This document shows positions 1 through 64,000 of a DNA stretch of 64,000 nucleotides, in pieces. The translations under genes were made by a program, and so were the position numbers. Every line of letters starts with the position of its first letter. Positions within the stretch are counted from its first letter, which is position 1. The stretch comes from Parvibaculum lavamentivorans DS-1 (GTDB lineage: Bacteria; Pseudomonadota; Alphaproteobacteria; Parvibaculales; Parvibaculaceae), in assembly GCF_000017565.1 (NCBI RefSeq), contig NC_009719.1, positions 3,021,001-3,085,000 on the forward strand. The letters are read 5' to 3'. The notes beneath the pieces were generated by a model. The model was not told the DNA's origin and searched no databases. It was given only the letters and a program-made list of their open reading frames with translations.

Positions 1-864
1 CGACCATGGCGTCGCCGGTGGCGACAGCGCGCAGGACGATGATGAGGGCGAAGGTGCCGAAGGCGTAGATGACGGCGTGACGGCCGTAGCCGGCGTCAAT
101 GTGGCGGCCGAGCGTCAGACTGCCGATGCCGCCGATAATGGCGGCGAGCGCGAGCGCGCCTCCATAGGCAAGGAAGTCTTCGTTCAGCGAGGTGAAGAGC
201 GCGATCTGCCAGACGAAGACGTAACCGCCATGATCCAGCCGTCGGCGACGAAGAGCAGCATGCCGGGGATCGATGCCCTGAAGGCACCGGAGACGGCGGA
301 CGCGACGCGAACTTCCGGCGTGCGCAGGAGCGGCAGGGCGGAGGCGATACAGAAGATCGTGGCGAGGCTGAAAGCGGCGCGGGGGCCCCAGGTGACGAGG
401 AGGAGGCCGGTCATGAGCGGGCTCACGACGCCGACAAGGGCGGTGACCGCCTCGCGGACACCGATCTGGTGGCCGCGACGCTCGTCGTCGCCAAGGGTGG
501 CGAAGTAGGCGTGGTAGGTCGACCAGTAGACCGTGTCGCCGACGGAGGAGACGACGATGAGCGCCACGAGCATGTAACCGACGCCATCGACCTCGGCGAG
601 GAGGGGAAACTGGAAGGCGGTCAGCAGCGTGCCCACGATGACCATGGTGCGCATGCCCCAGCGCATAGTGAGGGGGACGATCAGTGGACGGATGAGAAAG
701 CGCCCGAGCAGGATGAGCGCGAAGGAGGAGAGCGCCGTCGGAGCGGGGACGCCCGCCTTCAACAGATAGGTGACGAAGAAAGCACTGCCGCCGGTGGCGG
801 CGACGGCGTGAATCCAGTAGTGAAGATTGAGAAGGTTGACGGTGCGATTGCGGAAATACGCCAT
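1..864 (-). pseudogene. MFS transporter, frameshifted and cut by the window edge
   Basis: This is a polytopic membrane protein of the major facilitator type, with several hydrophobic segments and a basic loop after the second helix pair (PLTMRWGMRTM). Translation from the ATG at 864 gives MAYFRNRTVNLLNLHYWIHA and stays open to about base 243, roughly residue 207. There the frame changes and a stop follows at 184. The reading shifted by one base continues without a stop as VFVWQIALFTSLNEDF and then AYGGALALAAIIGGIG, running off the window at base 1. One base therefore appears to be missing near 241-246, around the codons for FVADG/LDHGG. Whether this is a real mutation or a sequencing error cannot be decided here. 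An upstream in-frame ATG at 948 exists, but 864 fits the family start better. The substrate is unknown. Confidence 0.7.
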
Positions 865-1149
865 CGGGTGAGCCCCCGCGAAGGATGGATCGGAAGAATC
901 GACTGTCCCGCGGCTCATCCCGTTCGGGACGGCACGCTTTCCTGACAAGGCCGGACGGGCCTCAATTCAGTCGATAAATCCGGGCATCACGCGAAATCCT
1001 CCGCTGGAGACGGTGAAATCTAGCCGGTTCCCGATTGGTGTTCAATCACGCTTGCGGGTCTCTGGTCGTATCGGCTGGGGGAGGTCCGCTTAGCGCCAAG
1101 CGGACAATGGCGATCAGCTCATACGCCGATCAGTGTTGAGCCCTCAGCT
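865..1149. other. Intergenic region with one short hairpin
   Basis: These 285 bases lie between two leftward genes and hold no convincing ORF. A perfect 8-bp inverted repeat (GTCCGCTT, six-base loop, AAGCGGAC) sits at 1084-1105. It is followed by no T-run on either strand, so it is not a clear intrinsic terminator. It may be a weak transcription barrier after the aldolase gene or an operator for the MFS gene. Confidence 0.4.
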
Positions 1150-2199
1150 TCACGCGCCGCGCGTCGCCGCCAGCTCTGTGTCGGCCGTTGCAACAGCCGT
1201 CGCGATTGTTTCGACCTCGTGGACGCGCACGCCGCCATGGATCGCCAGCCGCACCAATGCCGGCGTCAACTTGAGCACCTGCACGCCGTGACGCGCCAGA
1301 CTGTCGACGAATTGCGCTGCGTCGCCGCTGGGTCTGTTCAGGAAGACGAGGTTGGTTTGCGCGGGCTGGACGGCAAGATCGCCAAGCCGGCCGGCGATCG
1401 CGCGCGCAAGCGTGCTGGCCATGGCCGCGTCCGTTTCGAGCCGGTCACGCCAGCCTTCGAGTGCTGCTCGCGCTGCGGCCGCGATAGCGCCGATCGGACG
1501 CCATCCGCCGCCCATGGCATCCCGCCAGCGTAGCGCCTCGTCGATCTCGCTGCGCGATCCCGCGAGCACCGAGCCCACAGGCGCGCCGATCGCCTTGTTG
1601 AGGCTGATCGCCGCCGTATCGCAGCCAGCCATCAAGACGGATAGCGGCGCGTTCTGCGCTACGGCCGCATTCCAGAGTCGCGATCCGTCGAGATGGAGGG
1701 TGCTGCCCGCCGCGCGGCATGTCGCGCCGATGTCGCTTTGCCAGCCCGTCGGCATGACCGAGCCCGCCGCCAGCATATGCGTGTTTTCGAGCCAGACGAG
1801 CGTGGCCTCGCCGGGTGCGCGTTCCGCGAGGAAGCCGGCGACGGCGGCGGGCGAGGGATGACCGTTCTCGTCGGGCAGAACCTGCCTCGCGACCCCGGTC
1901 AGCGCGGTGGCGCGATCCTCGACCGTCACGACATGGGCGAGCGCCGAGGAGGCAAGCCGGCCGCCTTCGGGCAGGTGCAGCCGGATCGCAATCTGGTTGG
2001 CCATCGTGCAGGTTGGCACCAAAAGCACGGCCTCGACGCCCAGTTCTGCCGCCATCAACTCCATGAGCGCCCGCTCGTCGGGGTCTTCTCCATGTCCCAT
2101 CGCCGGCGGCCGCAGGGCGGCAGCTTGCATCGCGGCGGCGACCTTCGCAGAGCCCGGAGTCATCAGGTCGCTGCGGAGGTCGATCCCGGTTCTTGTCAT
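1150..2199 (-). CDS. Threonine-aldolase-like PLP enzyme (beta-eliminating lyase family)
   Basis: A 349-residue fold-type I PLP enzyme of the low-specificity threonine aldolase family, which splits L-threonine (or allo-threonine) into glycine and acetaldehyde in the cytoplasm. The N-terminal IDLRSDLMTPGSAKVAAAM matches the family start (DLRSDT-type). LHLDGSRLWNA, with Asp about 171, is the site contacting the PLP ring. The Schiff-base lysine is about K202 in SLNKAIGAPVGSV, where canonical members read SKGLGAPVGS. Length is normal for the family. The ATG at 2199 lies 11 bases from a palindrome in the divergent intergenic region shared with a TetR gene, which suggests control by that regulator. 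The neighbouring serine dehydratase and Lrp regulator fit a hydroxy-amino-acid catabolism block. A related lyase specificity, such as phenylserine aldolase, cannot be excluded. Confidence 0.82.
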   Translation of the reverse strand: MTRTGIDLRSDLMTPGSAKVAAAMQAAALRPPAMGHGEDPDERALMELMAAELGVEAVLLVPTCTMANQIAIRLHLPEGGRLASSALAHVVTVEDRATALTGVARQVLPDENGHPSPAAVAGFLAERAPGEATLVWLENTHMLAAGSVMPTGWQSDIGATCRAAGSTLHLDGSRLWNAAVAQNAPLSVLMAGCDTAAISLNKAIGAPVGSVLAGSRSEIDEALRWRDAMGGGWRPIGAIAAAARAALEGWRDRLETDAAMASTLARAIAGRLGDLAVQPAQTNLVFLNRPSGDAAQFVDSLARHGVQVLKLTPALVRLAIHGGVRVHEVETIATAVATADTELAATRGA

Positions 2200-2209
2200 G
2201 CTTGCCCAG

Positions 2210-2223
2210 CTCTAATATTAGAG
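2210..2223. promoter_or_regulatory. Perfect 14-bp palindrome, candidate TetR operator
   Basis: CTCTAATATTAGAG is its own reverse complement. It lies in the 54-base gap between the divergent aldolase and TetR genes, 11 bases upstream of the aldolase start codon. This is where a TetR-family repressor would block both promoters. The half-site-like TTCTAAT recurs at 2263-2269. Confidence 0.5.
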
Positions 2224-2253
2224 TAGAATATAAAAATAGGTTCATATAAAAAG

Positions 2254-2937
2254 ATGGAATCAATTCTAATGTCAAGTACGGCGCTGCGAGATCGGGGCAA
2301 GGCGCGCCGGCAGGCGGAGATCGTCGCGGCCGCCGCCGACCTTTGGCGCGAACACGGAATCGAGAACGTCTCGCTGAACCAGATTGCCGCCGCCGCCGAA
2401 GTGGCGCCCCAGACCATCTACAACCTGATCGGCGGTCTCGAGGCGGTCGGCTTCGCGGTGATCAAGCGGGCGTTGGTGCAGCTCGATGAGGCGCTCAATG
2501 CGCGCGCGGCCACCGGCATCGAACTCGCGCTCGAGTCGGCGCGTATATCGGCCGAGCTTTATACGGGGGACGCGAAACTCTACCGTCAGTTGCTGGTGCG
2601 GATTCCGCGCGTATTGTTCGACGGCACGCATCTCGGGCGCGACATTGCCGAGATTCCGATCCTGGCGATGACCCAGGCCCAGGCTGACGGCGAGATTTCG
2701 GCAGGCGTCGATCCGGAGCGGCTCGGAAGGGCGATATATGCGGGCTATCTCGGCGCTCTCTATGAATGGGCCTGCGGCGATTCCGGCGACGCAGATTTTC
2801 TGCGCGCCGCCGAGATCGCGATACTCGCACCGCTTGCGGCCTGTGCGACCGATGCCGCCCGGCCGGCTCTGACGGCCCGTCTTTTCGAATGTCTTTCCCG
2901 CAACGACGCGATGTCGCGGCCGGTTGAGAAGGGCTGA
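2254..2937 (+). CDS. TetR/AcrR-family transcriptional regulator
   Basis: A 227-residue one-component regulator. The N-terminal helix-turn-helix spans roughly residues 20-65: [19 protein letters not shown], then [19 protein letters not shown], with the usual TIYN/Y recognition-helix pattern. The C-terminal two thirds is helical and variable, as expected for a ligand pocket. It is divergent from the threonine-aldolase-like gene with a perfect palindrome between them, so that gene and itself are the likely targets. The serine dehydratase starts 10 bases after its stop and may be co-transcribed. The start is uncertain: the ATG at 2254 has only an A-rich leader, and a second ATG at 2269 is also possible. 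Confidence 0.8.
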
Positions 2938-2947
2938 AATCGGGATC

Positions 2948-4320
2948 ATGAACATCAGTGTTTTCGATCTCTTCAAACCGGGTGTCGGTCCGTCGAGTTC
3001 CCACACGATGGGGCCGATGACTGCGGCGGGGCGTTTTGTGGAGTTTCTGGGGCCCGCCTTGCCGAGGACCCGGCGGGTAGAGGTGCGGCTTTATGCATCG
3101 CTCGCCCTGACCGGCCGCGGTCACGCCACGGATACGGCCGTTCTTCTTGGGCTTGCCGGATTCAATCCCGCGACTTTCGATCCGGATCAGGCAGGCACGC
3201 TCGTGTCGAACGTGCGGGCGCTCGGCAAACTCAGACTCGGCGGCGAATATGAGATCGCCTATGACGAGCGCCGCGATTTGATCTGGAGCGGACGCGAGCG
3301 TCTTCCCCAGCATCCCAATGCCTTGACATTCTCGGCCTTCGACGAGGAAGGAGAAGTGATATGTACACGGACTTATTTCTCGGTCGGCGGCGGGTTCGTC
3401 AGCGACGAGGACCAGATATGCAGCAATGCCCGGGGCAACGACACCCCGCTCATCGAAATGCCTTACGCCTTCACGAGCGCGGCGGAATTGCTCAGCCTTT
3501 GTTCACGCACCGGGCTCGATATTGCCGAGCTGACCCGTGCGAACGAGCGTGTCTGGCGAATTGACAGTGAGATCGATGCTGGCCTCGACCAGATACTCGC
3601 GGCGATGAATGCCTGCATCGATCGCGGCGTTTTGGAGAGCGGCGAGCTGCCGGGCGGCCTCAAGGTGAAGCGCCGCGCGAGCCAGGTGCATGCCGCCATT
3701 GCGGCGAGAGCGGAGCATAACGTGACCGATCCGCTCGCGGCGATGGACTGGGTCAACCTTTGGGCGCTGGCGGTCAATGAAGAGAATGCGGCAGAAAGGT
3801 CGTCACGGCGCCTACCAATGGCGCGGCCGGCATCATTCCCGCGGTCCTGCGCTACTATGACCGCTTCCACCAGGGAACGGAGGAAGGCCGGCGACGCTTT
3901 CTTCTCACGGCCACCGCCATCGGCGCGCTTTACAAGCGCAACGCCTCCATTTCGGGTGCCGAAGTCGGGTGTCAGGGCGAAGTGGGCGTGGCCTGCTCGA
4001 TGGCGGCGGCGGGCCTGGCGGCCGTGCTGGCCGCCACGCCCTGTCAGATCGAAAACGCAGCCGAGATCGGCATGGAACACAATCTTGGCCTCACCTGCGA
4101 TCCAATCGGCGGGCTGGTGCAGATTCCCTGCATTGAGCGGAACGCCATGGGCGCGATCAAGGCCATCGACGCGGCGCGTCTCGCGCTTCTCGGCGACGGC
4201 CAGCACTCGGTCTCGCTCGACAAGGTGATCGCCACCATGAACCGCACCGGGCGAGACATGAACGAGATCTACAAGGAGACATCGCTCGGCGGTTTGGCTG
4301 TCAATCTTCCGGCGTGCTGA
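2948..4320 (+). pseudogene. sdaA: L-serine ammonia-lyase (iron-sulfur type), frameshifted
   Basis: Single-chain [4Fe-4S] L-serine dehydratase, which converts L-serine to pyruvate and ammonia. The N-terminus [20 protein letters not shown] is the family hallmark. The C-terminal half carries the cluster cysteines in [11 protein letters not shown] and in [15 protein letters not shown]. The frame breaks near 3794-3796. Up to VNEENAA it reads in one frame; after one missing base it continues as [20 protein letters not shown] to the stop at 4318-4320. Family members have a glycine there (AAGGKVV-type), so a single deleted base explains it. Everything else looks intact, so this is either a very recent lesion or a sequencing error. 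The C-terminal part alone would not be active. It follows the TetR gene closely. Confidence 0.85.
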
Positions 4321-4481
4321 CGAAGCACGGCCATTCGCGAAACTGAGGATGGCTTATTCGGTTTACGTCTTACGCTGTGTTTGTCGGTGAGGTTCGAGCG
4401 CCGGGACGATGGACGACAGCCCACCCGAACGGGTGAGCGGATGTTTCATCCGCGTCTGCGTGCCGGAGCCGGGCAGGCTGG

Positions 4482-4958
4482 TCAGAAGGGGAGTGGGGCG
4501 TTTTCCTTGACCTCCCTCATGACGAAGAAGGTCCGGGTGTTCCGGACGCCCGGGAGGGCGATCAGGGTCTGGCCCTGCAGCTTGTTGAAATCGGCCATGT
4601 CGCGAGCGCGGATTTTCAGGAAATAGTCGAACTCACCCGCCACCAGGATGCAATCGAGGACCTCCTTCATCTTCAGCACGGCCTTTTCAAAGGCGGAGCG
4701 GCTGTCAGGCGTGGAAAGGTCGAGCATGACGCCGACCATCACGAGGGCGCCCAGGCCGACCGAAGCGGGCGCGACCTCCGCCCGCACCCCGGTGATGTGG
4801 CCTTCATCGAAGAGGCGGCGCGTCCGCCGGTGACATGTGGCGGGGCTGACGTCCACGCGCGCTGCGAGCTCCGCATTCGTCAGCCGTCCATCCGCATGGA
4901 GAGCGCGCAGAATCTTCATATCGATCCGGTCCAGACCGCCCTTGGAAGAATCTTTCAT
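4482..4958 (-). CDS. Lrp/AsnC-family transcriptional regulator
   Basis: A 158-residue feast/famine regulator. The winged-helix DNA-binding domain covers about residues 8-60 (LDRIDMKILRALHADGRLTN, then VSPATCHRRTRRL). The rest is an RAM/AsnC ligand domain (VMVGVMLDLST, GEFDYFLKIRARDMADF, LPGVRNTRTFFVMREVK). Such proteins bind amino acids and oligomerise on DNA. Its position after the serine dehydratase on the opposite strand suggests it regulates that block or itself. The start at 4958 is preceded on its strand by an AT-rich region suited to a promoter. The target amino acid cannot be told from sequence. Confidence 0.88.
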   Translation of the reverse strand: MKDSSKGGLDRIDMKILRALHADGRLTNAELAARVDVSPATCHRRTRRLFDEGHITGVRAEVAPASVGLGALVMVGVMLDLSTPDSRSAFEKAVLKMKEVLDCILVAGEFDYFLKIRARDMADFNKLQGQTLIALPGVRNTRTFFVMREVKENAPLPF

Positions 4959-5101
4959 ATAGTCACTCTATTTTAGACGGTTTCGGTCAAATTTTTCCGG
5001 AAAATAATTTCATATGTAAATTCAAAAGAACAACTCGAAAGCACCTTTCGAGCGAAATTTTCTACAATTGGCTCCTTAGCAAGTTCAAAGGGACCAACAC
5101 C

Positions 5102-5905
5102 ATGGCCAACACCATCCGCACCACCGCCGCTTTGGCGATCGCCGCCAGTCTCATGAGCAACGTACAGGCAGCGCCTTCGCAGCCCATTCCCGACGCCCAG
5201 ACGGTCCGAAACGTCGTGCTGGTGCACGGCGCTTTCGCCGATGGCTCGGGATGGCGCGGCGTCTATGACGATCTGACCGCGCGGGGATATCGCGTCTCCA
5301 TCGTGCAGAATCCTCTGACATCGCTTGCCGACGATGTTGCGGCGACGGTCCGTGTGCTGGACCGGCAGGACGGTCCGACGATTCTGGTGGGCCACAGCTG
5401 GGGCGGAACCGTCATCACGGAAGCGGGCGTCCACTCGAATGTCGCGGGGCTGGTCTATGTCTCGGCCTTGTCGCCCGATGCCGGCGAGACGACGGCGCAG
5501 CAATATGAAGGCTTCACCACGCCGCCGGAATTCGTCATCGACGCCCATGGCGATGGATTCGGGTTCCTGAACCTCGAGCTGTTCAAAGCCGGCTTCGCCG
5601 CCGATGCCAGCGACGCAGACGCCGCGTTCTTGCGCGACTCCCAGGTTCCCATCGCCTTGTCGGCCTTTGAAAGCAGGCTGGAGAACGCTGCGTGGCGGAC
5701 GAAGCCGAGCTGGGCCGTCATCGCCACGGAGGACAAGGCGTTCGACCAGCGCATGCTGCGCACGATGGCCAAAAGGATCGGCGCCGATGTCACCGAGGTT
5801 GAAGCCAGTCACGCGGTCTTCATGACCCAGCCGAAGATCGTCGCCGACACGATAGACAAGGCCGCCCAAGGCGCCACGGCTACGGCCACAGCCGCAGTGC
5901 GCTGA
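5102..5905 (+). CDS. Secreted alpha/beta hydrolase
   Basis: A 267-residue alpha/beta-hydrolase with an N-terminal signal peptide (hydrophobic stretch TTAALAIAASLMSNVQA, likely cut after AQA/QAA at about 23). The oxyanion region is VLVHGAFADGSGW. The nucleophile elbow is VGHSWGG (Ser about 99). The histidine is probably in ASHAVFMTQP, and an acid candidate is in IATEDKAF. It resembles the EstC/salicylate-esterase-like hydrolases commonly found as periplasmic proteins in proteobacteria. The substrate is unknown. It stands alone, with a 143-base AT-rich upstream region shared divergently with the Lrp gene. Confidence 0.8.
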   Translation: MANTIRTTAALAIAASLMSNVQAAPSQPIPDAQTVRNVVLVHGAFADGSGWRGVYDDLTARGYRVSIVQNPLTSLADDVAATVRVLDRQDGPTILVGHSWGGTVITEAGVHSNVAGLVYVSALSPDAGETTAQQYEGFTTPPEFVIDAHGDGFGFLNLELFKAGFAADASDADAAFLRDSQVPIALSAFESRLENAAWRTKPSWAVIATEDKAFDQRMLRTMAKRIGADVTEVEASHAVFMTQPKIVADTIDKAAQGATATATAAVR

Positions 5906-5919
5906 CGGGAGTTGCCCCC

Positions 5920-6570
5920 TCACCCCTCCTTCCGTCCCTCGAACACCGCCAGTTGGGCGGCGAAGGCGCGCTGGAAGGCGGGGCGGGCTTCGGCGCGGGC
6001 GACATAGGATTTGAGGGCGGGGTGTTTGTCGAGGAGGGGTGAGGATTTCAGCCTTTGCAGCACCGAGACCATCATGAGGTCGCCGGCACTGAAGGGGCCG
6101 TCGAGCCAGGACGCATCGCCGAGGCGGGCGGCGAGTTCGCCGAGCCTTGTATGGATGCGGGCGTCGAGGAGGGGGAGGCGCGCTTCGTACCAGCTCTTGT
6201 CGCGCTCGGCATAGCCGGTGGCTTCGCGCTCGACGATCGGCGGCTCGACCGTGTTGAGCGCGGCGAACATCCATGCGATGGCGCGGGCCCTTGCATGTGC
6301 GTCTTCCGGCAGCAGGCCCGCATGGTTCTCTGCGATGTGGAGGATGATGGCGCCGGATTCGAAGAGGACGAGCCCGTCTTCCTCGTAGGTCGGGATCTGT
6401 CCGAAAGGATGGAGCGCGAGATGCGCGGGCTCCTTCATGGCGGCGAAGGAGAGAAGGCGGACCTCATAGGGCTGGCCCACTTCTTCGAGCGCCCAGCGAA
6501 TGCGCGTGTCGCGCGCGAGGCCCCGGCCGCGATCCGGCGACGCTTCGAATGCTGTGATGGTTGGCGTCAT
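5920..6570 (-). CDS. Glutathione S-transferase family protein
   Basis: A 216-residue soluble GST. The N-terminal thioredoxin-like domain has the glutathione-contact segment FGQIPTYEEDGLVLFESGAI, with the cis-Pro in QIP and the ES pair. The C-terminal helical domain follows from about residue 90 and contains SAGDLMMVSVL, the usual N-capping Asp motif. The ATG at 6570 is chosen because GGAGG lies 7 bases upstream, although the frame stays open much further upstream. It lies downstream of the MFS gene in the same direction. The reaction is inferred as glutathione conjugation or a related thiol transfer. Confidence 0.83.
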   Translation of the reverse strand: MTPTITAFEASPDRGRGLARDTRIRWALEEVGQPYEVRLLSFAAMKEPAHLALHPFGQIPTYEEDGLVLFESGAIILHIAENHAGLLPEDAHARARAIAWMFAALNTVEPPIVEREATGYAERDKSWYEARLPLLDARIHTRLGELAARLGDASWLDGPFSAGDLMMVSVLQRLKSSPLLDKHPALKSYVARAEARPAFQRAFAAQLAVFEGRKEG

Positions 6571-6614
6571 TGGATACCTCCTGCTCCATGCAAGCATGGC
6601 GGCGCGCCGGGGCG

Positions 6615-7802
6615 CTAGTCCTCCGGCAGGACCGGACGGGGAGCCGTGACATAGCGCCAGCCTGCCACCGCGACATAGAGGGCGCAGATGGCGGCCATGG
6701 CGAGGATGAGGCCGTGAGGGTCCCACAGGTCCATGGCGGCGCCGGAGAGCGGCGGGGCGATGAGGGCGCCGGTCGAATACATCATCACGAAGGCGGCATT
6801 GGCGGAGGCGAGGTTGGCGCCCCGGAAACGCTCGCCCAGCAGGGTGAGGCCGACCGTGTAGAGACCGGCGACGACGCCGCCGAAGATGAAAAGCGTCGGC
6901 GCGAAGAGCCAGAGCGAGCCGGCGGCGAAAGGGATGGCCAGACTGCCGAGGAGGCCGACCGTGGCGCAGAAGAGAAGAACGAAGCGGCGGTTCACACGGT
7001 CGGCCCAGAGGCCGATCGGGATCTGGCAGAGGATGTTGCCGGCGGCGAAGATCGACAGCACGAAGGCGGCGGTCTGCTCTGTCATGCCGATGCGGACGCT
7101 GTAGATCGGCAGCAGGTTGAAGATGTTGGTCTCCGTCGCGCCGTAGACGAAGCCCGCCATGGTGGCGGCGGGGGCGGCGACGAGGAAGGTCGTGAAAGCG
7201 TGGCTCGGCTTTTCGGTGATGCTGGGCGCGAGGCCGCGGCCGAAAAGGAGAAGAGGCAGCGCGGCGGCGGCGATGAGGGCGCCGGTGGTGGCGAAGGGCG
7301 CGAGGCCCTCCGTGCCGACGAGGAAAAGCATGACGGGCCCCGACGCGAAACCGCAAGAGAGGACGGTGCCGTAGATGCCGATGAGGCGGCCGCGGTTTTT
7401 TTCCTCCGCCAGCGTGTTGATCCAGAATTCGCTGACGACGAAGAGGCCGGTGAAGGCGAGGCCGTTCAGGAAGCGGATCGGGAACCAGAGCCAGACATTG
7501 GGGAAGAGATAGTAAGCGGGCATCGCGAGCGCAGAGAGGAGGATGCAGGCGAGCAGAAACGAGATGGCCGAGGTGCGGCGGAGCAGTCCCGCGATGAAGG
7601 GCGTGAACAGGAAGGTGGCGAGCGCGGGCATGGCCGTGTTGAGGCCGATGATGGAAGCGGGGACGCCATTGCGCTCCATCATCAGGGCGAGGAGCGGGAT
7701 CGACACGCCAAGGCCCATGCCGACGACGGAGATGCAGGCGATGACGGCGACGAGGCTGCGTCTGCGTTCCGCGGGGGTGAGGGGGGCGTCGGGGGCTTGC
7801 AT
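6615..7802 (-). CDS. MFS transporter (12 TM)
   Basis: A 395-residue major facilitator protein. The start at 7802 (MQAPDAPLTPAERRRSLVAV) places the first helix near the N-terminus. The longer frame back to 8024 runs through a repeat element and is not believed. Segments such as VIACISVVGMGLGVSIPLLA and FLNGLAFTGLFVVSEFWINT resemble the YcaD/UMF-type subgroup of MFS permeases. The motif EFWINTLAEEKNRGRLIGIY corresponds to the central-loop region. The GST gene begins 44 bases after its stop, so the two may be transcribed together. The substrate is unknown. Confidence 0.82.
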   Translation of the reverse strand: MQAPDAPLTPAERRRSLVAVIACISVVGMGLGVSIPLLALMMERNGVPASIIGLNTAMPALATFLFTPFIAGLLRRTSAISFLLACILLSALAMPAYYLFPNVWLWFPIRFLNGLAFTGLFVVSEFWINTLAEEKNRGRLIGIYGTVLSCGFASGPVMLFLVGTEGLAPFATTGALIAAAALPLLLFGRGLAPSITEKPSHAFTTFLVAAPAATMAGFVYGATETNIFNLLPIYSVRIGMTEQTAAFVLSIFAAGNILCQIPIGLWADRVNRRFVLLFCATVGLLGSLAIPFAAGSLWLFAPTLFIFGGVVAGLYTVGLTLLGERFRGANLASANAAFVMMYSTGALIAPPLSGAAMDLWDPHGLILAMAAICALYVAVAGWRYVTAPRPVLPED

Positions 7803-7863
7803 CGTTTCTTCTTTTTTGGGGGGTGGAATCTGCCGTGCGTTTGGAATATGCCGCACTTCGGCG

Positions 7864-7923
7864 CCCCCGCCCCGAAAAATTCTGCGAATTTTTCGACCCT
7901 CCCCCCAGGGGAGGGTGGGAAGA
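7864..7923. repeat. Two-hairpin dispersed repeat, copy 1
   Basis: A 60-bp palindromic unit upstream of the MFS gene. Its first hairpin is CGAAAAATT, five-base loop, AATTTTTCG (7873-7895). The second is ACCCTCCCC, CCA, GGGGAGGGT (7896-7916), followed by GGGAAGA. A second copy lies at 59060-59130. The outer blocks and the second hairpin are identical, and the first stem has a different but still perfectly paired sequence. GC-rich intergenic palindromes of this kind are common in alphaproteobacteria. Confidence 0.8.
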
Positions 7924-8020
7924 TTTTGTATGTGGAGGTGCGGAGGGATCGCCAAACCTAAAAAATCAGGTCTGGACTTAGTCTGGGTATCCAGAGCGGG
8001 GCAGTGGTTTTGAGCGTTTC

Positions 8021-8659
8021 TCAAGAATTAGAAGAAGATGAGTCGCTTTTCCGGAGACTCTCATTCTGCTTCTCAATCAAATTATGAATAATCTTCTGGA
8101 GTTCCTCCGAACTTTCAGGCGTCGGAGCTTTTGTAAAAACGGCACGTTCGGCGGCGCGTATCTCGGAGTTTGCAAGCGCATATCCCGACAGCATTGAAAC
8201 CCAGTTAGACGCTGTGCCTACCTTGACGCAATATTCTCTAATGTCCTCAATTGTCAGCTTGTCTGAACCAGCTGAGTTGAATGTTTTCCACGGCATCAAA
8301 TAGTAGCTTGCTACGGTCTGTTTCCCGTCGCTATCGAGTGGGCCGTTAGTGCTCGCCTGTATCCAATGAACAATTTTATTTCGAACACCATCTATCTCGG
8401 TAATTATCTTTTCAATTCCCCGCCAGAATGGCCTGCATTCGGCTATGTCAGACAGAGCAATCATATCGCTGACTAACGCGCAACGCGACCTCGCATTGAC
8501 CATTCGAGAAATGATGGTGAAGGCTTGACGGTGGTCGATATTGAGGGTTGTCGCAATTAGCATTGAAAGCGCGTATTCAAGTTGAGTGTAGCTTTCTATT
8601 GCTTTTATTCGTTCAGCCGCGAGTGCGGGAATCTCAACAAGGGTTGCCGAGTCATCCAT
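8021..8659 (-). CDS. Hypothetical protein with a HEPN-like RNKIVH motif
   Basis: A 212-residue soluble protein of no recognised family. It is clearly richer in A+T than its neighbours, and its serine-rich tail (SDSSSSNS) also sets it apart, which suggests horizontal acquisition. The central helical region contains IDGVRNKIVHWIQ. R-x4-H is the catalytic signature of HEPN ribonucleases and related proteins. The sequence before it (ESYTQLEYALSMLIATTLNI) would form the long helices typical of that fold. No antitoxin or nucleotidyltransferase partner is visible beside it. The HEPN idea is inference from one motif. Confidence 0.6.
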   Translation of the reverse strand: MDDSATLVEIPALAAERIKAIESYTQLEYALSMLIATTLNIDHRQAFTIISRMVNARSRCALVSDMIALSDIAECRPFWRGIEKIITEIDGVRNKIVHWIQASTNGPLDSDGKQTVASYYLMPWKTFNSAGSDKLTIEDIREYCVKVGTASNWVSMLSGYALANSEIRAAERAVFTKAPTPESSEELQKIIHNLIEKQNESLRKSDSSSSNS

Positions 8660-8735
8660 GTTTTAAATCACCGTGAGTAAGACATTTAGCTGATTGCATG
8701 ATCTTGCAATTCTCATGTCAACACGTGTGTAAACC

Positions 8736-9413
8736 TTATCCCCGCACGACGGGTTTGTCGTTGCGGTAGCAGTAGAGGGGGATGCGGGGGCGGGTTTCGC
8801 CGGTGTGGCGGCGGGCGATTTCGTTGAGGACGAATTCGGTGACGTCTATCACGGGAAGTTTCAGGGCTTCCGTGAGCGTGTACCAGCCGAGGTCTTCGAG
8901 TTCGCCGCTGCCTTGCAGCTCGCCGGTTGCGGCGGCGGCGTCGGCGGCGAAGAAGCGGGCGTGGAAGCGGATCGGGCTCGAGGCGGGCGTGATGGCGCGG
9001 GCGATGATTTCCAGCAGGTCGAGACGGGGCGCGAGGCCGCGTTCGAGGAAGGGCTGCCAGCCGGCGCCGGCTTGCGCGCCGACATGGCCGGGGCCGGCGA
9101 TGATGAGGCCCGTCTCCTCGAAGGTTTCGCGGATGGCGGCCATAGCGAGCGCCTGCGCTTTCACGCGGGCGGAAGCGGCGCGCTCCATCCGCCTTGCGGT
9201 TTCGCCGGTGAAGGGCGTGGCGGGTTTCGCGAGGAGGTCGCCCGCATCGAGCTTGCCGCCCGGGAAGACGAAAGCGTCGGGGATGAACTTCATGCGCGAG
9301 TGGCGGCGGCCCATGAGGATGCGAGGCTCGCCTTGCTGCGCGGTGTCGATCAGGACGAGGCTGGCGGCGTCGCGCGGACGGATGCCGCGCGCGACCGGAG
9401 GCTGAACGGTCAC
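8736..9413 (-). CDS. Nudix hydrolase, NUDT19-like with a split Nudix box
   Basis: A 225-residue Nudix protein. FVFPGGKLDAGD gives the glycine part of the box, and AAIRETFEETGLII (REUxEExGU) gives the metal-binding helix about 50 residues later. The gap is longer than in the canonical box, as in NUDT19/RP2p-type CoA-diphosphatase relatives. The C-terminal segment is conserved with the next gene (GELEDLGWYTLTEAL). I chose the GTG at 9413, which has AAGGA 9 bases upstream; an ATG at 9434 would overlap the preceding gene. It is a tandem paralogue of the gene ending at 9418. Substrate unknown; (acyl-)CoA or another nucleoside diphosphate derivative is likely. Confidence 0.78.
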   Translation of the reverse strand: MTVQPPVARGIRPRDAASLVLIDTAQQGEPRILMGRRHSRMKFIPDAFVFPGGKLDAGDLLAKPATPFTGETARRMERAASARVKAQALAMAAIRETFEETGLIIAGPGHVGAQAGAGWQPFLERGLAPRLDLLEIIARAITPASSPIRFHARFFAADAAAATGELQGSGELEDLGWYTLTEALKLPVIDVTEFVLNEIARRHTGETRPRIPLYCYRNDKPVVRG

Positions 9414-9417
9414 TGCG

Positions 9418-10185
9418 TCAATCCTTGATGGCATCGCGGATGGCGTTGCCATTGCGGAAATAGATGAAGGGGACGTGACGGCTGGCCTGCGCGGCGGTGG
9501 CGAGAGCGAGGCGCTCGTCCAGTTCGTCGAGGACGACGCGGGTGATATTGGGCAGGTCAAGATCGCGCGCATCGGCGATGGTGAGCCAGTGGAGGCCCTG
9601 CAATTCGCCGGAGCCCGCGACCTTCGCGGGATCGCCCTGGATCGTTTCCGCATCGGCGATGAAGAAGCGCGTGTCGAAGCGGCGCGTGCGATAGGGGGGC
9701 GTGATGGCGCGGGCAACGAAATCGAGCGTGCCGAGCGCGGGCGCGAAGCCTTGCGAGAAGTAATCGTTCCAGTCGGCGTGCTTGCTCTTTTGCGGCGCGG
9801 TGGCGGGACGGCCGATGATGAGGCCCGTCTCCTCGAAGGTTTCGCGGATGGCGGCCATGGCAAGCGCGCGGGCGCGCAGCTCCGACGGCTTGCCGCTCAT
9901 GCGGGCGAGGAGGCGGCGGGCGACGGGATCGCGCAGATCCTCGACGGGACGGATGCGGCTGTCGGCGCGGTCGACGCGGCCGCCGGGGAAGACGAATTTG
10001 TTCGGCATGAATTTGTGATCGGCGTGGCGCTGGCCCATCAGCACCTGCGGGCGCGCGCCGTCGCGGCGGACGATGATGAGCGTGGAAGCATCGCGCGGGC
10101 GGACGGCTTTCCCTTGCGTCGTCTCGCGATATTCCTGCTCGCGCGATTTCTTCGGGTCAAACGCCGCGCGTTGTTCCTCAGCCAT
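9418..10185 (-). CDS. Nudix hydrolase, paralogue of its neighbour
   Basis: A 255-residue Nudix protein with the same architecture as the downstream gene: charged N-terminus, RPRDASTLIIVRRD, FVFPGGRVDRAD, a 50-residue insertion, then AAIRETFEETGLIIG, and GSGELQGLHWLTIADA. The shared order and motifs indicate tandem duplication followed by divergence. The ATG at 10185 is preceded by ACAGGAA. The stop lies just before the neighbour's GTG, so translation is probably coupled. The predicted role is hydrolysis of a nucleoside diphosphate linked to another moiety, with Mg or Mn bound by the REUxEE glutamates. Confidence 0.8.
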   Translation of the reverse strand: MAEEQRAAFDPKKSREQEYRETTQGKAVRPRDASTLIIVRRDGARPQVLMGQRHADHKFMPNKFVFPGGRVDRADSRIRPVEDLRDPVARRLLARMSGKPSELRARALAMAAIRETFEETGLIIGRPATAPQKSKHADWNDYFSQGFAPALGTLDFVARAITPPYRTRRFDTRFFIADAETIQGDPAKVAGSGELQGLHWLTIADARDLDLPNITRVVLDELDERLALATAAQASRHVPFIYFRNGNAIRDAIKD

Positions 10186-10280
10186 TTCCTGTCCCGGTTC
10201 TTGAATTTCTGTTGGGGACAGGATGCACGCTGGCGGGAGGGGAAGTCCAGCGCGGAGGGGAAAGCGGGGCGGACGCAGCG

Positions 10281-10715
10281 TCAGTCGCGGGTCACGCCGT
10301 CGAAGCCGTGCATGCGGAGCGCCCATTGCCAGCCGACGACGGAGCCCTTGACGCGGGGCAGGAGCCAGAGCGAAAGGACGAGGGTGAGCGCGGGCCAGAC
10401 CAGGGCGTGAATCCAGAGCGGCGGGAGATAGGCCAGCTCCACCCAGAGCATGAGCGGCACGACGATGTGGCCGACGATCATGATGGTGAAATAGGGCGGG
10501 GCGTCGTCCGCTTCGTGGTGATGGAGTTCCTCGCCGCAATGGGCGCAGCTGTCCGTCACTTTCAGGAAACGGCGGAAGAGGCTGCCGGTGCCACAGGCCG
10601 GGCAATGGCCGCCGAAGCCGCGAAGGATCGCCGGGAAGGCCGGGCGGGGAGAGATCTCGGCCGTCTCGTAGATGTGAGGCTCGGACATGTCCATCGGGAT
10701 ACTCATGGCAATCAC
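10281..10715 (-). CDS. DUF983 family membrane protein with zinc-ribbon
   Basis: A protein of up to 144 residues with two CxxC pairs (HCPACGTGSLFRRFLK and CAHCGEE) forming a likely zinc ribbon. Two hydrophobic helices follow (TIMIVGHIVVPLMLWVELAY and ALVWPALTLVLSLWLLP). This is the DUF983 pattern, common in alphaproteobacteria and of unknown function. It lies between the Nudix pair and rnr, all leftward. The start is ambiguous between the ATG at 10715 and one at 10706. Confidence 0.85.
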   Translation of the reverse strand: MIAMSIPMDMSEPHIYETAEISPRPAFPAILRGFGGHCPACGTGSLFRRFLKVTDSCAHCGEELHHHEADDAPPYFTIMIVGHIVVPLMLWVELAYLPPLWIHALVWPALTLVLSLWLLPRVKGSVVGWQWALRMHGFDGVTRD

Positions 10716-10805
10716 TTCGGGCGATGTGGTGATGTCCGAGTAAAATGGTTGGAATCGCCGGCGGATGAAATGTGGCAGGTTGCCGCGCGGCAGGTTTGTC
10801 CCGGG

Positions 10806-13154
10806 TCAGCGGCGCTTTCGAGGGGAGGATTTCGGCTTCCGGTTCTTCTCGCCCTGGCGGGAGCCGCCCTTGCCAGTGGGGCGGCGGCCGGAACGGGGGC
10901 GGGGCCCGGCGGGTTTGCCCTCGCTGCCACCTTCGAGGAGCGTGAAGCGCATGCCGCCGGTGACGGGGACGCATTCTTCCAGGCGGACGAGGACGCCATC
11001 ACCGAGGCGGTAGGTCTTGCCGGTGCGCTCGCCGGTGAGGGCGTGGAGGATTTCGTCGTGGTGGTAGAAATCGCCGCCAAGCGTCGAGATCGGGACGAAA
11101 CCATCGGCGCCGGTGTCGTTCAGCTTCACGAAGAGGCCGAAGCGCGTGACGCCGGCGATGCGGCCGCGGAACTCGGCGCCGATGCGGGCCTCAAGGAATG
11201 CGGCGATGAAGCGGTCCTTCGAGTCGCGTTCGGCGAGCATGGAGCGGCGCTCGGTTGTCGAGATGTGTTCGGCGATTTCGGTGAGGGAGGATGTTTCGTC
11301 CTCCGTCTGGCCGTCTTTTCCGAGGCCGAGGCCGGCGATCAGCGCACGGTGGACCGTGAGGTCGGCATAGCGGCGGATGGGCGAGGTGAAATGCGCGTAG
11401 CGGCGAAGATTGAGGCCGAAATGGCCGATATTGTCCGGCGCATAGACGGCCTGCGCCTGAGAGCGCAGCACGACATCCGACACCATCTGATCATGCTCGG
11501 TGCCGTCCACGGCTTTCAGGATGCGGTTGAAGTTTGCCGGGCGGATGTTCTCGCCCTTGGCGAAGCTCAGGTTCAGCGTGGCAAGGAATTCGGCCAGCGC
11601 CACGAGCTTCTCGCGCGAGGGGGCGTCGTGGATGCGATAGATGACGGGACGATGCTGCGCCTCGGCGGTTTCGGCGGCGCAGACGTTCGCCTGAATCATG
11701 AACTCCTCGATGAGTTTCATGGATTCGAATTTCTCGCCGATACGGATGCCGCCGACGCCGCCTTTCTCGTCGATGTCGATCTTGTATTCGGGGAGATCGA
11801 GATCGAGCGGGCCGCGCGCCTCGCGGGCCTTCGCGAGGATGCGGTAGGCGTCCCATAGAGGTTTCAGCACGGGTTCGAGAAGGGGGCCGGTGGCATCGTC
11901 CGGGTTTCCGTCGATTGCCTGCTGGACCTGGCGGTAGCTGAGGCTGGCGGCGGATTTCATCAGGCCACGGATGAACTCATGACCGCGCTTGTTGCCGTTG
12001 CGGTCGAAGACCATGCGGACGGCGAGGCAGGCGCGGTCTTCCTTTTCGATCAGCGAGCAGAGGTCGTTCGAGATGCGCTCGGGCAACATCGGCACGACGC
12101 GGTCCGGGAAGTAGGTGGAGTTGCCGCGCTTCAGCGCCTCGCGGTCCATCGCGGAATTGGGACGGACATAGGCCGCGACATCGGCGATGGCGACGATGGC
12201 GACGATGCCGCCTTCGTTTTTCGGATCGGTGTCGGGGGCGGCCCAGACCGCGTCGTCATGGTCGCGCGCATCGGCGGGGTCGATGGTGATGAGGGGGATG
12301 TCGCGGAGATCCGTGCGGCCCTTGAGGCCCTGATGCCTGGCGGCTTCGGCTTCGGCGATGACGGCATCCGGAAAGGAATCCGGGATGCCGTGGGTGTGGA
12401 TGGCGATGAGGCTGATCGAGCGCGGGTCTGCGATATCGCCGAAGACTTCGCGGACACGGGCGCGGGGGACGCCGTAACGCTTGCCGGGAATGGTTTCGGC
12501 GAGGACGAGGCTGCCGTCTTCCGCGTCGCCAATATCTTCGATGGCGATCTCGAATTCGACGCGCATCTTCTTGTCGACGGGGATGAGGCGTGCGGTTTTG
12601 GCTTTGGGCGTGAGACGGAAGAGGCCGAGCACACGCTCCGCGCCTTTGCCGACGCGGCGGATGACCTGCGCTTCATAGGGGTAGGTTTCGTCTTCCGACT
12701 TCGCGACGCGAGCGAGGACGCGGTCGCCGACACCGGCAGGCGGCTCGTCGACATCGCGCTTGCCGCGCCGCGTATCGGGCGTGACGACGATGAGAGGGGG
12801 CAGGTCTTCGCCGGGCCAGGAGACGGGGCGGGCGATCAATTCGCCATCGGTATCGGTGTGGGTGATTTCGATGACCGTTACCGGCGGCATTTCGCCGACG
12901 CGGCGGAGGCTCTTCGTCTCATCCTTCGCGATCAGACCTTCGTCCGACATGGCCTTCAGCATCTGCTTCAGGCCGATGCGGTCGTCGCCCTTCACGCCGA
13001 AGGCGCGGCCGATCTCGCGCTTGCCGGTCTTGCCGGGATTGTCGGCGAGGAAGGCAAGCACCTCCTCACGCGAGGGAAGGCCCCGGGCTTTCTTTTTCGA
13101 GCCGGTGTCTTTTTTCGCGGCGCCGGTCTTTTTCGGGGGCTTGCGTGAGGGCAA
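10806..13154 (-). CDS. rnr: Ribonuclease R
   Basis: A 782-residue 3'-5' exoribonuclease of the RNB family that degrades structured RNA. It has a basic N-terminal tail and winged helix (about 1-90), cold-shock/OB domains, and the RNB core with catalytic aspartates in ITIDPADARDHDDAVW. HFTSPIRRYADLTVHRALI marks the end of the core. The S1 domain (about 650-730) contains GRIAGVTRFGLFVKLNDTGA. The tail is Lys/Arg-rich. It begins 4 bases after the topA stop, so the two are almost certainly one transcript, an order known in other alphaproteobacteria. The full-length family match gives high confidence. Confidence 0.96.
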   Translation of the reverse strand: MPSRKPPKKTGAAKKDTGSKKKARGLPSREEVLAFLADNPGKTGKREIGRAFGVKGDDRIGLKQMLKAMSDEGLIAKDETKSLRRVGEMPPVTVIEITHTDTDGELIARPVSWPGEDLPPLIVVTPDTRRGKRDVDEPPAGVGDRVLARVAKSEDETYPYEAQVIRRVGKGAERVLGLFRLTPKAKTARLIPVDKKMRVEFEIAIEDIGDAEDGSLVLAETIPGKRYGVPRARVREVFGDIADPRSISLIAIHTHGIPDSFPDAVIAEAEAARHQGLKGRTDLRDIPLITIDPADARDHDDAVWAAPDTDPKNEGGIVAIVAIADVAAYVRPNSAMDREALKRGNSTYFPDRVVPMLPERISNDLCSLIEKEDRACLAVRMVFDRNGNKRGHEFIRGLMKSAASLSYRQVQQAIDGNPDDATGPLLEPVLKPLWDAYRILAKAREARGPLDLDLPEYKIDIDEKGGVGGIRIGEKFESMKLIEEFMIQANVCAAETAEAQHRPVIYRIHDAPSREKLVALAEFLATLNLSFAKGENIRPANFNRILKAVDGTEHDQMVSDVVLRSQAQAVYAPDNIGHFGLNLRRYAHFTSPIRRYADLTVHRALIAGLGLGKDGQTEDETSSLTEIAEHISTTERRSMLAERDSKDRFIAAFLEARIGAEFRGRIAGVTRFGLFVKLNDTGADGFVPISTLGGDFYHHDEILHALTGERTGKTYRLGDGVLVRLEECVPVTGGMRFTLLEGGSEGKPAGPRPRSGRRPTGKGGSRQGEKNRKPKSSPRKRR

Positions 13155-13157
13155 AGG

Positions 13158-15842
13158 TCAATCCGCCAGTTCGGAGGCTTTGTCGGTCTTCCTTGCTTTC
13201 GCCGCGGGTTTTTTCGCAGGCGCTTTCTTCTTCGCAGGTGCTTTCTTTTTTTCGGGCTTTTTCGCGGGCGCTTTCTTTGCTGCCGGTTTCTTTTCGGCGG
13301 CAGGCTTTTTCGCCGCCTTCTTTGCGGCAGGTTTCTTCTTGCCGCTCTTCGCATCTTTTTCGGCGACGAGAGCGAGGGCCTCTTCCAGCGTCACGGCGGC
13401 AGGATCGGCGGATTTCGGCAGCGTCGCGTTGGTGGTGCCGTGCTTGATGTAGGGGCCGTATTTGCCTTCGCGGACCTGCACGGGCTTGCCGGTGTCGGGA
13501 TGGTCGCCCAGTTCCTTCAGCACCTTGCCGGCGCGCTCCTCGGCGCGGATGACTTTTTCGGCGAGGACGGCTATGGCGCGATTGAGCCCGATGTCGAAAA
13601 GCTCTTCCGGGTCTTTCAGGTTCGCATAGGTGCCGTCATGCAGCACGAAGGGACCGAAGCGGCCGAGGCCGGCGGTGATCTTCTTGCCGGTTTCGGGATG
13701 GATGCCGATTTCCCGCGGCAGCGTCAGCAGGCGCAGCGCGGTGTCGAGATCGACATCTGCGGCGGACATTTTCGCGGGCAGGCCGCTGCGCTTCGGCTTT
13801 TCATCGTCGCCGAGCGGCGCGCGCTCGACATAGGGACCGAAGCGGCCGGTCTTCAGCGAGACTTCGGCGCCGGTCTCGGGATCGGTGCCGAGAACGCGGT
13901 CGCCCGCCTGTTCTTCGCCTTCGGCGCCGACAGTGAGCTGGCGCGTGAATTTGCAGTCCGGATAATTCGAGCAGCCGACAAAGGCGCCGAAGCGGCCGAC
14001 CTTGAGCGAGAGGATGCCGTTGCCGCATGACGGGCAGGCACGCGGGTTGGAACCGTCTTCCTTTTCGGGGAAGACGTGCGGGCCAAGAACCTCATTGAGA
14101 CGGTCGAGCACCTCGGTGATGCGCAGCTCCAGCGCCTCGGCGACGTTGACCGTGAATTCCTTCCAGAATTCGCGCAGCAGGTCTTTCCAGTCGAGCTCGC
14201 CGGCCGACACCTTGTCGAGCTTTTCTTCCAGTTCCGCCGTGAAGTCGTATTCGACATAGCGGGTGAAGAAGTTTTCGAGGAAGGCGGTGACGAGGCGGCC
14301 CTTGTCCTGCGGCACGAGGCGGTTCTTGTCCATGTGGACATAGTCGCGGTCGCGCAGCGTTTGCAGAGTCGAGGCGTAGGTAGAAGGACGGCCGATGCCG
14401 AGTTCTTCCATCCGCTTGACGATGCTCGCCTCGGTGAAGCGGGGCGGCGGCTCCGTGAAATGCTGTTCGGGACGGACCTTCTCGAGGCCGAGCTTGTCGC
14501 CGCGGGCGACCTTCGGCAGGCGGCCGCCATCCTCGCCATCATCCGGCTCGTCGCGGCCTTCCTGGTAGAGGCGCAGGAAACCGTCGAAGACGATGACGGA
14601 ACCGGTGGCGCGAAGGCCGATGGGCGCGTCGTCCGCCTCGATCTCGATGGTGGTGCGCTCAAGCTGCACGCTTTCCATCTGGCTGGCGATGGTGCGGTTC
14701 CAGACGAGTTCGTAGAGGCGGCGCTGGTCGTCGTCGAGATATTTCGCGGCATGTTTCGGCAAACGCGAGAGATCGGTCGGACGGATCGCCTCATGCGCTT
14801 CCTGCGCGTTCTTCGCCTTGGTGGTGTAGACGCGGGGCGCATCCGGCAGATAGGCCTCGCCGAACTCGTTGTTGATGACGGTGCGTGCCTGCGCGATGGC
14901 CTCAGGGGCGATCTGCACGCCGTCGGTTCGCATATAGGTGATGAGGCCTGTCGTTTCGCCGTCGATCTCCACGCCCTCATAGAGGCGCTGGGCGACCTGC
15001 ATGGTGCGGCTCGCCGAGAAGCCGAGCTTGCGCGAGGCTTCCTGCTGGATGGTGGAGGTGGTGAAGGGCGGATTCGGATTGCGCCGCGTCGGCTTGCTCT
15101 CGACCGACTTAACGGAGAAGCGCGAGGCCTTGATGCGCGCTTCGATGTCGTCGGCGGATTTCTTGTCCGGGATGTCGAACTTGTCGAGCTTCTTGCCGTC
15201 GAGCACGGTGAGGCGGGCGACGAAAGGAGAACCGCCGCCAGTCTTCATGTCTGCTTCGACGGTCCAGTATTCCTGGCTGCGGAAGGCTTCGATTTCGAGT
15301 TCGCGGTCGCAGATGAGGCGGAGCGCGACGGACTGCACACGGCCTGCCGAGCGCGAGCCCGGAAGCTTGCGCCAGAGAACGGGCGAAAGGGTGAAGCCGA
15401 CGAGGTAGTCGAGGGCGCGGCGCGCGAGATAGGCGTCGATCAGTTCCTTGTCGAGGCCGCGCGGATGCTCCATCGCCTCGGTGACGGATTTCTTGGTGAT
15501 GGCGTTGAAGACGACGCGCTGGACCTCGACGTCCTTCAGCACCTTCTTTTTATTCAGGACCTCGAGCACATGCCAGGAAATGGCCTCGCCTTCGCGATCC
15601 GGGTCGGTTGCGAGGATCAGACGATCGGCGCCCTTTACGGCGGTGGCGATTTCGTTCAGCCGCTTCTGGGACTTGGCATCGACATCCCAGGCCATGGCGA
15701 AGTCCTGATCGGGGAGGACGGAGCCATCCTTCGAGGGCAGGTCACGGACATGGCCGTAGGAGGCCAGGACCTTGAAGCCCTTGCCGAGATATTTGTTGAT
15801 GGTTTTCGCCTTGGCCGGCGACTCGACAATAACGACGTCCAT
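13158..15842 (-). CDS. topA: DNA topoisomerase I
   Basis: Type IA topoisomerase, about 894 residues from the ATG at 15842 (MDVVIVESPAKAKTINKYLG). The TOPRIM domain has Glu7 and DPDREGEAISWHV. The catalytic tyrosine is about residue 301 in GLITYMRTDGVQ. One four-cysteine zinc finger (CPSCGNG ... FVGCSNYPDC) is followed by several topoisomerase C-terminal repeats (GRFGPYVE, GLGRFGPFVLHDG, GKYGPYIKHG). The protein ends in a long Lys/Ala/Pro tail that resembles histone H1. It relaxes negative supercoils. Upstream in-frame codons back to 16094 are not believed, because the family begins at this Met. It lies between dprA and rnr. Confidence 0.96.
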   Translation of the reverse strand: MDVVIVESPAKAKTINKYLGKGFKVLASYGHVRDLPSKDGSVLPDQDFAMAWDVDAKSQKRLNEIATAVKGADRLILATDPDREGEAISWHVLEVLNKKKVLKDVEVQRVVFNAITKKSVTEAMEHPRGLDKELIDAYLARRALDYLVGFTLSPVLWRKLPGSRSAGRVQSVALRLICDRELEIEAFRSQEYWTVEADMKTGGGSPFVARLTVLDGKKLDKFDIPDKKSADDIEARIKASRFSVKSVESKPTRRNPNPPFTTSTIQQEASRKLGFSASRTMQVAQRLYEGVEIDGETTGLITYMRTDGVQIAPEAIAQARTVINNEFGEAYLPDAPRVYTTKAKNAQEAHEAIRPTDLSRLPKHAAKYLDDDQRRLYELVWNRTIASQMESVQLERTTIEIEADDAPIGLRATGSVIVFDGFLRLYQEGRDEPDDGEDGGRLPKVARGDKLGLEKVRPEQHFTEPPPRFTEASIVKRMEELGIGRPSTYASTLQTLRDRDYVHMDKNRLVPQDKGRLVTAFLENFFTRYVEYDFTAELEEKLDKVSAGELDWKDLLREFWKEFTVNVAEALELRITEVLDRLNEVLGPHVFPEKEDGSNPRACPSCGNGILSLKVGRFGAFVGCSNYPDCKFTRQLTVGAEGEEQAGDRVLGTDPETGAEVSLKTGRFGPYVERAPLGDDEKPKRSGLPAKMSAADVDLDTALRLLTLPREIGIHPETGKKITAGLGRFGPFVLHDGTYANLKDPEELFDIGLNRAIAVLAEKVIRAEERAGKVLKELGDHPDTGKPVQVREGKYGPYIKHGTTNATLPKSADPAAVTLEEALALVAEKDAKSGKKKPAAKKAAKKPAAEKKPAAKKAPAKKPEKKKAPAKKKAPAKKPAAKARKTDKASELAD

Positions 15843-16186
15843 CGGACCGCTTGACTCTCTTATAATGTGGCCTGCGCGCGGCCGCGACGATACGCGGATG
15901 ACGGTGCCGCCCGGAGTAGCCGAGCGCGCTTGTCGCCGAAAAACCGGGAAAAGCCAAGAGGCGCCGCCGCGTCCGGCCGTCCTGAGCCGCCGGCTGAACA
16001 TGGTGAAAAGGGCAAGTCCTGTCAAATCCGCCCCGGATTCCGCGGAAATGCGCGGTTTTCCGGTCCGGGCCGGTTTCGGTCCGCAGTGAACCAATATGGG
16101 GGCGCGTATCGCTGGCCCTATTGGCGAAACTAACTATAGACTTACGATCTAGTCCTTTGGTCCGAGGCCAACACGGGATCGTAGAG

Positions 16187-16471
16187 ATGCGGAAAACGCT
16201 ATTGAGAGCCGAAACAGTGCCGCAAGTCGGGGACATGCCACTTTCCCCGCCCCGGTTGCGAAATTCCCAGAAGCCGTTCGATCCGATGAGCGAGGCCGAT
16301 GACGAAGCAGTCGCCGCCTATCTGCTCGACCTGATGATCGCGGCAAGGAGGGTTGCGGCCAATCGGGGCTTCAGCTTTCTCGCCTATCTGGTCGGCGTGG
16401 CGGCGGAAGAATCGCGGCTGCTGACGCTGGGCCGTTCGGCGAGCCAGAAGGGCCGAGACGGGAAATACTGA
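16187..16471 (+). CDS. Hypothetical small protein
   Basis: A 94-residue protein if started at the ATG at 16187; other in-frame ATGs lie at 16121, 16235 and 16286. The C-terminal part looks protein-like: PMSEADDEAVAAYLLDLMIA, an amphipathic helix, then GFSFLAYLVGVAAEESRLL. The N-terminal part is less convincing, so the 61-residue form from 16286 may be the real gene. It is encoded opposite to dprA and topA in the gap between them. No family is recognised. A small alphaproteobacterial conserved hypothetical is plausible. Confidence 0.5.
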   Translation: MRKTLLRAETVPQVGDMPLSPPRLRNSQKPFDPMSEADDEAVAAYLLDLMIAARRVAANRGFSFLAYLVGVAAEESRLLTLGRSASQKGRDGKY

Positions 16472-16477
16472 CGTCCT

Positions 16478-17596
16478 TCATGCTTCTTCCGGGAGGAGGC
16501 TGACGCGGTCTCCCGGATCGCGGTGCAGGCGGCCGGCAAGCTCCAGCTCCAGGAGGACGGCGCGCACCAGCGGCACCGAGGCGGATGCCTGGCGGACGAT
16601 TTCATCGAGGGGCGTTGGTGTCGGGCCGAGCGCGGAGAGAATGCGCGTACGGGCATCGGAGTCGGCGGCAATGGCGGAGGCGTCGCGCGGCGCATAAGAG
16701 GGCGGGTCCGGCTCTCCGAAGCGGCGGCCGAGCGGTTCGGCCAAGGCGGCAATCACATCTTGCGCATTTTCAACGAGCGGTGCGCCGTCCTTGATGAGGC
16801 GGTTGGCGCCCTGTGCGCGCGGGTCGAGCGGGGAGCCGGGCACGGCGAAGACATCGCGACCCTGCTCCAGCGCGAAACGCGCGGTGATGAGCGAGCCGGA
16901 GCGCAGCGCGGCTTCCACGACGACGACCGCGAGCGAGAGGCCGGAGATGAGCCGGTTGCGGCGCGGGAAGTGACGCGCCTGCGGGCTGGTGCCGGGCGGC
17001 ATTTCGCTGACGAGCGCGCCCTGCGAGGCGATGGCGGTTTGCAGTTCGCGATTTTCTTCCGGGTAGACGATATCGAGGCCGCCGGCGAGGACGGCGATGG
17101 TGCCGCTTGCCAGCGAGGCGCGATGGGCCGATGTGTCGATGCCGCGCGCGAGACCGGAGACGACGGCATAGCCCTCCGCGCCGAGCGTCTCGGCCATGGT
17201 GGCGGCAATGCGGCGCCCGGCGGCGGAGGCGTTTCGCGAGCCGACGATGGCGATGGATTTGCGCGCGAGGAGGGCGACGTCACCCGCGACCGAGATGACG
17301 GGCGGCGGCGGATCGACGGCGGCAAGGCGGGGCGGAAAATCCTCGTCGCCGAGGACCAGAATTCTTGCGCCGGTCTTTTCCGTCTTCGCGAGTTCGGCTT
17401 CGGCGTCGGCGGCGCTGGCTATTTTTATCGAGCGGCGGGCGCCGCCGCGCGAGGCGAGATCCGGCAGTGCATCCAGCGCGGCGAGCGCATTGCCGAAATG
17501 CTCAAGAAGGTCGCGGAAGGTGACTGGCCCGACATTTTCGCTGCGGGCGAGGCGGAGACGGGCCAGCCGCTCTGCAGGGGAGAGCGGCGATGTCAT
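16478..17596 (-). CDS. dprA: DNA-processing protein DprA
   Basis: A 372-residue DprA/Smf protein that binds incoming single-stranded DNA and loads RecA during transformation. The N-terminal SAM-like part is followed by the Rossmann-type core: IAIVGSRNASAAGRRIA, YAVVSGLARGIDTSAHRASL, VLAGGLDIVYPEEN, FPRRNRLISGLS, ARFALEQGRDVFAVPGSP. The C-terminal winged helix is PTPLDEIVRQASASVPLVRA. It lies between plsY and topA, the usual alphaproteobacterial arrangement, with 6 bases to the plsY stop. All family motifs are intact. Confidence 0.95.
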   Translation of the reverse strand: MTSPLSPAERLARLRLARSENVGPVTFRDLLEHFGNALAALDALPDLASRGGARRSIKIASAADAEAELAKTEKTGARILVLGDEDFPPRLAAVDPPPPVISVAGDVALLARKSIAIVGSRNASAAGRRIAATMAETLGAEGYAVVSGLARGIDTSAHRASLASGTIAVLAGGLDIVYPEENRELQTAIASQGALVSEMPPGTSPQARHFPRRNRLISGLSLAVVVVEAALRSGSLITARFALEQGRDVFAVPGSPLDPRAQGANRLIKDGAPLVENAQDVIAALAEPLGRRFGEPDPPSYAPRDASAIAADSDARTRILSALGPTPTPLDEIVRQASASVPLVRAVLLELELAGRLHRDPGDRVSLLPEEA

Positions 17597-17602
17597 TGGC
17601 TG

Positions 17603-18247
17603 TCAGGCCTCGGTTTTCTTCTGGCCGATGCGCGACTCCGTGCCGGAGAGGAGGCGCGAGATGTTATCGCGGTGCGCGATGTAGATGAGGATGACCAGCA
17701 GGACGCCGAGGCCGACGAGATGCCACTGATCGAGCCAGGCGAGATAGACGGGCGTGAGCAGGGCGGCGACGAGGGCGGAGAGCGAGGAGTAGCGCGCGAC
17801 GGCGGCGACAATGGCCCAGGTGGCGCAGAAGAGAAGGCCGACCGGCCAGTAAAGGGCAAGCAGGATGCCGATGAAGGTCGACACGCCCTTGCCGCCCTTG
17901 AAACCGAGCCAGACGGGAAAGAGGTGGCCGAGGAAGGCGCCAAGTGCTGCGAGGCTCATCATCCATGTTGCGTCGCCGCCGGTGCGTGAGGCGAGGACGC
18001 CTGCGATGAGGACGGCGACGGCGCCCTTGGCAGCGTCGCCGATCAATGTGCCGATGGCGACCCAGCGGTTGCCGGTGCGCAGGGCATTGGTCGCGCCGAT
18101 ATTGCCGGAGCCGATGTCGCGGATGTCGCCGAGGCCGGCGGCTTTTGTGAGCAACAGGCCGAAGGGGATGGAGCCCAGCAGGTAGCCGAGCGCAAGGACG
18201 ACAAGCAGCAACGGCGTGGCTGCCATGAGATCGATTTCGGTCGGCAT
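17603..18247 (-). CDS. plsY: Glycerol-3-phosphate acyltransferase PlsY
   Basis: A 214-residue inner-membrane enzyme that transfers an acyl group from acyl-phosphate to glycerol-3-phosphate, the first step of phosphatidic acid synthesis. Family motifs are present: [45 protein letters not shown] and a C-terminal [10 protein letters not shown]. Five to seven hydrophobic helices are visible. The ATG at 18247 is preceded by GGAGGA and leaves 25 bases after the dihydroorotase-like gene. It belongs to the pyrB-pyrC'-plsY-dprA chain. Confidence 0.94.
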
Positions 18248-18272
18248 TGTTCCAGTGTCCTCCCCCGGCAGA

Positions 18273-19574
18273 TTATCGGTCTGCGTCTTCCCCGTGAACA
18301 TAGACCGTGTGGCCGCCTACCATGGTGCGCAAGGCGCGGCCCTGGAAGAGGCGGTCCTCGAAGGGCGTATTCTTCGAGATGGATTTGAGCTTAGCGGGTT
18401 CGAGGCGCCACGGCACTTCCGTATCGATGAGAACGAGGTCGGCGGGGAGGCCGGTGGCGAGACGGCCGCGGCCGAGGCCGAGCAGGTCGGACGGGATGCA
18501 GGTGAGGGCGGCGAGAAGACGGCCGAGGGGCAGATCCCCGTTATGCACAAGCGCGAGGGAGGCGGGCAGCAGCGTCTCGAGGCCGATGGCACCGAAATTC
18601 GCTTCCGCGAAGGGGCGGCGCTTCACTTCCGGGTCCTGCGGATCGTGGCCTGAGACGACAACGTCGATGGTGCCGTCGGCGAGGCCGGCGACGAGCGCCT
18701 TGCGGTCCTGTTCGGAGCGGAGCGGCGGCGAGAGCTTGAAGAAGGTGCGATAGCTCTGGACGTCGTTTTCGTTGAGCTGGAGATGGGCCGCGGAGACGCC
18801 GCAGGTGACGGGCAGCCCGCGCGTCTTGGCGCGGCGGATGATGTCTACCGAGGCTTCGCAGGAGACCTGCGAGACGTGATAGCGGCCGCCGGTGGTTTCG
18901 AGCAGGCGGAGGTCGCGCTCGATCACGATGGTTTCGGAGATGGCGGGGATGCCGGCGAGGCCGAGGCGGCCGGCGAGCTCGCTTTCGTTCATGACGCCGG
19001 TGGCGAGCGTCGGCTCCTCGGCATGCTGGACGACGAGGGCGTTGAAGTGGGCGGCGTAACTCAAGGCGCGGCGCATGAGCTGCGCGCTTGCCACCGATTT
19101 CACGCCATCGGTGAAGCCGACCGCGCCGGCATTCCGCAGGAGGCCGATCTCGGTCATCTGTTCGCCATGGAGGCCCTTGGTGAGCGCGGCCATGGTGTGG
19201 ACGTTGACGACGCCTGTGGCGCGGGCGCGGCGCTCGATGAAATCGACAAGGGCGACATCGTCGATGACGGGATCGGTGTTCGGCATCACGATCATGGTGG
19301 TGACGCCGCCCGCCGCTGCCGCCTGGCTGGAAAGCGCGAGCGTTTCGCGGTGCTCGGCGCCGGGCTCGCCGGTGAAGACGCGGCAATCGATGAGGCCGGG
19401 GGCGAGGACGCGGCCATTGCAATCCACGATTTCGGCGCCTTCCGGCAGGCCGTCATTGAAGAGCTGCGGACCGAGATCGGCGATGCGGCCATCCTCGACA
19501 AGGAGGCTGCCGGTGGAGTCATAGCCGCTGGCGGGGTCGATCAGGCGGGCGTTGATGAAGGCGGTGCGGCTCAT
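18273..19574 (-). CDS. Dihydroorotase-like protein, metal ligands lost (PyrC' type)
   Basis: A 433-residue amidohydrolase-fold protein of the type I dihydroorotase family. Active members have an HxH pair in PGLVDMHVHLREPG; here the same place reads [15 protein letters not shown], with neither histidine. The catalytic Asp motif (TDHAPH in active enzymes) reads VSGHDPQD, with Asp replaced by Gly. Other landmarks persist ([21 protein letters not shown]). It should therefore be catalytically dead. In Pseudomonas, an inactive PyrC' paired with PyrB serves as a structural partner of aspartate carbamoyltransferase, and the 4-base overlap with pyrB here fits that role. An active dihydroorotase is presumably encoded elsewhere. 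Confidence 0.88.
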
Positions 19575-20554
19575 GAGCGGCCTCCGGCGAGGGGAAGCTC
19601 ATTGGGCAGGTTCCGCGAGAGCGCATCGAGCACGGCCATGCGGACGGCGACGCCCATCTCGACCTGCTCGCGGATGAGGCTGCGGTCGATGTCGTCGGCG
19701 ACGGCGCTGTCGATCTCGACGCCGCGGTTCATCGGGCCCGGATGCATGACGAGTGCATCCGGCTTGGCGTGGGCGAGCTTGGCGTAGTCGAGGCCGTAGA
19801 AATGGAAATATTCGCGCTGGCTCGGCACGTAGGAGCCGGCCATGCGCTCAAGCTGAAGGCGGAGCATCATGACGATGTCGACGCCTTCGAGGCCCTTGGC
19901 CATGTCGTGGAAGACCTCGACGCCGAGACGTTCGATGCCGGCGGGCAGGAGCGTCGGCGGTGCGACGACGCGGACGCGCGCGCCCATGGCGTTCAGCAGC
20001 AGGATGTTGGAGCGGGCGACGCGGCTGTGGAGGATGTCACCGCAGATGGCGACGATGAGGCCCTGCAGGCGGCCCTTGCGGCGGCGGATGGTGAGCGCAT
20101 CGAGCAATGCCTGGGTCGGATGCTCATGCGCGCCATCGCCCGCATTGATGACCGAGCAGGAGACCTTCTGCGCGAGAAGTTCGACGGCGCCGGAGTTCTG
20201 GTGACGAATGATGATGAGGTCGGGGTGCATCGCGTTCAGCGTCACCGCCGTGTCGATCAGCGTCTCGCCCTTTTTCACGGAGGAGGAGGAGACGGACATG
20301 TTCATGACGTCGGCGCCGAGGCGCTTGCCCGCCAGCTCGAAGGAGCTTTGGGTGCGGGTGGAGGCCTCGAAGAAGAGATTGATCTGGGTGCGGCCGCGAA
20401 GGACGGAGCCCTTCTTGTCGACCTGGCGGTTCTGCTCGACATAGGTGTCGGCGAGGTCGAGAAGGCTTGTGATGTCGGTGGGGGAAAGGCCCTCTATTCC
20501 CAGCAGATGCCGGTGCGGGAAGAGGGGCTGGAGCTGTTTTTCAGCGCTGGTCAT
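19571..20554 (-). CDS. pyrB: Aspartate carbamoyltransferase catalytic subunit
   Basis: A 327-residue ATCase catalytic chain that forms N-carbamoyl-aspartate in pyrimidine synthesis. Carbamoyl-phosphate site: [20 protein letters not shown]. Further motifs are [37 protein letters not shown] and [15 protein letters not shown]. The ATG at 20554 gives a standard N-terminus. Its last four bases (ATGA) overlap the start of the inactive dihydroorotase gene, implying coupled translation and probably a PyrB/PyrC' complex. It is divergent from the acyl-CoA dehydrogenase gene. Confidence 0.95.
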
Positions 20555-20666
20555 TAAAGCCGCATTGTATAGGGCCGATTCCGGAGTGCGGCAAGGTGGA
20601 ATTGGCCGGGCCGGAGGGCGGGTGTTAGGCTTCATTAACGACCTTTCGCAAGAAGAGGAGCGCCCG

Positions 20667-22358
20667 ATGGACAAGCATGTGGAAACGCCTGCGGATTTCG
20701 CGACCCATGAGGTGTTCAACCAGCCGCCGCCGCTGGAGGATGTGAACCTCTTTACGTCCGACAAGGCGCTGCGGGAGACGGTGGCGCGGGAGGGCGCGGG
20801 CGATGCGGAGGCTTCGCTGACGGCGTTCGGGAAGATTGTCGGGAGCGCAGAGACGATCGATCTCGGGCGGCAGGCGAATGCCTATCTACCGGTGCTGAAG
20901 AGCTTCGACCGGTTCGGGCACCGGGCGGACCGGGTGGAGTTTCATCCATCGTACCACAAGCTGATGGCGATTTCGGTTGCGCAGGGGCTGCATGGGTCGC
21001 CGTGGGACCATCTGAAGAATGGGCTCGACGCTAGCCCCAAGCCCGGCGCCGTCGTGGCGCGGCTCGCAGGCACCTACATGATGACGCAGGTGGAGGCGGG
21101 GCATGGCTGCCCGATCACCATGACGAATGCTTCCGTGCCGGCGCTGCTGTTCCAGCCGTCGCTGGCGAAGGAATGGATCCCGCGGATTCTCTCCCGTGAA
21201 TATGACGAGCGGTTCATTCCAGCGGGGGAGAAGGCGGGTGTGACGCTCGGCATGGGGATGACGGAGAAGCAGGGCGGGACGGATGTGCGCGCCAATACGA
21301 CCGAGGCTGTGCCGGTCAATGGCGGCGGGCCGGGGGCGGAATATCGCATCACCGGGCATAAATGGTTCTTCTCGGCGCCGATGTGCGATGCGTTTCTGGT
21401 TTTGGCGCAGGCGCCGAACGGAATCTCATGCTTTCTCATGCCGCGATTCACGCCGGACGGCGAGCCGAACGCAATCCGCATTCAGCGGCTGAAGGACAAG
21501 GTGGGGAACAAGTCGAATGCGTCTTCTGAGGTCGAGTTCCAGGCGGCGAGCGGCTGGCTGATCGGCGAGGAGGGGCGCGGTGTGCGCAACATCATCGAGA
21601 TGGCGACCTATACGCGGCTCGACTGCGCGGTGGCGACGGCGGGGATGATGCGGCAGGCGGTTTCCCAGGCCGTGCATCATTGTTCGTATCGCACCGTGTT
21701 CCAGAAGAAGCTGATCGACCAGCCGTTGATGGCGAATGTGCTGGCCGATCTCGCGCTTGAGACGGAGGCGGCAACGGCGCTGTCCTTCCGCGTCGCGCGC
21801 TCGTTCGACCGGGCGCATGAGGACGAGGCGGAGGCGGCGTTCCGGCGGATCATGACGCCGGTTGCGAAATACTGGGTCTGTAAGCGCGCGCCGAACCTCG
21901 CCTATGAGGCGATGGAGTGCCTCGGCGGCAATGGCTATGTGGAAGAAGGGATCGCGGGGCGCATCTATCGCGAGATGCCGGTGAACGCGATCTGGGAAGG
22001 GTCGGGGAACGTCATGTGCCTCGATGTGTTGCGCGCGCTGATGCGCGAGCCGCAGGCGCTCGATGTCGTGTTCGCGGAACTCGACAGGGCGAAGGGTGCG
22101 AATGCGGCTTATGACGGTGCGCTCGACGCGCTGAAGGAGGCGTTCGCGGATTTCGGCTCGCTGGAGGGGCGCTCAAGGCAGGTGGTGGAGCAGATGGCGA
22201 AGGTGGCGGCGGGTTCGGTGCTGCTGCAGCACGCGCCTTCGTTCGTGTCGGACGCCTATTGCGCGACGCGGCTCGGGCGCGACTGGGGGGATTTGTATGG
22301 AACGCTGCCGGCGGGGGCGGATATTGCCGCGATCGTGGAGCGGGCAAGAGTGGCATAA
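20667..22358 (+). CDS. AidB-like acyl-CoA dehydrogenase family protein
   Basis: A 563-residue flavoprotein of the acyl-CoA dehydrogenase superfamily, longer than ordinary members and of AidB type. The N-terminal [20 protein letters not shown] and PLEDVN region is characteristic. [20 protein letters not shown] is the FAD loop, [20 protein letters not shown] the next, and [11 protein letters not shown] plus [20 protein letters not shown] the C-terminal signature. E. coli AidB is a DNA-alkylation-response protein that binds DNA; whether this one does is unknown. The ATG at 20667 follows AGAGGAG. It is divergent from pyrB and stands alone apart from a DUF429 gene 3 bases after its stop. Confidence 0.88.
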
Positions 22359-22361
22359 ACG

Positions 22362-23204
22362 ATGGCTAACCCACGCTGTGTTATGGGGATAGACGCGGCA
22401 TGGACCCTGACGCAGCCGAGCGGTGTTGCCCTTGTCGCCGGCCAGCATCGGCAATGGCGTCTAGTCGCCGTCGCAGCTTCTTACCAACGTTTCCTTGCTT
22501 TGGCTGACTCATCGCTGCAACCTGAAACTCGCCCCTTAGGGTCGCGGCCCGATGTTGCGGCGCTGCTTGCCGCCGCCGAACGTCTATCGAATTGCTCCTT
22601 GGATTTGGTTGCAGTCGATATGCCCCTTGCGCGTTCCCAAATCGAGGGGCGTCGCTCTTCCGATAACGCGGTCTCAAGGGCATATGGTGGGCGTAGCGCG
22701 GGAACGCATTCGCCTAGTAGCACCCGTCCGGGGCTGGTGAGCAACGCTTTCACCAAGGAGTTTTCGATCGCCGGATTTCCTTTGTTGACCTCTGACATCT
22801 CCTGTCCGGGCTTGATCGAAGTCTACCCTCACCCGGCATTGATCGAACTCACGAGCGCTCCGAAACGTCTGCCTTACAAGATTTCGAGGGCAGGCAAATA
22901 CTGGAAGGGACTGCCGCTCGCTCAAAGACGCATCAACCTCTGCTCAGAGTGGGAAAAGATCGTGACTGCATTGAATGAGGAAATAGATGGCGTTGCTGCA
23001 GCCTTTCCTGCCATCGAACCGTCGACTAGTGGGGCACTCCTAAAAGCTTATGAAGACATGCTCGACGCGGTTGTCTGCGCATGGGTAGGGATATGTGCGA
23101 TTGAGGGGCGCGCCATGCCTTTCGGCGACAATGACTCTGCGATCTGGATACCGAAACCTCTGACTGCCACGGCAAGTGGAGAGGCGAGTGGATCGCGGGA
23201 ATAA
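22362..23204 (+). CDS. DUF429 family protein
   Basis: A 280-residue protein beginning with VMGIDAAWTLTQPSGVALV, the RNase H-like first strand and DxxW motif of DUF429. Further matching parts are LVAVDMPLARSQIEGRRSSD, an ARG-type loop (YGGRSAGTHSPSSTRPG) and IEVYPHPALIEL. Members of this family are predicted to have an RNase H fold and have no firm biochemical role. Base composition is less GC-rich than in the flanking genes, hinting at later acquisition. It starts 3 bases after the AidB-like gene. The IS element lies 28 bases downstream and leaves it whole. Confidence 0.75.
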   Translation: MANPRCVMGIDAAWTLTQPSGVALVAGQHRQWRLVAVAASYQRFLALADSSLQPETRPLGSRPDVAALLAAAERLSNCSLDLVAVDMPLARSQIEGRRSSDNAVSRAYGGRSAGTHSPSSTRPGLVSNAFTKEFSIAGFPLLTSDISCPGLIEVYPHPALIELTSAPKRLPYKISRAGKYWKGLPLAQRRINLCSEWEKIVTALNEEIDGVAAAFPAIEPSTSGALLKAYEDMLDAVVCAWVGICAIEGRAMPFGDNDSAIWIPKPLTATASGEASGSRE

Positions 23205-23224
23205 ATCCCGCGATGACACCTGTT

Positions 23225-23232
23225 TTTTGATT
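23225..23232. repeat. 8-bp target-site duplication, left copy (TTTTGATT)
   Basis: TTTTGATT directly abuts the left inverted repeat and recurs at 24365-24372 beside the right one. Eight bases is the known duplication length for IS1595-family insertions. Confidence 0.95.
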
Positions 23233-24364
23233 GGCGCAATTCTACTTAAGTGTGGATAACGCCTCATCGATGAGGGCCTCCGGCGAGAAGTCGGGCCTCC
23301 GGAGCGCCCGAAGCCAGCCGAGATAGAACGGAAGATGCCGGGTCGAGACGCCGCGCACCTGCCGGTTGACGAAGGTCTTCGTGCGCTCGTGATGGGCATT
23401 CACATGACCGAGCCCGAGCCGTCCGGGGCGGCGAGGTTTTCCGCCAACGGCCTTCGTTGCCTGCGTCTTCTTCGGGGTCATGATGCGGCGATGTTCCGAG
23501 CCCGCTTTCACCGCTGCGCTGACATAGGCCTTGTGCCCGTCGGAGCAGAGAACGGAGCCCGGCGCGATACGCCCCTGAAGCGCGGGAGCGATGGCGGCGC
23601 GGTTTGGCAGCACTTCCTCGATGATGCCGCCGGCGTTGTCGAGCGCCGTGAGCACGGGGATTTGCTCGCTGGAGAGTCCCCTGTTGATGGCCGGGCCTCC
23701 GCGGTAGCGCGGCGGGCGGTTCTCCGGCGGATTCCCGTTCTGCCAGCCCCGGTGTCCCTTGTAGGAACTCAAAAAGTAGGTTTCATCGGCCTCGATGACG
23801 CCTCCCACCCGTTCGGCCTGCCGCAGCGCCTGGGCGCGCAAGAGGCGATGACGCCAGCGCCAGGCGGTCAGCCGCGAGATGCCAAGCCCGCTCGTCTTCA
23901 CGTCGTCGACCGACTTGAAGCCGGTGGCCATCATGCGGGCGTAGGCAGCCCACTTCTCCGGCTTGCGCATACGGGTGAAGGCGGTGCCGGTGAGGGCGTT
24001 GAAGGTTTGGCCGCAGCCGGATGAGCCGCTCCGGCGGCAGCGAAATCGCTGCCTGCCTCCGCGATCGCGGCCGTGTTTCACGATGTCGTCATGACCGCAA
24101 TGCGGACATCCGCGTCGGCTGCTCACGGCCGCCGAACGGCGCGCAAGCGCGACATCGGCCAGCCGCGATGCGGCGGCGGCCTGGACCACCTCCCCGAGCT
24201 CGACGCACTGCTCGGGCGTCAGTTCTCTCGCAACTCGCGCCTTCAGGCGTTCGAACCGGACGGCGTCCATGGGCCCCTCCGTAAGCGGAGAGACAACGCT
24301 ATGGCCCAAACCTTTCTAAAACAATACATTCTGGCGCTCATCCACACTTAAGTAGAATTGCGCC
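23233..24364 (-). mobile_element. IS1595-family insertion sequence, complete
   Basis: A 1132-bp element with perfect 24-bp terminal inverted repeats (23233-23256 and 24341-24364, outer ends GGCGCAATTCTACTTAAG) and an 8-bp direct duplication of TTTTGATT outside each end. It carries one leftward transposase gene. The perfect ends and duplication indicate a recent, intact insertion. It landed in the gap between the DUF429 gene and the 3' end of the AEC transporter, with the right duplication touching the first base of that gene's stop codon. Confidence 0.96.
23242..24309 (-). CDS. IS1595-family transposase
   Basis: A 355-residue transposase. The N-terminal zinc ribbon (CPHCGHDDIVKHG ... FRCRRSG, GCGQTFN) and the helix-turn-helix region (MRKPEKWAAYARMMATGFKS) precede an ISXO2-like DDE domain. 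Catalytic acids are in GGVIEADETYFL and SVLCSDGHKAYV; the third position is in HVNAHHERTK. The C-terminal LPFYLGWLRALRRP is also family-typical. It fills almost the whole element, and its stop overlaps the left inverted repeat. No frameshift is seen, so it should be functional. The start could also be the ATG at 24270. Confidence 0.93.
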   Translation of the reverse strand: MGHSVVSPLTEGPMDAVRFERLKARVARELTPEQCVELGEVVQAAAASRLADVALARRSAAVSSRRGCPHCGHDDIVKHGRDRGGRQRFRCRRSGSSGCGQTFNALTGTAFTRMRKPEKWAAYARMMATGFKSVDDVKTSGLGISRLTAWRWRHRLLRAQALRQAERVGGVIEADETYFLSSYKGHRGWQNGNPPENRPPRYRGGPAINRGLSSEQIPVLTALDNAGGIIEEVLPNRAAIAPALQGRIAPGSVLCSDGHKAYVSAAVKAGSEHRRIMTPKKTQATKAVGGKPRRPGRLGLGHVNAHHERTKTFVNRQVRGVSTRHLPFYLGWLRALRRPDFSPEALIDEALSTLK

Positions 24365-24372
24365 TTTTGATT
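24365..24372. repeat. 8-bp target-site duplication, right copy (TTTTGATT)
   Basis: This is the exact match of 23225-23232. Its last base is also the last base of the AEC transporter's stop codon, so the insertion did not change that protein. Confidence 0.95.
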
Positions 24373-25286
24373 TACCCCAGCAACCACAGCATCAGCGGCA
24401 TCGTAACCACGGCGAGGATCGTTCCGCCGGTGATGAGGCTGGCCATCAGGTGCATGTCGCCGCCGAGCTGGCGGGCGAGCATGTAGGAGGAGGTGGCGCC
24501 GGGGACGGCGGCGCAGATGAGGACGACGAGGCGCGGCAGGCCTTCGACGCCGAAGAGGAGGCAGAAGCCCATCATGATGAAGGGCATCGCGATGAGCTTC
24601 AGGAAGCTCGTGTAGAGGACGATCCATTTCTTTTCGAGCACGTTCACGATCTGAAGCCCGGCGCCGACGGCGAGGAGGCCGAGGGTGAGCGAGGCGTCGC
24701 CGACGATCTTGAAGGTCGTGGCGAGGGGACCGGGCAGGCCGATGCCGGTGAGGTTGAGAGCGATGCCGGCCGCGCAGGCGAGGATCAGCGGATTTCGCGA
24801 GAGGAGCTTCGCGACCGTGGCGGGGCCGGCGGGTGTTGAGCCCGCATAACGCGTCAGCACGGTGACGGAGACGATATTCGCGATGGGCACCATGACCGCG
24901 ACCGCGACGGCGGCGAGCGTGAGGCCGGGCTTTCCCCAGAGAGAGGCGATGGCAGCGAGCGCCACAAAACTGTTCCAGCGCGCGGCGCCCTGGAAGACGC
25001 TCGAGAATTCCGCGCCGGTCATGGGCAGGAGGCGTTTCGAGAGCATCAGCAGCACGACCATTGCCAACATGCCGGCAGCGAGCGCGGCGGCCATCGCGCC
25101 GACTTCGCCGAGCACGATGTCGGCGACGGCGAGCGTGTAGCAAAGGAGGGCGGGGAAGAGGACGTAGTAGTTGATCTGGTCAAGCGGCACCCACAGTCCC
25201 TCGCCCGGGAAATCCTTGCGGCGGATAACGAAGCCGAGCGCGATGACGAGGAAGACGGGGACGAGGGCGTTCAGGATGGGGAGCAT
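24372..25286 (-). CDS. AEC-family transporter (auxin efflux carrier-like permease)
   Basis: A 304-residue integral membrane protein with about ten helices in two halves, each with a conserved Asn/Pro-containing break: FQGAARWNSFVALAAIASLW and LSRNPLILACAAGIALNLTG. The C-terminus has AAVPGATSSYMLARQLGGD, typical of bacterial AEC permeases (YfdV/MdcF-like). These proteins move organic or amino acids; the substrate here is unknown. It is followed on its own strand by the IS element, and the ruvX stop lies 24 bases before its start. Confidence 0.87.
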   Translation of the reverse strand: MLPILNALVPVFLVIALGFVIRRKDFPGEGLWVPLDQINYYVLFPALLCYTLAVADIVLGEVGAMAAALAAGMLAMVVLLMLSKRLLPMTGAEFSSVFQGAARWNSFVALAAIASLWGKPGLTLAAVAVAVMVPIANIVSVTVLTRYAGSTPAGPATVAKLLSRNPLILACAAGIALNLTGIGLPGPLATTFKIVGDASLTLGLLAVGAGLQIVNVLEKKWIVLYTSFLKLIAMPFIMMGFCLLFGVEGLPRLVVLICAAVPGATSSYMLARQLGGDMHLMASLITGGTILAVVTMPLMLWLLG

Positions 25287-25310
25287 GGGATTTTCTTCTT
25301 CTCGTTTTGC

Positions 25311-25781
25311 TCAGAGCTTCCGCAGGCGGTCGAGCGCGCCCTGCAGGATGTAGGCGGCGGCCATCTTGTCCACGAGTTCGGCGCGGCGGGCGCGGCTGGC
25401 ATCGGCGTCGAGCAGGGTGCGGGTGACGGCCATGGTGGAGAGGCGTTCGTCCCAGAAGGCGATGGGCAGATCCGTCAGCTTTTCGAGATTGCGGATGAAG
25501 GCGCGGGTGGACTGGCAGCGGGGCCCCTCGGTGCCGTCCATGTTGAGGGGCAAGCCGAAGACGAGGGCGCCGGCGTCATGTTCCTTCGCCAGCGCGATGA
25601 GGCGTTCGGCATCGGCGGTGAACTTCGTCCGCCTGATGGTTTCGAGGGGGCTCGCGATCGAAAGGGAGACGTCCGAGAGGGCGAGGCCGATGGTTTTCGA
25701 CCCAAGATCGACGCCGATCAGGCGCCGGTTGCGGCCCAAGCCTACCTTAAGTTCCGCAAGAGGCTTCAGATTGCCGCTCAA
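25311..25781 (-). CDS. ruvX: Putative pre-16S rRNA nuclease / Holliday junction resolvase YqgF (RuvX)
   Basis: A 156-residue RNase H-fold nuclease of the YqgF family, implicated in 16S rRNA 5' maturation. Motifs: [17 protein letters not shown] (catalytic Asp), [28 protein letters not shown], and [15 protein letters not shown] with the last acid. No ATG sits at the usual N-terminus. The TTG at 25781 has AAGGAAAG about 7 bases upstream and gives the normal length, so I prefer it. An in-frame ATG at 25859 is possible. It is divergent from gatC, a common arrangement. Confidence 0.88.
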
Positions 25782-25877
25782 GCGATTGCTTTCCTTGAAA
25801 AATCCCGTTCGGGCGGACCATAGGAGAGGGCCGGGAGCGGCGCAATCGGCTATCCACATATATATAGTGCAGTGACG

Positions 25878-25906
25878 TTGCAGCGCGGGGCCTCGCCTTG
25901 TTATGT
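25878..25906 (+). promoter_or_regulatory. Candidate sigma-70 promoter for gatCAB
   Basis: TTGCAG (25878-25883), 17-base spacer, TTATGT (25901-25906), about 85 bases before the gatC start, in the divergent gap with ruvX. Read by eye; one mismatch-rich -10 keeps this tentative. Confidence 0.35.
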
Positions 25907-25989
25907 TCCCTCGCGATTCAACGAGCAAGGGGTGTCCGCAGGCTTCATGCCTCGCCGGCCCCTTTCAGACCACCAACAAAGGCGGACCC

Positions 25990-26277
25990 ATGTCGGTCGA
26001 TCAGAAAACGGTCCGGCACATCGCCCGGCTTGCGCGGATAGCCGTGCGGGACGATGAGCTGGAAGCGCTGGCCAAGGAACTCAACGGCATTCTCGACTGG
26101 GTGGAGCAACTCGGCGAGGTGGACACGTCCGGTGTGGAGCCGATGACGAGCGCCGTTGCCGTCGCCATGAAGATGCGGGACGACGTGGTGGAGGTTCAGA
26201 ACCTTCAGGCGGAGGTGACGCGCAACGCGCCCGGCTCCGAAGACGGGTTCTACGTGGTGCCGAAGGTGGTGGAGTAA
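25990..26277 (+). CDS. gatC: Asp-tRNA(Asn)/Glu-tRNA(Gln) amidotransferase subunit C
   Basis: A 95-residue GatC that stabilises the GatAB complex. It starts MSVDQKTVRHIARLARIAVR and continues with LNGILDWVEQLGEVDTSGVE and a C-terminal PGSEDGFYVVPKVVE, as in the family. The ATG at 25990 is preferred over the longer frame, which would begin with unconserved sequence. It is first in a tight gatC-gatA-gatB operon, 3 bases before gatA. Confidence 0.95.
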   Translation: MSVDQKTVRHIARLARIAVRDDELEALAKELNGILDWVEQLGEVDTSGVEPMTSAVAVAMKMRDDVVEVQNLQAEVTRNAPGSEDGFYVVPKVVE

Positions 26278-26280
26278 GCG

Positions 26281-27759
26281 ATGAGCGACCTGACAAAACT
26301 GACGCTCGCCGGTGCGCGCGACGCGCTGAAGAAGAAAGAGATCACCTCCACGGAGCTGACCGGCGCCTATCTCAAGGAGATGGAGGCGGCTGCGGCGCTC
26401 AATGCCTATGTGACGGTGACGGCCGACAAGGCGATGGAGATGGCGAAGGCGTCCGACGCGAAGCTCGCCAAGGGCGAGGGCGGAGCGCTGGAAGGGCTGC
26501 CGCTCGGCATCAAGGATCTCTATTGCACCAAGGACGTGCTGACGACAGCATGCAGCCACATTCTCGATGGCTTCAAGCCGGCTTACGAGTCGACGGTAAC
26601 GAGCAATCTGTGGCGCGATGGGGCCGTCATGCTCGGTAAGCTCAACAATGACGAGTTTGCCATGGGCTCGTCGAACGAGACGAGCCATTACGGCTCCGTC
26701 GTCAATCCATGGCGGCGCAAGGGATCGGATGCGAAGCTGGTGCCCGGCGGCTCGTCAGGCGGATCGTCGGCGGCGGTGGCGGCCAATCTCTGCCTCGCGG
26801 CGACGGCGACGGATACGGGCGGCTCGATCCGCCAGCCGGCGGCGTTCACGGGCACCGTGGGCCTGAAGCCGACCTATGGACGCTGCTCGCGCTGGGGGAT
26901 CGTGGCGTTCGCCTCGTCGCTCGACCAAGCGGGGCCGATCGGCCGCGACGTGCGCGACACGGCGATCATGCTGGGTTCCATGGCCGGACATGACGAGAAG
27001 GACACGACGAGCGTCGACCGCGCGGTGCCGGACTATGAGGCGGTGCTCGGGCAGAGCATCAAGGGCCTCAGCGTCGGCATTCCGAAGGAATACCGGGTGG
27101 ACGGCATGCCGGGCGAGATCGACGAGCTCTGGTCGCGCGGCATCGAGTGGCTGAAGGCGGCGGGGGCGACTGTGAAGGAAGTGAGCCTGCCGCACACCAA
27201 ATACGCGCTGCCGACCTATTACATCGTGGCGCCGGCGGAATGCTCCTCCAACCTCGCGCGCTATGACGGCGTGCGCTACGGGCTGCGCGTGGATGGCCGC
27301 GACATCACGGACATGTATGAGAAGACGAGGGCGGCGGGCTTCGGCGCGGAAGTGCGGCGGCGCGTGCTGATGGGCACCTATGTGCTGTCGGCGGGCTATT
27401 ACGATGCCTATTACCTGAAGGCGCAGAAGGTGCGGTCGCTGATCGCGCAGGACTTTGCGTCTGCGTTCTCCGAGGTGGACGTGCTGCTGACGCCGACGGC
27501 GCCTTCGGCGGCCTTCGCCATTGGCGAGAAGAGCGACGATCCGCTGTCTATGTACCTGAACGACGTCTTCACGGTGCCGGTGAACCTTGCCGGGCTGCCG
27601 GGGATTTCGGTTCCGGCCGGGCTGTCGGGCGAGGGGCTGCCGCTCGGATTGCAGCTGATCGGACGGACATTCGACGAAGAGACGCTGCTGAAGGCGGCCT
27701 ATGCAATCGAGCAGGCGGCGGATTTCAAGGCGGCACCCGAAGCGTGGTGGAAAGCATGA
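26281..27759 (+). CDS. gatA: Asp-tRNA(Asn)/Glu-tRNA(Gln) amidotransferase subunit A
   Basis: A 492-residue glutamine amidase subunit that liberates ammonia for transamidation of Glu-tRNA(Gln) or Asp-tRNA(Asn). The Ser-cisSer-Lys triad is visible: lysine in [13 protein letters not shown], cis-serine in [17 protein letters not shown] and the nucleophile in [15 protein letters not shown]. Length and motifs match the family throughout. It overlaps gatB by four bases at the chosen gatB start. Confidence 0.97.
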
Positions 27760-29273
27760 CAACGATGGTGAGCGATTTCGAGCGCACGATGCGCAAGCGC
27801 GAGGCGCGGCCGGAAGACCTGATCAAAGGGCAGACAGGCGACTGGGAGATCATTCTCGGGCTCGAAGTCCATGCCCAGGTGACGTCGAACGCCAAGCTTT
27901 TCTCGGCTTCTTCCACCAAGTTCGGCGCGGAACAGAACACGCAGGTGAGCTTCGTGGACGCGGCGATGCCGGGAATGCTGCCGGTCATCAACCGCTACTG
28001 CGTGGAACAGGCGGTGCGCACGGGGCTCGGCCTCAAGGCGCAGATCAACCTGCGCTCGGTGTTCGACCGGAAGAACTATTTCTACCCGGACCTGCCGCAG
28101 GGCTACCAGATCTCCCAGTACAAGCATCCGATCGTGGGCGAGGGCGAGGTCGTGCTCGACATGAAGGACGGGCGGACGGTGATCGTCGGCATTGAGCGGC
28201 TGCATCTGGAACAGGACGCGGGCAAGAGCCTGCACGACCAGCACCCCGCGATGAGCTTCGTCGACCTCAATCGTTCGGGCGTTGCGCTGATGGAGATTGT
28301 CTCAAAGCCGGACATGCGTTCCGCAGACGAAGCAAGGGCTTACGTGACGAAGCTGAGAACAATCCTGCGCTATCTCGGTACCTGCGACGGCAACATGGAA
28401 GAGGGAAGTCTGCGCGCCGACGTTAATGTTTCTGTGCGAAAGGTCGGCGCCCCGCTCGGCACGCGCTGCGAAATCAAGAACGTGAACTCGATCCGTTTCA
28501 TCGGGCAGGCGATCGAATACGAAGCGCGGCGGCAGATAGAAATCCTCGAAGAGGGCGGCAAGATCGACCAGGAGACGCGACTTTTCGATCCGAAGACGGG
28601 TGAAACGCGCTCGATGCGCTCCAAGGAAGAGGCGCATGACTATCGCTACTTCCCCGATCCCGATCTTCTGCCGCTGGAACTACTGCAGGACGATGTGGAC
28701 GCCATCCGGACGTCGCTGCCGGAACTGCCGGACGAAAAAAAGGCGCGACTGATCTCCGACTACGGGCTGTCGCCCTACGACGCGACCGTTCTGGTAAGCG
28801 AAGGCGCCCGCGCGGACTTCTTCGAGGCGGTTGCAAAAGGGCGCGACGCGAAGCTCGCGGCGAACTGGGTGACGGGCGATTTCTTCGGGGCGCTGAACCG
28901 CGAAGGACACTCGATCGAGGACACTCCGGTGACCGCGAAACAGCTCGGAGAGCTCATCGACCTCATCTCCGACGGGACGATCTCGGGGCGAATCGCGAAG
29001 CAGGTTTTTGATTCGATGTACAAAACGGGCCGTGACCCGGCCAAAATCGTCGAAGATGAAGGCCTGCAGCAAGTCACGGATTTTGGAGAAATCGAGGCCG
29101 CAATCGACGCCGTCATCGCGGCGAACCCCGATAAAGTCGAGCAAACAAAAGTCAAGCCTCAACTTGCGGCGTGGTTTGTCGGCCAAATCATGAAATCCAC
29201 GTCTGGCAAGGCTAATCCGCGCGTCGTGAATGAAATTCTTGCGCGAAAACTGGGGCTATCGTCCGAAGGCTGA
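27756..29273 (+). CDS. gatB: Asp-tRNA(Asn)/Glu-tRNA(Gln) amidotransferase subunit B
   Basis: A 505-residue kinase-amidotransferase subunit that activates the mischarged tRNA's carboxylate. Family landmarks: [72 protein letters not shown] and the helical tail ([10 protein letters not shown]) with the YqeY-like domain. I chose the ATG at 27756 because it forms ATGA with the gatA stop; another in-frame ATG at 27744 overlaps more. The amidotransferase is expected where GlnRS or AsnRS is absent. Confidence 0.97.
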
Positions 29274-29492
29274 CGAAATTTTCCAGGCCTGAAGTGAACC
29301 GTTTGTAAACCACTTTCCCGGGAGAGTGGGGCGGGCGCGCTTGCACAAAAACTTTGCATTGTGTTGCCGAGCGCAAATTCGGCGCTCATATTATTCACGT
29401 GCGCCTGAGGGGTACGAGGGCGCCAGCAATGTGTGCGTTGCGAGTAAACGAATTGTCGCCAAACGAAACGGCACATCAGGAGCTAGAGAAAC
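29274..29492. other. Leader region of the histone-like gene with inverted repeats
   Basis: These 219 bases after gatB hold an imperfect inverted repeat at 29310-29329 (CCACTTTCCC/GGGAGAGTGG) and two mutually exclusive stems around 29366-29387: GAGCGC with GCGCTC, or GCCGA with TCGGC. No clear promoter boxes or T-run terminator were found. Confidence 0.35.
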
Positions 29493-29969
29493 ATGGCTAC
29501 CACCACGAAGACGAAAGCTAAGCCGAAGGCCGCTGCGGCCAAAAAGCCGGCTGCCAAGAAGCCTGCTGCGGCGAAGAAGAAGCCCGCCGCGAAGAAGACA
29601 GTGAAGAAGCTCGCGGCCAAGACCACCGCAGCGAAGAAGGCCCCGGCCAAGAAGAAGCCGGCAGCGAAGAAGAAGCCCGCTGCCAAGAAGACCGTGAAGA
29701 AGGCCGTGGCGAAGAAGACCGTCGCCAAGAAGGCCCCTGCGAAGCGCAAACCCGCAGCGAAGAAGAAGCCGGCTGCGAAGAAGACCGCGGCTCGCAAGCC
29801 CGCCGCAAAGAAGACCACTGCGAAAAAGGCGCCCGCCAAGCGGAAGCCTGCGGCGAAGAAGCCGGCTGCAAAGAAGACCGCAGCCAAGAAGGCACCGGCG
29901 AAGCGCAAGCCCGCCGCGAAGAAGCCTGCTGCGAAGCGGAAGCCCGCAGCTCGCAAGAAGGCGGCCTAA
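29493..29969 (+). CDS. Histone H1-like Lys/Ala/Pro-rich DNA-binding protein
   Basis: A 158-residue protein made almost entirely of Lys, Ala, Pro and a few Thr/Arg in short repeats of the AAKKPAAKK and [10 protein letters not shown] type. It has no globular domain. Such proteins (histone H1-like, as in Bordetella BpH1 or Pseudomonas AlgP) bind DNA through charge and are thought to compact the nucleoid or modulate transcription. The ATG at 29493 is preceded by AGGAGC, and the codon repeats look recent. The C-terminal tail of TopA in this window has the same residue style. Repeat-length variation between strains is likely. Confidence 0.85.
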
Positions 29970-29978
29970 AGCGCCGCT

Positions 29979-30770
29979 ATGACCGAGAATCGCCGGCCAA
30001 AGCCTGCAAGGGCAGCGGCAAAGCATTCTTCAGGTGGGCGGCGTCCCGCGGAAACGCGGGACAAAGCCAAGCCGATCGACATCTATTATTGGCCGACACC
30101 AAACGGCTGGAAGATTTCGGTCATGCTTGAAGAATGTCTGCTGCCCTACAGGGTCAGGCCGGTGAATATCGGGATTGGCGACCAGTTCAAGCGGTCCTTT
30201 TTGAAGATCGCGCCGAACAATCGGATGCCAGCCATCGTGGACCCTGACGGTCCAGGGGGGAAACCGATTTCGATCTTCGAGTCGGGGGCTATCCTTCAAT
30301 ATCTCGGGCGCAAGACGGGCAAGTTTTATCCCGCCAGCGAACGTACGAGAGTTGAGGTCGACCAATGGCTGTTCTGGCAGATGGCTGGGCTTGGTCCGAT
30401 GGCGGGCCAAGCCCATCATTTTCGTCAGTATGCCCAGGAAAAAATCCCATACGCGATCAAACGATATACCGACGAGGTAAACCGGCTCTATGGCGTGATG
30501 AACAAGCGCCTCAAGGACCGGGACTATCTCGCCGGCCGCTACTCGATCGCGGACATGGCCTGCTGGGGCTGGGTCGTACCCTATAAAAACCAGGGCCAGC
30601 AGCTCGACGATTTTCCATTCCTCAAAGACTGGTTTGAGCGGGTTAGCGCCCGTCCGGCGGTCAAACGAGGATTTGCCCTCGGTCGCGAATGGCGCCGGGG
30701 CACCATCGGTGACAAGTCGAAAGAGGCCGAAGAGGCTCGCAAGATCCTCTTCGGACAACGCGCACAATAA
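29979..30770 (+). CDS. Ure2p/YghU-type glutathione S-transferase
   Basis: A 263-residue GST with a 30-residue basic N-terminal extension, then IDIYYWPTPNGWKISVMLEE, the TPNG motif used by Ure2p/Nu-class enzymes to bind glutathione. NNRMPAIVDPDGPGGKPISI and FESGAILQYLGRKTG complete the thioredoxin fold. The C-terminal domain has QWLFWQMAGLGPMAGQAHHF and YSIADMACWGW. Nu-class enzymes show disulfide-bond reductase and peroxidase activity. It begins 9 bases after the histone-like gene and is followed by a strong terminator. A paralogue lies at 31348-31980. Confidence 0.87.
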   Translation: MTENRRPKPARAAAKHSSGGRRPAETRDKAKPIDIYYWPTPNGWKISVMLEECLLPYRVRPVNIGIGDQFKRSFLKIAPNNRMPAIVDPDGPGGKPISIFESGAILQYLGRKTGKFYPASERTRVEVDQWLFWQMAGLGPMAGQAHHFRQYAQEKIPYAIKRYTDEVNRLYGVMNKRLKDRDYLAGRYSIADMACWGWVVPYKNQGQQLDDFPFLKDWFERVSARPAVKRGFALGREWRRGTIGDKSKEAEEARKILFGQRAQ

Positions 30771-30811
30771 GGGAGTGGGGCTTAACGTCCCTTCTCCATG
30801 TGATAGGCTTG

Positions 30812-30847
30812 CAGCGCCTCCGGCAAACCGGAGGCGCTGTTTGTCCT
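30812..30847 (+). terminator. Intrinsic terminator after the GST gene
   Basis: A 12-bp perfect stem (CAGCGCCTCCGG / CCGGAGGCGCTG) with a CAAA loop at 30812-30839, then TTTGTCCTTTT. It ends the histone-GST transcription unit. Confidence 0.85.
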
Positions 30848-30881
30848 TTTGCCGACTGTTTTTCCTGTCCGAGGTTGCCTT

Positions 30882-31223
30882 ATGCGAACATCGCTGATTG
30901 CCGCAATTCTCTGCGCCATCGCCGCCGGCGCGGCCTCGGCGGAAACCATCACGGCGACGGGTACGCTGCAGATGAAGGATGCGTATGGCACGGAAAAAGG
31001 CTGGGGCCGGACACTGGTACTGCCGCGCGCGGGCAAGGTTGTGCGTGTAATGGATGCCACTTACGGCTTCTCAATCGTGGATGCGGAGGGAGAAACGGTC
31101 GCGGATTTTCTGCTGCCGCAACAAGCCGTCGGCTTCGAGCTGGCGGCCGGCAGCTACAGCCTCAAGCCCTATGTCTGCGCCAAGCATCGGCATCATCACG
31201 TGGAAGTGACCGTCGAGTACTGA
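30882..31223 (+). CDS. Small secreted protein of unknown function
   Basis: A 113-residue protein with a clear signal peptide (MRTSLIAAILCAIAAGAASA, cleavage after ASA near residue 20). The mature part is about 93 residues, rich in beta-type sequence (ITATGTLQMKDAYG, VVRVMDATYGFSIVD), with a single Cys near the C-terminus and a histidine cluster KHRHHHVEVTVEY that could bind metal. No family is recognised. It sits between two GST paralogues. The ATG at 30882 is preferred to the in-frame ATG at 30849, which would precede the signal sequence by 11 residues. Confidence 0.7.
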   Translation: MRTSLIAAILCAIAAGAASAETITATGTLQMKDAYGTEKGWGRTLVLPRAGKVVRVMDATYGFSIVDAEGETVADFLLPQQAVGFELAAGSYSLKPYVCAKHRHHHVEVTVEY

Positions 31224-31347
31224 CGATCTGCCTCTGCGCCGGCTTTGAAACTCGCAGGCGCACCATCTCCTCCCCATATTGCCGCCATGGACACCCAGCG
31301 AGAGCGGCGCGGCGCGCGGCCTCTCGCATATGCGAAAGGCTAGACCG

Positions 31348-31980
31348 ATGATCGATCTTTACACATGGACGACGCCGAATGGCCGCAAGGTCTCCATCAT
31401 GCTCGAGGAGACGGGGCTTCCCTACGAAGTCCATGCCGTCAACATCGGCAAGAATGAGCAATTCGAACCGGCTTTTCTGAAGATCAGTCCGAACAACCGC
31501 ATTCCCGCAATCGTGGACCGGGAGGGCGGAGGCGCCGGGCTTTCCGTATTCGAGTCCGGTGCAATCCTGATCTATCTCGCCGAGAAGACGGGCAAGTTTC
31601 TCGCGCCTAAGGGCGCGCAGCGCGCCAAGACGCTGGAATGGCTGATGTGGCAAATGGGCGGCGTCGGGCCGATGCTCGGGCAGGCCAACCACTTCATCAA
31701 CGCGGCGCCAGAGAAAATTCCCTATGCCATCGATCGTTACACTTCCGAAGCGGCGCGCCTCATCAAGGTGCTCGATACGCGGCTTGGCGAAGCCGAATAT
31801 ATGGGCGGCGATTACTCCATTGCCGACATGGCGACATATCCCTGGCTCAAGGTTGCATTTGACTTGATCGCGCAAAGCAAACCCGAAATCGCGGGCGAGG
31901 GCCTGAATGTGAGACGCTGGCTCGCCGCGGTCGGCGCGCGGCCGACGGTGGAGCGTGGCATGGCGGTGCCGAAGGTTTGA
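31348..31980 (+). CDS. Ure2p-type glutathione S-transferase
   Basis: A 210-residue [23 protein letters not shown] contains the TPNG motif; [45 protein letters not shown] and [13 protein letters not shown] follow. These are almost the same landmarks as the gene at 29979, but without the basic N-terminal extension, so the two are paralogues separated by a small secreted-protein gene. The start at 31348 fits the family; ATGs at 31279 and 31330 are also in frame. Likely a cytosolic glutathione-dependent oxidoreductase or transferase. Confidence 0.86.
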
Positions 31981-32156
31981 GGACCTGCGCCTGCTCTCAA
32001 AGTTTATTAACGATGGCGCACATGTTTCTCATGGTGAGGCTGGCGTTAACCATTTTTTCAGCGGGGTCATGGAAATTGATTGCGGGGATGGAACGCGATG
32101 TTCCGCCGATACGGCAATCACTGGGCTTGAAGCCGATATCCTGAGGAGAAAAGCAC

Positions 32157-32426
32157 ATGGCTCGCATGCAACTCGATACGCTCGAGAGAGGCGAGCTTGC
32201 CGCCGAAGGTGGCAAGTGTGATGCGCTTTATAATCTGGGGCTGATGTATTCGACCGGAAACGGCGTCGAGGTGGACCTCGTTACGGCTCACAAATGGTTC
32301 AACCTGGCGGCGATGCAAGGCAGCCTGCCCGCGCGGACATGCCGGGCGGAACTGACGGTTGAGATGACGCCGGCGCAGATTGCCGAGGCGCAGCGCCAGG
32401 CGCGCGAGTGGCTCACCACCCAGTAA
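32157..32426 (+). CDS. Small Sel1-repeat-like protein
   Basis: An 89-residue soluble protein with one helix pair of Sel1/TPR type: ALYNLGLMYSTGNGVEVDLV, then AHKWFNLAAMQGSLPARTCR. These contain the conserved Sel1 positions (LGxxYxxGxGV, DxxxAxxWxxxAA). The remainder is a charged amphipathic helix ending in AREWLTTQ. Such single-repeat proteins are common in alphaproteobacteria with no defined role. The ATG follows TGAGGAGAAA. It stands alone between a GST gene and tesB. Confidence 0.8.
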   Translation: MARMQLDTLERGELAAEGGKCDALYNLGLMYSTGNGVEVDLVTAHKWFNLAAMQGSLPARTCRAELTVEMTPAQIAEAQRQAREWLTTQ

Positions 32427-32532
32427 AACCGCCTTATTCATTCCTGTTCTTCGGTCCAGCCAAAGCCGGTGACAGCGCCGGCCCTTGCGCTTATGTTCCG
32501 CCTTCCGTAGCGCCCGCGCCGCAGGAGAGGCC

Positions 32533-33423
32533 ATGACCGATTCCCCCGAAGCCGATAAAAATGCCGTCGAAGACCTGATCGAACTTCTCGACCTGGAGAG
32601 GATCGAGATGAATCTGTTCCGCGGCCACAGCCCGGATGTGAGCTGGCAGCGCGTGTTCGGCGGGCAGGTGATCGGGCAAGCACTCGTGGCTGCCTACCGG
32701 ACCGTCGAGGAGCGGGTTTGCCATTCTCTTCATGCCTATTTCATCCGTCCGGGCGATCCGAAAGTACCGATCGTCTATGAGGTGGACAGGGCGCGCGACG
32801 GCAAGAGCTTCACCACGCGGCGCGTCGTTGCCATCCAGCACGGTAAGCAGATTTTCAACCTGGCGGCCTCTTTCCAGTCGCCCGAGACGGGTTTCGAGCA
32901 TCAGAGCACGATGCCGGACGTGCCGCAGCCGGAAGACCTGCCGAACGAACGGGAGCTGCGGCGCGCGATTGAATCGCGCCTCCCCCCCGAAATCGCGAAG
33001 CACTTCTCCAGACCGAGACCCATTGAGATCCGCCCGGTCAATCCGCAGGACTATATCGATCCGGAACCAATGGAGCCGTTCCAGCATGTCTGGTTTCGCG
33101 CGCGCAAAAGCGTCGGCGACGATGTGGCGTTGAACCAGTGCATCGTGGCCTATGCCTCCGACATGACGCTGCTCGACACATGCATCCGGCCCCACGGCGT
33201 AAGCTGGGTGTCGGGAAAGCTGCAGTCTGCCAGCCTCGACCATGCCATGTGGTTCCATGCGCCGTTTCGCAGCGATGAGTGGCTGCTCTATACCCAGGAC
33301 AGTCCCAGCGCGTCCGGGGCACGCGGCTTCAACCGGGGCAGCCTCTATACGCGGGACGGCAAGCTTGTCGCCTCTGTGGCGCAGGAAGGGCTTATTCGCT
33401 ACCACGGCAAGCCGAAAGCCTGA
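32533..33423 (+). CDS. tesB: Acyl-CoA thioesterase II
   Basis: A 296-residue double-hotdog thioesterase that hydrolyses acyl-CoA to free fatty acid and CoA. Landmarks: LFRGHSPDVSWQRVFGGQVI, SLHAYFIRPGDPKVPIVYEV, the Asp of SLDHAMWFHAPFRSDEW, TQDSPSASGARGFNRG and the Gln of VASVAQEGLIR, which correspond to the Asp-Thr/Ser-Gln catalytic set of E. coli TesB. The ATG at 32533 follows GGAGAGG. It precedes the tRNA-Ser gene with no obvious operon link. Confidence 0.94.
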   Translation: MTDSPEADKNAVEDLIELLDLERIEMNLFRGHSPDVSWQRVFGGQVIGQALVAAYRTVEERVCHSLHAYFIRPGDPKVPIVYEVDRARDGKSFTTRRVVAIQHGKQIFNLAASFQSPETGFEHQSTMPDVPQPEDLPNERELRRAIESRLPPEIAKHFSRPRPIEIRPVNPQDYIDPEPMEPFQHVWFRARKSVGDDVALNQCIVAYASDMTLLDTCIRPHGVSWVSGKLQSASLDHAMWFHAPFRSDEWLLYTQDSPSASGARGFNRGSLYTRDGKLVASVAQEGLIRYHGKPKA

Positions 33424-33490
33424 CCTGACGCCTGATACCCGCGGAATCGCGCTTGATGCGGCGCGCAATCTTGGGCATACACGGGGAGCC

Positions 33491-33583
33491 GGAGAGGTGG
33501 CCGAGTGGCTGAAGGCGGCGGTTTGCTAAACCGTTGTACAGTGTAAAGCTGTACCGTGGGTTCGAATCCCATCCTCTCCGCCA
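33491..33583 (+). tRNA. tRNA-Ser (anticodon GCU)
   Basis: Acceptor stem GGAGAGG pairs with CCTCTCC, followed by G and an encoded CCA at 33581-33583. The D-arm (GGCCGAGTGGCTGAAGGC), the anticodon arm CGGTTTGCTAAACCG with anticodon GCT, the long variable arm typical of serine tRNAs and the T-loop GGTTCGAATCC are all present. It decodes AGC/AGU. Confidence 0.97.
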
Positions 33584-33620
33584 TTTTCCAGTCCATGTCA
33601 GACAAGTCGAACCGGATTCC

Positions 33621-34235
33621 ATGACCGTAAGCGGCAAATCGGGGCCGGGACGCCCGCGCGATCAGGCCGCGGATGCCGCGATCCTCGGGGCCGCGCTCGA
33701 GATTTTCATAGAGCGGGGCGCGGCGGGTACGACGGTCGAAGAAGTAGCGAAGCGAGCCGGCGTCGCCCGCACCACGCTTTACCGGCGGTGGACGTCCAAG
33801 AATGAATTGCTGGCCGATGCGGTCGCGTCCGTGCGGCTGGCGACCGAGGCGGCAGCGGATGACTGGCGCGGATTGTCGCTGCCGGATGTTCTCAAGCTGA
33901 CGATCAAAGAAGTGCCGCGCTTGATGGCGCAGCCGATGGCACGGCCGCTGGCGGCGCAACTTCTGGCCGCGCCTGAGCTTTTCAAAATCTACTATGACGG
34001 CGTTCTGGCGCCGCGCATGGCGGCGTTCCAGTTGCTGCTCGACCAGGCGCAACGCGACGGCCTCATTCCCCGCTCCGTCGATACGAAGATGCTGCATGCG
34101 ATGATGGCGGGTGCATTCACAAATCTGCTGCTGCTGCGAACCGAGCCGCCAACCGAGGCTCAGGCCCGCGCCTATCTGAGGCGGCTGGTGGCGGCACTCG
34201 GGCTCAAGGAGATTTTGCGCCAGGGTGCCCCTTGA
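33621..34235 (+). CDS. TetR-family transcriptional regulator
   Basis: A 204-residue TetR regulator. It has a glycine-rich N-terminal arm (GKSGPGRPRDQAADAAILGA), then the HTH: GTTVEEVAKRAGVARTTLYR with RRWTSKNELLADAV. The C-terminal domain is helical (TetR_C_11-like, DDWRGLSLPDVLKLTI). It starts 38 bases after the tRNA. A perfect 30-bp palindrome lies 6 bases beyond its stop and just upstream of the next gene, which is probably its target. Whether it also controls its own promoter is not visible. Confidence 0.87.
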   Translation: MTVSGKSGPGRPRDQAADAAILGAALEIFIERGAAGTTVEEVAKRAGVARTTLYRRWTSKNELLADAVASVRLATEAAADDWRGLSLPDVLKLTIKEVPRLMAQPMARPLAAQLLAAPELFKIYYDGVLAPRMAAFQLLLDQAQRDGLIPRSVDTKMLHAMMAGAFTNLLLLRTEPPTEAQARAYLRRLVAALGLKEILRQGAP

Positions 34236-34240
34236 AGGCT

Positions 34241-34270
34241 TTAATACGATACATATCTGTATCGTATTAA
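34241..34270. promoter_or_regulatory. 30-bp palindrome, probable TetR operator
   Basis: Two perfect 13-bp arms (TTAATACGATACA and its complement) flank TATC. The site sits in the 55-base gap between a TetR gene and the alpha/beta hydrolase gene whose SD AGGAGG follows at 34279. No T-run suggests a terminator. Repeats of GATACA/TGTATC type are typical TetR operators. Confidence 0.7.
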
Positions 34271-34290
34271 TAGGGCCAGGAGGTAGGCGA

Positions 34291-35184
34291 ATGGGGACGC
34301 GGCGGCCAGTTTCGTTCAAATCCGGGAAGTGGACGCTCAAGGGATACCTGCATGAGCCGGCAGGGGCACCGCCATTTGCCTGCCTCGTCATGTGCCATGG
34401 CTTCAGCGGGACGATGGATCGGCTGCAGGACCATGCAGCGGCTTTCAGCGAGGCGGGTTTCGCGGTGCTCACTTTCGACTACCGGAATTTCGGCGAGAGC
34501 GGCGGGAAGCCCAGGCAGGTGATTTCGATCGAGCGGCAGCTCAACGACATCGCAGCGGCCATTGCTTTCGTCAGGGCACAGAGCAATATCGACAGCGGGA
34601 AAGTTGTGCTGTGGGGCTCGTCGCTTGGCGGCGGGCATGTGGTTGTCGCTGCCGCGCGTGACAAACGCGTAGCAGCGGTGATTTCCCAAGTACCCTTTAA
34701 CGGTTTTCCGAAGAAGGTGGAGGGAATGACCGCCGGGCGCCGAAGGCAGATCGTTGGAGCCATGCTGAAAGACTGGTTGCGCGGCAAGCTGGGGCTTTCA
34801 CCGGTCTACATGGCCGCTGTGGGCCATAAAGGAGAATTTGCGGTTATGGCGTCAGACGATGCGGCCGCTGCCGTCGAAGCGATGAGCGGAGGAGGCGCTA
34901 CGACCTGGCAAAATAAGGTGGCGCCGCGCATTCTGCTGGAAATGGTCTTCTACAAGCCGGGAAATTTTGCGCCGTTTGTATCTGCACCGCTGCTGGTTTG
35001 CATGGCGGAAGGCGACAAGGAGACGCCGCCGGAAACCGTGCGCGAGCTTGCGGAAAAGGCGCCGCGTGGCGAGCTTCGCCGCTATCCCATCCGCCACTTC
35101 GAAATATACAGAGAGGATATTCGAGACATGGTGCTGCGGGATCAGATCGCCTTTCTCAAGACGCATCTTTTTGTCGCTGGATAG
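34291..35184 (+). CDS. Alpha/beta hydrolase (dienelactone hydrolase-like or acyl-esterase)
   Basis: A 297-residue serine hydrolase without signal peptide: LVMCHGFSGTMDRLQDHAAA (oxyanion hole), DYRNFGESGG, and the nucleophile elbow LWGSSLGGGHVV (Ser). The acid is probably in LVCMAEGDKETPP and the histidine in YPIRHFEIY. It resembles the YcjY/FrsA-like alpha/beta hydrolases. Its promoter region contains the large palindrome at 34241-34270, so it is likely induced by a ligand of the upstream TetR protein. The substrate is unknown; a small ester or lactone would fit. Confidence 0.82.
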   Translation: MGTRRPVSFKSGKWTLKGYLHEPAGAPPFACLVMCHGFSGTMDRLQDHAAAFSEAGFAVLTFDYRNFGESGGKPRQVISIERQLNDIAAAIAFVRAQSNIDSGKVVLWGSSLGGGHVVVAAARDKRVAAVISQVPFNGFPKKVEGMTAGRRRQIVGAMLKDWLRGKLGLSPVYMAAVGHKGEFAVMASDDAAAAVEAMSGGGATTWQNKVAPRILLEMVFYKPGNFAPFVSAPLLVCMAEGDKETPPETVRELAEKAPRGELRRYPIRHFEIYREDIRDMVLRDQIAFLKTHLFVAG

Positions 35185-35206
35185 TTCTGCTCCCCCGAAA
35201 CCTCCT

Positions 35207-36664
35207 TCACGCGAGGTCTGAGGTGGCTGCCGCTCGTGCGGCGAGGGCGGCGCGGATTTCGGCGTGGCGTGCCCGGGTGATCCGGTATTTCCGGATCAGG
35301 CTGGCAGGAATGAGATAAAGGAGGGGAACGAGGATGCCCACCACAAGGCCGAGATGAAAAACCTTGTCCGGGGTTATCTCCGCCGGGGCCAGTTGCGTGG
35401 GAAATGCGATCATCGTGATGACCAATCCGCCGACAAGAACGCCGAGGCCCGATGTCGCCTTGCCGGAGAATGACAGAGCGGCATTGAACATCGCCTCCTG
35501 ACGCTGGCCGGTGTTGAGTTCATGCTCGTCCAGCAGGTCGGCGATGATCGATGCACCGATGATGCCCTGGATGACGGCGATGCCGGCGGAAAGCGCGCCG
35601 GCACAGACGAGGATTACGAGCAGAAGCGGATCGCCATTCTCCGGCAGAATACCCATGAAGCGGAGAAGAACCAGGATGATCCCGTCCGCGAGGCCGATTA
35701 TCGCGCAGGTGAAAAGTATCTGCTTCTTCTCCCAGCGGCGCTGAACGATGGCGACGAGAGGAAACGCCAAGACGGCGCCCAAGGCCGAAAAGGCGAACCA
35801 TCGGAGATGTTCTCCCGACAAGCCCCAGAAAAATGTCATCATGTAGATGCCGATATTCGCCGTCGTGCCGCCGATCGCGCCGATCATCAACAGGATCACG
35901 AAAATCAGTGCGAACTGGTCGTAGCGCAACGCCGCCCCGAGCTCGCGCAGGATTTGCACAAAGCCGAAGGCGGGCGGAGCGTCGGCATGCTTGCGCAGAT
36001 AGGGGATTTCGCGCCAGGTGAGGAGCGTTGTGGCGAGGGCGCCAGATGCCATGAGGCAGCCTGCGAGGGCCGCCATGGCGGGGTATCCAGCCGGATTGAG
36101 CTGGCCGACAGGATAGGCTTCGGTGCTCACCATGAATACGCTGAAGACGATGAGGGGAAATGACACACCGACGGTCCAGCCGATCGCGAAGCGATAGGCC
36201 ATGACAGAGGTGCGCTCCACATAATCGTCGGACAGTTCCGCGGCGATGGCGGCCCATGGCACGAAGTAGAGGGTCATAAAGCCGCGCGTCAGTATCGTGA
36301 AGGTCAGCAGCCAGCCGAAGAGGCCGGCCGGCCCGAGACCGGCAGGCGGTACGAAGACGGCGAAGAGACACAGGCCGAGCGGTATCGATGCGATCAGCAT
36401 AAGGGGGTGGCGGCGGCCCCAGCGGGTGTGAAGATTGTCCGACAGGGTCGCCACCATCGGGTCCGTGACGGCATCGAAGACGATGGCGATGGCCAAGGCG
36501 ACAGAGACCATGAAGGCGTCGACACCGAGCACCTGATTGTAGAAAAGCAGGGTGAAGGTATTGAACACCCAATTCTTGATGGTATCGGGCACTGCTCCGA
36601 TGCCCTGGCTGAGCTTGGTCCGGACGCCGAGCTTGCCGTGGCGGATGCTGCGTTCGTAACGCAT
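35207..36664 (-). CDS. GPH-family MFS symporter
   Basis: A 485-residue transporter of the glycoside-pentoside-hexuronide:cation symporter (MelB-like) family. It starts MRYERSIRHGKLGVRTKLSQ, then GIGAVPDTIKNWVFNTFTLL and AIAIVFDAVTDPMVATLSDN, matching the MelB helix 2 Asp motif (FDAxTDPxxG), followed by RWGRRHPLMLIAS. There are twelve helices. The ATG at 36664 has AAGG upstream. The substrate in this family is usually a sugar with Na+, H+ or Li+, but related alphaproteobacterial members often carry other solutes. It is convergent with the TetR-controlled hydrolase gene. Confidence 0.83.
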   Translation of the reverse strand: MRYERSIRHGKLGVRTKLSQGIGAVPDTIKNWVFNTFTLLFYNQVLGVDAFMVSVALAIAIVFDAVTDPMVATLSDNLHTRWGRRHPLMLIASIPLGLCLFAVFVPPAGLGPAGLFGWLLTFTILTRGFMTLYFVPWAAIAAELSDDYVERTSVMAYRFAIGWTVGVSFPLIVFSVFMVSTEAYPVGQLNPAGYPAMAALAGCLMASGALATTLLTWREIPYLRKHADAPPAFGFVQILRELGAALRYDQFALIFVILLMIGAIGGTTANIGIYMMTFFWGLSGEHLRWFAFSALGAVLAFPLVAIVQRRWEKKQILFTCAIIGLADGIILVLLRFMGILPENGDPLLLVILVCAGALSAGIAVIQGIIGASIIADLLDEHELNTGQRQEAMFNAALSFSGKATSGLGVLVGGLVITMIAFPTQLAPAEITPDKVFHLGLVVGILVPLLYLIPASLIRKYRITRARHAEIRAALAARAAATSDLA

Positions 36665-36809
36665 ATGACCTTCTAGGATAATTTCTGTGCGGAGGAGAGT
36701 AGCGGGGCACGGAGCGTGCGGGCAAGGAGGCATTCTCTTGTCCGGTGCGGTGCAGCATGCCGAAGTCCACGGCTGGCATTTGCCTTTGCCACCGCATAGA
36801 TTTGGCTGC

Positions 36810-37439
36810 ATGACCCATGTCGAAATCCTCATGTTGCTGCAGTTCATCGGTATTGCCGCCTTCGCGGTTTCGGGGGCGCTTGTCGCCGGAGAACGTCAGA
36901 TGGATTGGTTCGGCGTCATGGTGCTGGGCGTTATCGTCGCCGTGGGTGGCGGGACCGTGCGCGACCTGTTGCTCGACGTGCCGGTCTTCTGGATGGCGGC
37001 CCCGTGGTACGTTTTGCTGGCGGGCTGTGTTGCGCTCGCCACTATTCCTTTTGCGCGCTTTGCGCACCGGGTCAGGCGGCCGGTCGCGATTGCAGATGCC
37101 GTAGGACTTGCGGTTTTTGTATCACTCGGCACGCGCAAGGCGCTCGAGATGGAGACGTCAGGCTTCGTCGCTGTCGTTATGGGTGTCATTACAGGCATCG
37201 CGGGAGGTGTCATCCGCGATGTGCTGGCGAACCGGACGCCGACTATCCTGCGCAAGGAGGTTTATGCTCTTGCCGCGCTTTGCGGCGCATTGCTGTTTGT
37301 GTTTGCAGACTGGATGGGCCTGCCTCCTCTGCTGACATTCTGGATTTCAAGCGGTGTGGTGCTGATAATCCGGCTTCTCGCGATCTTCTACAATTGGTCG
37401 ATCCCGACGTTGAAGGTCGAACCAGGAGAGCAGGACTGA
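36810..37439 (+). CDS. TRIC/UPF0126-family membrane protein
   Basis: A 209-residue membrane protein with seven helices and two repeats, each with a glycine-rich motif: GGGTVRDLLLDVP and GGVIRDVLANRTP. These are hallmarks of the bacterial UPF0126 (YicG/YadS) family, which are trimeric monovalent-cation channels related to eukaryotic TRIC. Function in the cell is uncertain; a glycine-transport role is proposed for some members. The ATG at 36810 gives the expected N-terminus (VEILMLLQFIGIAAFAVSGA). It is divergent from the GPH symporter. Confidence 0.88.
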   Translation: MTHVEILMLLQFIGIAAFAVSGALVAGERQMDWFGVMVLGVIVAVGGGTVRDLLLDVPVFWMAAPWYVLLAGCVALATIPFARFAHRVRRPVAIADAVGLAVFVSLGTRKALEMETSGFVAVVMGVITGIAGGVIRDVLANRTPTILRKEVYALAALCGALLFVFADWMGLPPLLTFWISSGVVLIIRLLAIFYNWSIPTLKVEPGEQD

Positions 37440-37658
37440 GCCGGGAGGAACAAGGGGCAGACGTGTGGCGGCGCTGGCCAAGCGGCCTGCCAAGTTCCTT
37501 ACATGCGGAAGATTTGACGAAACAGTTGCAGCCCAGATGAATGCACTGCGCGGCACGCTCCGGACGATGCCCTTCAAGCTCAAACACCTAGAGCTTGCTC
37601 TGGGGATGTAGCGCCCTAGCTCTATTGGCAGAACCCTACCAGATCAACGGAAGCTGCC
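37440..37658. other. Intergenic region, nothing recognised
   Basis: These 219 bases hold no ORF with family-like character, no clear hairpin and no confident promoter. A TTG start for the next gene follows directly. Confidence 0.4.
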
Positions 37659-38783
37659 TTGTCCGACCCCCAAATTTCGCTCTTCTATGAAATTCTTGGT
37701 TGGATGCCCGCATGGAGCGCCACGATACTTCTGGTGGCTATGGGGGCGATCTTCGCCATTGTCGCACACGCGATCGCGATCAGAGTGTTCACAACGCTGT
37801 TTTCGCAGCGTGCGATTTATGTGCAAACATTGGTGCGCAGAACCCGGCTTCTAACCTGCGCGATTGCGGTTTTTATTGCAGCGTCCCTCGCCATTCAGAT
37901 GGCCCCGCTTTCGGATGAAAGCCTTTCCGTTATCTCCTCCATTCTGGGTGCCTGCCTTATCGTAATTATCGGCTGGTCCGTGCTGGTGGCGACCCATATC
38001 GCTGCCGACATTTACATGGCTCGCTTCGAGCTGGACGTTGCGGACAATCTTCTCGCCCGAAAACATGTGACGCAGCTACGCATCCTTCGCCGTGTAGCGG
38101 ACACGCTTGTCGTCTTGCTGACGCTGGGCGCGGGGCTGATGTCGTTTGAGTCCGTGCGCCAGTATGGGATCAGTGTTTTTGCCTCGGCAGGTGCTGCGGG
38201 CCTTGTGCTGGGATTTGCTGCGCGCCCCGTGCTGGAAAACCTCATTGCGGGCATACAGATCGCCATAACACAGCCCATCCGAATCGACGATGCGGTGGTG
38301 GTCGAAGGGGAGTGGGGGTGGATCGAGGAAATAAACGGCACCTATGTTGTGATCCGCATTTGGGACTGGAGGCGGCTGATTGTGCCGCTGTCCTATTTCA
38401 TCCAGAACCCGTTCACCAACTGGACCAGAGAGAGCGCATCGATCATAGGGACCGTCTATCTTTATACGGATTATAACCTTCCAGTCGACGAGCTAAGGGA
38501 GCATCTGAACGAAGTGGCAAAGTCGTCCCCTCTATGGGATGGCAAGGTAGTCAACCTCCAGGTGACGGATGCCGGTGACCGTTCCATCGAAATTCGCGCA
38601 CTGGTGAGTGCGGCCACTTCACCGCAAGCCTGGGATCTGCGCTGCTATGTACGAGAGAAACTTGTTTCATATTTGCGAGAGCGTCATCCGGATTCTCTAC
38701 CGCAAGTGCGGTCGCGATATCTCGATGAAGAAAACCTCAACGGGAAGCGCAGGGTAGATGGCGTCGTTGCAGATGAAGCATGA
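37659..38783 (+). CDS. Mechanosensitive ion channel, MscS family
   Basis: A 374-residue MscS-type channel. Three or four N-terminal helices lead to the pore helix: YGISVFASAGAAGLVLGFAA, with the Gly/Ala packing pattern. Beyond it is the beta domain (ITQPIRIDDAVVVEGEWGWI, then INGTYVVIRIWDWRRLIVPL) and a C-terminal alpha/beta domain. It opens under membrane tension at osmotic downshock. The start is TTG at 37659 with GGAAG upstream; an ATG at 37704 lies within the first hydrophobic region. It precedes the betaine-synthesis genes by 347 bases, which suggests an osmotic-stress neighbourhood. Confidence 0.88.
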   Translation: MSDPQISLFYEILGWMPAWSATILLVAMGAIFAIVAHAIAIRVFTTLFSQRAIYVQTLVRRTRLLTCAIAVFIAASLAIQMAPLSDESLSVISSILGACLIVIIGWSVLVATHIAADIYMARFELDVADNLLARKHVTQLRILRRVADTLVVLLTLGAGLMSFESVRQYGISVFASAGAAGLVLGFAARPVLENLIAGIQIAITQPIRIDDAVVVEGEWGWIEEINGTYVVIRIWDWRRLIVPLSYFIQNPFTNWTRESASIIGTVYLYTDYNLPVDELREHLNEVAKSSPLWDGKVVNLQVTDAGDRSIEIRALVSAATSPQAWDLRCYVREKLVSYLRERHPDSLPQVRSRYLDEENLNGKRRVDGVVADEA

Positions 38784-39130
38784 TCAAAGAAATCCTTACA
38801 GGACGGCGGTTTTTTAATTTTCTTCGGCTTGCGGTTGATACTGACGATCAGCTTTGTTAGCTTGCGTCAGCTGAGAGGGCATATTGCGCGCGGTATCACA
38901 AGATGCAGCGCGGTCCCCAGTCGCGTCCTGTGACTCCAGTCACCTTGTCGATGTTTCGTCGGCGTATTTTGGACGCGGCCCGTTTCGTGCGTGTGCGCGG
39001 CTTATCTTGCGGGCTTTCGAAACCGAATTCATAGGTTGCCGGCGGCGATTTAGCCGGTGCCGTTTGTGCATTTTGACGGCAGCGCAGACATGCGCGCAGG
39101 TCGCCGTCATTCATTCCGGAGGAAGTCATC
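38784..39130. other. Leader region of the betaine-synthesis genes
   Basis: These 347 bases contain no convincing gene. A candidate weak promoter is TTGATA (38835-38840), 16 bases, TTAGCT (38857-38862). A perfect inverted repeat GTGACT-CC-AGTCAC occurs at 38930-38943. No glycine or SAM riboswitch consensus was recognised by eye. The ribosome site GGAGGAAG precedes the GTG start at 39131. Confidence 0.4.
38930..38943. promoter_or_regulatory. Inverted repeat upstream of gsmT, candidate operator
   Basis: GTGACT and AGTCAC, separated by CC, form a perfect dyad about 190 bases before the gsmT start. It resembles a regulator site such as that of a MarR or BetI-type protein, but the binding protein is unknown. 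Confidence 0.3.
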
Positions 39131-39940
39131 GTGAAACAACTGAAAAGGGAACAAGAATTTGGCGATGACCCGCTGGCGAGGCGGGAGACGGACAACTACC
39201 AGAACGAATATGTCGAGTCGTTCGTAGATAAATGGGACGATCTCATCGATTGGGACAGCCGGGCCGAGAGCGAGGGGCACTTTTTCATCGATATTCTGAA
39301 GGAGCGCGGAAAGCACAAGGTGCTGGATGTTGCGACCGGAACGGGCTTCAACTCCGTGCAGCTGCTGAAAGCGGGATTCGACGTTACGAGCGTCGACGGC
39401 AATGCCGAGATGCTTTCAAAGGCTTTCGCAAATGCCCGGGATCACAGTTTTGTCATGCAGACGGTTCATGCCGATTGGCGCTGGCTGAACAAGGATGTGC
39501 ATGGAAAATTCGACGCGATTATCTGCCTTGGCAATTCATTTACGCATCTTTTCGAAGAAAAGGACCGGCGGCGGGCGCTGGCGGAGTTTTATGCGGCGCT
39601 GAAGCATGACGGCATTCTCATACTTGATCAGCGCAACTATGACGCGATTCTGGATCACGGATTCAGCTCCAAACACAAATACTACTATTGCGGTGACAAG
39701 GTTACGGCTGAACCGGAGCATGTCGATGAGACACTTGCCCGCTTCCGCTACACGTTTCCGGACGACAGCGTCTATCACCTGAACATGTTTCCTCTACGGA
39801 AGAATTACACGCGGCGTCTCATGCATGAAATCGGGTTCCAGAAGGTGTCCACCTATGGAGACTTCCAGGACAAGTACAAGGACGAAGACACCGATTTCTT
39901 TATTCACGTCGCGGAGAAGACCTACCATGAAGGCGAATAA
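39131..39940 (+). CDS. Glycine/sarcosine N-methyltransferase (GSMT)
   Basis: A 269-residue class I SAM-dependent methyltransferase that methylates glycine to sarcosine and then to dimethylglycine, the first part of the three-step betaine pathway known from Ectothiorhodospira, Actinopolyspora and cyanobacteria. SAM site: HKVLDVATGTGFNSVQLLKA and then VTSVDGNAEMLSKAF; post-site II region: ICLGNSFTHLFEEKDRRRAL. The N-terminal DPLARRETDNYQNEYVESFV and C-terminal YTRRLMHEIGFQKVSTYGDF match GSMT. The start is GTG at 39131 with GGAGGAAG upstream. It overlaps the next gene by 14 bases. Confidence 0.9.
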   Translation: MKQLKREQEFGDDPLARRETDNYQNEYVESFVDKWDDLIDWDSRAESEGHFFIDILKERGKHKVLDVATGTGFNSVQLLKAGFDVTSVDGNAEMLSKAFANARDHSFVMQTVHADWRWLNKDVHGKFDAIICLGNSFTHLFEEKDRRRALAEFYAALKHDGILILDQRNYDAILDHGFSSKHKYYYCGDKVTAEPEHVDETLARFRYTFPDDSVYHLNMFPLRKNYTRRLMHEIGFQKVSTYGDFQDKYKDEDTDFFIHVAEKTYHEGE

Positions 39941-40766
39941 GTCCAGTGCGGTCGCACAGGCCGAAGCTTACTACGACAGCCCGGACGCAGATTCCTTCTA
40001 CTTCACGATATGGGGCGGGGAGGATATCCATATCGGGATGTACAAGGACGATAATGAAGCGATCGTTCCGGCAAGCCATCGCAATGACGAAACTCTGGCT
40101 TCGATGCTGCAAGGCATCGGTGAAACGTCAAAGGTGCTCGATATCGGTGCAGGTTATGGCGGTGCAGCGCGGCATCTCGCGAAGACACGAGGTTGTCATG
40201 TAACGTGTGTCAACATCAGCGAGACGCAGAACAAGCTCAACCGTGAGCTGAACAGGAAAGCGGGACTGGAAGAGCGCGTCGACGTCGTTCATGGCGATTT
40301 CGAGAATATTCCTGCGGATGACGAGAGCATGGACGTCGTATGGTCGCAGGACGCGATACTCCACAGCGGGAACCGTCCGCGCGTACTGGATGAGGTCAAG
40401 CGCGTATTGAAGCCCGGTGGCCAGTTCATTTTTACCGATCCAATGCAGGCCGATGATTGCCCCGAAGGCGTGTTGCAGCCCATTCTCGATCGCATACATC
40501 TGGAAACACTGGGCAGCTTCGATTTCTACGACAGGGAGCTTGGCCGCAGGGATTTCAAGAAGGTCGAAGTCAAGGTACTGACGCATCAGCTGCGGCGGCA
40601 TTACTGGCGTGTCGGCGAGGAATTGAAGGCGAACTACGAGCGCTTGTCCAAGGGGGCAAGCACGACCTATCTCGACAATATGATCAAAGGACTCGGCCAC
40701 TGGGTGGACGGAGCAGACAAGGGTTATCTTGCCTGGGGTGTCATGCATTACCGCTTGGCAAAGTGA
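39927..40766 (+). CDS. Sarcosine/dimethylglycine N-methyltransferase (SDMT)
   Basis: A 279-residue class I methyltransferase that converts sarcosine and dimethylglycine to glycine betaine. SAM motif: VLDIGAGYGGAARHLAKTRG; the acidic loop is CVNISETQNKLNRELNRKAG; post-motif: VVWSQDAILHSGNRPRVLDE. The N-terminal EAYYDSPDADSFYFTIWGGE with DIHIGMY is typical of SDMT and related UbiE-like enzymes. It starts inside the end of the GSMT gene and is followed by hairpins and a strong terminator. Together the two enzymes make a complete betaine route from glycine and three SAM. Confidence 0.9.
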   Translation: MKANKSSAVAQAEAYYDSPDADSFYFTIWGGEDIHIGMYKDDNEAIVPASHRNDETLASMLQGIGETSKVLDIGAGYGGAARHLAKTRGCHVTCVNISETQNKLNRELNRKAGLEERVDVVHGDFENIPADDESMDVVWSQDAILHSGNRPRVLDEVKRVLKPGGQFIFTDPMQADDCPEGVLQPILDRIHLETLGSFDFYDRELGRRDFKKVEVKVLTHQLRRHYWRVGEELKANYERLSKGASTTYLDNMIKGLGHWVDGADKGYLAWGVMHYRLAK

Positions 40767-40823
40767 CACGGCGGGCATAGATTTCTCTCGCCCGTCGATG
40801 TTCCGGGTGAAGAGGATGAAATG

Positions 40824-40894
40824 ATGACTTCGTTTGTCATGATCGGCGCGTGGTGGACCACCTGAAGGGTGGCCCCGCTCCGTCGTCTGACGAC
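40824..40894 (+). other. Run of three hairpins between SDMT and the orphan methyltransferase
   Basis: Three successive short hairpins: ATGAC/GTCAT (40824-40840), CCACC/GGTGG (40858-40872) and GTCGT/ACGAC (40882-40894). They lead into the terminator at 40902-40930. They might be the 3' end of the betaine mRNA, a small RNA, or a leader RNA for the downstream gene. No known riboswitch consensus was recognised. Confidence 0.4.
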
Positions 40895-40901
40895 TAACCG
40901 G

Positions 40902-40934
40902 AAAGGCCGCCCCTAATGGAGGCGGCCTTTTCGT
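40902..40934 (+). terminator. Intrinsic terminator after SDMT
   Basis: A perfect 10-bp stem, AAAGGCCGCC with GGCGGCCTTT (40902-40911, 40921-40930), a nine-base loop, then TCGT. It ends the GSMT-SDMT unit or acts as an attenuator for the methyltransferase gene starting at 41004. Confidence 0.75.
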
Positions 40935-41003
40935 TTGCAGAAATTCTCATCGAAAGAGCGCCTTCTCCGGGGTGGCTCCAATGCGCCTGGAGGTGCTGGA
41001 AAG

Positions 41004-41714
41004 ATGAGAAAGTTCGAACAAGCCTCACGAAATGAATTCGAGCTGGATGGCGTTGTGCCATGGGGTCGCCGCCTCTGTGAGTATGAGGCATTTCTCGGAT
41101 TGGAGCGCCTCGGTGACATGTCTCCGATATTGGACGCTGGCGGCGGACCTTCGTCTTTTGCGGCTGAAGCTGCTGCCCGAGGATCGCTTGTGGTTGCGGC
41201 CGATCCTTTGTACCGCTTTTCCGGAGCGGAAATCCGGGGAAGATTTGAAGAGGTGGCGCTTGCCATGCGGGCTGGCATGCGCCGTGCCGCATATCGCTTC
41301 AAGTGGAGCTATTACCGCTCGGAAGACGCAGTACACGCGCTGAGGAGAGAGGCGCTCAACCTGTTTCTTGCCGATTTTGAAGCGGGGAAAAGGGAAGGGC
41401 GCTATATACCGGCCTCGCTGCCCTTTCTGCCTTTTCCGGACAAAGCATTCAGGCTGGCGGTTTCGTCGCATCTACTGTTTCTGTATGGCGACGATCTCGA
41501 CTTCGCATTTCACCTGGCAGGGATGAAAGAACTTTTGCGGGTGGCAGCTGAGGTGCGGGTGTTTCCGCTCATCAATCTCGATGGCAGGCCATCAAGCCAC
41601 CTTCCCGGTATCATCGAGGCGCTGTCGGCGGATGGAGCGCGTCCGGAACTGGTGACGGTGCCGTTTGAGTTTCAAGCGGGAGCGACGCGGATGCTCAAAG
41701 TGTCGCGCGGGTAG
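41004..41714 (+). CDS. Orphan SAM-dependent methyltransferase-like protein
   Basis: A 236-residue protein with a class I methyltransferase SAM loop: ILDAGGGPSSFAAEAAARGS followed by LVVAADPLYRFSGAEIRGRF. A later conserved stretch, FPDKAFRLAVSSHLLFLYGD, is where the catalytic Asp/Asn loop is expected. The N-terminal EQASRNEFELDGVVPWGRRL is conserved-looking but I do not know its family. The start at 41004 is chosen because GGAGGT precedes it and the longer TTG frame would run through the terminator. It follows the betaine operon across a terminator, so it may be independent. Its substrate is unknown. Confidence 0.65.
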   Translation: MRKFEQASRNEFELDGVVPWGRRLCEYEAFLGLERLGDMSPILDAGGGPSSFAAEAAARGSLVVAADPLYRFSGAEIRGRFEEVALAMRAGMRRAAYRFKWSYYRSEDAVHALRREALNLFLADFEAGKREGRYIPASLPFLPFPDKAFRLAVSSHLLFLYGDDLDFAFHLAGMKELLRVAAEVRVFPLINLDGRPSSHLPGIIEALSADGARPELVTVPFEFQAGATRMLKVSRG

Positions 41715-41774
41715 CCCTATCCAACGACGGGAGGAAATTGCGATACTGCACACGGCGAGTGTGAAGGGGACCCC

Positions 41775-43439
41775 ATGAGCATCGAAAGTGTGACCGGTCT
41801 TGTCGGCGGCGTCGGCCTCTTTCTGGTGGGCATGTGGCTCATGACGGAAGGGCTGAAGGTTGCGGCGGGCCCCTCGCTGAAAGCCTTGCTTGAGCGATGG
41901 ACGAACACCCGGCTTAGAGGGCTGGTCTCCGGCTTTGCCGTGACGGCGCTGGTGCAGTCTTCCAGTGCTGTTACGGTCGCTACGATCGGCTTCGTCAACG
42001 CGGGGGTGCTGACGCTCAGACAGGCGGTATGGGTAATCTTCGGCAGCAATGTCGGCACTACCATGACCGGATGGATGGTGGCGATCATCGGTTTCAACGT
42101 GAATATCGAATTTCTCGCGCTGCCGCTGGTGGGCGTCGGGATGATGGTGCGGTTGACATCCCCGGGGTCTGCACGCGGAGCGTTGGGAGAAGCTCTGACC
42201 GGATTCGGCTTGTTCTTCCTCGGGGTGGCGGTACTGAAAGACAGCTTCGGCGGCATAGCGGCAGGGCTTTCTGTCGATGCGCTTTCCGACGGCTTCATGC
42301 AGGATTTTTTGTTCGTACTGGCCGGGTTTTTCATCACGGCATTGGCGCAGTCGTCCAGTGCGTCCATTGCGATTGCGCTCTCTGCTGTGTCCAGCGGGTT
42401 GATCGGGCTGGAGACGGGAGCCGCCATGGTTATCGGGGCCAATCTCGGCACCACCGTGACGGGGCTTCTCGCCGTTCTCAATGCCACTTCGAACGCCAAG
42501 CGGGTGGCGGCCAGTCATCTGATCTTCAATCTTGCGACAGGTGCGATCGCATTTCTCATACTGCCTGGCTTCGTTGCGATCATTTCGTGGCTCGCGGTTA
42601 CCGAGTTGGCACTTGGTGCGGCAGCCGTTCTCGCGCTCTTTCACACCCTGTTCAATGTTCTGGGGGTCGTACTGTTCTGGGGACTGACCGATCGGCTGAT
42701 CGCCAAGCTTGAGACGCTATTTGTCTCCGAGGACGAAAACGAAGCCAGAGCGCGGTACCTGGATCAGACGTTGCGGGACGTGCCCTCGCTTGCGGTGCCC
42801 AGCCTTTTGCTGGAATTGCAAAGGCTTGAAGCGATTGTAGCGGAAGCAGGAGCGAGTTATTTGCGGGATCCCGCGGGCAAGGCGGCGTATCTACGCCAGA
42901 GGTTCCTGGTCGCTTCGCGGCTTGCGGAAACGATCAGGGAATATGCGGCCGACCTGTCGGAAGCGCGATTGCCTACCGGACTGCCGGACGCCCTCGCACA
43001 TGCGCTGCGCGCCCTGCAGCATTGCAATGGGACAGTACACGAGCTCGAAGCGTTGATGACATATACGGCGACTGAGGCGCGGATGCCGGATAGCGCGCGC
43101 CGGGCGCTCGCGGATTACAGGCAGGCCGTGGCCGCTTTTCTGGCTGATCCACAAAACTACGCTGCGCATACCGATGTCGAATGGCTGACGGCGGCGGGAA
43201 ATCGATTTGAAGGGCAATATCAGGAGATAAAGCAGGTTGTCCTGTCGGCGGCATCGAGAGGCGATTTCGTTTACCTCGCCTATCTCGATGATGCCATGCG
43301 CGAGGCAGATCTCATGCGTCGCATCGCCCATCATGCCGTTCGGGGGGCCATGCGTTTGCAGGCGGCGCAGGATATTATTGCTTCCCCTCCCGGCAAGACC
43401 CAGCCGGAGGCACCCGAGGCTGTTCAATCCAACGAATAA
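41775..43439 (+). CDS. Na/Pi cotransporter family protein (NptA-like)
   Basis: A 554-residue protein with two Na/Pi-cotransporter repeats, each with the QSSSA motif: VTALVQSSSAVTVATIGFVN and TALAQSSSASIAIALSAVSS. GSNVGTTMTGW and GANLGTTVTGLL follow the repeats. The last 220 residues form a PhoU-like helical domain (NEARARYLDQTLRDVPSLAV). It imports phosphate with sodium in related systems. Nine or ten helices are seen. It sits 60 bases after the methyltransferase gene and is convergent with the hydrolase gene that follows. Confidence 0.9.
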   Translation: MSIESVTGLVGGVGLFLVGMWLMTEGLKVAAGPSLKALLERWTNTRLRGLVSGFAVTALVQSSSAVTVATIGFVNAGVLTLRQAVWVIFGSNVGTTMTGWMVAIIGFNVNIEFLALPLVGVGMMVRLTSPGSARGALGEALTGFGLFFLGVAVLKDSFGGIAAGLSVDALSDGFMQDFLFVLAGFFITALAQSSSASIAIALSAVSSGLIGLETGAAMVIGANLGTTVTGLLAVLNATSNAKRVAASHLIFNLATGAIAFLILPGFVAIISWLAVTELALGAAAVLALFHTLFNVLGVVLFWGLTDRLIAKLETLFVSEDENEARARYLDQTLRDVPSLAVPSLLLELQRLEAIVAEAGASYLRDPAGKAAYLRQRFLVASRLAETIREYAADLSEARLPTGLPDALAHALRALQHCNGTVHELEALMTYTATEARMPDSARRALADYRQAVAAFLADPQNYAAHTDVEWLTAAGNRFEGQYQEIKQVVLSAASRGDFVYLAYLDDAMREADLMRRIAHHAVRGAMRLQAAQDIIASPPGKTQPEAPEAVQSNE

Positions 43440-43440
43440 A

Positions 43441-44313
43441 TCAGGTGATGTCGTTCTGCAGAAACGCGTCGATGGCGGCGAGTACTTCCGGCTCATCGAG
43501 GAATGGTGCGTGACCGCGATCCTTCGCGACGATGGTTTTCATCAGGGGATGCTCTTCGGTCATTCGCGCCACGATTTCTGCCGTCAGAAGGTCTGAGTAT
43601 TCACCTCGAACAACCAGCACAGGCATCTGGGCGAGTGCCTTGAATTGCGGCCACAGGGTTGGAATTTCGCCCTTCGCGGCGTCCATGCCCTTTCGCATGG
43701 CGGTCCCTATCTTCGGGTCGTAGTCCATCTTTGGTGCGCCGCTTTCCTCGGCAAATGTGCGGCGGGAGAAAGCACGCCAGTCGTCGCTCGACAGATTTGG
43801 AAATTCGCGCTCATTCATCATGCGAAGCTTGACCGCCGCTTCGTCCCAGGTGGCGGGTGTCTCCATGATGCCGACATAGCCGGCGATCCGCTCAATGCCT
43901 TTTGGGTCGAGCTCCGGACCAACATCGTTCAGGATCGCGGCCTTGATGACATTCGGGCGAAAGGCGGCAAGCGCCATGATGATGAGGCCGCCGCGCGACG
44001 TGCCCACAAAGATCGCTTGCGCAACGCCGGCTGCGGCCATGAGGTCGAGAGTGTCCATCATCTCGTGGGCCGGCGTGTAGTCGGACCAGTTCTGACAATA
44101 TTCCGAAAGCCCCCTGCCGCGCAGGTCCGGGCAGAGGACACGGTGGCGGGATGAGAGGTGAACCGCCAGCGCTTCGAAGTCCTTTGAATTTCGGGTCAGG
44201 CCCGGCAGGCAAATAACCGGCGTACCGGGAGAGGTTCGGTCGCCATAGTCCCGGGCGAAAAGCCGGAGGCCGTCCTGACTGGTATAGAATAGCTCGCGAT
44301 AGGGAAGCGCCAT
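43441..44313 (-). CDS. Alpha/beta hydrolase
   Basis: A 290-residue alpha/beta hydrolase without signal peptide: VICLPGLTRNSKDFEALAVH (oxyanion hole), LCPDLRGRGLSEY and the nucleophile elbow FVGTSRGGLIIMA (Ser). Acid and histidine are likely in LVVRGEYSDLLT and AKDRGHAPFLDEPE. The family includes dehalogenase-like and lactonase-like enzymes; the substrate is unknown. It ends almost back to back with the Na/Pi transporter gene and lies just beyond the Slt gene's stop. Confidence 0.85.
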   Translation of the reverse strand: MALPYRELFYTSQDGLRLFARDYGDRTSPGTPVICLPGLTRNSKDFEALAVHLSSRHRVLCPDLRGRGLSEYCQNWSDYTPAHEMMDTLDLMAAAGVAQAIFVGTSRGGLIIMALAAFRPNVIKAAILNDVGPELDPKGIERIAGYVGIMETPATWDEAAVKLRMMNEREFPNLSSDDWRAFSRRTFAEESGAPKMDYDPKIGTAMRKGMDAAKGEIPTLWPQFKALAQMPVLVVRGEYSDLLTAEIVARMTEEHPLMKTIVAKDRGHAPFLDEPEVLAAIDAFLQNDIT

Positions 44314-44391
44314 GGGGGATCAGTCTCCGGACAGCATGTGACGGGGGGATCATGTGCAACCAATGCGGCGGCAGCAAGATGGCTCGCTGCT

Positions 44392-46806
44392 TTAACGAAC
44401 CGTAGTCGACGCGCGCCCATCTTCCGCTTCGACAACAGGTGCCATCCTCACGGAGCCAGGTGGTGCGACCGGGGCGGGTGCATTCGCGGCGGGTGTGGTC
44501 ATGGCTGGCGCTGCGGAAGGAGGCGCGAGGGGAACATTGGTCAGGCGTGGTGTGGGCGCCGGAGTCGAGATCGGTGCGCCGGTATGACGACGCAAGTCCT
44601 CGTCGATACGGACGGGTTCGACATCGCCGCTCAGGCGGCTGCGGTAAACTTCCATGTTCTCGATGACACGTTGCACGTAGTTGCGTGTCTCGGAGAAGGG
44701 AATGCTCTCGATCCAGTCGATGGGATCAACAGCGGTCGAGCGCGGGTCGCCATATTGGGTGACCCATTGGCGTACACGAGAGGAGCCGGCGTTGTAGGCG
44801 GCAATGCTCATGATGTAGGAGCCACCGAACTCGTTCTCTACAAGATCGCCGAGATGGGCGGCGCCAAGGGTGGCGTTGTAGACGGGATCGGTAAGCTTGG
44901 CCGGAGAATAGGGAAGGCCGACCTGCTTTGCCACCATGCGTGCCGTCGTCGGCATAAGCTGCATGATGCCGCGAGCACCCGCCGGGCTCAGCGCCTGAGG
45001 ATCGAACTCGCTTTCCTGACGCGAAAGACCATAAACCAGCGCCTTTTCGACGGGCGGCCCCCTGTGTGTCCATTGCGGCATTGCAGCCGTCGGGTAGGCA
45101 TAGCCAGGCAATACAATGTTGCGGAGCGATGTGGCCTTTGCCATGCGGAGCGAGAGTTTCTGATCGCCGGACTTCAGGGCCATTTCGGACAGGGCGGCCA
45201 GTTCCTCGGGATCATCGATGATGTCTGCGAGATGCAACATGAAGACCCAGCGCTGCTGTTGCCGATCGAGATCCTGCAGGATGTTCGCAACATGGACCAG
45301 CTCGCGTTTTGCAAAGCGCGTTTTGGCATCGGCGGAATGTGCCGGGTCGTTCGGTAGGCGAAGCTTGCCGTCGCCGCCCGTGGAGCCGAGAGCGGCCGTG
45401 GCGAGCTGCCCATAGAAGGTGGTGGGATAAGCGGCTGCGGCACGGTAGTAGGCGGTTGCTTCATCTTTACGTCCCGCAGCAGATGCGGCCCGGCCGGACC
45501 AATACTCGGCGCGTGATTTGCTGATCGGCGTGGACACGCCCGCGCCCAGCTTTTTGAAGTGAGCAAGTGCGGTGTCCGCCTTGTTCAGATATTGAAGCGC
45601 GAGCCAGCCGGCCATGAATTCCGCTTCCGCGAAACCCACGCCTTCGGTAAGACCGCTGCCTGCGGAAATCTTGTAAGCCTCGGCATAGAGGCCATCCGAC
45701 ATGGCCTTGCGGGCGAGAATTTTGCGCTCGACCCACCAGCTGTCGGGCCGGACCATCTTGTGAGGTTCGGTCGGTGCGGTAAGGAGCAGCGGCAAGGCCG
45801 TATGGTCGTTACCCCTGCGGCGTTCATACCGAACCTGATCATACAGAAGGCCGGGATCGGCGCGGAGTGCGGGGGGAACCTGAGAAAGGGCCGCTTGAGC
45901 CTTGCTCGAGCCGGAAATGAGCTGGATGCGAGCATCGGCAAGTGCGCGCACTTCGGCTCCCATCAACGCAGCCGTCGTTTGCGCGTCGCCTGTCCGCTGC
46001 TCCCACAAGAGACGTGCAAGCCTTGATTGCTGCGCGTCTGCCGTCAGATATTTCCCGAAAGATTTGAGTATTTCCTGTTGGCGGCGAGTGGAAAAATCAT
46101 TCTCGATCCATGCTTTGCGAATCCATTCAGCGCCCTCTTTTTCGCGGCCAGCCTCGACCAGGGTTTTGCCATAGCGGATGCGTCCCTCGCCGGTTTGGGG
46201 AGGATTGGCGCTAAACCAGGCAATTACATCGTCGGCGGACATGGGATAAGAGAGGAGTGCTGTTTCGGCCCGAAGAGCCAGCACATGACGGCGCGGCCAG
46301 TCGTGGTTTTGCTCTCGAAAGGCGACCAGTTCTGCAAAAGTGGCATTACTGCTATCGGCGATGAGCCGCGTCCAGGTGACGAGTTTGATCGCAGCCGGAT
46401 CGGAGACCCCGGCCATATGCCGGCTGGCGGCGCTCCAGTTGCCTCGGTCCGCTTCAGACAGGGCGTTGCGTAGCGCCGCGAGTTCAGCGGCGCCCAGGCG
46501 GGATAGGGTGTTGCCGGGAGTTGCGGCTGCGGTGGGAGCGCTAGATACCACCGAGAGGCGTGCGGGCGGATCGCCTGCGTCGGGCCGGGGTATGGGCAAG
46601 GTGGAAGCGCCGGCTTCAGCGCATAAGGCGAAGCTCGCCGCCACGAGGGCAGCCAGAACGGGGAAATAACTCAACCGGGACGAATAGCCCACCTGCAAAA
46701 CCCGAAAAATCCGAAGTTCCCGATCCGCCCGAGGCTTCTCCTGATGAAGGGCCTCCGGATCGCCGCTACCGCACCGGACAGCCCGATGCGAAAGACCTCG
46801 CAGCAT
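44392..46806 (-). CDS. slt: Soluble lytic murein transglycosylase
   Basis: An approximately 804-residue periplasmic enzyme that cleaves peptidoglycan with 1,6-anhydro-MurNAc formation. After a hydrophobic export segment (LSYFPVLAALVAASFALCA, near residue 45) comes a long alpha-superhelical U-domain, then the SLT domain: LVYGLSRQESEFDPQALSPA with the catalytic Glu, GIMQLMPTTARMVAKQVG and SIAAYNAGSSRVRQWV. The C-terminal tail is Pro/Ala-rich. The N-terminus before the hydrophobic segment is unusually long, so a downstream start is possible; the ATG at 46806 has GGAGA upstream. It is divergent from dapA. Confidence 0.92.
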   Translation of the reverse strand: MLRGLSHRAVRCGSGDPEALHQEKPRADRELRIFRVLQVGYSSRLSYFPVLAALVAASFALCAEAGASTLPIPRPDAGDPPARLSVVSSAPTAAATPGNTLSRLGAAELAALRNALSEADRGNWSAASRHMAGVSDPAAIKLVTWTRLIADSSNATFAELVAFREQNHDWPRRHVLALRAETALLSYPMSADDVIAWFSANPPQTGEGRIRYGKTLVEAGREKEGAEWIRKAWIENDFSTRRQQEILKSFGKYLTADAQQSRLARLLWEQRTGDAQTTAALMGAEVRALADARIQLISGSSKAQAALSQVPPALRADPGLLYDQVRYERRRGNDHTALPLLLTAPTEPHKMVRPDSWWVERKILARKAMSDGLYAEAYKISAGSGLTEGVGFAEAEFMAGWLALQYLNKADTALAHFKKLGAGVSTPISKSRAEYWSGRAASAAGRKDEATAYYRAAAAYPTTFYGQLATAALGSTGGDGKLRLPNDPAHSADAKTRFAKRELVHVANILQDLDRQQQRWVFMLHLADIIDDPEELAALSEMALKSGDQKLSLRMAKATSLRNIVLPGYAYPTAAMPQWTHRGPPVEKALVYGLSRQESEFDPQALSPAGARGIMQLMPTTARMVAKQVGLPYSPAKLTDPVYNATLGAAHLGDLVENEFGGSYIMSIAAYNAGSSRVRQWVTQYGDPRSTAVDPIDWIESIPFSETRNYVQRVIENMEVYRSRLSGDVEPVRIDEDLRRHTGAPISTPAPTPRLTNVPLAPPSAAPAMTTPAANAPAPVAPPGSVRMAPVVEAEDGRASTTVR

Positions 46807-46884
46807 CGGATTCTCCACTATCGAGACTACCTATGTGCTAACAGGCGTCGCAATAGGCCGCAAGCGGGACCAAGGGCAGTTTTC

Positions 46885-46913
46885 TTGCTGGCGTCGCTAC
46901 TTATGGTTATCTT
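46885..46913 (+). promoter_or_regulatory. Candidate sigma-70 promoter for dapA
   Basis: TTGCTG (46885-46890), 17-base spacer, TATCTT (46908-46913), about 65 bases before the dapA start in the divergent gap with slt. Judged by eye only. Confidence 0.45.
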
Positions 46914-46977
46914 GCGCGCCTTCGGAACCACCCGATTGAAATTCGCCCGCCGCAAGCGGGGCAACGGAGCCTAAGTC

Positions 46978-47853
46978 ATGTTCAAGGGATCGTATGTCGC
47001 GCTCATAACGCCGTTCAAGAACGGCGCGGTGGATGAGGCTGCATTCGTGAAACTTGTGGAATGGCAGATCGAGCAGGGCACCCACGGGCTCGTCCCGTGC
47101 GGGACGACCGGCGAGTCGCCCACACTCAGCCATGACGAGCACAAGCGCGTCGTCGAATTGTGCGTCAAGACCGCGAAGGGGCGGGTGCCGGTCATTGCCG
47201 GGGCAGGCTCCAACAATACGGTGGAAGCGATCGAACTGACCCGGTTTGCCAAGAAGGTCGGGGCGGACGCCGTTCTGAGCGTGACCGGTTACTACAACAA
47301 GCCGTCCCAGGAAGGCATTTTTGCCCACTTCAAGGCAGTGAATGATGCGGTCGATATTCCCATCATTCTTTACAATATCCCCGGGCGTACCATCGTTGAT
47401 ATCACGCTCGAGACCATGACGCGGCTTTTCGAGTTGAAGAACGTGGTCGGGGTGAAGGACGCGACGGCCAATCTGGCGCGGGTCAGCCTGCAGCGGCAGG
47501 AAATGGGGGCGGAGTTCTGCCAGTTGTCGGGTGAAGACGCGACGGCGCTTGGCTTCAACGCACATGGTGGCGTGGGCTGCATTTCGGTGACGGCCAATGT
47601 TGCGCCGGCGCTCTGCTCGGCGTTTCAGGAAGCGACGCTCGACGGGGACTACAGGAAGGCGCTGGAAATCCAGGACCGGCTGATGCCGCTTCACAACGCG
47701 CTGTTCGTGGACCCGAATCCGGCGCCCGTAAAGTATGCGGCAAACCTGCTGGGGCTCTGCGCCAACGAATTGAGGCTGCCACTCGTCCCGGCAAGTGCCG
47801 CGGCTGAGCAGAAGGTTCTGGGCGCCATGCGCAGTGCCGGGCTTCTCAACTGA
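46978..47853 (+). CDS. dapA: 4-hydroxy-tetrahydrodipicolinate synthase
   Basis: A 291-residue class I aldolase that condenses pyruvate and aspartate semialdehyde in lysine/diaminopimelate synthesis. Key parts: [39 protein letters not shown], the tyrosine in [29 protein letters not shown], and the Schiff-base lysine in [14 protein letters not shown]. The start at 46978 is conserved. It leads into smpB with 26 bases between. Its neighbour slt on the other strand links it to cell-wall genes. Confidence 0.96.
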
Positions 47854-47879
47854 TGCGCCGGAAGGGAAATTGAGGAGCT

Positions 47880-48377
47880 ATGTCCTCCAAGAGCGGCGGC
47901 GCCAAGAAGAAGGCCGGAGACGGCCGGAAAATCATCGCGGATAACCGCAAGGCGCGCTTCAACTACAGCATCGGCGAGACGTTCGAAGCCGGGATCGAGC
48001 TCAAGGGAAGCGAGGTCAAATCGCTTCGGACCGGACAGGGAAGCCTCAATGAGGCTTATGCCCAGGTGACGCGCACGGGCGAAGTAATGCTCGTCAACGC
48101 CTATATCCCGATTTACCTGCAGGCGAACCAGTTCAACCACGAGACCCGCCGGCCCCGAAAGTTGCTGCTGCACAAACGGGAAATCGAGAAGCTGGCCGCG
48201 GCGGTGCAGCGGCAGGGCATGACCGTCGTGCCGCTGCGGATGTATTTCACCGACAAGGGGCGCGTGAAGGTCGAGATCGGTCTTGCGCAGGGCAAGAAGC
48301 TTGCGGACAAGCGCGAAACGCTGAAAGAGCGGAGCTGGGAGCGCGACAAGGCACGGCTGATGCGGGAGAAGGGCTAG
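47880..48377 (+). CDS. smpB: SsrA-binding protein SmpB
   Basis: A 165-residue tmRNA partner that rescues stalled ribosomes. Family landmarks: [76 protein letters not shown] and a basic tail [14 protein letters not shown]-like. It has a short lysine-rich N-terminal extension. The stop TAG shares CTAG with the stop of the convergent uracil-DNA glycosylase gene. No tmRNA gene was recognised in this window. Confidence 0.96.
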
Positions 48378-49054
48378 CGGCCCTTGCCGTCGAGATAGGC
48401 CCTGACATCGCTGAAGACGCTCCGAAACATATCCGGTGTGAGACGCCGCGTATTCGTGTTGTATCGAGAGCAATGATAGCTGTCGAAAAGCCTTAAACCC
48501 TGCCCGAGATCGTGTTGCGCGCCGTGGCCGAATGGTGCGGATGAGCGTTTCAACTCCCGCGCCGAGAGCACCGCGTCGTGGGCGATGCGTCCGAGGGCCA
48601 GAACGGCCTGAAGGTCCGGCAGGGCCTCAATGCGGGCAGACAGGAACCGAAGACAGGTTTTGGCCTCGGCGGGCGTCGGCTTGTTTTGCGGCGGCACGCA
48701 CCGCACGGCATTGGTAATCATCGCGCCGACCAGCTCGAGCCCGTCATCGGGGCGGGCGTCGTAGGTGCCGCGCGCGAAGCCGAATTCGAGCAGCGTGGCG
48801 TAGAGGAGATCGCCCGCATAGTCGCCCGTGAAAGGCCGGCCGGTACGGTTCGCTCCCTGAACGCCCGGCGCCAGGCCGACAATCAGCAGGCGAGCATTGC
48901 CGGTGCCGAAGGATGGGACAGGCGCGTTGAACCAGTCCGGGTGCGCCCTGTCATTGTCTTGCCGATAGGCAACGAGACGCGGGCAGAGCGGGCAGTCGAG
49001 CGGCGCTTCAGGGATGGTCGCCGACAGACCTGAGGAGGGGGCCAAGGAGCTCAC
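48374..49054 (-). CDS. Uracil-DNA glycosylase, family 5 (UdgB-like)
   Basis: A 226-residue Fe-S glycosylase that removes uracil and some other deaminated bases from DNA. Motif [21 protein letters not shown] followed by TGDYAG; motif [20 protein letters not shown]. Cluster cysteines are in CPLCPRL near the N-terminus and in NAVRCVPP and AKTCLRFL. The family-5 pattern GLAP with GNRTG is clear; the canonical HPS motif reads HCS. It is convergent with smpB, sharing CTAG, and its start lies 3 bases before the NYN gene's stop. Confidence 0.9.
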
Positions 49055-49056
49055 GA

Positions 49057-49677
49057 TCAGGCGCGCGCCGGGCGTTCGATCTCGTCGTCTTCTTCGTCGT
49101 CATACTCGAAATCATCATCGTTGCGGAGCGGTGCGGCCGGACGGTCGGAGTGGCTGCGGCCGATGGCATCGCGCATGGATTCAAGTTCGACGTATTGATC
49201 CGCCTGGCGGCGAAGCTCGTCCGCGATCATGGGAGGCTGGCTGCGCATCGTCGAGACGACCGTGACGCGCTTGCCCTTGCGCTGGACGGCATCAACCAGG
49301 CGCCGGAAGTCGCCGTCACCGGAGAAGAGGACGAGGTGGTCGAGCTTGTCCGCTATTTCGAGCGCATCGATCGCCAGTTCGATATCCATGTTGCCTTTGA
49401 TTCGGCGGCGGCCGGTGGCGTCGGTGAATTCCTTGGCGGGCTTGGTAACAACCGCATAGCCATTGTAATCGAGCCAGTCGATCAACGGGCGAAGGGGAGA
49501 ATATTCCTGATCCTCAAGGAGGGCTGTGTAGTAGAAAGCCCGGACGAGGACGCCTTTCGAGCGAAAGTGATCCAGAAGGCGCTTGTAATCGATATCGAAG
49601 CCGAGGCCCCGGGCGGCGGAGTAGAGATTGGCGCCATCGATGAAGAGAGCAATGCGTTCGTTCGGATAAAAAATCAC
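49057..49677 (-). CDS. NYN-domain RNase-like protein (LabA/DUF88)
   Basis: A 206-residue NYN/PIN-like domain protein. RIALFIDGANLYSAARGLGF carries the first acidic site, KGNMDIELAIDALEIADKLD the next and DHLVLFSGDGDFRRLVDAVQ the third, matching the metal-binding set of LabA-type nucleases. The tail is strongly acidic (RNDDDFEYDDEEDDEIERPA). The start is GTG at 49677 with GGAG 8 bases upstream; longer frames on this strand cross another gene. The role is unknown; NYN proteins act on RNA. It is divergent from folK. Confidence 0.85.
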   Translation of the reverse strand: MIFYPNERIALFIDGANLYSAARGLGFDIDYKRLLDHFRSKGVLVRAFYYTALLEDQEYSPLRPLIDWLDYNGYAVVTKPAKEFTDATGRRRIKGNMDIELAIDALEIADKLDHLVLFSGDGDFRRLVDAVQRKGKRVTVVSTMRSQPPMIADELRRQADQYVELESMRDAIGRSHSDRPAAPLRNDDDFEYDDEEDDEIERPARA

Positions 49678-49691
49678 TGAAAACTCCTGTA

Positions 49692-49719
49692 ATAGAATGA
49701 TTATGCTAAGAAATTCTAT
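49692..49719. promoter_or_regulatory. Inverted repeat in the NYN-folK divergent gap
   Basis: ATAGAAT at 49692-49698 and its complement ATTCTAT at 49713-49719 are separated by 14 bases of AT-rich sequence. This lies just upstream of the NYN start. It may be an operator or part of promoter structure; evidence is weak. Confidence 0.25.
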
Positions 49720-49813
49720 GCTGAATGCCGTAATGGGCCGACAAGCACCATGAGAGTTACGACCGGGGCGCGTAAACCGCAAGTAATGCAGTGGCGCATG
49801 AAGGGAAGCATTT

Positions 49814-50377
49814 ATGATGTCTGATATCAGGCCACATATTCCCGGCATTCTTGTGGCACTGGGCGGCAACCTGGCCACCGTGCATGGCAGCCCCGTGAAG
49901 ACGCTGGAGGCTGCGCTGGCAGTGATGCCCGGGTTCGGCATTCGCGTCGTGAAATGTGCGCATCTATACAAGACGCCGGCGCTTTCCTCTTATGTACAGC
50001 CTGATTACGTTAATTCTGTCGTCTCCATCGAGACGGCCCTGCCGCCCGCGGATCTTCTCAATATCCTGCACCGGATCGAAGCTATCTTCGGCCGGGTGCG
50101 GCGGGAGCGATGGGCGTCCCGGCCCCTCGATCTCGATCTGCTGGACTACCGGGGAATGATTATGCCGGCTGCGGGACCCCGTGGCGCCGATGCGGGAGCG
50201 GGAAAATTGCCGCTTGCGCTGCCGCATCCGGGAATCGCGCTGCGAGGCTTCGTGCTTCTGCCGCTCCGCGATGTGGCGCCTGAATGGCGGCACCCGGTAA
50301 CGGGAGAAAGTGTCGACCGCTTGATTGCCGCATTGGGGCCCGGTGGTCTGGCCGGAATTGAGCGGACGGGTAGTTGA
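49814..50377 (+). CDS. folK: 6-hydroxymethyl-7,8-dihydropterin pyrophosphokinase
   Basis: A 187-residue (or 186 from the next Met) HPPK that pyrophosphorylates hydroxymethyl-dihydropterin in folate synthesis. Landmarks: ILVALGGNLATVHGSPVKTL, LYKTPALSSYVQPDYVNSVV, the catalytic segment RRERWASRPLDLDLLDYRG, and LPHPGIALRGFVLLPLRDVA. Its position before rpoZ is standard in alphaproteobacteria. It is divergent from the NYN-domain gene. Confidence 0.93.
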   Translation: MMSDIRPHIPGILVALGGNLATVHGSPVKTLEAALAVMPGFGIRVVKCAHLYKTPALSSYVQPDYVNSVVSIETALPPADLLNILHRIEAIFGRVRRERWASRPLDLDLLDYRGMIMPAAGPRGADAGAGKLPLALPHPGIALRGFVLLPLRDVAPEWRHPVTGESVDRLIAALGPGGLAGIERTGS

Positions 50378-50413
50378 ATTGTCGCAGATACGCTCGTAAG
50401 AGCCTGTTACTGC

Positions 50414-50442
50414 TTGCTTTCTGGTGATCCAGCCCCTACATA
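50414..50442 (+). promoter_or_regulatory. Candidate sigma-70 promoter for rpoZ
   Basis: TTGCTT (50414-50419), 17-base spacer, TACATA (50437-50442), 38 bases before the rpoZ start. Spacing is ideal; read by eye. Confidence 0.5.
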
Positions 50443-50480
50443 CAGGGCCAATCAGGATCCTGCCATACTGGAGTTTTGCA

Positions 50481-50906
50481 ATGGCCCGAGTGACCGTGGA
50501 AGATTGCGTCGACAAGGTGCCGAACCGCTTTGAGCTCGTTCTGCTCGCGGGGCACCGGGCGCGCGCCATGTCGGCGGGTGCCGAACTCACTGTCGATCGC
50601 GACAATGACAAGAACCCGGTCGTTGCGCTGCGCGAAATTGCCGACCGGACCATCATGCCGGAAGATCTCCGCGAAGAGCTGATCGGCAGCATGCAGAGCC
50701 GCGTCGAGACCGAAGAGCCGGAAGTCGAGCAGATGCAGCTTCTGATGTCGGGCGAAGCGGCCGGCGAAGTGAAAGATACGTTCGGTGCGGCCGAAGGCGG
50801 TGGCGAGCGGATGAGCGAGGAAGACCTGCTGCGGGCCATTCAGAGCCAGATCGACTCGCCGCAGCAGAAGTCCGCCGATGCCGACGATATGGACGGGGAA
50901 GACTGA
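50481..50906 (+). CDS. rpoZ: DNA-directed RNA polymerase omega subunit
   Basis: A 141-residue omega subunit: [40 protein letters not shown] and [14 protein letters not shown] are the conserved core that supports beta-prime assembly. The long acidic C-terminal extension (ending DADDMDGED) is normal in alphaproteobacteria. It is followed by an intrinsic terminator and then the rsh gene. Confidence 0.95.
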
Positions 50907-50954
50907 GAACGAGCGGAACGGGCTTTCGGCCCAACGCAGACGTCAATCGGTTTG

Positions 50955-50995
50955 AGCGCCGCCCGGCCGGAAGGTGAGGGGCGGCGCTTTTTGTT
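50955..50995 (+). terminator. Intrinsic terminator after rpoZ
   Basis: A 10-bp perfect stem (AGCGCCGCCC / GGGCGGCGCT, 50955-50964 and 50979-50988) with a 14-base loop, then TTTTGTTTG. It separates rpoZ from rsh. Confidence 0.85.
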
Positions 50996-51053
50996 TGAGG
51001 CGTGGAACGAGCGTTAGGAAGTTCGCAAGAGAGGCCGCAGGAGACTAACAGGC

Positions 51054-53213
51054 ATGTTACGTCAGTATGAGCTCGTAGATCGCGTGCTCGGCTACGATCC
51101 GAAGGCGGACGAAGCCCTGATAAACCGTGCCTATGTCTATGCCATGAAACAGCATGGCAGCCAGAAGCGCGCCAGCGGCGATCCCTATTTCTCTCACCCG
51201 ATCGAAGTGGCCGGCATTCTGACCGACCTCAAGCTCGACACCGCGACGATCGTCACGGCGTTGCTGCACGACACCATCGAAGATACCGGGTCGACGATGG
51301 AGGAGCTGACCAAGCTTTTCGGCGCGCAGGTGGCAGGGCTTGTCGACGGCGTGACGAAGCTCACGCGTCTCGAACTCACCTCGGAACGGTCGAAGCAAGC
51401 GGAAAACTTTCGGAAGTTCCTGCTGGCCATGTCGAACGATATTCGCGTTCTGCTCGTGAAGCTCGCCGACCGCCTGCATAACATGCGGACCCTCCACTTC
51501 ATTTCTTCGGCCGACAAGCGGCAGCGCATCGCGCTTGAGACGATGGAAATCTATGCCCCCCTCGCGGGCCGCATGGGTATCCAGGAAGTGCGTGAGGAAC
51601 TGGAAGACCTTGCGTTCAAGGAGCTGAACCCGGAAGCGCGCGAGACATTGCTGAAGCGGCTGAATGAGTTCCGTGAGGCGAGCGGGGATACGGTCAAGCT
51701 TATTGCCGACGAGATCAAGGCAAAGCTCAACGAGGAGGGGCTTTCCTGCGAGGTAATCGGGCGCGAGAAGCGGCCCTACTCGATGTGGCGCAAGATGGAG
51801 CGCCGCGCGATTTCGCTCGAACAACTTTCGGATATTTTTGGTTTCCGGGTCGTGGTCGACGAGGTGCCGGATTGCTACCGCGCCGTCGGCATTCTTCACA
51901 CCAACTGGCCGATGGTGCCCGGAAGATTCAAGGACTACATCTCGACACCCAAGGCGAACGGTTACCGCTCCGTGCATACGACGATGATCGGGCCGCAGAA
52001 GAAGCGCGCCGAAGTGCAGATACGCACGCGGAAAATGCATGAAGTGGCCGAATATGGCATTGCCGCGCACTGGCTCTACAAGGAGGCGCCAGCCGGCGGC
52101 GAGGACGACGAGACATCCGGTGATTTCGCAGGAACATTCCGCTGGTTGCGGCAGCTTATCGAGATGTTGGAGCATGGCGGGACGCCGGAAGAGTTTCTGG
52201 AACACACCAAGCTCCAGATGTTCTCGGACCAGGTCTTTTGTTTCACGCCCAATGGACTTCTAATTACGCTGCCGCGCGGCGCGACGCCTATCGACTTTGC
52301 GTATGCGGTCCATACTGAAGTTGGCGACACCTGTGTCGGCTGCAAGATAAACGGGCGTCACATGCCGCTTCGCACGCATCTCGAGAATGGCGACGAAGTC
52401 GAAATCATTCGCTCGCAGGCACAACGTCCGGCTCCTGCATGGGAAGCGTTCGTTGCGACCGGGAAGGCGCGTTCAGCCATCCGCCGATCCATCCGCGCGA
52501 CGAAGCAGGCGGAATTCAGCCGGCTCGGCAGGCAAATTCTGAAGAGCGCTTTCGAGCAAGCGGGCAAGGAAGCGACCGACACTCTGCTGGAGCGCGCGAT
52601 CGGACCGCTTCGGAAGAGCGATCTCAATGAACTTCTTGCTTCGGTCGGCGACGGAACATTAAGCGCGCCTCAGGTCTTGCAGGTTGTCTATCCGACCGAG
52701 CCGACGCCGAAGGATGGCCGGAAGCGCGGGGCGAAGATGAATGGCAAGGACGAGCGCGGTGGCTCCGTTCGTGTTACCGGCCGCGCGGCGGGGCTTGTGA
52801 CCCGTTTTGCACCGGACATGTTTCCGCTGCCGGGCGAGCGGATTGTCGGCATCATGATGCCGGGCGAAGGCATAACGATCTATCCGATCGATACTCCCGC
52901 GCTTGAAGAATTTGATGGCGAGCCGCTGCGCTGGATCGATGCAACATGGGACATCGACCCCGATCATCCACAGACATTCCCGGCGCGGTTGCGCGTTACA
53001 GCCCGAAACGAAGTCGGATCGCTGGCTAACATCTCCACGCTTATCGCCGATTATGGCAGCAACATCGCCAACCTTTCGCTGACGCAACGCGACACGGATT
53101 TCTACGATATCCAGATCGATCTGGAGGTCCGCGACCTTAAACATTTGACGCGCGTCATGTCGGCTTTGAACGGTTTGTCTTGCGTCAACAGTGTTGTCCG
53201 TCCGCGCCGCTGA
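51054..53213 (+). CDS. Bifunctional (p)ppGpp synthetase/hydrolase (Rsh)
   Basis: A 719-residue RelA/SpoT homologue and the likely sole stringent-response enzyme. The hydrolase HD domain has [16 protein letters not shown] and the HDxxED motif [16 protein letters not shown]. The synthetase domain has [20 protein letters not shown], with RFKD as in bifunctional enzymes. Then come TGS ([20 protein letters not shown]), a helical region and a C-terminal ACT domain ([20 protein letters not shown]). The HD motif is intact, so both activities are expected. The start at 51054 is conserved; it follows the rpoZ terminator. Confidence 0.96.
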
Positions 53214-53248
53214 CGGCGTTCCTTTCCCCCAAGACAAGAGCGATAAAA

Positions 53249-53833
53249 ATGGATCAAGAAAAGGTTCTCAAGGAATTCGAGAAGGCCGGAGCGTTGCTGA
53301 GAGGGCACTTCATCCTGTCGTCCGGGCTTCACAGCCCGGTTTTCCTGCAGAAAGCCCTGGTTTTCATGAATCCGCAAAGGACTGGACGGCTCTGCAAGGC
53401 GCTGGCGGAAAAAATCCGGCAGGAAGTCAAAGGGCCGATCGATGCCATCGTTTCGCCCGCAGTTGGCGGCATTATCCCCGGCTACGAGACCGCGCGCTAT
53501 ATGAAGGTGCCGGCGATGTATGTCGAGCGGGAGCAGGGCGAATTCGTTCTGCGGCGCGGATTTCCCCTGACGAAGGGAATGCGGGTTGTGATGGTGGAAG
53601 ACATTGTGACGACGGGACTTTCCTCGCGCGAGTGCATTGAGGCGATCGGGAAAACAGGAGCAAAAGTAGTGGCGGCCGCTTGTCTGATCGACAGGTCGGG
53701 CGGCAAGGCAAAGGTCGGTACGAAGCTCATCTCGCTCGCGCGGATCGCCATTCCAGCTTATGCGCCGGACAAGTTGCCCAAGGAACTTGCGGCGCTTCCG
53801 GCGGAAAAGCCGGGCAGCCGACACATCGCGTGA
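53249..53833 (+). CDS. pyrE: Orotate phosphoribosyltransferase
   Basis: A 194-residue OPRT that joins orotate and PRPP to form OMP. It starts [20 protein letters not shown] and contains [19 protein letters not shown], the orotate loop, and the PRPP motif [18 protein letters not shown]. The ATG at 53249 is preferred over a longer frame overlapping rsh. Its distance from pyrB and the PyrC' gene shows that pyrimidine genes are scattered here. The DUF2062 gene follows closely. Confidence 0.94.
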
Positions 53834-53845
53834 GGAGCGCCTTAT

Positions 53846-54472
53846 TTGTTTCGCCGTAGAGTTGAGCTTCACCCGATTCAGAAAATCCGGGAGATTTTCT
53901 GGCCGCGCTCCGGATGGAAGCGCACGCTGCAATATGGGTGGCGGCGCGTCTGGCGGCTTTCGGGCACGCCGCATGCCATAGCGCTCGGCGTCGCGGCGGG
54001 AGCCTTTTCCTCCTGCACACCTTTTCTCGGGTTTCATATTCTGCTGGCGATGCTGGTCGCATGGGTTTTACGCGGCAATTTGATTGCCTCGGCGATTGGG
54101 ACGTTTGTCGGGAACCCACTGACTTTTCCTGCAATCTGGTTCGTGGTCTATGAGGCTGGCCACTTCATCATAGGGTCACCCACCCCTGCGGACCCGGACA
54201 TTGCGGAGACACTGCAAAGCGAACGCGCCTTCGACATGATATTGCCGCTGTTGGTGCCGCTGACCGTGGGATCGATCCCGGTGGGTATCATGCTCGGCGG
54301 CGTTTCCTACATCGTGGTTCGGAGCGGCGTTGAGGCCTATCAGGGGCAGCGGCGAAAAATGCTCACCGAAAGGGTGTTGCTGAGGCAGGCCGTCAGCAGA
54401 GAGCCCGGCGTCTCATCCGAGAGCGACAGCGCGGCAAATGACCCATGGTTGAACGGGGGAGACACAAGGTGA
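53846..54472 (+). CDS. DUF2062 membrane protein
   Basis: A 208-residue membrane protein with three hydrophobic segments. The DUF2062 core is [20 protein letters not shown] followed by [20 protein letters not shown], with [20 protein letters not shown]; the GNP(L/W)T motif is typical. Function is not known. The start is TTG at 53846, with GAGGAG about 9 bases upstream. It lies between pyrE and pdxJ and overlaps the pdxJ start by GTGA. Confidence 0.85.
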
Positions 54473-55266
54473 CTCTAAATTCGTCCGGATACCTCAGGCT
54501 TGGCGTCAATATCGACCATGTGGCGACAATACGGAATGCGCGGGGCGGCGATCATCCCGATCCCGTGCGCGCGGCGGAAGTGGCGGCTGCCGCAGGCGCC
54601 GACGGCATCACGGCCCATTTACGCGAGGACCGGCGCCACATCAGGGACGCGGACATTGCGCGGCTCAAGGGCGAGATCGGCCTGCCGCTCAACTTGGAAA
54701 TGGCGGCAACGCCCGAAATGCTCAACATAGCGCTCAGGCATGTGCCTCATGCCTGTTGCATTGTGCCGGAGCGGCGCGAGGAAGTGACGACGGAGGGGGG
54801 GCTCGATGCGGCGGGCCTTCACAACCACCTGAAGCCGATTGTGCAGCGGCTTGGCGATGCCGGCATTCGCGTTTCGCTTTTCATCAATGCGGATCGACGC
54901 CAGTTGGAGGCGGCCTGCTCGCTCGGGGCGCCGGTGGTTGAGCTTCATACAGGGGCCTATTGCGATGCGGCGGTGGCGCGGGAGAGTGCCAAGCGCGATG
55001 CGGAACTGGCGCGCCTGGCCATGGCAGCGCGGGAGGGAGCCGAACTCGGCCTCGAGGTTCATGCGGGACATGGATTGACCTTTGACACGGTGACTCCGGT
55101 GGCGGCACTGCCGGAGCTCGCGGAGCTCAATATCGGGCACTTCCTCGTCGGCGAGGCGATTTTTATCGGCCTCGATGCGAGCATCAAGCAGATGCGGGCG
55201 GCGATGGATGAAGCTCGAAAGAGCCTGGCGGCGGATGGTGCGGCAGGCGGGAAGGGCGGCGCATGA
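54469..55266 (+). CDS. pdxJ: Pyridoxine 5'-phosphate synthase
   Basis: A 265-residue TIM-barrel enzyme that makes pyridoxine 5'-phosphate from DXP and 3-amino-2-oxopropyl phosphate. Landmarks: [85 protein letters not shown] and a C-terminal [18 protein letters not shown] prefer the GTG at 54469 (GGGGGAGA upstream and GTGA overlap with DUF2062); an ATG at 54445 is in frame. It overlaps acpS by ATGA. Confidence 0.94.
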
Positions 55267-55664
55267 TTATCGGTATCGGCAACGACATCATCGATATCCG
55301 CCGGGTTCAGAAGACGCTGGACCGTTTCGGCGACCGTTTCATCGAGCGGATATTCACCGAGGTCGAGAAGGCGAAGTCGGAAGGGCGGCGGATGCGGGCG
55401 GCCTCTTATGCCAAGAGGTTTGCGGCGAAAGAGGCCTGCTCCAAGGCGCTCGGGACCGGGATGCGGCGCGGCGTTTTCTGGAAGGATATGGGGGTCGTGA
55501 ACCTGCGGGGCGGGCAGCCGACCATGGCGCTGACAGGGGGCGCCCTGGAGCGGCTGAAGGAGATGACGCCGGAGGGCACGGAGGCCGTCATTCACCTGAC
55601 GATTACCGACGATCACCCGCAGGCGCAGGCTTTCGTCATTATTTCGGTGGTGCCCAAGCCCTGA
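55263..55664 (+). CDS. acpS: Holo-[acyl-carrier-protein] synthase
   Basis: A 133-residue AcpS that transfers phosphopantetheine from CoA to apo-ACP. It begins [20 protein letters not shown] (Asp for Mg binding) and has [20 protein letters not shown] with the second metal acid, [20 protein letters not shown] and a C-terminal [20 protein letters not shown]. It overlaps pdxJ by four bases in the conserved pdxJ-acpS-lepB-rnc-era order. Confidence 0.95.
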
Positions 55665-55729
55665 GTCATTGGGGGAGACGGGCGGTTTTATTGTGGTATG
55701 GTCCGCCGTTTTCGGGAGGAAACGGCCCA

Positions 55730-56509
55730 ATGGCGGGCAGGAGCTGGAAGATGACGATGAGCGAGAACGCGAAAAAACTGCGCAGCAGCTCGGTGGCTGA
55801 AAACCTGCGCACGATCATTTACGCGCTGCTTATCGCCCTTTTTATCCGGGCTTTCCTGTTTCAGCCGTTCTTCATTCCGTCGAGCTCGATGGAGTCGACG
55901 CTGCTGGTGGGCGACTATCTGTTCGTTTCCAAATACAGTTATGGCTATTCCAAGCATTCGCTGCCGTTCAGCCCGCCGCTCTTCAGCGGGCGCATCATGG
56001 GTGCGCAGCCGGAGCGCGGGGACATTGCGGTGTTCAAGCAGCCGAGCGACAACCACACCGATTTCATCAAGCGCGTCATAGGGTTACCGGGCGACTCCGT
56101 GCAGATGAAAGAGGGCGTTCTCTATCTCAACGACCGCGCGGTGCCGCGCGTCCGCGTCGACGATTTCATCTATCGCGACATGGCAGGGAATGTGCGGCGG
56201 GTGCCGCAATACAAGGAAACGCTGCCGAATGGCGTGTCCTACATCACGCTCGACATGAACAGGAACAGCGTGTGGGACAATACCGGCATCTATATCGTGC
56301 CGCAGGGCCACTACTTCATGATGGGCGACAATCGCGACAATTCCAGCGACAGTCGTGTAGCGGATTCAGTGGGTTACGTGCCTTTTGAAAACCTGATCGG
56401 CAAGGCGCAGATCACTTTCTTCTCGGCGGATGGCAGCGCGTCGTTCTGGCAAGTCTGGAAGTGGCCGTCCGCGATCCGTTGGGACCGTATCGCCAGATGG
56501 GTCGATTGA
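55730..56509 (+). CDS. lepB: Signal peptidase I
   Basis: A 259-residue inner-membrane serine protease that removes Sec/Tat signal peptides. One N-terminal helix (IIYALLIALFIRAFLF) precedes the catalytic Ser in FIPSSSMESTLLVGDYLFVS and the Lys in FIKRVIGLPGDSVQMKEGVL. The conserved MGDNRDNSSDSR follows. The ATG at 55730 is favoured by GGGAGGAAA upstream; 55751 would also give a normal protein. Its 3' end overlaps the rnc start by 13 bases. Confidence 0.95.
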   Translation: MAGRSWKMTMSENAKKLRSSSVAENLRTIIYALLIALFIRAFLFQPFFIPSSSMESTLLVGDYLFVSKYSYGYSKHSLPFSPPLFSGRIMGAQPERGDIAVFKQPSDNHTDFIKRVIGLPGDSVQMKEGVLYLNDRAVPRVRVDDFIYRDMAGNVRRVPQYKETLPNGVSYITLDMNRNSVWDNTGIYIVPQGHYFMMGDNRDNSSDSRVADSVGYVPFENLIGKAQITFFSADGSASFWQVWKWPSAIRWDRIARWVD

Positions 56510-57177
56510 ACGCCGCGCTTCAAGTCCGTTTAGCCCATGATTTCAAGGACTTGGGGCTTCTTTCTCGGGCGCTCACTCATCCAAGCGCGGATGGCGCGAA
56601 CTACCAGCGATTTGAATTTCTCGGCGACCGCGTGCTCGGTCTCGTCATCGCGGACTGGCTGCTGCGCGATTTTCCGCAGGCGGATGAAGGCGAATTAGCC
56701 ATTCGTTACAACGCGTTAGTCCGAAAGGAAGCCTGCGCGGAGGTGGCGGAACGGATCGGCCTCGGCGCCTGCATCACCATGGGTGCGGGCGAGGAAAAAG
56801 CCGGCGGAAGGCGGAAACCCGCCATTCTTGCCGATGCCTGCGAGGCGGTGATCGCGGCGCTCTATACCGATGGCGGACTACAGGCGGCGCGGCGGTTCAT
56901 CGAGACGGAATGGGCCTATCTCGTTGAAAAGTCTAGCGAAATTCCGCAGGACGCGAAGACCGCATTGCAGGAATGGGCGCAGGCGCGCGGGCAAGGCGTG
57001 CCGACATATACGCTGGTCGGCAGAAGCGGGCCGGACCACGCACCGGAATTCACGGTCGAGGTCTCGGCCGGCAAGGCCAAGCCCTTGAGGGCACAAGGAA
57101 ATTCCAAACGGCAGGCAGAGCAAACGGCCGCTCGCGCGCTGCTTGAAGCACTGGGCGTATGGCCCGCGAAGGACTGA
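56497..57177 (+). CDS. rnc: Ribonuclease III
   Basis: A 226-residue double-strand-specific RNase that processes rRNA and mRNAs. The signature NYQRFEFLGDRVLGLVIADW and the second acidic set LADACEAVIAALYTDGGLQA form the metal centre. The C-terminal dsRNA-binding domain is DAKTALQEWAQARGQGVPTY with GNSKRQAEQTAARALLEAL. The start is uncertain: ATG at 56497 inside lepB, GTG at 56461, or TTG at 56506. It precedes era, as in most bacteria. Confidence 0.95.
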   Translation: MGRLNAALQVRLAHDFKDLGLLSRALTHPSADGANYQRFEFLGDRVLGLVIADWLLRDFPQADEGELAIRYNALVRKEACAEVAERIGLGACITMGAGEEKAGGRRKPAILADACEAVIAALYTDGGLQAARRFIETEWAYLVEKSSEIPQDAKTALQEWAQARGQGVPTYTLVGRSGPDHAPEFTVEVSAGKAKPLRAQGNSKRQAEQTAARALLEALGVWPAKD

Positions 57178-57217
57178 AAACAGGTGACTGTCATCAAACT
57201 GCAAAGAAACCGTCACA

Positions 57218-58174
57218 ATGACAAATGAGACCCCGAAAGAGACGCACCTGGAAAACGGTGCCCGCGACGCTGAAGCGGGGATAACCCGCTGCGGCTTCGT
57301 CGCGATCATCGGCGCGCCCAATGCGGGGAAATCCACGCTGCTGAATCAGCTCGTCGGATCGAAGGTCGCGATCGTCACCCACAAGGTGCAGACGACGCGC
57401 TCGCGCATCCGCGGCATCGCGATGGAGGGGAATACCCAGATCGTCTTCGTCGACACGCCCGGCATCTTCAAGCCGAAGCGGCGGCTCGACAGGGCGATGG
57501 TGGATGCGGCCTGGGGCGGGGCGGGGGACTCCGATCTGATCGTCCTGATGGTCGACATGGAGAGCGGCCGCGACAGCGATGTGGACCGGATTCTCGAGGG
57601 GCTGAAGTCGCAGGGACGGAAAGCCATCCTCGTGCTGAACAAGGTGGATGCCTGTCCCCGCGAAAAGCTGCTGAAGACAGCGGCGGCGCTGAACGAGACC
57701 GGCATCTTCACCGAGACCTTCATGATCTCGGCGCTGAAGGGCGACGGGGTGGCGGATCTGAAGAAATACCTCGCCGGGCTGATGCCGCCGGGCCCCTGGC
57801 ATTATCCCGAAGACCAGGCGGCGGATGTGCCGCTGCGCTCGCTTGCCTCGGAGGTGACGCGCGAGAAGCTCTTCCTGCGGCTGCATGACGAGCTGCCCTA
57901 TTCGCTGACGGTCGAGACGGAAAGCTGGGAGCAGAAGAAGGATGGCTCGATCCGCATCGCGCAGGTGATTTTCGTGGAGCGGGACAGCCAGAAGAAGATC
58001 GCGCTCGGCAAGGGCGGGCAGACCATCAAGACGGTCGGCCAGCTTGCGCGCGAGGAACTGCAGGAGATGCTGGAAACGAAAGTGCATCTCTTCCTGTTCG
58101 TGAAGGTGCGCGAGAACTGGTCGGACGACCGCGAACGCTACCGCGAGATGGGACTCGACTTTCCGAAGGACTAG
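57218..58174 (+). CDS. era: GTPase Era
   Basis: A 318-residue Era GTPase that binds the 3' end of 16S rRNA and assists 30S assembly. G1: VAIIGAPNAGKSTLLNQLVG; G2: HKVQTTRSRIRGIAME; G3: VFVDTPGIFKPKRRLDRAMV; G4: LVLNKVDA; G5: ISALKGDGV. The C-terminal KH domain is present (RIAQVIFVERDSQKKIALGK, GGQTIKTVGQ). The N-terminal 20 residues are an alphaproteobacterial-type extension. It lies 40 bases after rnc. Confidence 0.97.
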   Translation: MTNETPKETHLENGARDAEAGITRCGFVAIIGAPNAGKSTLLNQLVGSKVAIVTHKVQTTRSRIRGIAMEGNTQIVFVDTPGIFKPKRRLDRAMVDAAWGGAGDSDLIVLMVDMESGRDSDVDRILEGLKSQGRKAILVLNKVDACPREKLLKTAAALNETGIFTETFMISALKGDGVADLKKYLAGLMPPGPWHYPEDQAADVPLRSLASEVTREKLFLRLHDELPYSLTVETESWEQKKDGSIRIAQVIFVERDSQKKIALGKGGQTIKTVGQLAREELQEMLETKVHLFLFVKVRENWSDDRERYREMGLDFPKD

Positions 58175-58261
58175 ATCGTCCTCCGCCGCGCCCGCAGATT
58201 GTCCTCTCTCACGCCCGGCCATGCTACAAAGCGGATCGCATGGACGAAAGGTTGCCGGATC

Positions 58262-58990
58262 GTGGAGTGGCGGGACGAAGGGATTGTGTTGTCGGCGCGG
58301 GCTCATGGCGAGACGGGCGCGATCCTGGAGCTTTTCACGCGGGAGCAGGGGCGGCATCTCGGGCTTGTGCATGGCGGCGCGGGGCGGCGGATGCGGAGCG
58401 TGCTGCAGCCGGGCAACAAGCTGGCGGCGCATTGGCGGGGGCGGCTTTCCGAACATCTCGGCACCTATCAGGTGGAGCTGGTGAAGCCGCTGGCGGGGCT
58501 TTTGATGGACGATCCGCTGGCGCTGCTGGGCCTGAGCGCGGCGAGCGCCATTTGCAGCATCCTGCCGGAACGGGAGGCGCATCCGGCACTTTACGACGGC
58601 TATGAAGTGCTGCTCGACACGATGCGGGACGAGGATGTGTGGCCGGCGGTGTTTGTGCGCTGGGAGCTGGGGCTTTTGCAAGAGCTGGGCTTCGGGCTCG
58701 ACCTCACGCAATGCGCGGCGACGGGAAGCCGCGACGATCTCGCCTATGTGTCGCCGCGGAGCGGGAGCGCGGTGAGCCGGGGGGCGGGCGAAATCTACAA
58801 GGAGCGGCTCTTCCGGCTGCCGGGCTTTCTGGTGGGGAGCCAGGCGGGCGCGGCGGAGGCGGCGGATGTGGCGGAAGGCCTGCGGCTGACGGGACATTTT
58901 CTGGAGCGGCATCTCTTCGCGGCGCATGAGCGGCACCTGCCGGATGCGCGGATCAGGCTCATGGAGAAGATGGCGGCGAGGGCGGAGTGA
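58262..58990 (+). CDS. recO: DNA repair protein RecO
   Basis: A 242-residue RecO that anneals DNA and loads RecA with RecR. It has an N-terminal OB fold (WRDEGIVLSARAHGETGAIL, LFTREQGRHLGLVHGGAGRR) and a helical C-terminal half (FVRWELGLLQELGFGLDLTQ). Only the first of the usual cysteines is visible (QCAATG), so a zinc finger is doubtful. The family begins with MEWRDEGIVL, so the GTG at 58262 is preferred to the ATG-like start at 58199. It follows era and precedes a dispersed repeat and parC. Confidence 0.92.
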   Translation: MEWRDEGIVLSARAHGETGAILELFTREQGRHLGLVHGGAGRRMRSVLQPGNKLAAHWRGRLSEHLGTYQVELVKPLAGLLMDDPLALLGLSAASAICSILPEREAHPALYDGYEVLLDTMRDEDVWPAVFVRWELGLLQELGFGLDLTQCAATGSRDDLAYVSPRSGSAVSRGAGEIYKERLFRLPGFLVGSQAGAAEAADVAEGLRLTGHFLERHLFAAHERHLPDARIRLMEKMAARAE

Positions 58991-59059
58991 GCGGCGAATC
59001 GCTGGTATAGTCGGCGCGCGGGAGAATGCCGTTTGCGCGTTCGGCCCGGTGAGGCAGAG

Positions 59060-59130
59060 CCCCCGCCCCGAAATTTGTTTCGCTGACGCTACTCAAATTT
59101 CGACCCTCCCCCCAGGGGAGGGTGGGAAGA
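59060..59130. repeat. Two-hairpin dispersed repeat, copy 2
   Basis: A 71-bp copy between recO and parC. Its first stem is CGAAATTTG, 16-base loop, CAAATTTCG (59069-59102); the second hairpin is ACCCTCCCC-CCA-GGGGAGGGT, followed by GGGAAGA, identical to the copy at 7864-7923. The differing first stem remains perfectly paired. A short TCGCAATGACG block at 59141-59151 after it matches the end of the 41-bp repeat near 61441. Confidence 0.8.
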
Positions 59131-59175
59131 GGCGAAGGCCTCGCAATGACGACCAAGTAACGAGAAGATTTGCCG

Positions 59176-61422
59176 ATGACCAAAGTTGCACCGCCGCCGG
59201 AGCCGGAACACGAGATCAATTTGCGGGAGGCGCTGGAGGAGCGGTATCTCGCTTATGCGCTCTCGACGATCATGCATCGGGCGCTGCCGGATGTGCGGGA
59301 CGGGCTGAAGCCGGTGCATCGGCGCGTACTGTTCGCGATGCGGCAGCTGAAACTCGATCCGGGGTCGGGGTTCAAGAAATCGGCGCGCGTGGTGGGCGAT
59401 GTCATCGGCCGCTACCATCCGCATGGCGACCAGTCGGTCTATGACGCGCTGGTGCGGCTGGCGCAGAGTTTTTCGGTGCGCTATCCGCTGGTCGACGGGC
59501 AGGGCAATTTCGGCAATGTGGACGGCGATAACGCGGCGGCGATGCGCTACACCGAAGCGCGGCTGACGGAAGTTGCGGCGCAGCTGCTGAACGGGATCGA
59601 CGAGGACACGGTCGATTTTCGCGACACCTATGACGGCGAGGACAGCGAGCCGACGGTGCTGCCCGGCGCCTTTCCGCAATTGCTGGCGAATGGCGCGGCG
59701 GGGATCGCGGTCGGCATGGCGACCAGCATTCCGCCACATAATGCGGCCGAGCTTTGCGACGCGGCGCTTTATCTCATCAAGCATCCGAATGCGAAGACGG
59801 AGAAGCTGGTCGAATTCGTGAAGGGGCCGGACTTTCCGACGGGCGGCATCATCGTGGAACCGAGGGCGGCGATGCTCGAGGCTTACGAGACGGGGCGCGG
59901 CGGCTTTCGCGTGAGGGCGCGGTGGGAGCAGGAAGAGCTGCCGCGCGGCGGCTACCAGATCGTCGTCACGGAAATTCCCTATCAGGTGCAGAAGTCGAAG
60001 CTGGTGGAGAAGATCGCCGAGCTGTTGCAGGCCCGCAAGCTGCCGCTGCTGGAAGATGTGCGCGACGAGAGCGCGGAGGAAATCCGCCTCGTGCTGGTGC
60101 CGAAGGCGAGGACCGTCGATCCGGCGCATCTGATGGAGTCGCTTTTCCGTTCGACCGAGCTGGAGAACCGCTTTCCGCTCAACATGAACGTGCTCTCCGC
60201 CGGGCAGGTGCCGGGCGTGATGTCGCTACGCGGCGTGCTGCGGGCATGGCTTGAGCATCGCAAGGTTGTGCTGGTGCGGCGCTCGAACTTCCGGCTCGAC
60301 AAGATCGAGAAGCGGCTCGAAGTGCTGGAAGGCTATCTCAAGGCCTATCTCAATCTCGACGAGGTGATCCGCATCATCCGGCAGGAGGATGAGCCGAAGC
60401 CGGCGCTCATCAAGAAGTTCAAGCTCACTGACAACCAGGCGGAAGCCATTCTCAACATGCGGCTGCGATCTTTACGCAAGCTGGAGGAGATGGAAATTCG
60501 CGGCGAGCACAAGGAACTGTCGGCGGAGCAGAAGGCGCTGAAGTCGCTCGTCAAATCCGAGGACAAGCAATGGGCGCGTGTCGCGGACGAGATCAAGGAA
60601 GTGAAGGCGCTGTTCGGACCGAAGACGGCGCTCGGCGCGCGGCGGACGAAATTCTCCGATGCGCCGGCGATCGAATATGTGCCGATGGAAGCGATGATCG
60701 AGAAGGAGCCGGTGACGGTCGTCTGCTCCAAGAAGGGCTGGATCCGCACGATGAAGGGGCATGTCGGGCCTGATACGGAGATCAAGTTCAAAGAAGGCGA
60801 TGCGGGACGCTTCCTGCTTCACGCGGAAACGACCGACAAGGTTTTGCTGTTTGCGACGGATGGGCGCTTCTACACACTCGACGTGACCAAGCTGCCGGGC
60901 GGGCGCGGCAATGGCGAGCCGGTGCGGCTGATGATCGACCTCGACGAGAGCCACGAGGTGGTGGAGCTCTTCGTACACCAGCCGGGGCGGAAGCTCATCG
61001 TCGCGTCGCATGAAGGCAATGGCTTCATCGTGCCGGAAGACGAGGTGGTGGCGATGCGCCGGGCGGGCAAGCAGGTGCTGAACGTGACCGGCAAGGACGA
61101 GGCGATTGCCTGCGCGCCGGTGCAGGGAACGCATGTGGCGGTGATCGGCGACAACCGGAAGCTGCTGATCTTCCCGGTGAAAGAGGTGAACGAGATGACG
61201 CGCGGCAAGGGCGTGCGGCTGCAACGCTATGCCGATGGCGGGCTCGCGGATGTGAAGACCTTCAACCTGAAAGAGGGGCTGACTGTTTACGACAAGAGCG
61301 GCAGGCAGCGGAACTTCCCGGACCTCAAGGACTGGGTGGGCGCGCGGGCGCAGGCCGGACGCTTGCCGCCCAAGGGCTTCACGAGCGAGCGGAAGTTCGG
61401 GGGGCCGTTCGGGGCGGTGTGA
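59176..61422 (+). CDS. parC: DNA topoisomerase IV subunit A
   Basis: A 748-residue ParC that decatenates chromosomes. The breakage-reunion domain has [20 protein letters not shown] and [15 protein letters not shown]; the quinolone-region block is [20 protein letters not shown]; the catalytic tyrosine is in [13 protein letters not shown]. The C-terminal beta-pinwheel repeats are [37 protein letters not shown] and [20 protein letters not shown]. The position of E. coli Ser80 is Gln here. ATG 59176 is preferred over TTG 59170. It ends the long rightward cluster of housekeeping genes. Confidence 0.96.
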
Positions 61423-61440
61423 GCGAAGTCCGAGTTTGCG

Positions 61441-61481
61441 GCTTCATGGATTGCCGCGTCGCTTCGCTCCTCGCAATGACG
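61441..61481. repeat. 41-bp repeat, copy A
   Basis: Identical over 41 bases to 61890-61930; it begins GCTTCATGGATTGCCGCG and ends CGCAATGACG. A shorter, inverted relative lies at 61510-61539, so copy A and that one can pair as a long hairpin with a 28-base loop. Sequences with GTCATTGCGAG...GCAATCCA recur in many bacterial genomes. Confidence 0.9.
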
Positions 61482-61509
61482 TGGTTAGTTTGATTTCATA
61501 TCTCAAACA

Positions 61510-61539
61510 CGTCATTGCGAGCGAAGCGAAGCAATCCAT
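61510..61539. repeat. Inverted, shorter form of the 41-bp repeat
   Basis: CGTCATTGCGAGCGAAGCGA followed by AGCAATCCAT is the reverse complement of most of copy A with two small deletions. It lies between copy A and the GIY-YIG gene. Confidence 0.85.
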
Positions 61540-61581
61540 AGGGCGCCTGCGACAGGGTGGGGCGGCTAGCGGGAGTGACAA

Positions 61582-61869
61582 ATGAAGCGTCCGGCCGTCT
61601 ACATTGTCGCAAACAAGCGGAACGGAACCATCTATACCGGCGTGACATCACATCTGGAGCGGCGCATCTATGAGCATCGAGAAGGAGTGCTATCCGGTTT
61701 CTCAAAACGCTATGGCTGCAAGATGCTCGTCTGGTACGAAATGCTAGACGAGATGGAATATGCGATTGCACGCGAGAAGCAGATCAAGGCCGGTACGAGG
61801 CAAAAGAAGATCGATCTCATCCAAAGCGGGAATCCCGAATGGCGGGATTTGTATGAGGAGTTGATCTGA
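61582..61869 (+). CDS. GIY-YIG nuclease-fold protein
   Basis: A 95-residue GIY-YIG domain: VYIVANKRNGTIYTGVTSHL is the GIY...YIG-like pair (VYI, YTG), RRIYEHREG holds the Arg/His positions and EMEYAIAREKQIKAGTRQKK is the conserved acidic-basic helix. This is the short YhbQ/YazA-type protein often found in many copies per genome. Copies A and C of a 41-bp repeat bracket it at 61441 and 61890, suggesting a linked mobile or repair function. Whether it is an active nuclease is unknown. Confidence 0.9.
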   Translation: MKRPAVYIVANKRNGTIYTGVTSHLERRIYEHREGVLSGFSKRYGCKMLVWYEMLDEMEYAIAREKQIKAGTRQKKIDLIQSGNPEWRDLYEELI

Positions 61870-61889
61870 GGTTTGGGGCGATCCCTACC

Positions 61890-61930
61890 GCTTCATGGAT
61901 TGCCGCGTCGCTTCGCTCCTCGCAATGACG
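61890..61930. repeat. 41-bp repeat, copy C
   Basis: Direct repeat of copy A, 449 bases downstream of it, starting 20 bases after the GIY-YIG stop and ending 21 bases before the stop of the opposite-strand gene at 61952. Confidence 0.9.
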
Positions 61931-61951
61931 AATTTTCTGAAGCAAGGACGT

Positions 61952-62443
61952 TCAGTTTATCGTCAGGGGCTCGCGGATTTCGTAGCCCCAGTAGCGGATG
62001 AAGAGGATGTAGTCGCCGGGCGTTACGCGAGTGGGATCGAGGTTCAGCGTGTAGTTGCCGGTCATGTTCGTCTTCGGTTCGAGCGCGCCCGTTACCGGCA
62101 GATTGACGCAAGGCTCGTCGTCGCGCTGCGACTGGACGAGGTTCTTGTCTTCATCGGTGACGAACCAGCGGAAAATATCGCATTGGGAGCGGAGTTCCAG
62201 CGGCAGCGCCTCGTCGGTGTTGTTGGCGAGGGTGAGGCTTACATCAAGCGTTGTCAGCGAGGTGGCGCTGTAGGTCGCGGGCTGGCTCAAGCGGGCGGTG
62301 AGTTCGACCGGCTCGCTCATATCGACGCGGCCGGTGACGATGAAGAACATGACGACGCCGACCATCGCAAGGGCGACGAGCGCGAAGCGCATCATGTTGC
62401 GGCCTGCTTCCTCGGCCGCTTCTGTTGTGGGACGTTTTGCCAT
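61952..62443 (-). CDS. Membrane-anchored protein with an extracytoplasmic beta domain
   Basis: A 163-residue protein with one N-terminal hydrophobic helix (FALVALAMVGVVMFFIVTG) and an outside domain of beta-type sequence: TLDVSLTLANNTDEALPLEL, two cysteines (SQCDIFRW, EPCVNL) that may form a disulfide, and LNLDPTRVTPGDYILFIRYW. This resembles BsuPI-like proteinase-inhibitor folds, but the match is by pattern only. The ATG at 62443 is chosen over 62482. It lies 5 bases after the TRAP permease gene and may be co-transcribed with it. Confidence 0.6.
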   Translation of the reverse strand: MAKRPTTEAAEEAGRNMMRFALVALAMVGVVMFFIVTGRVDMSEPVELTARLSQPATYSATSLTTLDVSLTLANNTDEALPLELRSQCDIFRWFVTDEDKNLVQSQRDDEPCVNLPVTGALEPKTNMTGNYTLNLDPTRVTPGDYILFIRYWGYEIREPLTIN

Positions 62444-62448
62444 GTGGA

Positions 62449-63993
62449 TTACATACCGCCGAAGAGGACGCCCGGCAACCATGTGGCGAGGGCGGGGAAA
62501 AGGGCGATGACGCCGAGCGCCAGAAGCTGCAGCAGGACGAAGGGAACGGCGCCGCGATAAATCTGCATGGTGCTGACGCTCTCAGGCGCGACGCCGCGCA
62601 GATAGAAGAGGGCGAAGCCGAAGGGCGGCGTGAGGAAGGAGGTCTGCAGATTGACCGCCATCATGACGCCGAGCCAGATGGGATTGACGTCCATCATCAG
62701 CAGGATCGGAGCGACGATCGGCACCACGACGAAGATGATCTCGATGAAATCGAGAAAGAAGCCGAGCGCGAACATGATGAGCATGACGGTGATGACCGCG
62801 CCGGTGGCGCCGCCCGGCATGGAATTCAGGAATTCATGCACCGTGTCGTCGCCGCCGAGGCCACGGAAGACGAGGCTGAAAAGCGCGGCGCCGATCAGGA
62901 TGATGAAGACCATTGAGGTGATGCGCGCGGTGCTTTGTGTGACCTCGCCTATGACGCCGCTGCCCCAGAGGCGGAAGATGCTGGCGAAGAGACCCCAGGC
63001 AACGACGGCGCAGAGCGCATAGGCGAACCAGATGGCAAGCCAGTCGCTGCCGGAGATTTCGCTGCGCGCGGTCCGAAGATCCACAAAGGAGGTGAGCAGC
63101 AGCAAGGCGGCCAGCGCGGCGGCGGCCATGCGGACGGGAAGCTTGAGGCCGCCCGCGCGGTCGCCCGCGAGGAGGATGGAGCCGATGGCGCCGAGCGCAG
63201 CGGCTTCCGTCGGCGTTGCGATGCCGCCGAGGATCGAGCCCATGACGGCGACGATGAGCGCGACGGGCGGGAGAAGAGCGCGCAGCGTGCGGCGATAGAG
63301 TTCGGCGGTGGTGACGCTGTCATCGACCGGCATGGCGGGGGAGGACTTCGGATCGAGCGCGGCGCGGACGACCTGATAGAGGATGTAGAAGCCGACCAGC
63401 ATGAGGCCGGGCAGCAGCGCGCCCGCGAAGAGATCGCCGACCGAGAGCGTATCCGGCATCCAGTTGTTCTGTTCGAGCTGTGCCTTCTGGTAGGCGTTGG
63501 CGAGTGTGTCGCCGAGCAGCACGAGGACAATGGAGGGCGGGATGATCTGCCCGAGCGTGCCGGCGGCCGCGATGGAGCCGGAGGCGAGGGCGGGATCGTA
63601 GCCGCGGCGCAGCATGGTGGGGAGAGCGAGGAGCCCCATCGTCACCACGGTTGCGCCGACGATGCCTGTGGAGGCGGCGAGGAGCGCGCCGACGATGGAG
63701 ACAGAGATGCCGAGGCCGCCGCGCAAATGGCCGAAGAGGCGGCCCATGTTTTCGAGCAGTTCCTCCGCGACCTTGGAACGCTCCAGCATGGTGCCCATGA
63801 AGACGAAAAGCGGCACGGCGATCAGCACGTCGTTCGTCATGTTGCCGTAGATGCGTTGCGGCAGCGCAGCCATGAAGCCGAAGTCGAAGACGCCGAAGGC
63901 CATGCCGAGGAGGCCGAAGACGAGCGCGACGCCGGCCAGCGTGAATGCGACGGGGAAGCCGGTGAGCAGTACCGCGCAGACGGCGATGAACAT
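62449..63993 (-). CDS. TRAP-type large permease (DctM-like), 5' end possibly beyond the window
   Basis: A protein of at least 514 residues with many hydrophobic helices, matching the DctM large subunit: FVFMGTMLERSKVAEELLEN, LAASTGIVGATVVTMGLLAL, SIAAAGTLGQIIPPSIVLVL and, near the end, FALGFFLDFIEIIFVVVPIV and NLQTSFLTPPFGFALFYLRG. These carry the TRAP-type helix-break motifs. It works with a small membrane protein and a periplasmic binding protein, neither seen here. The first Met lies 8 bases from the window end, and preceding codons are in frame, so the true start is probably upstream. The central segment is longer than in compact DctM proteins. Confidence 0.88.
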   Translation of the reverse strand: MFIAVCAVLLTGFPVAFTLAGVALVFGLLGMAFGVFDFGFMAALPQRIYGNMTNDVLIAVPLFVFMGTMLERSKVAEELLENMGRLFGHLRGGLGISVSIVGALLAASTGIVGATVVTMGLLALPTMLRRGYDPALASGSIAAAGTLGQIIPPSIVLVLLGDTLANAYQKAQLEQNNWMPDTLSVGDLFAGALLPGLMLVGFYILYQVVRAALDPKSSPAMPVDDSVTTAELYRRTLRALLPPVALIVAVMGSILGGIATPTEAAALGAIGSILLAGDRAGGLKLPVRMAAAALAALLLLTSFVDLRTARSEISGSDWLAIWFAYALCAVVAWGLFASIFRLWGSGVIGEVTQSTARITSMVFIILIGAALFSLVFRGLGGDDTVHEFLNSMPGGATGAVITVMLIMFALGFFLDFIEIIFVVVPIVAPILLMMDVNPIWLGVMMAVNLQTSFLTPPFGFALFYLRGVAPESVSTMQIYRGAVPFVLLQLLALGVIALFPALATWLPGVLFGGM

Positions 63994-64000
63994 CAGGACG

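Follow-up and report, generated by a model that had tools for sequence, protein, structure and literature searches.

The window analysed here, a stretch of 64,000 nucleotides from Parvibaculum lavamentivorans DS-1, contains a small GIY-YIG gene that is intergenic, lying between a topoisomerase gene, which we take to be parC, and a small reverse ORF, and not in an intron, an intein or a target gene, the positions that define a homing gene. It is surrounded by short palindromic repeats of the REP type (Table 1). The initial annotation had seen the gene as bracketed by two 41-bp repeats, A and C, with a shorter inverted copy beside A. A repeat search confirmed the 41-bp identity of A and C, which run in the same direction, and the presence of the inverted third copy, B. 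The gene does lie between repeats, but its true bracket is the inverted pair B(+)/C(-), with CGTC tags outward and CCA tails inward, and not the direct pair A/C, which is secondary, A being a further copy that does not belong to the unit. As an inverted REP pair with the gene in place of the loop, the unit resembles a REPIN. The inverted-repeat arms of the B region (61470-61486 and 61505-61521; B core 61511-61521) are 94% complementary. A partial match reported at 59141-59151 is also real, spans 59139-59152 in the repeat search, and belongs to a REP remnant. The G+C content of the gene is 51%, against 62% in the window.

Table 1. Repeat and gene features of the parC region in the window.
Feature	Position	Strand	Remarks
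REP remnant	59138..59152	-	recO-parC gap; gene and REPs at the same site in sister species G011, G023 and G019
Topoisomerase gene	59170-61422		upstream of the unit
REP copy A	61441..61481	-	extra copy outside the unit, equal to C over 41 bp
REP-nuclease-REP unit	61510..61930	+	421 bp, from REP B through the GIY-YIG gene to REP C; comparable layouts in other species
REP copy B	61510..61538	+	CGTC tag outward, CCA tail facing the gene
GIY-YIG nuclease gene	61582..61869	+	95 aa
REP copy C	61890..61930	-	CGTC tag outward, inverted relative to B
Small ORF (labelled fix)	61952-62482	reverse	no Pfam match

The protein matches the GIY-YIG domain (PF01541, E 2.2e-15) and has the conserved Tyr, Tyr, Arg and Glu of the superfamily, which are the catalytic residues of GIY-YIG enzymes. 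Among the invariant columns of 32 aligned members are Y7, Y18, R28, H32, E65, K69, N84 and W87; the alignment (A3) was built from 31 of the 80 broad-set loci described below, the best 80 of 592. The structure model has a mean pLDDT of 95, and its nearest solved folds are 1zg2 and 1ywl (UPF0213), followed by SLX1 and UvrC. In a tree of 104 clade rows and 15 YhbQ rows (every second broad locus, 14 of the 22 YhbQ loci and L065), a single branch with 100/99 support separates the clade of the window gene from the YhbQ types, the tree having few columns and many unresolved inner forks. The window gene has six orthologous relatives that are 67-87% identical to it, dN is far below dS in 20 of the 21 ortholog pairs, those with a finite dS, and six of these seven orthologs have REP-like hairpins on both sides, the seventh on a single side. 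The motif residues are conserved and the gene is under purifying selection. A defence-system library gave no match. Rfam gave three matches up to E 1, none at the gathering score. Phage relatives were considered and set aside, the best of 15 records having 41% identity. The gene shares its catalytic domain and motifs with GIY-YIG homing endonucleases (e.g. I-TevI), YhbQ/UPF0213 and UvrC/SLX1, but differs from them in being intergenic and about 95 aa long and in belonging to a clade that is bracketed by REPs, unlike the YhbQ types.

The window REP type, GTCATTGCGAG, has the tag, an ATTGC/GCAAT outer stem and a CCA tail. We counted 32 copies of its core in the genome of 3.91 Mb and none of the backward-read pattern, so that the repeat is not due to chance. 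Nine neighbouring + - pairs of these cores are 70-93 bp apart, and one pair, 408 bp apart, encloses the gene. Chance or artefact was also rejected more generally, since backward patterns gave no hits in three pattern searches and only a few single hits in another, and since the gene, interval and paralogue controls given below rule it out as well.

The initial annotation had suggested counting the repeats in this genome and asking how often GIY-YIG genes lie beside them. An association limited to the GTCATTGCGAG core beside any GIY-YIG gene proved too narrow, applying to one of the seven GIY-YIG genes of the genome. The association does hold when CGTC REPs of further types are counted: each of the five clade genes has REPs on both sides, with a type of its own. 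The REPs of the other four genes differ in type but share one grammar, GTC followed by a stem and by CC or CCA. These flanking REPs are GTCACCCCGGCGAAAGCCGGGGTCC at L031, GTCACCCCCGGGCTTGACCCGGGGGTCC at L032, GTCATCCCGGCACTTGTTGCCGGGACCCA at L034 and GTCATCCCGGCGAAAGCCGGGACCCA at L035, where the nearest upstream copy is in the opposite orientation. No such REP was found beside the YhbQ-type gene (L036) or uvrC (L037) of this genome. The REP copies of the clade genes begin with CGTC or TGTC, and not with the GTAG tag.

Starting from the repeats gave the same picture. With two exact patterns we counted 100 REPs of the GC-stem pattern and the 32 GTCATTGCGAG cores, forming 38 inverted neighbour pairs within 1 kb; pairs of other REP types fall outside this count because of the exact patterns used. 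Of these pairs, 34 are short and REPIN-like, their starts lying 55-116 bp apart, and each of the four inverted pairs spaced by 200-1000 bp encloses a clade gene, which excludes the lack of any genome-wide association that would have spoken against the idea. The genome thus holds both dispersed REPs and REPs flanking a gene, as in a REPtron. When DNA folding was compared with shuffled sequences, four GC-stem types formed stable hairpins (z -3.5 to -4.6) and the window REP type folded no better than its shuffles (z 0.12, 1.05 and -0.01).

These repeats can be compared with the CGTC REP super-family defined by Di Nocera, De Gregorio and Rocco in 2013, which includes dRS3 of Neisseria and RPE-4/RPE-6 of Rickettsia. 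In the accessible text of that survey, the elements have a CGTC tag (often TGTC or CCTC), first pairs that are almost always A-T, a stem of 8-9 bp, a loop of 4-5 nt and mostly a CCA tail, and they are mostly found as inverted (HH) dimers (PMC3733652). The tag, the A-T first pairs, the CCA tail and the inverted dimers are shared with our repeats. The GC-stem types beside the other clade genes fit this definition, as far as that text gives it, or nearly so, some having a C-G in place of the second A-T pair, whereas the window type fits it in part, with the tag and the CCA tail, and differs in its shorter outer stem and variable inner part.

In order to see how far the bracketing extends, we applied one hairpin detector to three sets of loci and to the controls. 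It demands that 8 of 8 positions be paired, and 7-bp stems, e.g. at L035, are therefore missed. The broad set came from a protein-only search with one genome per species and one peptide pattern, from which the best 80 of 592 confirmed loci were taken; five with short flanks were dropped (L108, L112, L119, L155 and L161), leaving 75 with 250 bp per side. The relatives comprise 64 loci, after leaving out L033 (a duplicate of L038), L036 and L065 (YhbQ type), L037 (uvrC), the fragments L210-L212 and one locus with a short flank. The phylum sample provided 30 loci, one each from 30 of 37 genomes, of which two already used and three with short flanks were removed, leaving 25.

REP-like hairpins were found on both sides at 51 of the 75 broad loci and on at least one side at 69, these loci being drawn from the best 80 of 592. 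Within the same best-80 selection, 24 loci have no detected hairpin on at least one side and six have none on either side, all six of them sharing a flank word of 13-39 nt. A motif-free test, for a word of at least 13 nt shared between the 250-bp flanks, was positive at 61 of the 75 (again from the best 80 of 592). Among the relatives, hairpins were present on both sides at 46/64 loci and on any side at 55/64, with a shared word at 51/64; five of the nine loci without a detected hairpin share flank words of at least 12 nt. The corresponding figures for the phylum sample were 13/25, 20/25 and 17/25, with no hairpin detected at 5/25. Of 349 other genes of the same 80 contigs, 10 had hairpins on both sides, 68 on any side and 15 a shared word, and the contrast with the 51 of 75 broad loci from the best 80 of 592 gives a Fisher p of 4e-37. 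Random intervals had hairpins on both sides in 5/909 and on any side in 118/909, with a shared word in 14/1215 intervals with 200-bp flanks, and the YhbQ-type GIY-YIG genes of the genus gave 0/22, 4/22 and 0/22, respectively. Orientation is biased too: the nearest upstream copy is + in 44/59 and the nearest downstream copy - in 45/61 cases at the broad loci (from the best 80 of 592), and in 39/46 and 47/55 cases at the relatives.

By record title, the two-sided loci among the best 80 of 592 include ten lineages, namely Pseudomonadota groups, Deltaproteobacteria (L098), Coriobacteriales (L106), Omnitrophota (L109), Bacteroidetes (L110), Chloroflexi (L114), UBP14 (L115), Moraniibacteriota (L132), Kerfeldbacteria (L149) and Parcubacteria (L175), many of these records being MAGs in which misbinning is possible. 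One Rhizobium plasmid gene (L269) had neither REP-like hairpins nor a shared flank word. On the Azospirillum lipoferum plasmid AZO_p3 (L272), a GIY-YIG gene lies between sufB and sufC with an inverted REP pair on each side. A clade gene of Neisseria gonorrhoeae is flanked by GTCATTCCCGCGCAGGCGGGAATC-type repeats (ATTCCC...GGGAAT), which we take to resemble dRS3. Two records of the plasmid collection, NZ_CP119140.1 and NZ_CP119142.1, are N. gonorrhoeae sequences of 2.17 Mb, chromosome-sized and apparently misfiled.

The REP type follows the protein subclade, even within a genome. For 47 genes from 19 genomes of the genus, each with a detectable + upstream or - downstream unit, protein and REP similarity between genomes were correlated (Spearman 0.47), whereas shuffling the REPs within genomes gave values that averaged 0.02 and did not exceed 0.29, with none of 2000 shuffles as high. 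The upstream and downstream REPs of a single gene resemble each other (0.78, 38 genes), and REPs taken from two genes of the same genome do not (0.29, 80 pairs). Genomes with the gene also carry more REPs, with exceptions. Outside the elements, GTCATTGCGAG reaches a median of 15.0 copies per Mb in seven genomes with the cognate gene and 6.0 in 18 without it (p 0.007, uncorrected for kinship), and a second type, GTCACCCCGGCG, has 4-25 such copies in five genomes with its clade and a median of 0 (range 0-22) in 20 genomes without it (p 0.0025, likewise uncorrected). In a phylum sample of 150 genomes drawn evenly, with the gene called by profile A2 at E up to 1e-15, 37 genomes had the gene, and at least 10 REPs of a general pattern were found in 16 of these 37 as against 6 of the 113 without it (p 2.6e-7, kinship uncorrected); the 21 gene-bearing genomes with fewer than 10 copies are counted with a pattern that misses several REP types. 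The exceptions include G009, G016 and G021, with 49, 53 and 68 GTCATTGCGAG cores and no cognate ortholog, and G001 and G024, with 22 and 12 copies of the second type and no gene (no match to the clade in G001).

Comparison of the parC region in 23 sister species showed that the unit differs in presence and place between them. The gene with its REPs follows parC in G008 and, cut by the contig end, in G005, and precedes it in G011, G023 and G019, G023 having in addition a broken copy after parC; none of the other 18 parC-region loci matched the gene. At the site orthologous to the window unit, G011 (L068) has one single REP of the window type, a state that would also be obtained by recombination between A and C, and further sisters have a short gap only (e.g. 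L073, L085 and L090). The recO-parC gap is occupied by the remnant in the window, by the gene in three relatives and by REPINs of other types in several. The gap is thus a hot spot (58991-59169 in the window and the equivalent stretch in L068-L090): some sister species have nothing there, others have REPINs, which belong to at least three types, and others have the gene with REPs. A Sphingobium plasmid site, between fnrL and a response regulator, has the REP-gene-REP arrangement in seven whole-query records, four of which were inspected; the same site lacks the gene and has a fused half-REP in two plasmids, and has other short palindromes and no gene in two more. The fused half-REP could be the scar of a loss or a REP that preceded insertion. 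Comparing empty and filled sites, as the initial annotation had suggested for sister strains, showed differences in presence and place between sister species but yielded no clean pre-insertion site or target duplication there, and neither could be defined in the Rhizobium, Sphingobium and Shinella plasmids. Decayed gene copies were also seen: L274, on a Sphingobium plasmid, has a one-base gap, and the copies in G006, G023 and G009 (L210, L211 and L212) are split or partial.

Several features are shared with REP/RAYT systems (REPtron, TnpA-REP): tagged palindromes often in inverted pairs, a small gene flanked by the same repeats, a repeat type matched to the enzyme, and dispersed copies without a gene. 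The tag, however, is CGTC here and GTAG there, and the enzyme is a 95-aa GIY-YIG nuclease here and an HUH Y1 transposase there, so that the unit, although it probably works in the manner of a REPtron, is a different system. The initial annotation had likened the arrangement to REP elements and their RAYTs, with a different class of enzyme, and its suggestion of a nuclease-repeat unit is supported by the layout, by its recurrence and by the gene, interval and paralogue controls. A full-text search, with preprints and most subscription papers outside its reach, found no paper linking GIY-YIG and REPs among the matches listed, and the link may be published elsewhere. In their accessible parts, a 2006 phylogenomic study of GIY-YIG proteins does not mention repetitive, palindromic or intergenic sequence (PMC1564403), and neither a 2018 survey of HuH proteins (PMC6006769) nor the 2025 RepRanger paper (PMC12306157) mentions GIY. 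The 2013 survey concluded, in the text accessible, that CGTC REPs apparently have no dedicated transposase (PMC3733652), in contrast to the nuclease partner that we propose.

We think it rather probable that CGTC REPs have their cognate nuclease in the GIY-YIG protein, the REP-gene-REP unit of about 0.4 kb being a minimal autonomous element and the REPIN-like pairs its non-autonomous relatives. Gene and REPs are associated and are inherited as a unit, although adjacency alone permits the joint inheritance of a gene and its flanking REPs; cleavage of the REPs and mobility of the unit through the GIY-YIG protein are what we infer from this. REPINs would then relate to the GIY-YIG unit as they do to RAYT, with an unrelated enzyme. 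We propose that the protein would recognise the REP hairpin or its CGTC tag in DNA that is most likely single-stranded, extruded or branched, just as SLX1 and UvrC, its relatives in fold, have structured DNA as their substrate, and would nick or cut at the hairpin base. Since the window REP type folds no better than its shuffles, a larger palindrome of two REPs or a sequence-specific contact may matter in its case. The GIY-YIG domain is not known to join DNA, and joining would therefore be left to the host, whose repair or recombination could then copy or delete the REP-bounded stretch.

The main rival explanation is one of homing. The GIY-YIG gene would be a parasite akin to a homing endonuclease, cutting REPs that are already present and becoming copied into them, the REPs being only its target and spreading by other means. 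It would account for single-REP states at sites that are filled elsewhere (the window site in G011, and the Sphingobium plasmids TomTYG64 and TomTYG74), which would then be candidate targets for cleavage of an empty allele, and for the numerous REPs of several gene-less genomes. However, REP number rises with the cognate gene, the REP type is subclade-specific even within one genome, and sub-terminal sequence is common to a REPIN loop and gene units, e.g. CCATCCACGTCTT in the GGCCC type; nor does the accessible text of the 2013 survey name another enzyme for CGTC REPs (PMC3733652). We consider this explanation unlikely.

The bracket could also be passive, the REPs being terminators, protective hairpins or tolerated intergenic sites and the gene a hitch-hiker with no biochemical link to them, as might be expected where REPs lie mainly downstream of coding regions, which the 2013 survey reports in its accessible text (PMC3733652), and where one gap, that between recO and parC, has received several REPIN types in sister species. 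Against this, a bracket was found at 10 of the 349 neighbouring genes on the broad-set contigs and at none of the 22 YhbQ-type genes of the genus, and the orientation bias at the broad loci from the best 80 of 592 (upstream + 44/59, downstream - 45/61) also speaks against it, which makes it improbable in our opinion. REP/RAYT systems are the known precedent for REPs, and by that precedent a RAYT-type (HUH Y1) or other classical transposase could move the repeats, with the GIY-YIG gene secondary. No Y1 match of the RAYT type (PF01797) was found in the genome of the window, even though the same search was positive in 5 of 14 control genomes, and a RAYT as the mover was rejected on this ground. 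Among genes bracketed by CGTC repeats, the survey describes, in the part accessible, none for a tyrosine transposase, and for other classes a few associations that it regards as fortuitous (PMC3733652), so that a classical transposase as the mover seems to us very improbable.

Should the nuclease reading be correct, the consequences would go beyond Parvibaculum, since CGTC REPs are widespread and intergenic and have no dedicated enzyme in the accessible text of the 2013 survey (PMC3733652). Repeats of many phyla, possibly including dRS3 of Neisseria, would gain a small and testable nuclease, the REP/RAYT way of life would have arisen twice, the second time with an unrelated enzyme, and a role would be found for a widespread gene that is often annotated merely as a GIY-YIG nuclease family protein. 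More tentatively, the 95-aa GIY-YIG gene with its REP ends (about 0.4 kb) might represent an unrecognised minimal class of mobile element that spreads itself and REPINs and lies behind the CGTC REPs seen in many phyla, including dRS3 and RPE, DUF559 nucleases perhaps acting likewise with other palindromes.

Many DUF559 nuclease genes of the sister genomes (L235-L264) are in fact bracketed by another palindrome class, CCCTCCCCGAAATT...GGGGGAGGGTGG or CCCTCTCCCC...GGGGAGAGGG. Taking 30 of the 36 matches, of which L263 gave no ORF, and keeping two loci with short flanks, we found a flank word of at least 13 nt shared at 19 of 29 DUF559 loci, compared with none of the 22 YhbQ controls. DUF559 as a partner of CGTC REPs was rejected, none of the 29 loci having CGTC-type hairpins on both sides. 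DUF559 and its palindromes are possibly a second nuclease-repeat pair, and a small nuclease with its cognate palindrome could therefore be a general route of spreading. A stretch of G000 contig 1 (973589-974378, L312) is repeated at 354-bp spacing and contains a CGTC REP pair and a palindrome of the DUF559 class. In the window, a copy of this palindrome lies at 59061-59131 beside the REP remnant, and coincides with a weak Rfam match to the whalefall-1 RNA at 59059-59125 on the minus strand (24.8 bits, gathering score 37, E 0.0021).
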